Assembly (NCBI GenBank): GCA_018971305.1
Contig: JAGXBC010000006.1
Location: 1 to 39,849 of the forward strand
DNA: 39,849 nt
Source of the DNA: Patescibacteria group bacterium
GTDB lineage: Bacteria > Patescibacteriota > Minisyncoccia > UBA6257 > 2-01-FULL-56-20
Direction: 5' to 3'
The notes under the pieces were generated by a model. It worked only from the letters and a program-made list of their open reading frames with translations, ran no database searches and was not told the DNA's origin. Position 1 is the first letter of the stretch; every line of letters starts with the position of its first letter. The position numbers and the translations under genes are program-made. Below are positions 1-39,849 of this stretch, one piece after another.

Positions 1-149
1 AGTCACGATTATCCGCTTGACCTGCGAGAGAAAATGCCCATCCACCCTCATGCCGGTCACTTTCATTTTAATGAGCCGATCCCGCAATTCATCATTGACG
101 ACCGACTGTGCAGCGGCGATTTCGTCCTTTTCCGACTTTAACTGCATCG
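1..149. repeat. Terminal direct repeat, identical to 39701-39849
   Basis: Exact match of agtcacgattatccgcttgacctgcgagag...cgactttaactgcatcg at both ends. Confidence 0.98.
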
Positions 150-200
150 CCCATTTGACGAGATACTCGATACTTTCCTTTTTGATATCCTGTGGCTCTT

Positions 201-830
201 TCATTTTTTACCTCCCTCTAAATGGGCCGCGATTAATTCTTTGGCCCTACTTTGTACGAGATTTGGCGGTATCGGTATTTTTAATGACTTCATTGTCTGA
301 ATCTGCGCGGAGGTCGCCGGATCGTTATCATGCTCGTCTTTGGGTATTTCTTTCGATTCGGTCAATTCCTCCACGCTGATTTCCTTAAACTCATTCTTGC
401 CGTAAATGTCACTCGCGAATCCGAACTGTGCTGCGCATCTTTTGAGCCCATCAGTAACCGCAGCCTTTTCATCGTTTCCGTAATCAAGAGGTTCTGTGGT
501 TCCTTTGCGCATGATAATATCCTTTTTACCGATATCGTCTTTATGCAGTAACTCGCTTCCATCCGGCTTATGGATGGTCAATCGGATTGTCGCGCAGACT
601 TGCCCATGCTTCTCGCGTATATCAAGGACTGTGCTCGACCACATCCAGCCGAAGGTATAATTTAAGCATTTTTTAATATACACCCCTGTCACATACTGCC
701 ACGTTCCACCGCCTTTCGCCGGCCGTTGGTAGACGTGATGCGGGGGTGTACGCTGTAGGGTGCGCAGGATTTGTTCTGTTGTAAATACACTTTTTCCAAC
801 CATGAGTTTTTTACCGTGATCTTCTGTCAT
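201..830 (-). CDS. Rad52/Rad22-like single-strand annealing protein
   Basis: 209 aa; KAAVTDGLKRCAAQFGFASDIYGKNEF resembles the Rad52-family AVTDALKRAxRxFG motif; good SD (AAGGAGTAAAT). Confidence 0.7.
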   Translation of the reverse strand: MTEDHGKKLMVGKSVFTTEQILRTLQRTPPHHVYQRPAKGGGTWQYVTGVYIKKCLNYTFGWMWSSTVLDIREKHGQVCATIRLTIHKPDGSELLHKDDIGKKDIIMRKGTTEPLDYGNDEKAAVTDGLKRCAAQFGFASDIYGKNEFKEISVEELTESKEIPKDEHDNDPATSAQIQTMKSLKIPIPPNLVQSRAKELIAAHLEGGKK

Positions 831-930
831 ATTTACTCCTTTCTTTTGATAATTCTTTTATACGTGCATTGGCTTGTTTTGTTGTTAATACTCCAGCCTT
901 CCATAAGTTGACGATTTCAATGAGTGTCAT
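811..930 (-). CDS. Small hypothetical protein (39 aa, MTLIEIVNLWKAGVLTTKQANARIKELSKERSKYDRRSR)
   Basis: Read directly; ATGA-type overlap with the upstream gene ending at 927. Confidence 0.5.
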   Translation of the reverse strand: MTLIEIVNLWKAGVLTTKQANARIKELSKERSKYDRRSR

Positions 931-1151
931 AATCCTAGTAATTTTTCTAACCAATTTTTACTTGTTTGTTTTAATATAAAATTATTTCGTCTTTTTTCTC
1001 GTATCATAAATAATCTATTGCTTTCATTTATAAATATTTGTGCTTTTTTTATACCAACAGATCTAACATATTTTGCTGCTGTTATTGGATCAATACATCC
1101 AATATCTTTTAAGTGAGCCATTTTTATTGGATCAATCTTTTTTATGTTCAT
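927..1151 (-). CDS. Hypothetical protein
   Basis: 74 aa ORF in a tightly packed leftward operon. Confidence 0.55.
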   Translation of the reverse strand: MNIKKIDPIKMAHLKDIGCIDPITAAKYVRSVGIKKAQIFINESNRLFMIREKRRNNFILKQTSKNWLEKLLGL

Positions 1152-1327
1152 TTTAGCCTCTCATTCTCCGGCAATGGTGTTTTGCAGTCCTCGCGGTAGC
1201 CGTAAACTGCGCACATATGTTTATTGTAGGCTTTCAGGTTCGCGCCATTGACAAATTCCATAATAATGATACCGATGGCTATAAGTAATAACATTTCAAG
1301 AAATTGTTGAATAAGTAGAAATTTCAT
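1148..1327 (-). CDS. Small single-TM protein (MKFLLIQQFLEMLLLIAIGIIIMEFV...)
   Basis: Start trimmed to ATG at 1327 next to the upstream ORF stop; hydrophobic N-terminus. Confidence 0.55.
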   Translation of the reverse strand: MKFLLIQQFLEMLLLIAIGIIIMEFVNGANLKAYNKHMCAVYGYREDCKTPLPENERLK

Positions 1328-1328
1328 A

Positions 1329-1544
1329 TTAAATTTCACTCCATTCGTACCCGCAATGATGACACAGTAAATCTGCTGATAATCCCCCAGCATCATTTGG
1401 ATTTACGTCGGCATAGACAAGGCCGACAGTGTGGCACTTGGGACACTCGCTATCCTCGCCGTAGTATATATAGCCAGAGGGGATATGTACATTTTCTGCT
1501 AGTTTTTCACCTTCTTTTATCAACAAATCGGTTGTATTTAGCAT
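1329..1544 (-). CDS. Zinc-ribbon protein
   Basis: CPKC...CHHC in 71 aa; SD-like GGGTGA; promoter at 1575-1593. Confidence 0.6.
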   Translation of the reverse strand: MLNTTDLLIKEGEKLAENVHIPSGYIYYGEDSECPKCHTVGLVYADVNPNDAGGLSADLLCHHCGYEWSEI

Positions 1545-1589
1545 ATTTTCACCCTTTCTTTACTTATTATAAATATATAATAGGTATTG

Positions 1590-1808
1590 TCAAGGGGTCA
1601 ATTTAGCCTCGTTTTTGGATCTCAATAGACTATTTTCAAAAGTTTCGTGATCCATGGATATTTTCTGTTTATTTCTATATAAAATAATCCCTTCTGACCA
1701 ATATTCACCGGTTCGCGCCATCGGTAGTCCACATTTTCTACAGGAACGGTTTTTCCTGTTCATAAATATTGCCTTACATTTGGGGCAAAAAATAACTTTT
1801 CTACTCAT
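1590..1808 (-). CDS. Zinc-ribbon protein
   Basis: CPKC...CRKC in 72 aa. Confidence 0.6.
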   Translation of the reverse strand: MSRKVIFCPKCKAIFMNRKNRSCRKCGLPMARTGEYWSEGIILYRNKQKISMDHETFENSLLRSKNEAKLTP

Positions 1809-1871
1809 AGTTTTATTTGGTGACGATGGTGACGATAGTTACGTTGTTGACGTTGTATAGGTTGTATACGA

Positions 1872-3338
1872 TTATTTTGTATAATATAGTTCGGGTTGTT
1901 GTTTTTCTGTCTTGGGAATCTCAATATCAATACCAAACTCTATTTTTAAGGAATTTATACGATCCTCATTCCAAACAACGCCCATAGATCCTCCGTGGAG
2001 AGTTCTGGTCTCAAGACCCATAGAACGAAGTTTATTAAGGATTGTTCGGCTCTGTGTATTGTATTTGCTATTAAGATTTCCTTCATTATATTTATTGGCA
2101 ATAAGCTGTCCTTTGATACAGCCGCTCTCTATCTGATCTTGGCAATAGAGAAGCGCCAGAATAATCTGACCGCTGGTACTATCAACCTTTTCCGCGAGAC
2201 GGCGTTTTTCAATCTCGTGTACCATTTTCTTAAATGCTTCTTCTCTGGCGGGATTTATATTCATTAGAACTTGATAAAGAGGCTGAGTAATGTCTCCAAG
2301 TCGTGATTTAGCTATTCGGCCAACGTCGGGCCACATATCTCCCATTGTAGAGGCTCTCCAAGCTGTCAGTTTCTCTTTAATCGGGAGCGCATCTTCTGGT
2401 TGCACCTTTAGTGTAAATTCTTTCTTTGAATTTACCATGATTATTGGAATTGCTCGAGTATCTAGTATTTCGTGTATCGTTTCGTTGGTAGCGAAAATTG
2501 TAGGGCCAAAAACTGTATAATAATCTGTATCTTGAAAAGCTCCCTTTTCTGGTCGATTTACTCGAGAAACGTCAATGCCTCGCTCCGGCCTATTGAGAAA
2601 CACATCTTCACTTCCTGCCTTTTCTATTTTTTCCCATAAATTCATCATGTCAAGAGCAAGCGTGGCGTCAATATGCGTACAATCACGTAAAACCTGTGCA
2701 TCGGTGAGGCTTATTTTACGAAGTCCGCGTCGTGCTATATAGATCATTGATTTAAGCATTCGCGACTTACCTTTTTCTGGCAAACCAAGAAAATAAATAA
2801 TAGGGCTAAAGTCAGCGCGTTCCATACAATATGTGTGAAAAGCCCATACCGTCATTACATCATATAGGCCTTCTTCGGGAAGCTCTGCTCGGCCGTGATA
2901 ATACTCTATAATTTGGTCATATAACTCTACGTCCCAATAAAAAATGACGTTCTTATTTATCGTCTTATCGTCACCATCGTCACCAATACCGTCTTTTTTG
3001 ATACTATTTGATACGCTTTTTTCTATTTTTGAATTTTTCCTTTCAAAAATATAATGGAGTACTTCTTCTTTACGTGGGAACAAAAGATTATGGGGTAATA
3101 AATTCTTTGGAGGAGGTTGATAGGTTCTATCATCTATAATAACCGAAGGAGAAACGGAAACACTTTTACTTGTCGGATCAAAAATGAGATATTCTAATTC
3201 GTGATTTTCGTTTTCCACCAAATCAACCAAATTAGGAAATGAGGCCTTATAGGAAATTTTGTTTTTTTCTTTTGATTCCTGTATAAGCTCTTTTTTTAGT
3301 TGCTCGTCTAATTGTTCATCAACCGTTTTTTTGACCAT
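1872..3338 (-). CDS. P-loop ATPase, putative replicative helicase or primase-helicase-like protein
   Basis: 488 aa; Walker A-like GLPEKGKSR, later FGPTIFATNE; position in the replication arm. Confidence 0.6.
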   Translation of the reverse strand: MVKKTVDEQLDEQLKKELIQESKEKNKISYKASFPNLVDLVENENHELEYLIFDPTSKSVSVSPSVIIDDRTYQPPPKNLLPHNLLFPRKEEVLHYIFERKNSKIEKSVSNSIKKDGIGDDGDDKTINKNVIFYWDVELYDQIIEYYHGRAELPEEGLYDVMTVWAFHTYCMERADFSPIIYFLGLPEKGKSRMLKSMIYIARRGLRKISLTDAQVLRDCTHIDATLALDMMNLWEKIEKAGSEDVFLNRPERGIDVSRVNRPEKGAFQDTDYYTVFGPTIFATNETIHEILDTRAIPIIMVNSKKEFTLKVQPEDALPIKEKLTAWRASTMGDMWPDVGRIAKSRLGDITQPLYQVLMNINPAREEAFKKMVHEIEKRRLAEKVDSTSGQIILALLYCQDQIESGCIKGQLIANKYNEGNLNSKYNTQSRTILNKLRSMGLETRTLHGGSMGVVWNEDRINSLKIEFGIDIEIPKTEKQQPELYYTK

Positions 3339-3585
3339 AAAGAATTAAAAACTGCTCTACGTTTTTTATTATTTTTTTATCGGTTAAGGACTCTAATAAA
3401 GCATTGTTAAGACGATCTTTTTTAGAATATGAAAGAACTGAAAGTACTCCGTATTCGATTCCCTTTTTGCATAAAATCTGTATTTTCATTGCTATCTTTT
3501 CCAAATCAGAAACCCCTCCGCGTGACGACCCACTCAGTAAAGTGGACGCGGAGGGATTACTAACTTGGAAAAAGTGGGTCGTCAT
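3319..3585 (-). CDS. Small hypothetical protein, first gene of the leftward arm (start may be ATG at about 3492)
   Basis: 88 aa ORF; N-terminal third is low complexity and overlaps strong inverted repeats. Confidence 0.5.
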   Translation of the reverse strand: MTTHFFQVSNPSASTLLSGSSRGGVSDLEKIAMKIQILCKKGIEYGVLSVLSYSKKDRLNNALLESLTDKKIIKNVEQFLILYGQKNG

Positions 3586-3653
3586 AGTTATTTAACAGTA
3601 TACCCATCATAACCTGTTGTCAAGAACCAATTTGTCACGTCCTGATCTTGTTT

Positions 3654-3682
3654 TTTACAAAACACTACAGGTAGTGTATAAT
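3654..3682 (+). promoter_or_regulatory. Sigma70-like promoter TTTACA-17-TATAAT with palindrome ACACTACAGGTAGTGT in the spacer
   Basis: -35 at 3654-3659, -10 at 3677-3682, perfect 7-bp arms at 3662-3668 and 3671-3677. Confidence 0.75.
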
Positions 3683-3689
3683 AGGTGTT

Positions 3690-3878
3690 ATGGAATACAA
3701 AGAATTACTTACAAAATTTCGTGAACGTCGGCAACAAATCAGAGAGGACTATAACAGAAAAGACGAAGCCGGCAAACGATTATATAATCAACGACAACTT
3801 GCGCAAAAGTATAATATTTCGCAAGCTCGTATTTGGATTATTCTTAATGAGCCTAAAAAACCCGCAAGCAAAAGGTAA
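3690..3878 (+). CDS. Small HTH-like DNA-binding protein
   Basis: 62 aa; RQLAQKYNISQARIWIILNE looks like a helix-turn-helix. Confidence 0.6.
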   Translation: MEYKELLTKFRERRQQIREDYNRKDEAGKRLYNQRQLAQKYNISQARIWIILNEPKKPASKR

Positions 3879-4287
3879 ACGATTTGAATACTATGTGCGC
3901 GACGTCCTTAGAGCCTATGGCTACAAAGCGGAACGTACTCCGCTATCCGGCGCGCTTGATGGGTGGGCTGGCGATATCACCAGCCGTAGCTTCCCATTCT
4001 TCATTGAATGTAAAAACACGGAAAAAACACAATTCATGGAATGGTACAAAAAAGCGCAGGATGAATCGACGCCGCGCCGACCCGTCATCATTTGGACACG
4101 TAATGGCGAAACCGCCTATGTATTTTTACAACTCACCGATTTCCTCGACCAAATCACGGCGAAACCACCGGCGCAGCCAATCCCTAAAAAGGTACTACAG
4201 AAGAAAAAAACGGCACCAGAGGACGTAGCATGGCAAGGGTCATTATCTAAGTTTAGAATGTCGCACCGAAATAAATATAGTACTTGA
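3847..4287 (+). CDS. Holliday-junction-resolvase-like PD-(D/E)XK nuclease
   Basis: GKRFEYYVRDVLRAYGYKAERTPLSGALDGWAGDITSRSFPFFIECKNTEK; E...D...ExK arrangement. Confidence 0.6.
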   Translation: MSLKNPQAKGKRFEYYVRDVLRAYGYKAERTPLSGALDGWAGDITSRSFPFFIECKNTEKTQFMEWYKKAQDESTPRRPVIIWTRNGETAYVFLQLTDFLDQITAKPPAQPIPKKVLQKKKTAPEDVAWQGSLSKFRMSHRNKYST

Positions 4288-4312
4288 CAATACCTATTAT
4301 ATGAATTACAAT
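4284..4312 (+). promoter_or_regulatory. Sigma70-like promoter TTGACA-17-TACAAT with inverted repeat AATACCTATT/AATAGGTATT
   Basis: -35 at 4284-4289, -10 at 4307-4312; arms at 4289-4298 and 4310-4319. Confidence 0.75.
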
Positions 4313-4334
4313 AGGTATTAAGAAAGGACAAAAT

Positions 4335-4490
4335 ATGGACTTTGATGATAAATTTTTCACAAATACGTTAATTTTACTCGAGACAGAACTAAATGATCTG
4401 TCACAATGGAGCGTCTATAATGGTGATAAGTATAATGAAGAAATTGCCCAACTTAAAACCATCATTGAAAAAATGAAAGGTGAAAAATGA
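4335..4490 (+). CDS. Small hypothetical protein (51 aa, MDFDDKFFTNTLILLETELNDLSQW...)
   Basis: SD AAAGGAC; ATGA overlap with the next gene. Confidence 0.55.
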   Translation: MDFDDKFFTNTLILLETELNDLSQWSVYNGDKYNEEIAQLKTIIEKMKGEK

Positions 4491-4747
4491 AAATCCAACC
4501 CCTCAATTTATTTTATCGTTTTATGTGGTATCCCGTGGTTTTTGGATTAGGAATGTTATTTGCAGGATTTTTATATTACCGATTAACCACGCCGCAGATG
4601 TGGTGGGCCAAAGACCACCCTAAGGAAGTAGATTGGGCACACGCGAGGTATGACCTATATCAAAAAGCCGCTGGTATGTTGTATTTTCAAGACGAAAAAG
4701 GAACTGGTGTCACCATAGTACGACCAAGTGATATGCCAGTAAAATAA
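4487..4747 (+). CDS. Small membrane protein
   Basis: 86 aa; hydrophobic stretch FMWYPVVFGLGMLFAGFLYY. Confidence 0.6.
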   Translation: MKIQPLNLFYRFMWYPVVFGLGMLFAGFLYYRLTTPQMWWAKDHPKEVDWAHARYDLYQKAAGMLYFQDEKGTGVTIVRPSDMPVK

Positions 4748-4748
4748 T

Positions 4749-4904
4749 ATGCACAGTGTTTGTGACCTAGGAAATATTACGTGGACAAGTCCATTTAATA
4801 GATATATGTGGGAGGGTGTTTGTGGAAAGGGCGGTACAGGAATAATAATATTGGTGATTGTTATTTTTTTGTTTCTAGTAGCTATTAAATCAGCAAGCAA
4901 ATAA
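4749..4904 (+). CDS. Small single-TM protein (51 aa, MHSVCDLGN...GIIILVIVIFLFLVAIKSASK)
   Basis: Read directly between flanking genes; C-terminal TM segment. Confidence 0.5.
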   Translation: MHSVCDLGNITWTSPFNRYMWEGVCGKGGTGIIILVIVIFLFLVAIKSASK

Positions 4905-4927
4905 TAGTTATTTGTTATACTACATAT

Positions 4928-5206
4928 ATGAAATTTTATCCGGCACAAGGTGTTTACATAGCAGAGCTTCTCGAAGATAAAGAAAAAATATTTGTCGACA
5001 CGCGGAAAACCCGTCTCATAAAAGGAAAAGTGGTCGCCATCAACCCTGTAGAAGTGACAGACTTTGGTATAGAAATCAAAACCCCTATTCGTGTCGGTGA
5101 CGTTGTATATTTTCTTAGCTACGAGGGAGACTACGATAATGCAAAAATAGACGGGAAAACATATTACGCAGTACTAAGAAAAGATCATCGATTCGTACTC
5201 AAATGA
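4928..5206 (+). CDS. groES: GroES-like co-chaperonin
   Basis: 92 aa; GKVVAINPVEV...IRVGDVVYFLSYEGDYDNAKIDGKTYYAVLRKDHRFVLK matches the Cpn10 pattern; directly upstream of groEL. Confidence 0.8.
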   Translation: MKFYPAQGVYIAELLEDKEKIFVDTRKTRLIKGKVVAINPVEVTDFGIEIKTPIRVGDVVYFLSYEGDYDNAKIDGKTYYAVLRKDHRFVLK

Positions 5207-6780
5207 AAAAAACAGAAATACTACATGGGCAGAAAGCGCGTGCAAAAATACTTGCTGGCGTCAATAAGATGGCCGATACGGTCACAATCACGTTAGGATT
5301 AAAAGGCCGAAACGTGGCAATCGCTATGCAGGACTTCCAGGGCAACATATACAAACGAGACAATATCCACGATGGTGTACGAGTAAGTAAAGCCATAGAC
5401 CTGCCGGACGAATTTGAGAACATGGGGGCGGCCATTATGCGTGAGGCTGCCGAGAAAACGGTCATGGAGGTCGGTGATGGCACAACGGTAACGATTCTCC
5501 TTAGCCAGGCACTTTATCAAGAGGCAAATAAAGCAATAGCCACAGGATCAGACCCTGTTGAGATACGGGAAGGATTAGAAAAAGCGGCTGACACGCTTGT
5601 AGGGGCTCTGGGAAAATATGCAATCCCTGTAAAATCGCACGATCAAGCTAAACATATCGCAACCATATCATGTCAGGATCCCCAAATTGGTGAAATGATA
5701 GCGGATACCCTTTATAAAATAGGCGCTGAAGGAGTCGCCACCATAGAGGAATCCAAAAATAATGAAACTACTGTTGACTATCAGACAGGTATGCAGCTTG
5801 AGAAAGGATATTACCATCCATACTTCATTACCGATCAGGAAACAGAATCGGCAGTATTGGAAAATCCTTATATCCTTCTTACTGATAAACACCTTATGAG
5901 CTTGGAGCCTCTCGAGAAGCTCTTGACCGAAGTATACAACCGTCATGCGGCCATCGTATTTGTGTGTGCGTCATTTTCAGGTGTAACGATTCCCCTCTTA
6001 TTGCAAAATAAAATGGGAGGAAAACTCAACTGTCTCGCTATACAAGCTCCCTCCTTTGGAGAAAACCAACAAGCAACCCTTGAGGATATCGCGACTCTTA
6101 CTGGCGGCAAGTTTATTGCAGAGGGTACCGGCATGGACTTAAAAGATATAACTCTCAAAGAATTAGGCCGTGCCGACTATGTGACAGCAAATAAAAACTC
6201 ATCATTGATTGTAGGTGGCAAAGGCAACACAAAAGATATAGAGCTACGGGTAGAAAAAATAAAAAGTCAGATTGAAACACAGGATGATGAGTTCAAAAAA
6301 GAAAAACTCCGTGAGCGATTGGGCAAACTCACGAACGGTATTGCAGTCATACACGTTGGCGGGTACACGGAGATTGAAATGAAAGACCGCAAAGAAAAAA
6401 TTATTGATGCTGTATCAGCTACGCGCGCCGCAATGAAAAAGGGGATAGTGCCAGGTGGAGAAATTATTTATCTCAAGCTCCGCGAAATGCTTGGTAACTC
6501 AATAGCTGAGCGTATTATGTATAAAGTTCTTGAGCGCCCATTTAATAAGCTGGTAGAAAATGCTGGTCTCGACAGCGGACAGATGCGTGAACGTCTACGA
6601 AATGTGACTACAAAAAATGCCGGTGTTGATCTTCGAGATAACAAAATAAAAGACATGGTGAAAGCGGGGATTATTGATCCCCTGTTAGTTGTAGAGAGCG
6701 CATTGTATAATAGCGTTAGTGTAGCAAATGCCTTAATACTCACTGAGGCTATTATCGTGCCAAAAGTTGACAAAAAGTGA
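5203..6780 (+). CDS. groEL: GroEL chaperonin (Cpn60)
   Basis: 525 aa; GLKGRNVAI, DGVRVSKAIDL, ENMGAAIMREAAEKT, VGDGTTVTILLSQAL, DAVSATRAAMKKGIVPGGE, GIIDPLLVVESALYNSVSVANALILTEAII. Confidence 0.97.
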   Translation: MKKTEILHGQKARAKILAGVNKMADTVTITLGLKGRNVAIAMQDFQGNIYKRDNIHDGVRVSKAIDLPDEFENMGAAIMREAAEKTVMEVGDGTTVTILLSQALYQEANKAIATGSDPVEIREGLEKAADTLVGALGKYAIPVKSHDQAKHIATISCQDPQIGEMIADTLYKIGAEGVATIEESKNNETTVDYQTGMQLEKGYYHPYFITDQETESAVLENPYILLTDKHLMSLEPLEKLLTEVYNRHAAIVFVCASFSGVTIPLLLQNKMGGKLNCLAIQAPSFGENQQATLEDIATLTGGKFIAEGTGMDLKDITLKELGRADYVTANKNSSLIVGGKGNTKDIELRVEKIKSQIETQDDEFKKEKLRERLGKLTNGIAVIHVGGYTEIEMKDRKEKIIDAVSATRAAMKKGIVPGGEIIYLKLREMLGNSIAERIMYKVLERPFNKLVENAGLDSGQMRERLRNVTTKNAGVDLRDNKIKDMVKAGIIDPLLVVESALYNSVSVANALILTEAIIVPKVDKK

Positions 6781-6796
6781 TTGGAGGTGAGATAGT

Positions 6797-6880
6797 ATGT
6801 TTGGTAAAAAAAGTTCAAAAGGATCGAAGAAAAGCTCAAAGCATTCTTCAAAAAAAAGTTCCAAAAAAAGCTCAAAGTAA
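6797..6880 (+). CDS. Tiny Lys/Ser-rich protein (27 aa, MFGKKSSKGSKKSSKHSSKKSSKKSSK)
   Basis: Strong SD GGAGGTGA upstream; immediately follows groEL. Confidence 0.55.
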   Translation: MFGKKSSKGSKKSSKHSSKKSSKKSSK

Positions 6881-6883
6881 CCT

Positions 6884-7207
6884 ATGATTTGTCCTAGCTG
6901 CCACTTAGGCACAGCGCAGATTGACAAACGACTTGGTGTACTGCCGTGTCGTTTGTGCATTAAACGCCATAGAAACCTTCGGCGTTCTTCCTTACCCCCA
7001 GAGTTCACCAGCGATTCAATAAAACAACAGCGAAAAATGTATCGAAAAGACATTTTGCCTATCCATAATCGCGGCCAGCTTGATAAAGGTTGGCTTGACC
7101 GCTATGGTGCCAAAAAGGCAAAGCAACGAGGTTTTACTGATGAAGAAATAAAAAACGCTCGGTATGTATGGGACGGGGTAGATGAATACTACCCCTCACA
7201 CGTATGA
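6884..7207 (+). CDS. Zinc-ribbon protein
   Basis: CPSC...CRLC motif, 107 aa. Confidence 0.65.
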   Translation: MICPSCHLGTAQIDKRLGVLPCRLCIKRHRNLRRSSLPPEFTSDSIKQQRKMYRKDILPIHNRGQLDKGWLDRYGAKKAKQRGFTDEEIKNARYVWDGVDEYYPSHV

Positions 7208-7464
7208 TTTGGCAACCTACATGGAAAAAAGGTGAGATAATACGCAATATACTAAACGGAAAGCCAGTCATGGTGGTACATATTTATTCCCTCGGTATAA
7301 ACTCTTCAATCACCGAAGTAGTGGATTTGGAAAGTAAGGATAGCCCTACACCGGCACTCTACATTACTCAAGCATATTACGATCAATGGGTGCACGATCA
7401 GGATATGACCCCCAAAGAAACTACTAATGGTGTAGAATGGATACATAACCCAGTACGACTATGA
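7204..7464 (+). CDS. Hypothetical protein
   Basis: 86 aa, ATGA-coupled to neighbours. Confidence 0.6.
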   Translation: MIWQPTWKKGEIIRNILNGKPVMVVHIYSLGINSSITEVVDLESKDSPTPALYITQAYYDQWVHDQDMTPKETTNGVEWIHNPVRL

Positions 7465-7766
7465 CAGACTTTTTTCTAGTATTTGGCACAATTTTAGGTA
7501 TAGCAATCGGTTTCTATTTTGGTTTGCGAATTAATGTAGAAGAAATCAGAAAAGACAAAAAACACATTGCCGATATAATCACGAATGCCCTCGATCAGGT
7601 TGACAGTGATTTACAGGTAGGAGTTTTGCGCCGACCCAGCGCACATGAGGTATTTTTACGGAACGAAGACGATAAGAAAAAGGCATCAAAAAAAGCCATG
7701 AAAGAAACACTTGATACCATACCAGAGCTTAAAAAAGCGAGAGAGGCAGCGGCCAAGCAAAAATAA
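7461..7766 (+). CDS. Small membrane-anchored protein
   Basis: N-terminal TM FFLVFGTILGIAIGFYFGL, then charged helix. Confidence 0.6.
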   Translation: MTDFFLVFGTILGIAIGFYFGLRINVEEIRKDKKHIADIITNALDQVDSDLQVGVLRRPSAHEVFLRNEDDKKKASKKAMKETLDTIPELKKAREAAAKQK

Positions 7767-7768
7767 TA

Positions 7769-7956
7769 TGTACTGTTTCCATTACCGTGTTGAAAATCCA
7801 TTGAGCAAATTTCACCACCATAACCAGAGGTTTGCAATCGCGTGCATACCATACGTCAACACAAAAAAGGAAAAGCAAAAAGATGGAAAGACTATTGATG
7901 TAGAAGAAAAAGGTTTTATGTGCCCACGATGTCTTAAAGTTTATCGAAGTAACTAA
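7769..7956 (+). CDS. Small Cys/His protein (MYCFHYRVENPLSKFHHHNQ...CPRC)
   Basis: Start trimmed to ATG at 7769 after the preceding stop; CPRC plus His cluster. Confidence 0.55.
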
Positions 7957-8079
7957 ATGAGAACAACAGTATACTACCAATCAGAGCGTACGTGCCCAAA
8001 ATGCAGGGATAAATTCATGTCGGACATATACACACTATGCCCGAAGTGCCGAAAGCCAAAAACGGGAAAAAAGCGGTAA
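7957..8079 (+). CDS. Zinc-ribbon miniprotein (40 aa, MRTTVYYQSERTCPKCRDKFMSDIYTLCPKCRKPKTGKKR)
   Basis: Two CPKC knuckles; starts right after the preceding stop. Confidence 0.6.
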   Translation: MRTTVYYQSERTCPKCRDKFMSDIYTLCPKCRKPKTGKKR

Positions 8080-8179
8080 TAATTCTCCCTCTCCCCTACT
8101 CTATCGACACACTCCCCCTCTCCCCTCTTTTGAGGCTAATTATGCCGTACGAGTATAATAGGGGATAGGGGAGACTACT

Positions 8180-8596
8180 ATGGCTCACGCAGGAGGAAGA
8201 CCAGTCAAATACAAAACCGTTGAAGAACTCCAAAAAGCTATTGATGAGTATTTTGCATTTTGTGACGCGCGTACTAAAAAGATATGGGATGATGACAAAC
8301 AAAAAGAAATCATGGTTTCTTATCCCGCACCTTATACCATGCACGGACTAGCCAGAGCTATGGGAATTGATCGGGATACACTTATAAATTATTCTCATAA
8401 AGAAGAGTTTTTCGGCGCTATAAAAGCCGCACGGCAAAAAGTAGCTGAAGATGTCGAAACACGACTCATGGATGGCAAGGCACAGGCAGGTGCTATATTC
8501 AACCTAAAAAATAACTTTGGCTGGAAGGATGAGCAAAAGCACGACATTGAAGGAGGATTGGAGGTAGTATTCCGCCGTGGTAAAACGAAAGATTGA
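8180..8596 (+). CDS. terS: Terminase small subunit
   Basis: 138 aa; GGRPVKYKTVEELQKAIDEYF...LARAMGIDRDTLINYS...NFGWKDEQKHD, directly before TerL. Confidence 0.8.
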   Translation: MAHAGGRPVKYKTVEELQKAIDEYFAFCDARTKKIWDDDKQKEIMVSYPAPYTMHGLARAMGIDRDTLINYSHKEEFFGAIKAARQKVAEDVETRLMDGKAQAGAIFNLKNNFGWKDEQKHDIEGGLEVVFRRGKTKD

Positions 8597-9938
8597 AATT
8601 GACACATTTTACCCAAGTGGGCCACACCCAGGTCAACAGAAAGTATTGGAAGCCCTGGATAATGGCGTGCGATTTGTACAACTGCGTGCTGGACGCAAAT
8701 GGCGTAAAACCTCACTTATCATTTCTTGGTTATTCGAAAAGGCATTTGAAACAGGACTCGTCTGTCCGTATATTGCACCAAACCGCGTGCAAGCCAAAAA
8801 CATTGCATGGGATGACCATATCAATAGACTCTTAAACCACTTCACTGCACAAGGGCTTCCCTACAAAGCAAATGAAAGCGAACTATCAATTACATTTCCC
8901 AATGGCGGCAAAGTGCAGCTTCTTGGCGTAGAAAACAAAAACTCTCTTCGTGGTATATCAAACTGGGGGGCAGTGGGCGGTGATGAGTATGACGACTGGG
9001 AAGAAGATATTTACTCTGATATTATCCGGCCCAACCTAATTACCTATCATGCACCAATTATCTTAGGTGGTACGCCCAATGGGTTTCGAAACCTCTACCA
9101 TATTGAAAACATGAAGGATGAGAAAGGCAGTCACATATTCCAATCATTTCACTTTACGACCATGGACAACCCAGACATTCCCAAAGAAGAACTCGCAAGC
9201 CTTATTAGCGAATATAAATCCATGGGCATGGGCTCCTATCGACAGGAAATACTGGCCGAGTACGAAAAGCCCGAGGGCGTGGTATATGACGAGTGGGACA
9301 TGAAGCAATATATACCCTTCTGGTATGACGAAAACCTGCCGCTGCACCTGTCGTGGGACTTCGGGGTAAATGACCCCACGGTCGTCCTGTTTATACAGCC
9401 CAACGGCAGCGAGCTGCGTATAGTGGATTACATCGAGGCGTCCAATGCAAACTTAGAGTACTTTGTCGAGGAGATAGATAAGAAGGGATACAAAAAACCA
9501 TCGTTCGAAGCCGGCGACATTTCGGGCCGGGCGCGGTCGCTCATTACAGGGAAAAGCCCCATATCGCTGCTGCGCGAGCTGGGCCACGATGTACGCAGTA
9601 TGCCTATACCCGATATAGAACAGCAGATACGCAACGCCCATACCTACGTCCCGAACCTGTGGGTATCAAGTGCAAAGGCCGAACGCTTCCGCGACTGCAT
9701 ACTGAACTACCACTACCCGGAGAAGTCGACCACACTGGTAAACCAAGACAACGAACAACCAGTCCACGACGAGTACAGCCATGCCCTCCGGGCGTTCGAG
9801 TACTACTGCTGGAACCTCAAGCACGGGAGAGTGGGGGCTGTGCATGAACGGCTGGCAGATAAGCACTCACCCAGCCCGAGCGCCGAGTTCTTTAGGGGGC
9901 AGCAGGTCGGGCTGGATATAGATAAGTTTAAGCATTGA
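8577..9938 (+). CDS. terL: Terminase large subunit
   Basis: 453 aa; RAGRKWRKTSLI Walker A-like, WGAVGGDEYDDWEEDIY Walker B region, GGTPNG, WDFGVNDPTV nuclease-region motif. Confidence 0.9.
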   Translation: MVKRKIEIDTFYPSGPHPGQQKVLEALDNGVRFVQLRAGRKWRKTSLIISWLFEKAFETGLVCPYIAPNRVQAKNIAWDDHINRLLNHFTAQGLPYKANESELSITFPNGGKVQLLGVENKNSLRGISNWGAVGGDEYDDWEEDIYSDIIRPNLITYHAPIILGGTPNGFRNLYHIENMKDEKGSHIFQSFHFTTMDNPDIPKEELASLISEYKSMGMGSYRQEILAEYEKPEGVVYDEWDMKQYIPFWYDENLPLHLSWDFGVNDPTVVLFIQPNGSELRIVDYIEASNANLEYFVEEIDKKGYKKPSFEAGDISGRARSLITGKSPISLLRELGHDVRSMPIPDIEQQIRNAHTYVPNLWVSSAKAERFRDCILNYHYPEKSTTLVNQDNEQPVHDEYSHALRAFEYYCWNLKHGRVGAVHERLADKHSPSPSAEFFRGQQVGLDIDKFKH

Positions 9939-10011
9939 TCCCGCGTAGCACATTTGGTCGTGCAACGTCCCGTTAAGGCGGAGAACGGAGGTTCGAGTCC
10001 TCCCGCGGGAG
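9939..10011 (+). tRNA. tRNA-Asn-like (anticodon GTT), no encoded CCA
   Basis: Acceptor TCCCGCG/CGCGGGA, D-stem GCAC/GTGC, anticodon loop CCGTTAA, T-arm GGAGG-TTCGAGT-CCTCC; 73 nt. Confidence 0.85.
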
Positions 10012-10039
10012 CACTATAGAGATTGTCTATAATAGAGGT

Positions 10040-10492
10040 ATGAAGATAACGGTCAAAAACCAAGAGAAGGAAATACTGGTACAGACGGTAAGCCTTCAGA
10101 AAAACAAGTTTGACCCCACCAACCTGTACCTGTTCCGCTGCCCGTACTGCGGCACGGCAATCACGCAGATACAGGGGCTGGTGAATAAGATAGTGGCGGG
10201 GGTGGAGCCAACGGAGAACGTGATAGTCGTCCACCAGTGTGCTACCTGCAAACGCCTCTATACCTTCCAGACCCTCGAGTACCCCGATATACGCGAAACG
10301 AAGGTCATGCTGGTTAACTCGCTGGGGGCCATGTCTACCTTCCGCTGTTATATATGTCGCACACCGCTGGTCGAGTTTCGTGGTGACAAGGTTATACGCA
10401 TCAGCGATATGAGCATGGTGCATATACCCAGTCATATACCATGTCCCAATGATGGGTGCCCCGGCATCTATTATTTTCAGGACGTGCTATAA
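10040..10492 (+). CDS. Multi-zinc-ribbon protein
   Basis: CPYC, CATC, CYIC, CPNDGC in 150 aa. Confidence 0.65.
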   Translation: MKITVKNQEKEILVQTVSLQKNKFDPTNLYLFRCPYCGTAITQIQGLVNKIVAGVEPTENVIVVHQCATCKRLYTFQTLEYPDIRETKVMLVNSLGAMSTFRCYICRTPLVEFRGDKVIRISDMSMVHIPSHIPCPNDGCPGIYYFQDVL

Positions 10493-10531
10493 TAAACTAC
10501 ACCACTTAGGCGACCCGCGAGTGGCTTTTTT
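10485..10531 (+). promoter_or_regulatory. Extended -10 promoter plus hairpin/T-tract leader of the portal gene
   Basis: TGCTATAAT 10485-10493; CCACT 10502-10506 / AGTGG 10520-10524; T6 10526-10531; ATG 10532. Confidence 0.65.
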
Positions 10532-12592
10532 ATGGCAGAATCAGATTTTCATGTTCCAATGCAAGGCAGCTTCCACGATGCCCACACGCCTCCACTGGTG
10601 GCAGAGGAAGGGCTTGAGTCCGAGCTGCTTGACCCGCTATCGCTGGATATCCCCGATGATGAACTGATCGACATCATAGACACGCGCATACAGGAAACGC
10701 GCAACTTCTATAAAAATACGATGGACTTGTACAACCGCAGGCTGACCAATGAGGTGTACTACTTCGGCAAGCAGATCATCGAAAAGGAAAAGGCGCACCT
10801 CCTGAAAGATTACGAATCACGATATAAAGACAATGCCATTTTCGAGATAGAGGCAACCCTCAAGCCGCTGGCAATGAGCAGGCTTCCTGACTTACTGGTA
10901 ACGCCCGGCAATGACAGCCAAGACGCAAAGCTGATGTCGCAGGAGCTATCCAAGGCCATAGACACACAGGTAAAGAATAGGGAGAACCGGCTGGTGCTGG
11001 GCCTCGCCTTCAAGCACCGTCCTGTGTACTTCGCCGGTGTTATAAAAGCGGTATGGGATCCAGAGATTGATGACTACCGCTTCCTCTGTATACACCCCGA
11101 TATGATTGACGTCGACTGCTATGCCCCCACCAACAATGCGGACGACATGGAGATCGTGAGCCAGATTATCCCCATCACTATAAAGGAAGTCTTCATGCGC
11201 TTCCCCAAGGCGAAGGATAAGTTCATCGCGGAGCTGCAGACCAAGGGAATAAACATCAACCCCGATAAGCCGTGGGAGAACGAAGCTACTAAGATAAAGA
11301 TACGCGAAACGTGGTTTACATGGTACAAAAAGGCAAAGGAAAAAGACGAGTACGAACGGGTCGAGGGCGTCATGTGGAAATACGAAAAGTGTCTGCTCAA
11401 AAAGATGAAAAACCCCAACTTCGACTACGAAGGGGAGGACAGATACTTTACCTATGTCGAGGGGAAGAAGCAGGAGCTGACCGTCGATCAGGAGATGCAG
11501 ATTATCGCGCTAGGCGTTATGCCGCCCGATGTACAGACGGAGAAGGTATACCACAATTACTTCCGCAGGCCGCGCAAACCCTTCTACTTCATGGGATACG
11601 ACCAGTGGGGAAAGCAGCCGCTGGATGAAACGAGCGAGCTGGAGCAGAACATACACCTTGAGCGCGCACTGGATAAGCGGGGCAAGCAGATAGAGGAAAC
11701 ACTGGATAACCGCGGGCACCACGTCTGGAGCAAGGAGTCAGGTCTAAAAAGTGGCGATGTGCAGGGCATGGATATGAACGACCCCGATGTCGATGTCATC
11801 GTGGACGGCGATGTCAATAAGGTACATAAGTATATAGAGCCGGCCCGCCCGACCCCCGATGAGTTTTCGGATATGGAATCAATCCGCAACCGTATGTATG
11901 GCATAGCAGGGGCCAATGCGGTACGCGGACAGATACAGACGCAGGTCGCCACCACCAACCAAATCGCACGCGAGGCAGACTTCACCCGTGCCGATGATCT
12001 GGTAGAGGACACCATCAATGGTGCCGCAGAGTGGATGGGGGATTGGGCGCTGCAGTTTATAAAGCTGCGCTACACCAAAGACCACTTCCGTGAAATCCTC
12101 GGCGTAGCCGGGGATATCGTCTATGTGAAGCTCAACCGCAATATGGTACGCGATGGCATGATTATAAAGATTAAAGCATCGGGAACGGATAAACTGAAAG
12201 CCCAGAACAACGCAATAGATATGGCGAAGCTCAAGATGATTGACCCCGTGCAGTTCTTCAGGGATATGGGACTTCCCGACCCCGAGGGACGCGCAAAGCA
12301 GCTGATGATGTGGATGAGCGACCCCAATACCTACATGATGCAATACGTGCTGGGTCTGGAAACCTCAGAGGATATGGCAAATAAGCTGATACAGGATAGC
12401 GCAACAGGAGGCGCCGGAGCGCCACCCGCACCACCGGCCCCACCCGCACCTGCACCTATGGCGCCCCCAGCACCACCGGCACCAAGCCCCGGACTAATGG
12501 GTGCGCCCGTAGCACCAACGCCAACCAATACGGCAGCCGTACCCGCTATGCCCCCGGCAGGTGCGCCGGTAGGAAGTCCACGGGGACTATGA
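10532..12592 (+). CDS. Portal protein
   Basis: 686 aa between TerL and scaffold/capsid genes; Pro/Ala-rich C-terminal tail. Confidence 0.75.
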   Translation: MAESDFHVPMQGSFHDAHTPPLVAEEGLESELLDPLSLDIPDDELIDIIDTRIQETRNFYKNTMDLYNRRLTNEVYYFGKQIIEKEKAHLLKDYESRYKDNAIFEIEATLKPLAMSRLPDLLVTPGNDSQDAKLMSQELSKAIDTQVKNRENRLVLGLAFKHRPVYFAGVIKAVWDPEIDDYRFLCIHPDMIDVDCYAPTNNADDMEIVSQIIPITIKEVFMRFPKAKDKFIAELQTKGININPDKPWENEATKIKIRETWFTWYKKAKEKDEYERVEGVMWKYEKCLLKKMKNPNFDYEGEDRYFTYVEGKKQELTVDQEMQIIALGVMPPDVQTEKVYHNYFRRPRKPFYFMGYDQWGKQPLDETSELEQNIHLERALDKRGKQIEETLDNRGHHVWSKESGLKSGDVQGMDMNDPDVDVIVDGDVNKVHKYIEPARPTPDEFSDMESIRNRMYGIAGANAVRGQIQTQVATTNQIAREADFTRADDLVEDTINGAAEWMGDWALQFIKLRYTKDHFREILGVAGDIVYVKLNRNMVRDGMIIKIKASGTDKLKAQNNAIDMAKLKMIDPVQFFRDMGLPDPEGRAKQLMMWMSDPNTYMMQYVLGLETSEDMANKLIQDSATGGAGAPPAPPAPPAPAPMAPPAPPAPSPGLMGAPVAPTPTNTAAVPAMPPAGAPVGSPRGL

Positions 12593-12593
12593 T

Positions 12594-13157
12594 ATGGCTA
12601 TACCAGACAGCAAACAGCTCTTCGCCGAACTCATGGCGGGCAAGCAGTCCCAGCCAATGTCGAAAGGCGGCGCGACCCGCGATGTCTATGACTTAGGTAA
12701 TGCTGTGGCAAAGGTAGCCAAAAATGCCAAGGGACTGCAGCAGAACGATGAAGAACTGGATGATACCCCCAACACACCCAAAGCCCTCGCGAAAGGTAAG
12801 GATTTCGTCATAACGGAGAAGGTCATGCGCGATGATACGGCGCTGGGCGAATGGCTGAAACCCCTGCAGGACTATAGCGAGAGCGACTTCGAGGAAAAGA
12901 AGCCCGAACTGGTCGAACAGATGAAGGAAATGGGCCTCGATAATTTCCTCAAGTTTCCGCTGCTGTGGAATGACTTTATCTCGAAGCGCAACTGGGGTCT
13001 AAACAGCGAGGGCCACCCAGTCCTCCTTGATAAAGGATCGCTGAACAGCCATATCTACGACCACGATGAAGCCCCCAAAAAAGTGCAGGGCGAATATGAT
13101 AAAATAAAGCAGTCACGCAGAATAGTAAAAAAAAGTTATGCGTATAAAGGGGGGTGA
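12594..13157 (+). CDS. Protein-kinase-like (possibly pseudokinase) phage protein
   Basis: SKGGATRDVYDLGNAVAKVAKNAKGLQQN...WGLNSEGHPVLLDKGS resembles a kinase Gly-loop/Lys and a D-containing terminal motif. Confidence 0.4.
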   Translation: MAIPDSKQLFAELMAGKQSQPMSKGGATRDVYDLGNAVAKVAKNAKGLQQNDEELDDTPNTPKALAKGKDFVITEKVMRDDTALGEWLKPLQDYSESDFEEKKPELVEQMKEMGLDNFLKFPLLWNDFISKRNWGLNSEGHPVLLDKGSLNSHIYDHDEAPKKVQGEYDKIKQSRRIVKKSYAYKGG

Positions 13158-13163
13158 TCCAAT

Positions 13164-13286
13164 ATGGCCGGTGATATGAAGAAAGTTATCAAAGGGAAAC
13201 CAGCATCGAAGTACCGCGTTAAGAAGGCAAAGTACGGATGGCACGGTGGAAAAAAGCTCAATAAATCCCACAGCGTCGGAGCGTAA
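13164..13286 (+). CDS. Small basic protein (40 aa, MAGDMKKVIKGKPASKYRVKKAKYGWHGGKKLNKSHSVGA)
   Basis: SD GGGGGGTGAT; Lys-rich ORF between portal and scaffold genes. Confidence 0.5.
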   Translation: MAGDMKKVIKGKPASKYRVKKAKYGWHGGKKLNKSHSVGA

Positions 13287-13313
13287 ATTATACCCTTGTG
13301 GTAGTATACGTTT

Positions 13314-14252
13314 ATGGCACCTAAGATTAAACCTCCCTATGAGGATTTGCACAACAAATCCATGCGTACCCTCGTGAAAGAGGCGCACGAAAAGGTTGCT
13401 GATGCAGGTAAGCCGCCTGAGGATACCAAGCCGCCTGAAACCAAACCTCCCGAAACGAAACCCCCGGAGAGTAAGCCGCCGGAAACGAAACCCAATGAAA
13501 AGCCAACGCTCTCGGTAGAGGACATCAAAAAGAACGCCCGCGAGGCGGTAGCCGAGGAAGTGAAGAAAAACACGGAGGAACTGAAGGCAGAAATCAAAAA
13601 GATACAGGACTCCACCCAAACCAATGAAGAAAAGAACAAACAAATCGAAGCACTGAAAGTGAAATGGCAGGGGGTTGACCCCAAAACCGGGAAGCCGTCA
13701 CCAGTCAATTATGATGAAATCGTTGCGGAAACACGCCGTATCGTCATGGAGGAAGTCAAACAGTTCTACAAAGAGCAGAAGGAACACGAACTGGAGGAAA
13801 TGAAAAAAGTGCAGACCGAGGACGAGCAGAAAAAGGTACAAGAGAAAAAAACCTATGAAGAACGCCTGACCCAAGTGCAGGCCCGTATCAATAATGAAAT
13901 GGAGGAACTATTCGTACAAGGTAAACTGGCCCGGCCAAAGGATATAAACGATCTGAAAGACCCGGCGGCCCGCAAAGTGAAAGACCTCTTCGACCAAGCC
14001 GCAGCCTACAATATGCAACGGCAGAAGGAAGGCAAGGAGCTGGAGCCATCAATCGCAAAGTTCTTCTTCATGTACTACAAGCCAAAGGGCGACCAACCCG
14101 CGGGAGCCGATGCCCCCGTATCGACCAATAAAGCAGCGCCGCCCCCGGCAGATACTGAAGACCGATATGTCTATGCACGCGACCACCGCAAGAGTATGCG
14201 CCAAATCCTGTATGAAGCGGCACAGAGGGCGCTCGGAAAAAAGACCCCTTGA
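13314..14252 (+). CDS. Scaffold-like charged coiled-coil protein
   Basis: Immediately upstream of MCP; Glu/Lys-rich with TKPPE repeats. Confidence 0.6.
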   Translation: MAPKIKPPYEDLHNKSMRTLVKEAHEKVADAGKPPEDTKPPETKPPETKPPESKPPETKPNEKPTLSVEDIKKNAREAVAEEVKKNTEELKAEIKKIQDSTQTNEEKNKQIEALKVKWQGVDPKTGKPSPVNYDEIVAETRRIVMEEVKQFYKEQKEHELEEMKKVQTEDEQKKVQEKKTYEERLTQVQARINNEMEELFVQGKLARPKDINDLKDPAARKVKDLFDQAAAYNMQRQKEGKELEPSIAKFFFMYYKPKGDQPAGADAPVSTNKAAPPPADTEDRYVYARDHRKSMRQILYEAAQRALGKKTP

Positions 14253-14322
14253 CAAAAATTAAAATAGGGTTTACGATATGTACAGTTCACGAGACTTACT
14301 CGGCAAGTAGCCGAGTTTTTTT
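14249..14322 (+). promoter_or_regulatory. Promoter TTGACA-17-TACGAT plus hairpin/T-tract leader of the MCP gene
   Basis: -35 14249-14254, -10 14272-14277; ACTCGGC 14298-14304 / GCCGAGT 14310-14316; T7 14316-14322; ATG 14334. Confidence 0.75.
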
Positions 14323-14333
14323 GTGCAAAAAAT

Positions 14334-15443
14334 ATGGCATACGATGGAATCCAAAATTCAAATCGCGTAACCGGCTTAACTACCCGCGCTCTCTATACGA
14401 AGGTAGTCGACCAAGTTCTTAACTCCGCAACCTACTACTCCCGGCTTGTTTCACAGGGCGAACCCTTTGAAGGCTCAACGATGGACGTTACCTATGATGT
14501 AACGGCAGACAGCGGTGGGCAGTTCTTCACCGGGCTTGAAACGCTCAACAGTTCAGCCGTCAACACGACAGCAACAGCATCATTCGCACACACGGCCTAC
14601 ACACAGCCGGTGGTTAGCATTATGCTTGAGAGCTTTGCAAACGTCGGAAGCCTCGGCATTATCAATCTTGATACCTTCAAATATAACAAAGCAGCGGCCC
14701 AAGCACTGCAACAGCTCGGCAGCTCAATCTATAGCACAGGCTCTGGTAACCAGCCGCTTGGCCTTACCGCCATTGTCGATGACAGCACCAACGTGGCAAC
14801 TATCGGAGGACTGGCACGATCGACCTACACCGTACTCGACTCAACCCTTACCGCATATGCATCAGGTAAACTGACGCTGGCAACGATGGGCACACAATAT
14901 GATAGTGCCATCGCCTCGGGTATGGCAGAGGAAACACCGAATGTCGGCGTTACCACAAAAGGCATTTTCACACTCTATGAGCAGCTCTTAACCCCGAATG
15001 TCCGGGCAACCTACGATGAAGTCGGATATGATCGGGTCTTGGTACGCAGCAAATTCGGCCAGAGGGGCAGCGCAGAACTCAAGAACGCATCAGGCTTTAA
15101 TGCACTGTCCTACCGCGATATGCACATCATGCGTGACGATCAGGCAACAGCACAAATGCTCTGGATGGTCAACGAAGATTACATACACTGGCATGGCCGC
15201 ACAGAGGTGCCGGCAGAGTATGAAGACGTCCTTGAGAAAGTGGATTTTGGCACAAGCGAAGTCTATGAGGGTACAGGTGCAATGGCACTGGATATGCCGT
15301 CCGAGTATAATGGATGGTTCTACCAGAAACCGCTTTTGATCCCGGATCAGGCAGGACGCATTGCAAGGTTTTACGTCATAGGACAAACAATCCCGCTGTC
15401 CTTCCGACGTCACAGCAAGGGTACAGGGATAACAGGAGTTTAA
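14334..15443 (+). CDS. Major capsid protein
   Basis: 369 aa after scaffold; composition and position typical of an HK97-fold MCP. Confidence 0.75.
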   Translation: MAYDGIQNSNRVTGLTTRALYTKVVDQVLNSATYYSRLVSQGEPFEGSTMDVTYDVTADSGGQFFTGLETLNSSAVNTTATASFAHTAYTQPVVSIMLESFANVGSLGIINLDTFKYNKAAAQALQQLGSSIYSTGSGNQPLGLTAIVDDSTNVATIGGLARSTYTVLDSTLTAYASGKLTLATMGTQYDSAIASGMAEETPNVGVTTKGIFTLYEQLLTPNVRATYDEVGYDRVLVRSKFGQRGSAELKNASGFNALSYRDMHIMRDDQATAQMLWMVNEDYIHWHGRTEVPAEYEDVLEKVDFGTSEVYEGTGAMALDMPSEYNGWFYQKPLLIPDQAGRIARFYVIGQTIPLSFRRHSKGTGITGV

Positions 15444-15444
15444 T

Positions 15445-16191
15445 ATGGCTAACATAACCGGACCAGCATTTTTATCATATACAGACCTCTACGCAAACGA
15501 CACGACAATCCCGAGCGGATTGTACCTTGGCGCACGATCATACGGTGACGGCGGCAAGATGTTCCGCTATGCCTTAGCGGGTGGCTCTGATCTTGTAAAA
15601 GGCAACTTACTGCAGGAACGCGCGGAAGATACGCAATTTGAGAACATGGCGGTACTGGCACAGGCCATTGCAACCGCAGGTGTTCTGCAAACCGTCCCGG
15701 TAACCAATGGCTCAACAACCGTCGCAGCCCATGATTTCGATGGAGGCTCGCTCTCCGTCTACACGACCCCGGATGGCGGCTCTGAATATAAAATCCTTGG
15801 TCACACGACTGGGGGATCAGGTGCGGCATTGACGCTCACTATTGATAGGCCACTACAAACCGCATGGACAACCTCCACCAAAGTCAACATGAAGTGGAAC
15901 CCATGGAGCAAAGTAATCCAAGCACCCGCTACGACCCAAACCGGTATCCCAGTCGGTGTCGCCATTTATGCCATCCCGACGGCTACCTATGGGTGGGTAC
16001 AGACCCACGGCGAAGCCGCCGTTCTCTCGGACGGGTCGACGTTCGCAGTAGGCTCCGAGGTTGGGACACCTTCGGGTACCGCAGGCTGTGTCACAGTGTA
16101 TGCAGCAGGTACAACCCATGCAAAGGTTGGCTCCGTTCGACAAGCAGCAGCATCAGGACATTGGATTTCAATTTTCCTCCAGATAGACTAA
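15445..16191 (+). CDS. Capsid-associated/decoration-like protein
   Basis: 248 aa directly after MCP; SD AGGAG. Confidence 0.5.
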   Translation: MANITGPAFLSYTDLYANDTTIPSGLYLGARSYGDGGKMFRYALAGGSDLVKGNLLQERAEDTQFENMAVLAQAIATAGVLQTVPVTNGSTTVAAHDFDGGSLSVYTTPDGGSEYKILGHTTGGSGAALTLTIDRPLQTAWTTSTKVNMKWNPWSKVIQAPATTQTGIPVGVAIYAIPTATYGWVQTHGEAAVLSDGSTFAVGSEVGTPSGTAGCVTVYAAGTTHAKVGSVRQAAASGHWISIFLQID

Positions 16192-16221
16192 CCTTCTATC
16201 TTCGAGGAAGGAGTCTAAACT

Positions 16222-16992
16222 ATGGCAGCACTCACATCAGGACTACTTGAAGGCGCAATGGGCGGTTTACCGCTTGTCCGTGATTTTGGTATCAATACCA
16301 ATAAAAACATCACGGTCGGTGGCACTGCAAATATTGACCTTTCAGGATCATCGGGAACATTCCTTACCCCGTCGGGCGCCGTTACCATCGGGCCGGGGGC
16401 AGTTACCGTATCGGGTGCTGTTACCTTATCGGCAGCCGCAACCGCATCATCGACACTGGCCGTAACAGGTGTCCTAACCCCCACGGGAGGTATTGCGGCA
16501 GCAGGTGGCAAATCCGTCCCCACGGTCTACCACTCCGGCGGCTACCAAGCACCGGCAACCACAGGATTAACACAAACGCAAATCGTTACAACGGACAGCT
16601 ACTATGTCGAAGTCTTTATCCCGGCAAATGTCACCCTAACTGGTATCTCTCTCTTACAGGGCCATACAACCAATGCCAGCGTCAATCTATCTGTAGGATT
16701 GGCAGACTCTACCGGGGTTATCGTAGCGAAGAGTGCAACAACCGTCGCACAAGGAGCAGCAGATGCCTATCAACAGATTCCCTTCACCGCAACATACCAA
16801 GCAGTCGGCCCGGCGAAGTACTTTATCGTTCTGCAAGGCTCGGCAACGACAGGATTTTTCGCCACCCACACGATCGGGAACTTCGGGGCGAAGCTCTTGA
16901 CCTCAGAAACCTTTGGAACATTTTTAACGACAGCTACCTACGCAACCACAACCTTCACCACGGCCCAAGGCCCGGTGGCAGACACCTACTAA
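16222..16992 (+). CDS. Virion structural protein
   Basis: 256 aa, Thr/Gly/Ala-rich beta-type; SD GAAGGAG. Confidence 0.5.
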   Translation: MAALTSGLLEGAMGGLPLVRDFGINTNKNITVGGTANIDLSGSSGTFLTPSGAVTIGPGAVTVSGAVTLSAAATASSTLAVTGVLTPTGGIAAAGGKSVPTVYHSGGYQAPATTGLTQTQIVTTDSYYVEVFIPANVTLTGISLLQGHTTNASVNLSVGLADSTGVIVAKSATTVAQGAADAYQQIPFTATYQAVGPAKYFIVLQGSATTGFFATHTIGNFGAKLLTSETFGTFLTTATYATTTFTTAQGPVADTY

Positions 16993-17019
16993 ACTCTACC
17001 CGTTTGATACAATACCTTC

Positions 17020-17625
17020 ATGTACAATATCATGGTTGGCATGGCTACCGGCGGCACCGTCCGTTCCGAGACGGTCAGCTCGCTCGTTGGGGCATTAGAA
17101 GTTATAAAGGGGAAGGGTGCCGGCGTGGCCCTCTCATTACAGATCGGTGGCTATGTCGCGCATAACAGAAATGAGCTGGTCAAACTGGCACAGGAGAATA
17201 AATCCACCCACATCATGTTCATCGATAATGATATGGTCTTCAAGCCCTCCGCAATCCAACGCCTTTTAGACCACGATAAAGACATCGTGGGGGCAAACTA
17301 TAATGCACGGGGCGTACCGGGGAAACCTGTGATAATGACAATGAAGCTGACCAACCCCGAAACCGATGAAAATAAAGGACAGTATATGCAGGTTAACTTC
17401 CCCCCGCAGCTCTTTAAGTGCTGGTCGCTTGGTACGGGCTTCATGCTGGTAAAGACCAGCGTGTTTGATAAGCTCGCGCGCCCCTATTTCGTTGCGTATG
17501 AGGAGCCAAACGGTGAACACCACACCGAGGACGTCGAGTTCTGTAAAAAGGCCCACGAGGCAGGGTATGATGTATGGTGCAGCCCTACCATAGAGATTAA
17601 ACATATCGGAACGTATGAATACTGA
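17020..17625 (+). CDS. GT-A type glycosyltransferase
   Basis: 201 aa; THIMFIDNDMVFKPSAIQRLL (DxD-like), GTGFMLVKTSVFDKL, HTEDVEFCKKAHEAGYDVWCSP. Confidence 0.75.
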   Translation: MYNIMVGMATGGTVRSETVSSLVGALEVIKGKGAGVALSLQIGGYVAHNRNELVKLAQENKSTHIMFIDNDMVFKPSAIQRLLDHDKDIVGANYNARGVPGKPVIMTMKLTNPETDENKGQYMQVNFPPQLFKCWSLGTGFMLVKTSVFDKLARPYFVAYEEPNGEHHTEDVEFCKKAHEAGYDVWCSPTIEIKHIGTYEY

Positions 17626-18178
17626 GTTCACCCAAGATTGGTTTTCACAAAATATCCCCATATGGCAGGCTATTATTGGCCCCAAAAAGGGAAATGCCAT
17701 AAACGCGCTGGAAATAGGGTGCTTCGAGGGCCGTGCAACCTGCTGGCTTCTGGATAACGTCCTGACCAGCCCTGAGAGCCATATAACCTGCGTGGATACC
17801 TTCCACAGCGATGAGGAACTAAAGGATATAGATTTTGGAAAAGTGAAAGAACGATTTATCCACAATACGTCCCCCTACGGTGGAAAAGTATCACTCGTTG
17901 TTGACACCTCTGAAAACTACCTGCGGCACACTGCACAGCAGTTCAGCCTCATCTATATAGACGGCTCCCACATGGCCCCGGACGTCCTCACTGATGCGGT
18001 ACTGGCACACCGCACACTGGAAAAGGGCGGGATCATGGTTTTCGATGATTACCTCTGGACGGGATTAGGCAAATTGGTACGAAGCCCTAAGATGGGCATA
18101 GACGCCTTTTTAGACTGCTTTGGGCATCTTTATACCCCTCTTTCCATAGGCTATCAGGTAATCATTTGCAAAAAGTGA
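17615..18178 (+). CDS. Class I SAM-dependent methyltransferase
   Basis: 187 aa; ALEIGCFEGRATCWLLDNVL, ITCVDTF, FSLIYIDGSHMAPDVLTDAVLAHRTLEKGGIMVFDDYLW. Confidence 0.8.
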   Translation: MNTEFTQDWFSQNIPIWQAIIGPKKGNAINALEIGCFEGRATCWLLDNVLTSPESHITCVDTFHSDEELKDIDFGKVKERFIHNTSPYGGKVSLVVDTSENYLRHTAQQFSLIYIDGSHMAPDVLTDAVLAHRTLEKGGIMVFDDYLWTGLGKLVRSPKMGIDAFLDCFGHLYTPLSIGYQVIICKK

Positions 18179-18190
18179 TATAATGACCCT

Positions 18191-18724
18191 ATGGCAGCAA
18201 CAAACGGTGCCCAGCCGAGAGACGCAAACAGGCAAGTACTCACCTACTTAGGCCCAGTCCTTTCCAACTCAAAAACCCTAGTCGGAAGCAATGCGACTGT
18301 GGCCGTGCCCCTTTTTACCCTTACGGGGACGGTCATGGTGACGGGCTTATGGGGCGTTGTAACAACAGTACTAGGGGCAAATAACACCGCGGCATATTTC
18401 AGATTAAACGACCAGACGGTACAATCAAACATCACCGTAAACACCGGCGTAACCCTAAGTGCCGCCGCAGCAGGGTCGGTCATTGTGAAGAATGGCCTTG
18501 CAGCCGCAGCCGCCGTCCTTCTGTCCGCATCACAGGAGCGCGTGTCGGAGCCTACGACACTGGAAACGCTGTACTTCTCACCCTTTGTTATAGTTAAAAA
18601 GCCGGCAGCAACGACACAAATCGAGTTCGTCTACTCCACGACTGACACCCCGACATCAGGTGCTATCCAGTTCTTCGTAGCCTACTACCCCCTCTCCGCA
18701 GATGGTGATTTAGCCATCGTCTAA
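18191..18724 (+). CDS. Virion structural protein
   Basis: 177 aa; extended -10 TGATATAAT ends 6 nt before ATG. Confidence 0.5.
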   Translation: MAATNGAQPRDANRQVLTYLGPVLSNSKTLVGSNATVAVPLFTLTGTVMVTGLWGVVTTVLGANNTAAYFRLNDQTVQSNITVNTGVTLSAAAAGSVIVKNGLAAAAAVLLSASQERVSEPTTLETLYFSPFVIVKKPAATTQIEFVYSTTDTPTSGAIQFFVAYYPLSADGDLAIV

Positions 18725-18772
18725 TCGTTTTTATACCCCTATGCTATACTACATTGAGAAGGAGTAAATAAT

Positions 18773-19045
18773 ATGGCAGAACCAACAGATGAGCAGAAAA
18801 AGGAAGCCGCTGCAAAATTGCAGATGGAGCTTGATACCGAATACTCGGTTGTCTTCAAAAAACGCGAATGGGTATTGATCTATAATATCCTAACCTCCGT
18901 AACGTATAAGCTGGGCGATGCAACCCTCGTCCTGCCGATCGTTGAGAAGGTGGCACGCGATGCAGACCTTTTGCAAAAACCGCAACCGGTAGCAAAACCT
19001 GCAGCAGCGCCGGAGAAGCCAGCGGATAAGGTACTAACAAACTAA
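18773..19045 (+). CDS. Hypothetical protein
   Basis: 90 aa; TGCTATACT promoter plus SD GAAGGAG. Confidence 0.6.
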   Translation: MAEPTDEQKKEAAAKLQMELDTEYSVVFKKREWVLIYNILTSVTYKLGDATLVLPIVEKVARDADLLQKPQPVAKPAAAPEKPADKVLTN

Positions 19046-19046
19046 C

Positions 19047-19658
19047 ATGGATCCAGAAGCACAACAGCGAGCATTGGTAGCTAATCAGCTGCGCCAGCGG
19101 GAGCTTGCCCGCAAGTCGCAGGACATCATACGGATTTATAATCCGCTGTATCAGGATTTCCGCTTCCTCTATGATGGGTATCCTAACACCGTAAAGGCGC
19201 GTGAAACGAAGGACGTGGAACGCTACAAAGCCGAGCTGTACTTCAAGAAAATCTCCCAGTACATCATTGGCCTCTCACAGATCGAAAAGGGTGAGGCGCT
19301 GCTGAAAAAGCGCCGGGATAGGGGGCTGGACGAGATACTGGATAAATACCAAGAGAGCAAGCAGATATGGGATAATACCCCGAAAATGAACGACCCGCAG
19401 CTGCTGGAACAAATCGCAAAGGTAGTCATTATCGGTCTGGTAGAGGAATACGGAAAAGAGGAACCGCTGCCCGGACAGCGTGAGGAACCGAAGCCGGAAA
19501 TGACCAACGTAGACGAAATTATCTTTAGGAAAATTGCAGACCGTAAAATAGAGGCCGCCCCCGAGCCGGTAGCAAAGCCGGTCACCAAAACGCTTGACGA
19601 AATGAAAAAGGATGAGGACGGAGCACCGCCGGTCAAAAAACTGGAGAAAGCAAAATGA
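19047..19658 (+). CDS. Hypothetical charged protein
   Basis: 203 aa, helical. Confidence 0.55.
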   Translation: MDPEAQQRALVANQLRQRELARKSQDIIRIYNPLYQDFRFLYDGYPNTVKARETKDVERYKAELYFKKISQYIIGLSQIEKGEALLKKRRDRGLDEILDKYQESKQIWDNTPKMNDPQLLEQIAKVVIIGLVEEYGKEEPLPGQREEPKPEMTNVDEIIFRKIADRKIEAAPEPVAKPVTKTLDEMKKDEDGAPPVKKLEKAK

Positions 19659-19900
19659 GCGCCATATCAGAAAAAATATCAGCAATCATGGGCTTCACGA
19701 TCAAAGAGGGCAAATGGGCCTCCTTCATAACCCCTATGGATCAGGAGGGGGAACCGACACGGAGGCATATATCGGATATGCTTTTCGCTCTCTGTGAGGT
19801 CGTAGAAGACCTTGAAAAGCGCGTGAAGGAATTGGAGGATTATGTTGCGCGAAACGAAGCGGGACGACACCCCGACGAGTCTGTACAACCCGCTAAATAA
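19655..19900 (+). CDS. Hypothetical protein
   Basis: 81 aa, ATGA-coupled. Confidence 0.5.
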   Translation: MSAISEKISAIMGFTIKEGKWASFITPMDQEGEPTRRHISDMLFALCEVVEDLEKRVKELEDYVARNEAGRHPDESVQPAK

Positions 19901-20108
19901 TGACTTTGTTGTACAAATGGCAGATGATAATAATATCCCCCATCTCTATACCCTCCACGCGGAGGAAATTGAAACATTCCCAGCGTATATAGCACGTCAT
20001 ATTAAGAAAAAATTAGCTGAAAAAATATATCTAGACCGATATGGGGGGAAAATAACAAAAGAAAGTATCATGCCTGCCATTTTACAGGAAATAGAGGTAA
20101 CACTATGA
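19842..20108 (+). CDS. Hypothetical protein
   Basis: 88 aa, coupled to the next gene. Confidence 0.5.
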   Translation: MLRETKRDDTPTSLYNPLNNDFVVQMADDNNIPHLYTLHAEEIETFPAYIARHIKKKLAEKIYLDRYGGKITKESIMPAILQEIEVTL

Positions 20109-20632
20109 ATATACAAATTCTTAAAGATAAATCCGCCGATCTTTTTCAAATATTGGAGGTAAGTTTTTCTGAACTATCTAACCTTGACCAAAAAAGAAAA
20201 GAGATTGAGGAATATGACCATGAGGTACGTGAAAATGAAAAGAAAATACTTCTTAAAGAAGATTCGTTAAATATACGGGAAAAAAATTTAGAAAATGATG
20301 TACATGCCCTTCAATTGAAACGTGAAGAATTAGCGCGGCTGGAACAGAAAATAAATCACAGTAGAGAACAAATAATAAAAGCAAAAGAGCAACTTTCTAT
20401 TCTTGATGAAAAATTAAAAGAAATGCAGATTTATGAGGTAAAAATTAATGAAAAGAAAAAGGAATTAGAAAATCTTAAACCCAAAGAGGACGAATTAGCA
20501 CATCGTGAAACTATGTTACAAAAGGAAAAAGAGATTGACAGGAAGCGGAAAGAACATCTCGATAACCGGGTAAAAAAAATACGACAGGTGGAACAGAGAT
20601 TACAGATTGAAGCAGATGATAATTTAGAGTAA
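20105..20632 (+). CDS. Coiled-coil protein
   Basis: 175 aa, long heptad-like Lys/Glu/Leu pattern. Confidence 0.6.
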   Translation: MNIQILKDKSADLFQILEVSFSELSNLDQKRKEIEEYDHEVRENEKKILLKEDSLNIREKNLENDVHALQLKREELARLEQKINHSREQIIKAKEQLSILDEKLKEMQIYEVKINEKKKELENLKPKEDELAHRETMLQKEKEIDRKRKEHLDNRVKKIRQVEQRLQIEADDNLE

Positions 20633-20633
20633 G

Positions 20634-20683
20634 TGGTATAATATATATAAAGGACATACCTTGCATACCGGCAAGGTTTTTTT
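20634..20683 (+). promoter_or_regulatory. Extended -10 promoter plus hairpin/T-tract leader
   Basis: TGGTATAAT 20634-20642; ACCTTGC 20658-20664 / GCAAGGT 20671-20677; T7 20677-20683; ATG 20684. Confidence 0.7.
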
Positions 20684-21850
20684 ATGGCTGATCCACTACA
20701 ACGCGATGCAAATAGGGTACCTGTTATGGGAGCAGTTTCATCATTAAGCTCTACAACAGTATCCCCCATTACCTATACTCCTATTACAGGAGTTAATCCC
20801 GTGAATGTCGCTATTGTTGACGCATCGGGAACACAAATAACCTCATTCGGCGGCGGCACGCAATATGCCAACGCCGCAGTGGTAGCTACTCCCACGGGTA
20901 CGGTGGCTTTAGGTTATGACGGAGCTAATGTCAGGGCGTTGTTAACCGATACCACGGGAAAGTTAAACGTGACGGGTTCGATAACGGCGACTAACCCTTC
21001 TGTAGGTTCAACGGGGGTGGCAATTCCTACATCGGCCACGCTTTTAGGAGGTTCGGACGGAACTAATTTACAGCCCCTGCAGATTGACGCTTCCAAAAAC
21101 TTAAAAGTTTTACTCGCTAACGCTTCAGTTGCTGTTACGGGCACTTTCTGGCAGGCGACTCAACCAGTATCAGGTACCTTTTGGCAAACCACTCAACCCG
21201 TATCACTAGCTTCCCTTCCTCCCTTAGCCACGGGAACTAACAATATAGGAGTTGTAGATATAGCGGATACTGCTGGTAATAAATTTACTTCAAACTCAAC
21301 TACTTTTACTTCTAAGTATGCCCAAGATATTAATTTACTCGGAACTTTGGGTACTGCTTTCTCAACTGCTGGCAAAATAGACATTACGGCTATTCCCGCA
21401 GGAACTAATTTAATAGGAAAAGTTGAAGTCTCGGACGGCACGAATATCTTAAATACTACTACCAATCCAGCGGTAGTATCCGAAATTCCCACGTCAAATA
21501 CCGGATGGTCTTTTAATTACCAGTCGGCCTTATCAAACACAAAAGCGCAAATTAAGGGGACGGCGGGCATTTTTGGAGGGTATGTAATGTTATATAACCC
21601 CAATACAGCCGTAACTTATATTCAAGTTTTTAATAAAGCAAGTGCTAATGTAACTGTTGGGACTACAGCACCAGACTTTGTAATTCCTCTTCCAGGAGTG
21701 GCTTCTGCTTCAGCCACAGGAAGTGCAGCAAATGTGGAGTTTAGCGTAGGGATAGTTATGAATACGGGTATAACGGTAGCGGCAACAACTACCCCTACAG
21801 GTTCTACAGCTCCGGCAAATGCAATTATGGCAACCTTTTTATACCTTTAA
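20684..21850 (+). CDS. Tail/virion structural protein
   Basis: 388 aa; internal repeat GTFWQATQPVS-GTFWQTTQPVS. Confidence 0.6.
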   Translation: MADPLQRDANRVPVMGAVSSLSSTTVSPITYTPITGVNPVNVAIVDASGTQITSFGGGTQYANAAVVATPTGTVALGYDGANVRALLTDTTGKLNVTGSITATNPSVGSTGVAIPTSATLLGGSDGTNLQPLQIDASKNLKVLLANASVAVTGTFWQATQPVSGTFWQTTQPVSLASLPPLATGTNNIGVVDIADTAGNKFTSNSTTFTSKYAQDINLLGTLGTAFSTAGKIDITAIPAGTNLIGKVEVSDGTNILNTTTNPAVVSEIPTSNTGWSFNYQSALSNTKAQIKGTAGIFGGYVMLYNPNTAVTYIQVFNKASANVTVGTTAPDFVIPLPGVASASATGSAANVEFSVGIVMNTGITVAATTTPTGSTAPANAIMATFLYL

Positions 21851-21853
21851 AAT

Positions 21854-22864
21854 ATGGCAACTGTAATTTTCTTAACTACGACAGGTGCTAATACTTGGAC
21901 AGTCCCCTCAGATTGGAATTCATCTAATAATACGATTGAGGTTATTGGGGGAGGAGGGGGAGGGACTGGCGGAGGAGTAAGTTGGTCAGCTGGTGGCGGA
22001 GGCGGAGGATATTCAAAAATTTCTAATCTTTCTCTTTCTCCTAATGCGAGTATAAATTATACCGTAGGAATAGGAGGTGTGGGTGGAACTGGTGGAGCGA
22101 CTGCCAAAGCTGGGGGAAATGGCGGAGATTCTTGGTTTAATGGAACTACTTTAGCGGGTTCTTCAGTCGGAGCGAAGGGTGGATTAGGAGGTCCACAATC
22201 TTCTGCTAATGGTTTAGGTGGCCAACAATCAGGAAATACAGGAAGCGTAGGAACTATAATAAAGTTAGGTGGAAATGGAGTTCATTCAGGGGGTTATGAC
22301 GGTGGTCCTGGTGGAGGGGGAGCCGCTGGACCTAACGGAAATGGTGCAGATGGGGCTTCGGATGGTGGCAACGGGGGAGCGGGAGGAGGAGGAAGTGGCG
22401 GGGGGTTAGTTGGAGCGGCTGGAAGTGGTTATACTGGCGGGAATGGAGGAGCAAATTATACTTCTACTCAAGCTGGTGGTATTGGTTCATCTTCTACTTC
22501 TACGCCAGGTGGAAATGGTACAGGAGATAGTAACGGTGCGTCAGGTGGAGGGGGAGGAGCAAGTAATTCAGGTGAAACAGCTGCTTCAGCTGGTGGCGAC
22601 GGTGGTCCAGGTCAAGAATGGGACTCAACGCATGGCTCAGGGGGTGGAGGCGGTGGTGCAGGAAGTAAATATAATGCAAATGATACAATTATACACAATG
22701 GAAATGGTGGATTATATGGAGGCGGTGGTGCAGGAAGTAATACTTTATTTGATTACTATGGAACTGGCGGCAACGGAGCGCAAGGAATTATAGTTATTAC
22801 TTATACGCCATCGGCAGGAGGTACCCAATACTTTTCTCCTTTTTCTATATTAGGTGTTGGCTGA
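21854..22864 (+). CDS. Glycine-rich adhesin or receptor-binding-like protein
   Basis: 336 aa; N-terminal WTVPSDWNSSNNTIEVIGGGGGG followed by long Gly-rich repeats. Confidence 0.65.
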   Translation: MATVIFLTTTGANTWTVPSDWNSSNNTIEVIGGGGGGTGGGVSWSAGGGGGGYSKISNLSLSPNASINYTVGIGGVGGTGGATAKAGGNGGDSWFNGTTLAGSSVGAKGGLGGPQSSANGLGGQQSGNTGSVGTIIKLGGNGVHSGGYDGGPGGGGAAGPNGNGADGASDGGNGGAGGGGSGGGLVGAAGSGYTGGNGGANYTSTQAGGIGSSSTSTPGGNGTGDSNGASGGGGGASNSGETAASAGGDGGPGQEWDSTHGSGGGGGGAGSKYNANDTIIHNGNGGLYGGGGAGSNTLFDYYGTGGNGAQGIIVITYTPSAGGTQYFSPFSILGVG

Positions 22865-22866
22865 CA

Positions 22867-22915
22867 TGATATAATGATGAAAGCAAACATATTGCACCTT
22901 TCTAGGTGCTTTTTT
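22867..22915 (+). promoter_or_regulatory. Extended -10 promoter plus hairpin/T-tract leader
   Basis: TGATATAAT 22867-22875; GCACCT 22894-22899 / AGGTGC 22904-22909; T6 22910-22915; ATG 22930. Confidence 0.7.
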
Positions 22916-22929
22916 ATTACATAATCCCT

Positions 22930-24177
22930 ATGAGGTTAACCTACACCGATTATTGGAGTCAGTTTTTACGCAATACCAATCAGGTAGGACTGAACGACAC
23001 TAATGTGCAGAAGGATTTTCAGCTGCATCTGGGCCAACGGTACCAACTCATGCTTGCGAAGCTCAAGAACTACCGCACCGAGAGTTACTATGCACCTTTC
23101 CTTACCGGCATGAATGTTGTATTACTCTCAACAGGTGTTGCTCAAGCGATAAGTTCGATTACATCATCGGGAACAACAGCAACCGTCACAACGATAGTAG
23201 CGCATGGATATAGTACAGGAAACTCAGTAAATATCATGGGGGCAGCCCTAAACTTCCAGAACGCCTCTGCGGTCAATACCTTTGGACTGACCAATCCCAA
23301 TGCATATAATGGCACCTACACGATTACAGTGACCGACACAACCCATTTTACCTATACTCTGGCATCAAATGTTAATGGCATACCCGCAATGCCCGCGCAG
23401 TACTTTCCATATCCACAGGGAAATATCACCATAGATGGCATTTTTATAACCGTGGGGGCGGTCAATTTCCCCCTGCAGCTTATCAGTACGACTTTCGGAT
23501 GGGAGGAATTGAACGCAATCCTTATCCAAGCGTCTGCGCTACCGCAATTCTACTTTCCCCGCCGGGATGATTTTGGTATATGGCCCGTACCACAATCCAC
23601 CTATCAGGGGACTATCCTCTACCACTACCGGGATAGGAACCTTATGGTCGATGATTACCTAACAGGTACCGTTACGATGACCCAAAACTCAAATATCGTA
23701 CTGGGAAGCGGGACAACCTTCACCGCCGCAATGGTAGGACGGTGGCTGACCATCACCGACACGACTGTACCGGGGCAGGGGTACTGGTTCCGTATACTGG
23801 GGTATACCGATGCGACCCATGTAACAATAGACCGAAACTGGCCCAATGCAACGACTTCATCAGTAGCGTACCGAATAGGGGAGTCGCCCGAACTACCCGA
23901 GGAAGGGCATATTATTCTCTCGGATGGCGTTACTGCTGATTACTACGGCGGTATGCGCAAAGATCAAGTAAATTACAAATGGTATTCAAACCTATTCTGG
24001 ACTGGCGATCCGGGGAACGATAAACGGCAGGAGGGCAACAGCGAAATCTCTGCCGGGCTTATCGGCCTCGTCAATCGGTATATGGATCGTGACGATGTAC
24101 GGGTTATACAGAAGCGCCCGAAGCTCAATCCGCTACAGTTCAAAGCATGGGCGACCTCACTTTCATCGAGCGGATAA
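22930..24177 (+). CDS. Tail/neck structural protein
   Basis: Start MRLTYTDYWSQFLRNTNQ; about 415 aa; P22 gp4-like position. Confidence 0.5.
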   Translation: MRLTYTDYWSQFLRNTNQVGLNDTNVQKDFQLHLGQRYQLMLAKLKNYRTESYYAPFLTGMNVVLLSTGVAQAISSITSSGTTATVTTIVAHGYSTGNSVNIMGAALNFQNASAVNTFGLTNPNAYNGTYTITVTDTTHFTYTLASNVNGIPAMPAQYFPYPQGNITIDGIFITVGAVNFPLQLISTTFGWEELNAILIQASALPQFYFPRRDDFGIWPVPQSTYQGTILYHYRDRNLMVDDYLTGTVTMTQNSNIVLGSGTTFTAAMVGRWLTITDTTVPGQGYWFRILGYTDATHVTIDRNWPNATTSSVAYRIGESPELPEEGHIILSDGVTADYYGGMRKDQVNYKWYSNLFWTGDPGNDKRQEGNSEISAGLIGLVNRYMDRDDVRVIQKRPKLNPLQFKAWATSLSSSG

Positions 24178-24180
24178 AAA

Positions 24181-24206
24181 TACCCGCCGTATTGTCCCGG
24201 CGGGAT
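24181..24206 (+). terminator. Hairpin after the tail/neck gene
   Basis: CCCGCCG...CGGCGGG followed by a weak T-rich stretch. Confidence 0.5.
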
Positions 24207-24209
24207 TTA

Positions 24210-24395
24210 TTACATCGAGTGGGTGCCGGCAGATACGCTCATATTATCTATGCGCTTCCGGCCTATCCGTGGCTCCTTCCTGTACTTTCGTACTGCCCGG
24301 CTTATGGCTGTATTAAAGCTCGACGCCTTTTCTGTGTATTCAAAACTGATCGGATATGGAATGTATGCGGTTACTTTCACGACGTACATTTTCAT
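24210..24395 (-). CDS. Small leftward gene inside the rightward late region (MKMYVVKVTAYIPYPISFEYTEKASSFNTAISRAVRKYRKEP...)
   Basis: Strong SD AAAGGAGGACAAT before ATG at 24395; extended -10 TGGTATAAT (complement of 24455-24463) upstream. Confidence 0.6.
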   Translation of the reverse strand: MKMYVVKVTAYIPYPISFEYTEKASSFNTAISRAVRKYRKEPRIGRKRIDNMSVSAGTHSM

Positions 24396-24642
24396 ATTGT
24401 CCTCCTTTGTAAATGTGCTTTTGAGGCGTAGGAACAATCTATACCTCTATATCAATTATACCAATCGGGTTTTCCATATTTTTATTCCCACGCCTACACT
24501 TTTCACAATCCGTGCGTGAAAATAAAAACTTGACTTGGTGTTTATCGCATGACAGCGCCATTTCTTATTTATGGCTACGCATGACCCCAAAAAACAGCGT
24601 GCGTAAAATTCGTGGTTTATACATCAGTGGTATAATAAAGGC

Positions 24643-24798
24643 ATGAGTCATATTGTATTGCGCAAACGTGCATCGGGATACCAGATGTACGATAAACGCA
24701 AAGAACACTATGTCGGGTCGGTTATAAAGGACTACCAGAAGGCCCGAAAAACAGCCCGAGCGCGCGATGAGCGTGAGGACAAAAAGTATAGAAGCTAA
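24643..24798 (+). CDS. Small basic protein (51 aa, MSHIVLRKRASGYQMYDKRKEHYVGSVIKDYQKARKTARARDEREDKKYRS)
   Basis: Read directly; TGGTATAAT ends 6 nt before ATG. Confidence 0.55.
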   Translation: MSHIVLRKRASGYQMYDKRKEHYVGSVIKDYQKARKTARARDEREDKKYRS

Positions 24799-24799
24799 G

Positions 24800-24848
24800 T
24801 GCTATAATAAGGACAGTCAACTTATGACGCCGTGGTGCGTCTTTTTTT
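24800..24848 (+). promoter_or_regulatory. Extended -10 promoter plus hairpin/T-tract leader
   Basis: TGCTATAAT 24800-24808; GACGC 24826-24830 / GCGTC 24837-24841; T7 24842-24848; ATG 24849. Confidence 0.7.
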
Positions 24849-25094
24849 ATGGCTTTCACTGCAACGATCAAAACAATAAATATGACCCCGGACACCATCA
24901 CCATAGGTGTTCGCTACTATGATTCAGTAACGAACCTATCCACGGATAAAACATTTACCTACTCGAACAACGACACGATCACACAGGCACAGGTTGTGGC
25001 TGACATTATCAATGCCGGGAAGGTGTATAAGGCCGCGTGGACACAAAATATCGCACTACAGTCGAAGGTGGGCACTGTTATCGTAATACCGTAA
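24849..25094 (+). CDS. Small structural/hypothetical protein
   Basis: 81 aa after leader element. Confidence 0.55.
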   Translation: MAFTATIKTINMTPDTITIGVRYYDSVTNLSTDKTFTYSNNDTITQAQVVADIINAGKVYKAAWTQNIALQSKVGTVIVIP

Positions 25095-25095
25095 T

Positions 25096-28000
25096 ATGGC
25101 ACAAGTACCTATATCACAAAATGATTTCTCGGGGGGCATTCAGAACTATACCAAAAAGCCTACGCTGCAAAATGGGTATTATTTTGGGTATTGTGTCAAC
25201 TACAGGGACGACCCCAATGCTATAACCCTGCTGCCGGGATCAGTAAAGGAGTCGGGGACTGTCGTTACTGATTTGCTGAAATGGGCCGATCTCCTCCCAA
25301 ATACCACCACGTCCTTCTTTTACGGAAATGCCGGAAACCTCTACCAGCGCAGTTCATCTGCTACATGGTCATTCATCCATACAGCAGGGGCTTCTCATGG
25401 CAATGGCCTTTCGTACTTTTTCGCAGATGATTATCTGTACTACTCCTGCGATTACACACTGGGCCGCTATGGCCCCGTATCAGGTACCCCGACCTATTCC
25501 GATGATTTTATCACCGCGCAGGGGGGTATTCCTACCAATACCGCATCGCTCGTCCTTACGGCAGCATCGAGTATGTATGCCACAGCAGCCAATTCGGCCT
25601 CACTGGATATAACCAGCGATATTACACTGGAGGCATATTTCAAAGCAGCATCATTGCCCACAGGGACAAATACCATGACGCTTATTGGAAAATGGGACGA
25701 AAGCGGGGCGCTACGGTGCTATAAAATGGATATACAGGCAATCTCGAACTACTTTGGCAATGGCGCTGATGGTGCCTTAACAATATCTGTAAATACCACC
25801 GATGCCCCCATAGACTCTTCCTGTAATGCAACGAAAGGTACCTATACCATATCCGCAACAAATGCTTCATTTGCGCCTAATCAGAAAATCCTTGTACACC
25901 AAACACGCGGGACTGGGGCAGGTACGTGGCAGCGCATGACTATCCAAAGCTATACGGCGGGGACGATCACCACGGTGGAACAGGTGGCCTTTAACTATAC
26001 AACGAGTGGCAATAATGCTGCGCAGGTACTCGTTATTAAACAGTATACAAACGTCACGATAAATAACGGCGTAACACTGACGGCAAAAGCATGGAATGGC
26101 ACTGTAGGGGGTATTTTAACATTCCTCGCCAATGGCACCGTGACCATAACGGGAACGATAGACGCCTCCGGGTGTGGATTTTTAGGGGCTACCACATTTG
26201 TCGGAGGAACAAGCGCCGTACAATACGCCGGTGAGGGTACTGCGGGGCCATCTATACAAACCATGAGTGCAAACGGAAATGGGGGCGGTGGCGGTATTAC
26301 CGAGGCTGCGGCTGGGAGGAACGATATCGTTGCAGGCGCCGGTGGAAGTAATGGGACACAGGGAACTGAGGGTGCGGTACCGTGGTCATGGGATCAGGGC
26401 CATAACTCGCCCGGAGCATTAAGCGGAACGGCAGACTTAACAACCATGACCTTCGGTGGAGGTGGTGGCAAAGCTGGCTCTGATTATCACGCCACCCCTT
26501 CATTTAGCGGAAACGGTGGCAATGGTGGAGGAATTATATTTATAGCTGGAGCTACTATAACGATGACAGGATCAGTCCTCGCAAACGGCCAGAATGGACA
26601 AGCCCAAGCAGCGCAGGGCGGCGCCGGCGGGGGAGGGTCAATCCTCATAAAAACACAGGTAGGAACACTGGGGACACTCTCAACAGCAATCGGGGGCACA
26701 ACAACACAGCTCTACGATTCAAACCCAAACTATGTATGGGGACTGGGTGGGACTGGACGGGTACATATCGACTATTATACGAGTTTTACAGGTACTACCA
26801 GTCCAACCATAGATTCCCTTCAGGACACGACACTCGGTAATACTACTGGGTATCAGGCACGTATTGGTATATCCAATGATGGCACACTTCAAGAATACCT
26901 GTCTTACCCTCTGCCCGCCTCATTTACAACATCGGTGTGGAACCGTATATCTATCACGTGGGTAGCCTCAACATCAACAGCCTCATTTTACTGGAACGGC
27001 ATACTACTTGGTACGAATATCGGTACAAAAACAGCAATAAGTAATAACGTATCACTGCTCTATATCGGCGCAAATAAGGGCGCATCTGCCGTGCAGAACT
27101 TCTTTGACGGAAAGATAGACGATTTCCGTATATGGAATGCAGCACTATCAGCTTCAACAATCCTTGCTAATAACCAGATACAGGTTTCCGCAACAGCAGC
27201 CAGTTTGCAGGCGGCATGGACGTTCAATTCTGTGTATACCGATACCACGGCCAATGCCAATACACTCACCGCCGTAAACAGCCCGACCTTTGATACATCA
27301 GATGTTCCCTTCCCTGCCCCAACAACACGGCTGGATATAGACCAATCCTATACCACCGCGGGGAGTACCTACACACTGCCCACAGCTATATCAGAAGCGA
27401 CAAATGATACGCTTCCTTTTACCCCAGCAGATGATCCGCAAAAATCTGTTGATTTTAATATAGATACCGTGGGGACGGGTAATATCACGGTGACGGTGCA
27501 TGACCAGCAAAATAAAGTAGTAGCAAGCCAAACGATAAATCATGCAAGCCTCTCGACTGGATTTATAGAGTTTATCTACTCCCCGCAGTGGCGCATTGTT
27601 ATTGGAAAGACGTACCATATGCACGTTACGGTTTCCACTGGTACATCAAAAATAGTCAGTTCATCATTAAATAATCTCGCCACAGCTGATTTCCATACTT
27701 ACTTTGGCATTCTCGTGAATGATACCCAGTTCCACCCAATTATTCCGTTCCTCAACTTTATGGCAATAGGCAATGAGCGATATATCGCCAAGTGGGACGG
27801 GGCATTCTATACTCCAAACGCTATCGCTTTCCCTACCGGCTGGCGCGTGCGGTGTTTCGGAACATGGCGCGAGTACCTTGCAATAGGGGTATGGCGCGGG
27901 ACAAACATACAGGATTACACCCACGGCAGGGTGTACTTCTGGGACGGTATAGCGCCAACATTCAACTTTTTCATTGATGTCCCAGACGGGCAAATAAACG

Positions 28001-28767
28001 CACTGTGGGGCAAGGATTCAGACCTCTACATGATCGCGGGGTACCGTGGCGATCTGTTGGATTATCAGGGTAACTTCTTCTTCGATACCGGCAATTCGTC
28101 ATCGCTGAAACTGCGATTTATCCCGAAGCGTACCGCAGCTGATCTTATAGAAGTATATCCGGGCGCACTCAATTATTACCGAAACCTTATACACATCGGT
28201 GTTGCCTCATCGTCCAATTCAACCACCATAACGCGGGGCGTGTATGCGTATGGGACATACGATCCCCAGCTGCAGCCCACGCTATCATGTGATTATCTCG
28301 TATCAACGGGCAATACAGGAAATACGGTAACAATCGGTCTGGTGTTCCCCGTAGGCAATAAACTTATCGTGGGCTGGCAGGACGGGATAGCATATGGCGC
28401 CGATGTTATAGACTTTACCAACAACCCAGCCCCGCAGGGCCGCATTGAGATGATGATGACTGACGATAATGCGGTATGGCACCCGAAAATGAATACACAG
28501 GTACGTGCCGATTTCCTCGCGCTGCGCTCGGGGGAAAGTGTCGATTTGGCTATGTCTATCGATCGGGCGGCGTATATAACCTCGGCAAAAGACAGCACGG
28601 TTGGTGATAAGTTCTATACACTTCCCTCAACGTCCCTTACCAACGCAACGGGCCGTGGCAGGGAGTTCCAGCTCGCCGTGGATTTATACGCGACAGGTAC
28701 GACCAGCCCTACGCTATTAGGTGTAACTATCCTCCATGATGCACTAGGGGAGGAGCAACAATTCTAG
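25096..28767 (+). CDS. Large tail protein with LamG/concanavalin-like domain split by a Gly-rich insertion
   Basis: 1223 aa; SLDITSDITLEAYFKAASLPTG... and WNRISITWVASTSTASFYWNGILLGT...FFDGKIDDFRIWNAALS. Confidence 0.7.
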   Translation: MAQVPISQNDFSGGIQNYTKKPTLQNGYYFGYCVNYRDDPNAITLLPGSVKESGTVVTDLLKWADLLPNTTTSFFYGNAGNLYQRSSSATWSFIHTAGASHGNGLSYFFADDYLYYSCDYTLGRYGPVSGTPTYSDDFITAQGGIPTNTASLVLTAASSMYATAANSASLDITSDITLEAYFKAASLPTGTNTMTLIGKWDESGALRCYKMDIQAISNYFGNGADGALTISVNTTDAPIDSSCNATKGTYTISATNASFAPNQKILVHQTRGTGAGTWQRMTIQSYTAGTITTVEQVAFNYTTSGNNAAQVLVIKQYTNVTINNGVTLTAKAWNGTVGGILTFLANGTVTITGTIDASGCGFLGATTFVGGTSAVQYAGEGTAGPSIQTMSANGNGGGGGITEAAAGRNDIVAGAGGSNGTQGTEGAVPWSWDQGHNSPGALSGTADLTTMTFGGGGGKAGSDYHATPSFSGNGGNGGGIIFIAGATITMTGSVLANGQNGQAQAAQGGAGGGGSILIKTQVGTLGTLSTAIGGTTTQLYDSNPNYVWGLGGTGRVHIDYYTSFTGTTSPTIDSLQDTTLGNTTGYQARIGISNDGTLQEYLSYPLPASFTTSVWNRISITWVASTSTASFYWNGILLGTNIGTKTAISNNVSLLYIGANKGASAVQNFFDGKIDDFRIWNAALSASTILANNQIQVSATAASLQAAWTFNSVYTDTTANANTLTAVNSPTFDTSDVPFPAPTTRLDIDQSYTTAGSTYTLPTAISEATNDTLPFTPADDPQKSVDFNIDTVGTGNITVTVHDQQNKVVASQTINHASLSTGFIEFIYSPQWRIVIGKTYHMHVTVSTGTSKIVSSSLNNLATADFHTYFGILVNDTQFHPIIPFLNFMAIGNERYIAKWDGAFYTPNAIAFPTGWRVRCFGTWREYLAIGVWRGTNIQDYTHGRVYFWDGIAPTFNFFIDVPDGQINALWGKDSDLYMIAGYRGDLLDYQGNFFFDTGNSSSLKLRFIPKRTAADLIEVYPGALNYYRNLIHIGVASSSNSTTITRGVYAYGTYDPQLQPTLSCDYLVSTGNTGNTVTIGLVFPVGNKLIVGWQDGIAYGADVIDFTNNPAPQGRIEMMMTDDNAVWHPKMNTQVRADFLALRSGESVDLAMSIDRAAYITSAKDSTVGDKFYTLPSTSLTNATGRGREFQLAVDLYATGTTSPTLLGVTILHDALGEEQQF

Positions 28768-28768
28768 T

Positions 28769-29476
28769 ATGGATAACAACCAATTATTATCACGGTTACA
28801 GTCGCTCGAGCGTGAAATAGCCAGCCTTAAACAAAGCAAAACCGGGGGCGTTACCATAACCCAAGATGCACTTCTCCCCGGTATCATTAAAGAACGCCAT
28901 CTGGTCGTAGGCTCGGGTGCGAACAAGGGTGATCTCATATACTCCGATGCGAATGGTGGGTTTACTAATTTAGGCATTGGGACAGCGGGGCAGGTCGCAA
29001 CGGTAGTGGGTGGCGTCCCCACGTGGCAGTCACCGTTCTACTCGGCTTCATACGGGTCAATGTATGTTTATAATTTGGGCACCGGGGGCACGACTGTGAC
29101 GATAACCCTCCAAGATACCTACTACCAAATAGGCAGCGGAATAACACAGGGGGTAGTGAAAAACTTTACTTTTCAGAATGCCCGAGAGCTAAAGGCCAGC
29201 GTTGCGGGGACATATCTTATCACGTTTACCATAGTCGTTGAGTGTGCCACAGCGGCGCAGACTATGGAGGCAGCGGTAATGGTAAATGGTACCGCTAACA
29301 CTACCATTGCAGGGCATTCAAACGTCAGTACAGCCACAAAACCCGTTACAATGGGTGCAACAGGTTTCCTAACATTGGCGGTGGGGGATTTGGTATCAAT
29401 GTCTGTCCTTAACCATAGCGGGGCAAATAATATAACGATAGACCATTTAATGTTCAGTATCACAAGAGTATTTTAA
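28769..29476 (+). CDS. Tail fibre-like protein
   Basis: 235 aa; short N-terminal coiled coil then beta-rich C1q/TNF-like-looking region. Confidence 0.5.
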   Translation: MDNNQLLSRLQSLEREIASLKQSKTGGVTITQDALLPGIIKERHLVVGSGANKGDLIYSDANGGFTNLGIGTAGQVATVVGGVPTWQSPFYSASYGSMYVYNLGTGGTTVTITLQDTYYQIGSGITQGVVKNFTFQNARELKASVAGTYLITFTIVVECATAAQTMEAAVMVNGTANTTIAGHSNVSTATKPVTMGATGFLTLAVGDLVSMSVLNHSGANNITIDHLMFSITRVF

Positions 29477-29480
29477 TACG

Positions 29481-29531
29481 TGGTATAATGGGGACAGGCC
29501 ACCTAGGTCATAACCTCGGGGGCTTTTTTTT
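29481..29531 (+). promoter_or_regulatory. Extended -10 promoter plus hairpin/T-tract leader
   Basis: TGGTATAAT 29481-29489; imperfect stem from GCCACC...to...GGGGGC (about 29498-29523); T8 29524-29531; ATG 29532. Confidence 0.65.
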
Positions 29532-30350
29532 ATGGCTGATAACATTTCAGGTGGAGATTTTGGTGCAGGACTGGCAGGACAGGCAGTACAAACGGGCCAA
29601 AATGCCATTAACTCATTCAATCCTCAAGATGTCGCAGGTACGCAGCGTCAGGGATTTAGCTCACTATTTGGCTCCCAAATGGGTGCAGGCGCCCCGATAA
29701 GTTCACAGGATTATTATAATAAGTATGCCTCCGCAATAGCGGCAAATCCCTCAGTTACGGGCCTGTACAATACGGCAAATACGCAGTTTAACGTGCCACA
29801 GCTGGCAAATCAGGCCGCCTACCTGAATAATCAGGTCGCAAACGTCGCGCCCACGCAATACTCACTGGCTAGAGGATTTGATGTATCAGACCCACAGGTG
29901 CAAAACGCAATAAATACCAACTTGCGCTTTTTACAGCCGCAGGCGACAGCAGCGACAAACTTCGCACAGACTGCCCAGAACCTAGCGGGACAGTACGTGC
30001 AGGCAGGTATCGCCCAAAACCAGTTTAATCTTTTACCCGTCCAGCAACAGGGACAGATGCTTTCTGATGCCCTCGCCCGCCAAAGCACAGGGTTTGATAT
30101 AGCGGCACAGAACGAGCTTCAAGGATTGGTATCAAAAATGAACGCCGGCGTCACCCTTTCGCAAACGGAAATGAGCAGGGCAAACTCTCTATTACAGGCG
30201 CAGGAGGCATACCAGCAGGCGGTTGATACGGCGAAGATACAGCAACAGACGACCCTCGGAGCAAGCCAGCTTGCGAACAAATATCAAAATATACCGGCTG
30301 GCAATACGCTTATAAATACCTTTACCGGCGGCGCATACAGGGCGCGATAA
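29532..30350 (+). CDS. Gln/Ala-rich virion or ejection-like protein
   Basis: 272 aa, position after tail genes. Confidence 0.5.
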   Translation: MADNISGGDFGAGLAGQAVQTGQNAINSFNPQDVAGTQRQGFSSLFGSQMGAGAPISSQDYYNKYASAIAANPSVTGLYNTANTQFNVPQLANQAAYLNNQVANVAPTQYSLARGFDVSDPQVQNAINTNLRFLQPQATAATNFAQTAQNLAGQYVQAGIAQNQFNLLPVQQQGQMLSDALARQSTGFDIAAQNELQGLVSKMNAGVTLSQTEMSRANSLLQAQEAYQQAVDTAKIQQQTTLGASQLANKYQNIPAGNTLINTFTGGAYRAR

Positions 30351-30351
30351 T

Positions 30352-30888
30352 ATGGACGATATATACTTTCCGGGCATGGAGCAGACACAGCCTGATGCTT
30401 CGGCATCGATGGAGGGTATGTACTTTCCCGGTATGGCCCCCGCACAGGCAGATGAAGGACAACAGGGCTGGAGTGGGTTTGTTGATAAGGCATCACGGAT
30501 ATCCCAACAGCGCGGCTTCCCTACCAATGTATTATTGGGACAGGCAGCGATTGAATCGGGGAGAGGCTCTGCAGCACCGGGCAATAACTATTTTGGTATA
30601 AAGGGAAGCGGAACAGGGGGGTCGAATAATCTGGCTACAAAGGAATATGGGGCAGGTGGCTACTACGGGGAAAACTCGGATTTTGCGGCATATGAGAAGC
30701 CGGAAGATGCGATCAATGCGTACATTGACCTCGTAACAAGCTATCCCGGCGTACCAGAGGCCATAAAATCAGGCGATACGCTGGCAGTATTACAGGCAAT
30801 AAAGAATGCGGGGTATGCGACATCGCCCACATACGTGAACGATGTATCAAATACGCCGGAGTTTAGAGGTCAATATGGATCCAACTAA
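30352..30888 (+). CDS. GH73/FlgJ-like glucosaminidase (virion lysin)
   Basis: FPTNVLLGQAAIESGRGSAAPGNNYFGIKGSG...YSPEDAINAY-like EKPEDAINAYIDLV. Confidence 0.8.
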   Translation: MDDIYFPGMEQTQPDASASMEGMYFPGMAPAQADEGQQGWSGFVDKASRISQQRGFPTNVLLGQAAIESGRGSAAPGNNYFGIKGSGTGGSNNLATKEYGAGGYYGENSDFAAYEKPEDAINAYIDLVTSYPGVPEAIKSGDTLAVLQAIKNAGYATSPTYVNDVSNTPEFRGQYGSN

Positions 30889-32983
30889 TGCACCATCGGC
30901 ACAAATGACACCTACGGGCTTATCGTGGTTTAATAATGCCATGCAGGGTTTATCCTCTGCAGTCGGCGGGGGGTTAAATGCCATAGGAAATATCCCCGTT
31001 TCACCTATGGGTACAACGCTGGGTGATCTTACGAAACAGTACATATACGACCCGAAGCGGGGGATTTTACCGAATAACCTCATAACAGGGAGAGGGGGAT
31101 TATCAGATCAGGCTAAACTACAACAGGACTATGCACAGGGAAAAATATCAAAAGATGAGTTTATCAGTAAAAGCACCGAAATGGGCCTTCCGATGGTCAT
31201 GGGCCTTACGGGTGGGGTAGAGGCAGGTGGCGAAGGGCTGGTAACAAAAGAGGGAAAAGCCCTCACTTCAACGAAGTTCAACCCGCCGGATGAGGCCGGC
31301 CCTATACTCGACCAACGTGGCAATCCAATAAAAAGCCCGGAACCCGTGACGGAGCCACAGCCGATGCGTACCGGGGAAAATATACAGACGGAGGCACAGC
31401 CCCAGCCACGCCCAGAAAGACTACCGGCAACACGTACCTATACGCCCGGTAAAGTATCGAGTGCTGACCTACTGGAAAATCAGAAGCGCAATATACAGAT
31501 CGATGGCAGAGATATACAAACCCCCGCACAGGTAGAGCAGATCAACTCTACCCTTAACGGGTATGGGATTAAAGGCACAGGCGCACAGCAGCTACAGATG
31601 GCGAACGATAAAATCGCTGATTTATCAAAACAGGCGAAGCAAATCATAGCGAATGAGGGAGGAGTAACATCACGCGCCAGCCTTATTAAACAGACCGCAC
31701 AGAATATGTCCCTTAGTGGCAATCATGCGGTACCGGGGGAACAGGTGCCCTTCACCTCACAATCATACATTGACAGCCTCTACGCTCGCGCGACAGGGGC
31801 CGATCTTACAAAAAGCATCACAGGTGCCCCCGATTTTATACCTGATACCGTTGTTGCTGATATGAAAAAGTTTGCTGCGCAGGACGCAGCCTCTACTTTT
31901 GACCGCACCGATCCTACGAAATGGACAGCCAATCAGGCGACCTCACGCTTCGCGCGTGATGCCATTGACACAACCCTTGATACAGCCCATCCTAATGCTT
32001 CAACCCTTAATAATGACATGAAGGATTTATATGATGCACAGGACGCACTGCGGAAACAGTCAAACCTCGAAAGTGGGGCAGCATATAAAAGCGCAATGGG
32101 GCAACAGCCGCCATTATTGAAACGTATTCTTACAAATCCCCTCGCAGTAGGGGCTGAAATCGTGGGTGGTATGCAGGTGGCACCTCATCTGCCGGAAATT
32201 GCATCAACTCTTGGGGGAGGTATGCTTGCGGGAGCGAAGAAAGCGTATGATGTACTTAGCGGCGGTGATAACGCAAACGCAAAACAAAGCGGGCAAGAAG
32301 ATAATGGGGTCATGTTTCATGTTGATAGCGTACCACAAGACCCGAAGACGGGCAATTATTTACTCCCTGAAAACCCCGGAGTAACACCACTAACACCCGG
32401 TACCCCAGAGTATACTCGTGCGCAGAACTCGTTATCGGGCGGGGCGAGGCAGTTTATGCAGAATGCTCCCCAGTATATGAGTACGGTAAATCAGGTGAAT
32501 AGCGATGTGAAGGGCGGTATGCCACTCAATATAATGACGCTGTTCAAAAGTGCGCAGGACGTGAGCGCATACCTTAGCGATCCGAAAAGCCCATACGCAA
32601 AGCAGCTGGCCGATGTGGGAAAGCTCAATAGCCAGTTTAGGGCAGCATATACCGCAGTAACGGGTGAAAAGCCGGACGATAGCCAGATGCTCTCACCGGG
32701 CAATAGTGCCGAACAGTTTAGTGAAAAGTATAAGGAAATGGTGAAGTTTATCCATGACAATTTCGCACAGTTTCAGGTGCCGTACCTGCAAACATCAGAG
32801 GCGCCTCAGAGCTTCAATGCACCGGGCGGCCCGCAAACCCAGTACCAACAACCACAAGCATCACCAAATGCCGCATCAATTATGGGGGGCAATATGCCCG
32901 CACTCAACTTGCCACCTGTAGGTTTGCCCAGTCTAAATAATGCGCCGGGAGGACTGCCGGCTCCTAATTTTCCAACACAATGA
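30875..32983 (+). CDS. Large virion/ejection-like protein
   Basis: About 702 aa from MDPTNAPSAQ; Gln/Pro-rich C-terminus. Confidence 0.55.
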   Translation: MDPTNAPSAQMTPTGLSWFNNAMQGLSSAVGGGLNAIGNIPVSPMGTTLGDLTKQYIYDPKRGILPNNLITGRGGLSDQAKLQQDYAQGKISKDEFISKSTEMGLPMVMGLTGGVEAGGEGLVTKEGKALTSTKFNPPDEAGPILDQRGNPIKSPEPVTEPQPMRTGENIQTEAQPQPRPERLPATRTYTPGKVSSADLLENQKRNIQIDGRDIQTPAQVEQINSTLNGYGIKGTGAQQLQMANDKIADLSKQAKQIIANEGGVTSRASLIKQTAQNMSLSGNHAVPGEQVPFTSQSYIDSLYARATGADLTKSITGAPDFIPDTVVADMKKFAAQDAASTFDRTDPTKWTANQATSRFARDAIDTTLDTAHPNASTLNNDMKDLYDAQDALRKQSNLESGAAYKSAMGQQPPLLKRILTNPLAVGAEIVGGMQVAPHLPEIASTLGGGMLAGAKKAYDVLSGGDNANAKQSGQEDNGVMFHVDSVPQDPKTGNYLLPENPGVTPLTPGTPEYTRAQNSLSGGARQFMQNAPQYMSTVNQVNSDVKGGMPLNIMTLFKSAQDVSAYLSDPKSPYAKQLADVGKLNSQFRAAYTAVTGEKPDDSQMLSPGNSAEQFSEKYKEMVKFIHDNFAQFQVPYLQTSEAPQSFNAPGGPQTQYQQPQASPNAASIMGGNMPALNLPPVGLPSLNNAPGGLPAPNFPTQ

Positions 32984-33333
32984 ACCCACAAACACCATCA
33001 TTCGGCAGCGGTAGCCCTCTACTAGGGGGTATGCAGCAGGTGGCGCAGGGCATGATGCAGCCCGGAGGGTCAAATGTGCTTACGCAGCAGCAGTCACCAT
33101 CGGCTCCGGGGTTTAATGAGAATACGACTATCCCACCGCAGCCGCCGATGCCCAATCAAAGCCCAATGAACAACTTTGCACAGGGGCTGGTAAATAGGGG
33201 GCAGCCCGGTCAATCGGCACAGGGGGCAAAGCCACCGAAAAATCCACTGCACGCCCGCGCAGAGCTTATCGTGAAGGCGCTTACCGCACACCTTGCATTA
33301 CTAGATAAACTAATGGGAATACAGCACGTATGA
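32980..33333 (+). CDS. Pro/Gln-rich hypothetical protein
   Basis: 117 aa, ATGA-coupled to the preceding gene. Confidence 0.55.
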   Translation: MNPQTPSFGSGSPLLGGMQQVAQGMMQPGGSNVLTQQQSPSAPGFNENTTIPPQPPMPNQSPMNNFAQGLVNRGQPGQSAQGAKPPKNPLHARAELIVKALTAHLALLDKLMGIQHV

Positions 33334-33539
33334 ACTACCAACTAAGTGATATTATCTCTGGTATTTCGCAGGTCGGATTTCCGATTGTCATCTCACTGCT
33401 TTTGCTAATACGCATAGAGAGCAAAATGGAAAAGTTTGGTGATAAAATGGAAAAAGTAAGCGAGAACCTTGACAAGAATACGAATGCGACAGAAAAATTA
33501 TCGACTGTCATAAATGAGCGTCTACCCAGACGAAAGTAA
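33330..33539 (+). CDS. BhlA/UviB-like small membrane protein (holin-like)
   Basis: 69 aa; FPIVISLLLLIRIESKMEKFGDKMEKV. Confidence 0.6.
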   Translation: MNYQLSDIISGISQVGFPIVISLLLLIRIESKMEKFGDKMEKVSENLDKNTNATEKLSTVINERLPRRK

Positions 33540-33885
33540 CGATATGGATAATACTACGTTAAATTATGTAGTGAATGCTCCCTATTTTTGGCTATCAATG
33601 GGCCTCGTAGCCGGTGTATCGGTATTTGTCGGGGCCATTATCTACGATGGCGACCTCAAGACCGCATGGAAGGGTATTATCAGCATACTTACCTATGGAT
33701 TTTTTATATTTGAAATCACCTTTACCCGTATCCTTCATTTAGAAAATGGTTTATCGGTGCAAGATCCAACGCGCTATGGGGGACTACTTACTATATTGTT
33801 TGTAACAATATTTTGGGTTATTGGTATGCTCTTGGGCGTATTTGCATCAAAGAAAACTCATAAAAGGAGTATAATAAAAGCATGA
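33514..33885 (+). CDS. Multi-TM membrane protein
   Basis: 123 aa with about three hydrophobic segments. Confidence 0.6.
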   Translation: MSVYPDESNDMDNTTLNYVVNAPYFWLSMGLVAGVSVFVGAIIYDGDLKTAWKGIISILTYGFFIFEITFTRILHLENGLSVQDPTRYGGLLTILFVTIFWVIGMLLGVFASKKTHKRSIIKA

Positions 33886-34721
33886 TAGTCGGAAATGACA
33901 TATCAGAATATCAGGGGCAACCCGATTGGCCTACCCTCAAAAATAATGCCAACTTCGTGATTATTAAGGCAGGGGAGGGAGCGACCTACATAGATAAGCA
34001 GTTTGGCTATAACCGGCAAAAGGCCCGCGATGTGAATATCCCCAGAGGCTATTACCACTTTGCACGGCCCGATACAGGTAATACCCCCCAACAGGAAGCA
34101 CAGTTTTTTGTCAATCTTATAAACGGCCAGCCCCTACAGGAAGGGGAATCGCTGTATCTCGATTATGAAGTGCAGTATATCGGGGATAATGTGGGGTGGG
34201 TGCAGGCGTGGCTGGATTTTGTCTATCAAAAATTGGGAGTAAAACCATTCTTTTATTCCTACCAGTCAATGCTTACGAGCCACGATTGGTTACCCATAGT
34301 GAACTCTGGATACCCCCTGTGGGTAGCAGCACCGACAGGCGATCCGAATAATAATATATTCAAAACAGGCGCATGGCCCAAAGCGGCTATGCAGCAATGG
34401 GGAAATGAAACCGTACCAGGGATAACGACAGGAGTGGTAGACGCAGATGTATTTTTCGGTGATACAGCAAAATTCTTATCATATGGTTATCATTCCCCAA
34501 TACAACCAAATCCGCCCTCTAACGGTCAACCTACGCCTCCACAAACCCCTCCTGCGCCCCCGTCGACGCCGAGCACACCGCCGGCGGTTGACTACAAACA
34601 AATAGTGGATTCCATAGAGGTCATAATCAATGACAAATCTCAAATACCGTGGTGGGATTTTATCCTTCACGACAAACGAATTGACGAAATTCAAGGGCTC
34701 ATTGATAAAAGTACTGCTTGA
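33882..34721 (+). CDS. GH25 lysozyme (endolysin)
   Basis: GNDISEYQGQPDWPTLK, FVIIKAGEGATYIDKQF, YYHFARPDTGNTPQQEAQFF, LYLDYE; Pro-rich linker to C-terminal segment. Confidence 0.9.
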   Translation: MIVGNDISEYQGQPDWPTLKNNANFVIIKAGEGATYIDKQFGYNRQKARDVNIPRGYYHFARPDTGNTPQQEAQFFVNLINGQPLQEGESLYLDYEVQYIGDNVGWVQAWLDFVYQKLGVKPFFYSYQSMLTSHDWLPIVNSGYPLWVAAPTGDPNNNIFKTGAWPKAAMQQWGNETVPGITTGVVDADVFFGDTAKFLSYGYHSPIQPNPPSNGQPTPPQTPPAPPSTPSTPPAVDYKQIVDSIEVIINDKSQIPWWDFILHDKRIDEIQGLIDKSTA

Positions 34722-34845
34722 ACGAGAGAAACGATACACCTTAAAAAGTGCAGAAAAAATAGCAGATAAAATTGTGCTGGGAGTTATTGTCTGTATGGGT
34801 CTTGTCGCATTTGCGTATACGATTGTACGGATAGCGGGGAGGTGA
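34630..34845 (+). CDS. Small single-TM protein in the lysis cassette
   Basis: Hydrophobic VLGVIVCMGLVAFAYTIV; overlaps lysin 3' end, so the true start may be later. Confidence 0.45.
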   Translation: MTNLKYRGGILSFTTNELTKFKGSLIKVLLEREKRYTLKSAEKIADKIVLGVIVCMGLVAFAYTIVRIAGR

Positions 34846-35060
34846 ATAATATGCAGTCACCACGATTTACACTAAGTAAGGAAGATATTATTAAATGGCT
34901 CCATAATGCAGTCATATTTTTGGCGCCGGCAGCCCTAGTATTTTTGGTTGCTCTACGAAACACAGGATCATCACATCAGGCATTTATTGTTCTTTATATG
35001 TGGGCATTAAATACCGCGATTGATCTTCTTCGGAAATTTATCGACGGGCCGGTGCAGTAA
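34842..35060 (+). CDS. Holin-like membrane protein
   Basis: 72 aa, two hydrophobic stretches, next to the endolysin. Confidence 0.6.
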   Translation: MNNMQSPRFTLSKEDIIKWLHNAVIFLAPAALVFLVALRNTGSSHQAFIVLYMWALNTAIDLLRKFIDGPVQ

Positions 35061-35287
35061 TGTCTGCCGAAAAATTCATTAATGGGAAGCATGATGACGC
35101 ACACCATGAGGGATTGCGTTCTACTGTACGGCGTGAGGCTGAATCTGAGCAGGAGATTGTAGATTTTTGGAGCTGGGCATGGCATGAGATTGTTGATTTA
35201 CTCGCCTCCGGCGGAGAACTGGAAGATGATAGTGGTCGTGATCTACGGTCGCCCAAACCTCCTGAAGATGTCGACAATCACCAGTAA
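35060..35287 (+). CDS. Hypothetical acidic protein, last rightward gene
   Basis: 75 aa; TAATG coupling to the holin-like gene. Confidence 0.5.
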   Translation: MSAEKFINGKHDDAHHEGLRSTVRREAESEQEIVDFWSWAWHEIVDLLASGGELEDDSGRDLRSPKPPEDVDNHQ

Positions 35288-35387
35288 ATATAAATCTCGG
35301 GCAATTACAGCGTAATCCTTTTTTTGTTTCGCGCACCAGCCATTTTTTATTCAGATTTGATTTGGATTTTATTTCCCAATATTTCAT
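35121..35387 (-). CDS. SWIM-zinc-finger-like protein
   Basis: CNCPRFIFTGDCRHL fits CxC...CxH; 3' part antisense to 35060-35287. Confidence 0.4.
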   Translation of the reverse strand: MKYWEIKSKSNLNKKWLVRETKKGLRCNCPRFIFTGDCRHLQEVWATVDHDHYHLPVLRRRRVNQQSHAMPSSKNLQSPAQIQPHAVQ

Positions 35388-35407
35388 ATCCGTATCAAGT
35401 AGACGGG

Positions 35408-35584
35408 CTAAATCTTTTTATTGTTTATACAATGTAATGTTAAAATTCTTCGTGTCTTATCCCAATAAAAACAGAGGTCATTTTCATTCATAAAATGATA
35501 GCATTTTCCTTCTGGTTCTAACCACAGTGTTTTTTCAAACATTCCTAACGCCCGTACTTTAATTTTTCGTAATCCTTTTTTCAT
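35408..35584 (-). CDS. Small hypothetical protein (58 aa, MKKGLRKIKVRALGMFEKTLWLEPEGKCYHF...)
   Basis: Read directly in the gap between leftward genes. Confidence 0.5.
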   Translation of the reverse strand: MKKGLRKIKVRALGMFEKTLWLEPEGKCYHFMNENDLCFYWDKTRRILTLHCINNKKI

Positions 35585-35610
35585 ATATTCTCCTACAGAC
35601 TAGGGGTGAG

Positions 35611-35826
35611 CTAGACTAAAACATCTTCTAAAACTGCTTCATTTATTTCCCATTTAGGGCTTCGTATCGGGTCATTCACCATTATTAACTCTCCATCCAA
35701 TGTATACAGTTTTATCAGTCGGCGCACGACATCTTCTTTTGTTCCTTTGCCAAGAGTAGATTCATCGCTGTAAATAATTTCTATTTTTTTAACTTTAATC
35801 ATATATCTCCTTTCGTATGAGTACAT
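35611..35826 (-). CDS. Hypothetical protein (start likely MIKVKKIEI)
   Basis: Leftward ORF with SD-like AAAGGAGAT. Confidence 0.5.
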   Translation of the reverse strand: MYSYERRYMIKVKKIEIIYSDESTLGKGTKEDVVRRLIKLYTLDGELIMVNDPIRSPKWEINEAVLEDVLV

Positions 35827-35846
35827 GAAAACTCGGACAAAAGATT

Positions 35847-36320
35847 TTACAATCCTAACCTTCTACTACCTTCTTCATATGCTCGTTTTGCTTCTTCAAA
35901 AGTATGAAAACCACCGAAATAATATAATTTACCGTTTAAGCGTCTTTTTGCTCTCCAACGTTTATCTCTTTCATGAAAAGAGACACCCACAAATCCGCTT
36001 TTACCTAAATCCCGATTACTACAATTTATTGCACCCGTCACTATTCGTAAATTCTGTTTCCGATTATCTAATTTGTCACGATTTATATGGTCAACTTCCA
36101 ATCCTTTAGGACAATTCATAATTTCTCGTGCTAAAAATATAGCTGTTACTTTCCGCTTATATAAAACTTGCGGACTATTTACTGTATGAATAACATAACC
36201 ATAAGGGTTAACAAACCATTTTAGATGACCGAATTTTTCAAAATCTTCATCATCTACCAAAGTATAATTAACTATTCCTTTCTTGTTAACCATCTTTATT
36301 TGTTTCATATGTACCTTCAT
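35847..36320 (-). CDS. HNH endonuclease with AP2-like domain
   Basis: GLEVDHINRDKLDNRKQNLRIVT and GFVGVSFHERDKRWRAKRRLNGKLYYFGGFHTFEEAKRAYEE. Confidence 0.85.
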   Translation of the reverse strand: MKVHMKQIKMVNKKGIVNYTLVDDEDFEKFGHLKWFVNPYGYVIHTVNSPQVLYKRKVTAIFLAREIMNCPKGLEVDHINRDKLDNRKQNLRIVTGAINCSNRDLGKSGFVGVSFHERDKRWRAKRRLNGKLYYFGGFHTFEEAKRAYEEGSRRLGL

Positions 36321-36355
36321 GCGTGTTTGTGCGGATGTATCGCATCCCCCGAAAG

Positions 36356-36727
36356 TTACTTAAAACTAAACCCCGTTATTTTATCAGAATAACAAATATG
36401 ATACCCTAGTCCCGATTCTCCCGTATATGTTATCGTTATTTCCTTATCGTTTTCTCCAGATTTTCGCAAACCTTCTGCTAATTGAGTATCTTCCTGATGA
36501 ACACAGTAACGATCTTCTTGGGATTGTGCTTTATTTGTCTTAAAATATACGACATAATTTTTAACAAAAATGCCACTTCTTTCTACAGCCGTAACATACC
36601 CAGTGTGTGTACCATCTGCATCAAAATTAAGATGAATTAAACCAATTCCCATTATCAACAAAACAAGCCCTATCATACAAATTACTATTACACCTATTAT
36701 ACTTATCGCATCATCCATATTTTTCAC
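36356..36727 (-). CDS. Membrane-anchored hypothetical protein
   Basis: N-terminal TM IIGVIVICMIGLVLLIMGIGLI. Confidence 0.6.
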   Translation of the reverse strand: MKNMDDAISIIGVIVICMIGLVLLIMGIGLIHLNFDADGTHTGYVTAVERSGIFVKNYVVYFKTNKAQSQEDRYCVHQEDTQLAEGLRKSGENDKEITITYTGESGLGYHICYSDKITGFSFK

Positions 36728-37013
36728 CTCCCATCAGTTCCGTAAGCCTTGCTTTTACATCAGAGAGAGCTTGGTTATAGCCCATACAATTACACTCCCC
36801 ACTTATTTTGTGCTTTTTTTCCATACCATTTATCACCCCCATCATTTCCGTATGGAGGAGAGAGAGCAAGTCATTTGTCGCTTCGTATTGATTCAACACA
36901 ACAGTATCAAAACTTACTATCTCTGGTGGATTAAAGTCTTTATCTCCTGTTTTTGTAAGGGCAACAATATGCTTTTTCATTATTTTCTCTATTTTTTCCC
37001 GTAAGTCTGTCAT
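36711..37013 (-). CDS. Hypothetical protein
   Basis: 100 aa ORF. Confidence 0.55.
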   Translation of the reverse strand: MTDLREKIEKIMKKHIVALTKTGDKDFNPPEIVSFDTVVLNQYEATNDLLSLLHTEMMGVINGMEKKHKISGECNCMGYNQALSDVKARLTELMGGEKYG

Positions 37014-37015
37014 AG

Positions 37016-37216
37016 TTAAAATGGTATTTCTTCCGTTATTCTCCCGCTTTTTATATCTTTTACAAACTGTTTGATTCGTATAGTTCTTTCCTTGAAAAGT
37101 CGTTTCAATTCTTTTTTGCTCATCTTATTGTGAACGGGACAAGGAAAACCACACACCGACCAACCTTTGCCATCATATTCAGTACAAATGCAATTTTCGT
37201 CTATTTTTGTATCCAT
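37016..37216 (-). CDS. Small Cys-rich protein (MDTKIDENCICTEYDGKGWSVCGFPCPVHNK...)
   Basis: Start trimmed to ATG at 37216 with SD AAAGGAGAAAT; CIC...CGFPCPVH. Confidence 0.55.
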   Translation of the reverse strand: MDTKIDENCICTEYDGKGWSVCGFPCPVHNKMSKKELKRLFKERTIRIKQFVKDIKSGRITEEIPF

Positions 37217-37218
37217 AG

Positions 37219-37329
37219 TTATTTCTCCTTTGTAATCTTCCATTGAAATCCACAGTTCCAACAACGATACAAAGTACTCCATAATTTCCGTATATCGCTA
37301 TAATCATGACAGTTTGGACAAATTATCAT
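37219..37329 (-). CDS. Zinc-ribbon miniprotein (36 aa, MIICPNCHDYSDIRKLWSTLYRCWNCGFQWKITKEK)
   Basis: CPNC...CWNC; SD AAAGGAGAAGGT. Confidence 0.6.
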   Translation of the reverse strand: MIICPNCHDYSDIRKLWSTLYRCWNCGFQWKITKEK

Positions 37330-37688
37330 ACCTTCTCCTTTGTCGATTGAAGGGAAGAAAAAATATCCACAATTTCATCTTCATTCATCCAATAGCGAGC
37401 ATCTGTACCTTTTCCGTTTAATTTCATATGTTCCCGAAATCGTTTTTTTATTTCCTCCACCGCTTCCCGCCGTCCTTGGGCAAGAGCGTCAAAGTAGACG
37501 GAGTGGAGAAACTTTTTTACAAAGTCAATACACATATCATTCGTTTCCTGCCGTTTACCTACGAAATCATTAGCCTTTGCTTCGGATAGAGCATCACCAA
37601 TTTGATAAACGATATTCATGGCTATATGTTCTTTTTCTTCTTCCCATGTTCCTTTTCGTTGAGTGGTCATATTATTTTTGTCGAACAT
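37326..37688 (-). CDS. Hypothetical protein
   Basis: 120 aa; likely start MTTQRKGTW at 37670. Confidence 0.55.
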   Translation of the reverse strand: MFDKNNMTTQRKGTWEEEKEHIAMNIVYQIGDALSEAKANDFVGKRQETNDMCIDFVKKFLHSVYFDALAQGRREAVEEIKKRFREHMKLNGKGTDARYWMNEDEIVDIFSSLQSTKEKV

Positions 37689-37773
37689 AACCGCATTTTC
37701 TACACTTCCAAGAAAAATTCTTTTTTACTGTATGCCATCTGTTATATCCGCATTTTTCACAAGGTTTTTTCAT
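37672..37773 (-). CDS. Zinc-ribbon miniprotein (33 aa, MKKPCEKCGYNRWHTVKKNFSWKCRKCGYVRQK)
   Basis: CEKCGY...CRKCGY; SD GGAGAAGAT. Confidence 0.6.
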   Translation of the reverse strand: MKKPCEKCGYNRWHTVKKNFSWKCRKCGYVRQK

Positions 37774-37795
37774 ATCTTCTCCGAGGGGGAAGCCC

Positions 37796-38422
37796 TCAAA
37801 ATAAACTTTTCTGATTTCCGATAATTTCTTTTACTTCTAAGGCTTCATTGAGAATATGCAAACCTGTTTCTGGCTCAACACAATTCCTCAGTATTGCCCG
37901 TTTATCAATTCCCGTATATTTATCTAGATTGAATCCTTTTCGTGTTTCCAATACTTTTATGCCTGCCATATGTTTCCGGCTTTTCTTATCAATATCCCGT
38001 ATCAGAAAGTTTGTCCAAAAATAATGTCGGCTGATTTCTCTCGGCTTGATAAGGGGGGGGTACCAGCTTATGACATTCTCAACACAAAACTTTCCCTTAA
38101 AATATCCCTGCAAAAATACAATTTCTTCATAAAGTTTCATATCGGGAAATACAGGTTTATTCTGTTTTCGCTGTTCAACGGCTAATTCTTTTCGGATATG
38201 GCTATGGCTCGGACATGGTGGGCTACTCCATATAAAGTCATACTCCTCAAAATGCGCCAACAGATACGCATGGGCATCTTCAACCAAAACCCTATCCTGG
38301 GGAAAGAAGTCTTGGTAAATCGCAGCAATCTTCGGGTCTATCTCCACAGCCGTAATCTCATGGCTATCCCCCCATAATTTTCTGTTTCCCCCTATTCCGG
38401 CGTATAAGTTAAGTATTCTCAT
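37796..38422 (-). CDS. Compact C5-cytosine DNA methyltransferase-like protein
   Basis: MRILNLYAGIGGNRKLW, AVEIDPKIAAIYQ, WSSPPCPSHS, GKFCVENV. Confidence 0.8.
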   Translation of the reverse strand: MRILNLYAGIGGNRKLWGDSHEITAVEIDPKIAAIYQDFFPQDRVLVEDAHAYLLAHFEEYDFIWSSPPCPSHSHIRKELAVEQRKQNKPVFPDMKLYEEIVFLQGYFKGKFCVENVISWYPPLIKPREISRHYFWTNFLIRDIDKKSRKHMAGIKVLETRKGFNLDKYTGIDKRAILRNCVEPETGLHILNEALEVKEIIGNQKSLF

Positions 38423-38471
38423 TTTCCCCTCACTATCTCGATAATATCGTCAGATTTATACATCATAATTT

Positions 38472-39068
38472 TTAGATCTTAAAATGACAAGCCTCCCCGT
38501 ATGGGCAATCGTATTGTATACAATGTTTATTTTCATCAAGCCCCCCGTAAAACTTGCCCGCTTCTATCCCGGTGATAGCCTCGTCTACCCAGATCTTCGC
38601 TTTCGCAAGCTCCGTATCACTCGCCTCAAAGTAAAACGTCTTGAAGTCCGACAGATCAAAATGACAGGTAATGAGTAGCGCCTTGTGGAAGCCCGTAACC
38701 ATCGCGTAGTAGCGCCATTGCATATGATCCCAGAACTTTTGCTGGCTCCATGTAGTGCCCCCGGTCTTTATTTCCGCGATTACCTTACTGTCATAGGCGA
38801 TCATGTCGATGTAGCCGTGCAACGTGAATTTGTCATTATAGGGCTTGAGCGTATGGTGTTCGGCCTCGGTAAAATGCCAATCGAAGGTTGAAAGGCGGGG
38901 ATCTTTTTTTATGCCGAGGCAATGATCCTGTATGATTTTATGGGCATCTTTGCCATGTTGCATGGCCTCTGTGGTCACCGTTTTTATTCCTAACATGGCA
39001 TTTAACCAAGAATGTGGTGATATATGATAATTATTAATTTTTGTATAACTAAGAATAATTTTTCCCAT
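38472..39068 (-). CDS. PD-(D/E)XK nuclease (Cas4/RecB-like)
   Basis: MQHGKDAHKIIQDH...FTLHGYIDMIAYDSKVIAEIKTGG...QMRWYAM-like HMQWRYYAMV; C-terminal Cys cluster CIQYDCPYGEAC. Confidence 0.7.
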   Translation of the reverse strand: MGKIILSYTKINNYHISPHSWLNAMLGIKTVTTEAMQHGKDAHKIIQDHCLGIKKDPRLSTFDWHFTEAEHHTLKPYNDKFTLHGYIDMIAYDSKVIAEIKTGGTTWSQQKFWDHMQWRYYAMVTGFHKALLITCHFDLSDFKTFYFEASDTELAKAKIWVDEAITGIEAGKFYGGLDENKHCIQYDCPYGEACHFKI

Positions 39069-39510
39069 ATATATTACCTTTTTGAAAACCAAACTTTTTT
39101 CCTTCTTTATATGCTTTATTAACTCCAATACTTATTTTTTTAAGAGTTTTTTTGCTTACAGGGTGTCCCATTAATGATTTTCTTATTTTTTCTCTTGTTT
39201 CTTTTGGTATAGGTCGTCCAATTTGATGATTTGCAGGATGTTGATGGCGCGTCATTACAATAAGATTTGTAATTTGATTATCCTGTTTATTACCATTTAT
39301 GTGATGCACAACTTCATTAATTTTCAAATATCTACCCAATTCTTGTTCCATAACATATCTATGTTGTAGAATATATCCATGATTATTATTAGGATGATCT
39401 GGTTTCCATATTTTTATGTATCCTTGACCATCCCCAACAATACCACCTTTCCAACTTGTACTTTTTTCTCCCTTCAAAAATCTACCTAATTTATCGCGTT
39501 TAATTTCCAT
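39049..39510 (-). CDS. HNH endonuclease with NUMOD-like tail
   Basis: HRYVMEQELGRYLKINEVVHHINGNKQDNQITNLIVMTRHQH; C-terminal SLMGHPVSKKTLKKIS repeat-like. Confidence 0.85.
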   Translation of the reverse strand: MEIKRDKLGRFLKGEKSTSWKGGIVGDGQGYIKIWKPDHPNNNHGYILQHRYVMEQELGRYLKINEVVHHINGNKQDNQITNLIVMTRHQHPANHQIGRPIPKETREKIRKSLMGHPVSKKTLKKISIGVNKAYKEGKKFGFQKGNIYGKNYS

Positions 39511-39550
39511 GAACACAGTATAACCTATATTCTAATCATTTGCAACTAGG

Positions 39551-39849
39551 CTATTCATCTTTCGCCTCACGAATCTGAATGAATATGTTTACTCTGACAC
39601 CCTTGATTTTTACGCCGGATTGATAGAGTTTCCGCAGCTTCTCGCTGTCCGCGACGGTTTTTACGGCCCCTAGCTCTTTCGCCTTTGAGAATGTCACATC
39701 AGTCACGATTATCCGCTTGACCTGCGAGAGAAAATGCCCATCCACCCTCATGCCGGTCACTTTCATTTTAATGAGCCGATCCCGCAATTCATCATTGACG
39801 ACCGACTGTGCAGCGGCGATTTCGTCCTTTTCCGACTTTAACTGCATCG
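39551..39849 (-). CDS. Hypothetical protein spanning the circular join (continues to position 204; about 117 aa: MKEPQDIKKESIEYLVKWAMQLKSEKDEIAAAQ...)
   Basis: ORF open at the window end; joining 204..1 to 39700..39551 gives one ORF with ATG at 204 and stop at 39551. Confidence 0.8.
   Translation of the reverse strand, partial: MQLKSEKDEIAAAQSVVNDELRDRLIKMKVTGMRVDGHFLSQVKRIIVTDVTFSKAKELGAVKTVADSEKLRKLYQSGVKIKGVRVNIFIQIREAKDE
39701..39849. repeat. Terminal direct repeat, identical to 1-149
   Basis: Exact match to the window start; indicates a circular or permuted molecule. Confidence 0.98.

Follow-up and report, generated by a model that had tools for sequence, protein, structure and literature searches.

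A putative phage-owned GroES-GroEL chaperonin encoded beside the DNA-packaging and head genes of a small-phage family

A phage genome with groES and groEL ahead of its packaging genes

The window, by which we mean the whole 39,849-nucleotide stretch analysed here, is an entire contig of a 20-contig, 958,642-base MAG (0.96 Mb). The 149 bases at its two ends are identical, indicating a phage genome of about 39.7 kb that is closed or terminally redundant rather than an integrated stretch. This complete phage genome was binned with the small MAG. Besides packaging and head genes, it encodes tail proteins, two endolysins, a Rad52-type recombinase, an HNH endonuclease and a tRNA-Asn, and no integrase was recognised among the phage proteins scanned. 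The groES and groEL genes are intact open reading frames on the same strand that meet in an ATGA overlap (Table 1). A sequence-only reading had proposed a phage-borne pair overlapping by 4 nt at this place, and the reading frames, Pfam and PHROGs all agree with it.

Table 1. Features of the phage genome discussed in the text (window positions)
Feature	Position	Strand	Basis or remark
Direct terminal repeat, 149 bp	1..149 = 39701..39849		copies identical
GroES (Cpn10), 92 aa	4928..5206	+	PF00166, 29.3 bits (cut-off 21.1); phrog_3188 co-chaperonin GroES, E 7e-8
GroES mobile-loop region, residues 19-33	4982..5026	+	5-6 residues shorter than bacterial; alignment and loop-length count
IFV tripeptide of GroES mobile loop	4988-4996	+	alignment
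GroEL (Cpn60), 525 aa	5203..6780	+	PF00118, phrog_5725, NCBIfam NF000592; start overlaps GroES stop by 4 nt
Asp57 codon = E. coli D52 (catalytic)	5371..5373	+	alignment, 27/27 lineage members
Asp92 codon = E. coli D87 (Mg/ATP)	5476..5478	+	alignment
Asp402 codon = E. coli D398 (catalytic)	6406..6408	+	alignment
Lineage deletion, ~14 residues around E. coli E434	6463..6510	+	alignment; GGE for GGG just ahead
Asp492 codon = E. coli D495	6676..6678	+	alignment
Terminase small subunit	8180..8596	+	PF16677, phrog_606; downstream of groESL, same gene run
Terminase large subunit	8577..9938	+	phrog_2, E 3e-23
Portal protein	10532..12592	+	homologous to annotated portal of MW202566
Major head protein (MCP)	14334..15443	+	phrog_9953, E 6e-29; homologues in MW202566 and TM7 phage MG269973

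Several other features of the genome are recorded here for their own sake. The tRNA-Asn(gtt) gene (9939-10012) begins one base past the stop codon of the terminase large subunit, within the late gene run. Inside the structural module, a glycosyltransferase-like gene overlaps a Methyltransf_24 gene (17020-18178). The two endolysin-type genes lie at 30352-30888 and 33882-34721, the second encoding a GH25 lysozyme (PF01183). At 37796-38422, a C5-cytosine methylase match extends over just the initial quarter of the profile, the gene being truncated, split or frameshifted. Finally, a 31-nt inverted repeat that is 84% complementary (1575-1605 / 4272-4302), with arms 2.7 kb apart, flanks the block before groES.

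The host of the phage is probably a member of the Patescibacteria, for which the binning of a free phage contig counts as weak evidence. When tetranucleotide frequencies were correlated with those of the phage, segments of its own MAG ranked first, third and fourth of 19, by a small margin. The phage MCP has a relative in the TM7 phage DolZOral124_53_65 (MG269973), for which a Saccharibacteria (TM7) host is recorded. The phage portal was not found in the MAG's relatives, save for one weak match, and a search of 380 further genomes from the phylum did not find it either. Genomes of the MAG and its relatives measure 0.4-1.4 Mb, apart from one contaminated outlier of 2 Mb, and a sample of the phylum looks alike, a size pattern that points to Patescibacteria.

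Family membership and sequence signature of the pair

The window GroEL scores 167 bits against PF00118 (cut-off 34.3), 504 bits against NF000592 (cut-off 397) and 420 bits against phrog_5725 (E 2e-125). It stays under the cut-off of the GroEL equivalog TIGR02348 (496 bits against 582), a threshold that marks the housekeeping form of GroEL and not the whole Cpn60 family; the miss therefore points to a divergent subfamily rather than a housekeeping equivalog. GroES gives a weak Pfam match that is nevertheless above the cut-off, and it falls below those of the NCBIfam housekeeping GroES models (best 29.6 bits against 120). A tblastn search with the window GroES against phages returned no match because the sequence is too diverged. 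In more than 20 relatives the genes are conserved as intact open reading frames, with 41-51% identity and the same gene order, which rules out chance.

The residues expected of an ATPase are in place. D52, D87, D398, D495, G88, T89 and G414 (E. coli numbering) are invariant in all 27 GroELs of the lineage, that is, the window and 26 relatives. The sequence-only reading had recognised DGVRVS, GDGTT and DAVSATRAA as three conserved aspartate positions; these motifs are present, correspond to E. coli D52, D87 and D398, and have all three aspartates intact, while the conserved positions in fact number four, D495 also being kept. It had likewise noticed GLKGRNV in place of GPKGRNV, and this change (P33 to L) turns out to be peculiar to the window phage, with the proline kept in 23/27 lineage members. 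The GGM tail at the C terminus, usual in group I chaperonins though not strictly defining, was correctly reported as missing and is absent from the window GroEL and all 27 lineage members.

Several other positions set the lineage apart from bacterial GroEL. Histidine replaces K51 in 22/27 members, aspartate replaces N479 in 25/27 and valine replaces A480 in 23/27 (leucine in the window), and most of the core clade has a glutamate after the glycine pair at 415 (E416, giving GGE for GGG). In 22 of the 27, the alignment has a gap at E434, a residue that in E. coli GroEL takes part in the contact between the rings. The title of PDB entry 2yey calls the E434K GroEL mutant allosterically defective. 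At other inter-ring contact positions, the window GroEL has N452, D461, G463 and Q464, so that R452, S463 and V464 are changed, and K105 is kept. These changes, as read from the alignment, are a hint towards altered ring-ring coupling. Since the GroELs of the host group are variable at the inter-ring contact positions too, we rejected the changes as proof that the ring is single.

The mobile loop of GroES is short, as the sequence-only reading had suggested. Measured between two fixed points, it spans 28 residues in the window GroES and 30.7 on average in the lineage. The corresponding figures are 34 for the own host, 33-35 among relatives of the host and 33 for other bacteria. The reading's further suggestion that IFV replaces the IVL tripeptide fits the alignment, which puts IFV exactly at the IVL/IVI place; relatives have the hydrophobic tripeptides FVV, LIL, IVL and ITI there. 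On the GroEL side, Y199, Y203, F204 and L237 of the GroES/substrate groove are kept, and L259 and V263 are replaced conservatively (I, L). L234E and V264Q are outright changes, with the result that binding of any GroES by the window GroEL is not guaranteed.

Structure predictions with AlphaFold2, made from lineage-only alignments, place both proteins in the expected folds. The GroES model (pLDDT 86, the low-confidence stretch being the mobile loop) has the beta-barrel and a mobile loop with a hydrophobic tripeptide, the loop being shorter than usual for a Cpn10. Its nearest PDB entry is the Cpn10 1wnr (TM ~0.7), the Cpn10s of Thermus and Mycobacterium reach TM ~0.7-0.8, and gp31 of T4 (1g31) is a weak structural match. 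The GroEL model (pLDDT 88.5) has equatorial, intermediate and apical domains and is closer to GroES-bound Cpn60 (4v4o, 8wuc, 8wuw; full-length TM 0.78-0.83) than to apo GroEL (~0.61). Taken together, the phage pair resembles bacterial group I GroEL-GroES (E. coli; Thermus, 4v4o) in fold, tandem groES-groEL order, ATPase aspartates and a predicted conformation like the GroES-bound one. It differs in overall identity (36-42%), in lacking the GGM tail and about 14 residues around E434, in H51, E416, D479 and V/L480, in the shorter GroES mobile loop and in its neighbourhood, a packaging and head module.

A phage lineage inherited with the packaging and head module

We placed the window GroEL in a maximum-likelihood tree of 69 GroELs whose root is unknown, so that "clade" here means one side of a supported branch. 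The 27 sequences of the phage lineage lie on one side of a branch with support of 97/91, and a core of 21 that includes the window has 100/100. The GroEL of the own host falls elsewhere, within a clade of 30 host-group sequences (99/99), and the GroELs of Vibrio, Flavobacterium, Bacteroides and huge phages are also outside the lineage. Repeating the tree without two long branches and with the GroEL of the TM7 phage added gave a lineage support of 98/99, and the AU test (p 0.47) did not decide between a place inside and one outside the clade for the TM7 phage sequence.

These results bear on whether the pair was captured recently from a host groESL and rides along as a passenger or moron, raising the stress tolerance of the host and not serving the virion. 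The phage genes do keep the host-type groESL order, and hosts of the group carry groESL. However, the MAG's own groES-groEL, which lies on a 226-kb contig and has the GGM tail, encodes a GroEL only 37% identical to that of the phage, and the phage sequences form a deep, separate clade. Their place beside the packaging genes is also fixed in about 24 contigs, and no integrase was recognised in the proteins scanned. We rejected recent capture on the strength of the tree and the identity to the own-host GroEL, and consider it very improbable as an account of the pair. A phylogeny against host and other phage copies was the check that the sequence-only reading had asked for, with a recent host copy whose active site is disrupted as the outcome that would count against it; we found a separate phage clade, 37% identity and all four aspartates intact. 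Judged by tree and identities, the phage groESL is an old, phage-specific lineage and not a host copy.

Relatives were collected by scanning IMG/VR with portal, MCP and GroEL alignments; these scans recovered them, whereas a single-sequence scan of viral contigs had found none. The order groES-groEL-terL-portal-MCP on one strand recurs in about 24 distinct contigs, including the published phage MW202566. Among core-clade contigs found through their portal and having at least 7.5 kb upstream of it, groEL is there in 7/9. Over all core rows, groEL is present in 20, absent in 2 and impossible to score in 16 that are too short, a count with a bias towards presence. The core members L015 and L029 have no groESL near the portal, an absence local to that stretch, which implies that phages of the family do not strictly need the pair in that position. 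No member of the window's own portal subclade is known without groEL.

Consistent with a shared history, GroEL and GroES distances follow those of portal and MCP (Mantel r 0.6-0.8, p < 0.001), and for GroEL against portal and MCP the values are r 0.7-0.8 and p 0.0002. Partial Mantel tests that control for portal or MCP leave no additional signal in common between GroES and GroEL (r -0.06 to 0.07, with and without outliers). We conclude that the pair was inherited with the module, and that co-divergence of its two members is not demonstrated; the co-divergence anticipated by the sequence-only reading did not emerge beyond common descent. The partial correlation between GroEL and MCP (r 0.34, p 0.004 over all 18 taxa) is not claimed here, since it weakened to r 0.21 and p 0.08 after removal of L007 and L059. 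That between GroES and MCP is r ~0.31 with p 0.004-0.02, one among several tests.

Distant portal and MCP relatives are arranged differently. Four of them have a GroES upstream of the portal and no GroEL in the stretch examined (L088:4107-4370, L089:2974-3228, L091:437-682, L094:3316-3570), possibly a gp31-like, lid-only strategy within the same wider phage group. Two others have GroELs on long branches, which may be independent acquisitions: L093 (2814-4825), where groEL precedes groES, and L080 (2993-4621), where no GroES was found. The terminase large subunit frames of L114 (12507-15884) and L117 (6495-8744) run to 1125 and 749 aa, compared with ~480 in relatives, and are candidates for inteins or insertions.

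Proposed function and comparison with other phage chaperonins

In the textbook cases a phage either borrows GroEL or supplies a lid alone, and the well-studied phage GroELs work lidless. The strategies described include use of host GroESL (lambda), an own lid on host GroEL (T4 gp31, RB49 CocO) and an own GroEL without a lid (EL, OBP, AR9) (PMC9598537, PMC7185714). The sequence-only reading's remark that very few phages carry both subunits was overstated: PMC7185714 notes phages with both GroES and GroEL, and Flavobacterium phage immuto has a tandem pair. Phage records with a GroEL match number 245, some of them mislabelled bacterial contigs. Viral GroELs from soil have been detected as transcripts and peptides, which implies that viral chaperonins in such habitats are expressed (PMC8390657). 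We found no report of chaperonins in phages of Patescibacteria in the literature searched. Phage chaperonin pairs are thus already known, and their family-wide pairing with the head module appears to be undescribed. The new element is a groESL lineage that is old, phage-specific and syntenic and that carries a sequence signature of its own across a small-phage family.

We propose, with a probability of roughly 0.7, that the two genes encode a working group I chaperonin that belongs to the phage, depends on GroES and has passed vertically, together with the packaging and head module, through a family of ~40-kb phages, probably of Patescibacteria. Its activity and clients we infer, as we do ATP hydrolysis, an exclusive pairing of phage GroES with phage GroEL and the number of rings. 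In the proposed mechanism, translation of groES and groEL, which lie immediately upstream of the packaging and head genes, would be coupled, and the chaperonin would most likely be made together with the late proteins. ATP-driven cycling would then encapsulate poorly folding virion proteins, with head or tail proteins as candidates, under the phage's own lid, and virion assembly would become independent of host GroESL. The sequence-only reading had envisaged a self-contained machine folding the phage's own capsid or tail proteins. That role is plausible for a pair beside packaging and head genes with intact ATPase residues; the reading's argument from co-divergence found no support.

Adjacency to head genes could also come from sharing a late transcription unit, with no specificity for clients. 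In another reading the pair is a general late-phase chaperone that buffers the proteome load of a small cell with a limiting chaperonin of its own. The presumed host genome is indeed very small, and although the pair co-occurs with morphogenesis genes, the choice of clients is unreadable from sequence. Since inheritance tracks the head and portal module, we regard a purely general role as unlikely. Slightly less probable still is that each phage protein works mainly with a host partner, the GroES as a gp31-like lid on host GroEL or the GroEL capped by host GroES. The hydrophobic tripeptide needed for docking on any GroEL is retained, and the four distant relatives with GroES only in the stretch examined would suit such a habit. 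Nevertheless, the two genes are adjacent in nearly all members, and, compared with the host proteins, changes have occurred in the mobile loop as well as in the apical groove (L234, V264). A lid of the T4 gp31 type for host GroEL, meaning phage GroES without phage GroEL, was set aside since GroEL is present. T4 gp31 and RB49 CocO are otherwise comparable as phage GroES-type lids serving virion assembly, a role that would be shared by the window phage; they differ in using host GroEL, whereas the window phage has its own GroEL and a short mobile loop.

A lidless, GroES-independent chaperonin like those of phiEL, OBP and AR9 would agree with the phage origin and the changed inter-ring region. 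All are phage-encoded Cpn60 ATPases, but those of the giant phages function without any co-chaperonin and have diverged much further (PMC7185714, PMC9598537). Here an intact GroES adjoins, and identity to bacterial GroEL is 36-42%, compared with 22% reported for phiEL (PMC7185714); identity to AR9 GroEL is just 20%. We rejected the giant-phage type because of the GroES and the identity to bacterial GroEL, and think it scarcely credible for this pair.

The reading of a GroES-dependent, phage-owned chaperonin can be taken further. In a ~40-kb phage family, a complete two-gene chaperonin with its own sequence signature has been kept beside the packaging genes across diverse members. Tentatively, and at odds well short of even, the family's chaperonin might be, or easily become, a single ring that with its short-loop cognate lid makes a closed, host-independent machine dedicated to virion proteins of Patescibacteria phages. 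If its clients are virion proteins, the family offers a natural test of the limits of group I chaperonin specialisation, and of whether a cognate lid makes inter-ring contacts dispensable. The groESL pair may also serve as a marker in searches for probable phages of Patescibacteria, a group with few well-known phages.

Three phages allow a closer comparison. Immuto shares the tandem groES-groEL arrangement, as do other large phages with groESL, but it is a 160-kb phage whose GroEL lies outside the window clade and whose pair adjoins a DNA polymerase gene, not the terminase. Of the annotated phages, MW202566 (Caudoviricetes sp. cthkR962, Manatee Spring; 38,956 bp, circular) matches best. Its groES, groEL, terminase, portal and MCP genes follow one another as they do in the window, with homologous portal and MCP; identities to the window are 40% for GroEL, 25% for portal and 31% for MCP. 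It differs in a GroES (annotated mhsp60) below the Pfam cut-off and in having no deletion in the E434 region. The TM7 phage MG269973 has a related MCP (31%) and a Cpn60 directly after a Cpn10-like frame, but its pair lies elsewhere, on the strand opposite to the head genes, and its GroEL is very diverged (AGDSTT). Its 100-aa frame at L165:14894-15196, annotated as hypothetical, matched the present GroES family in a profile comparison (E 2e-5, probability 77%) and is probably an unannotated, highly diverged GroES.
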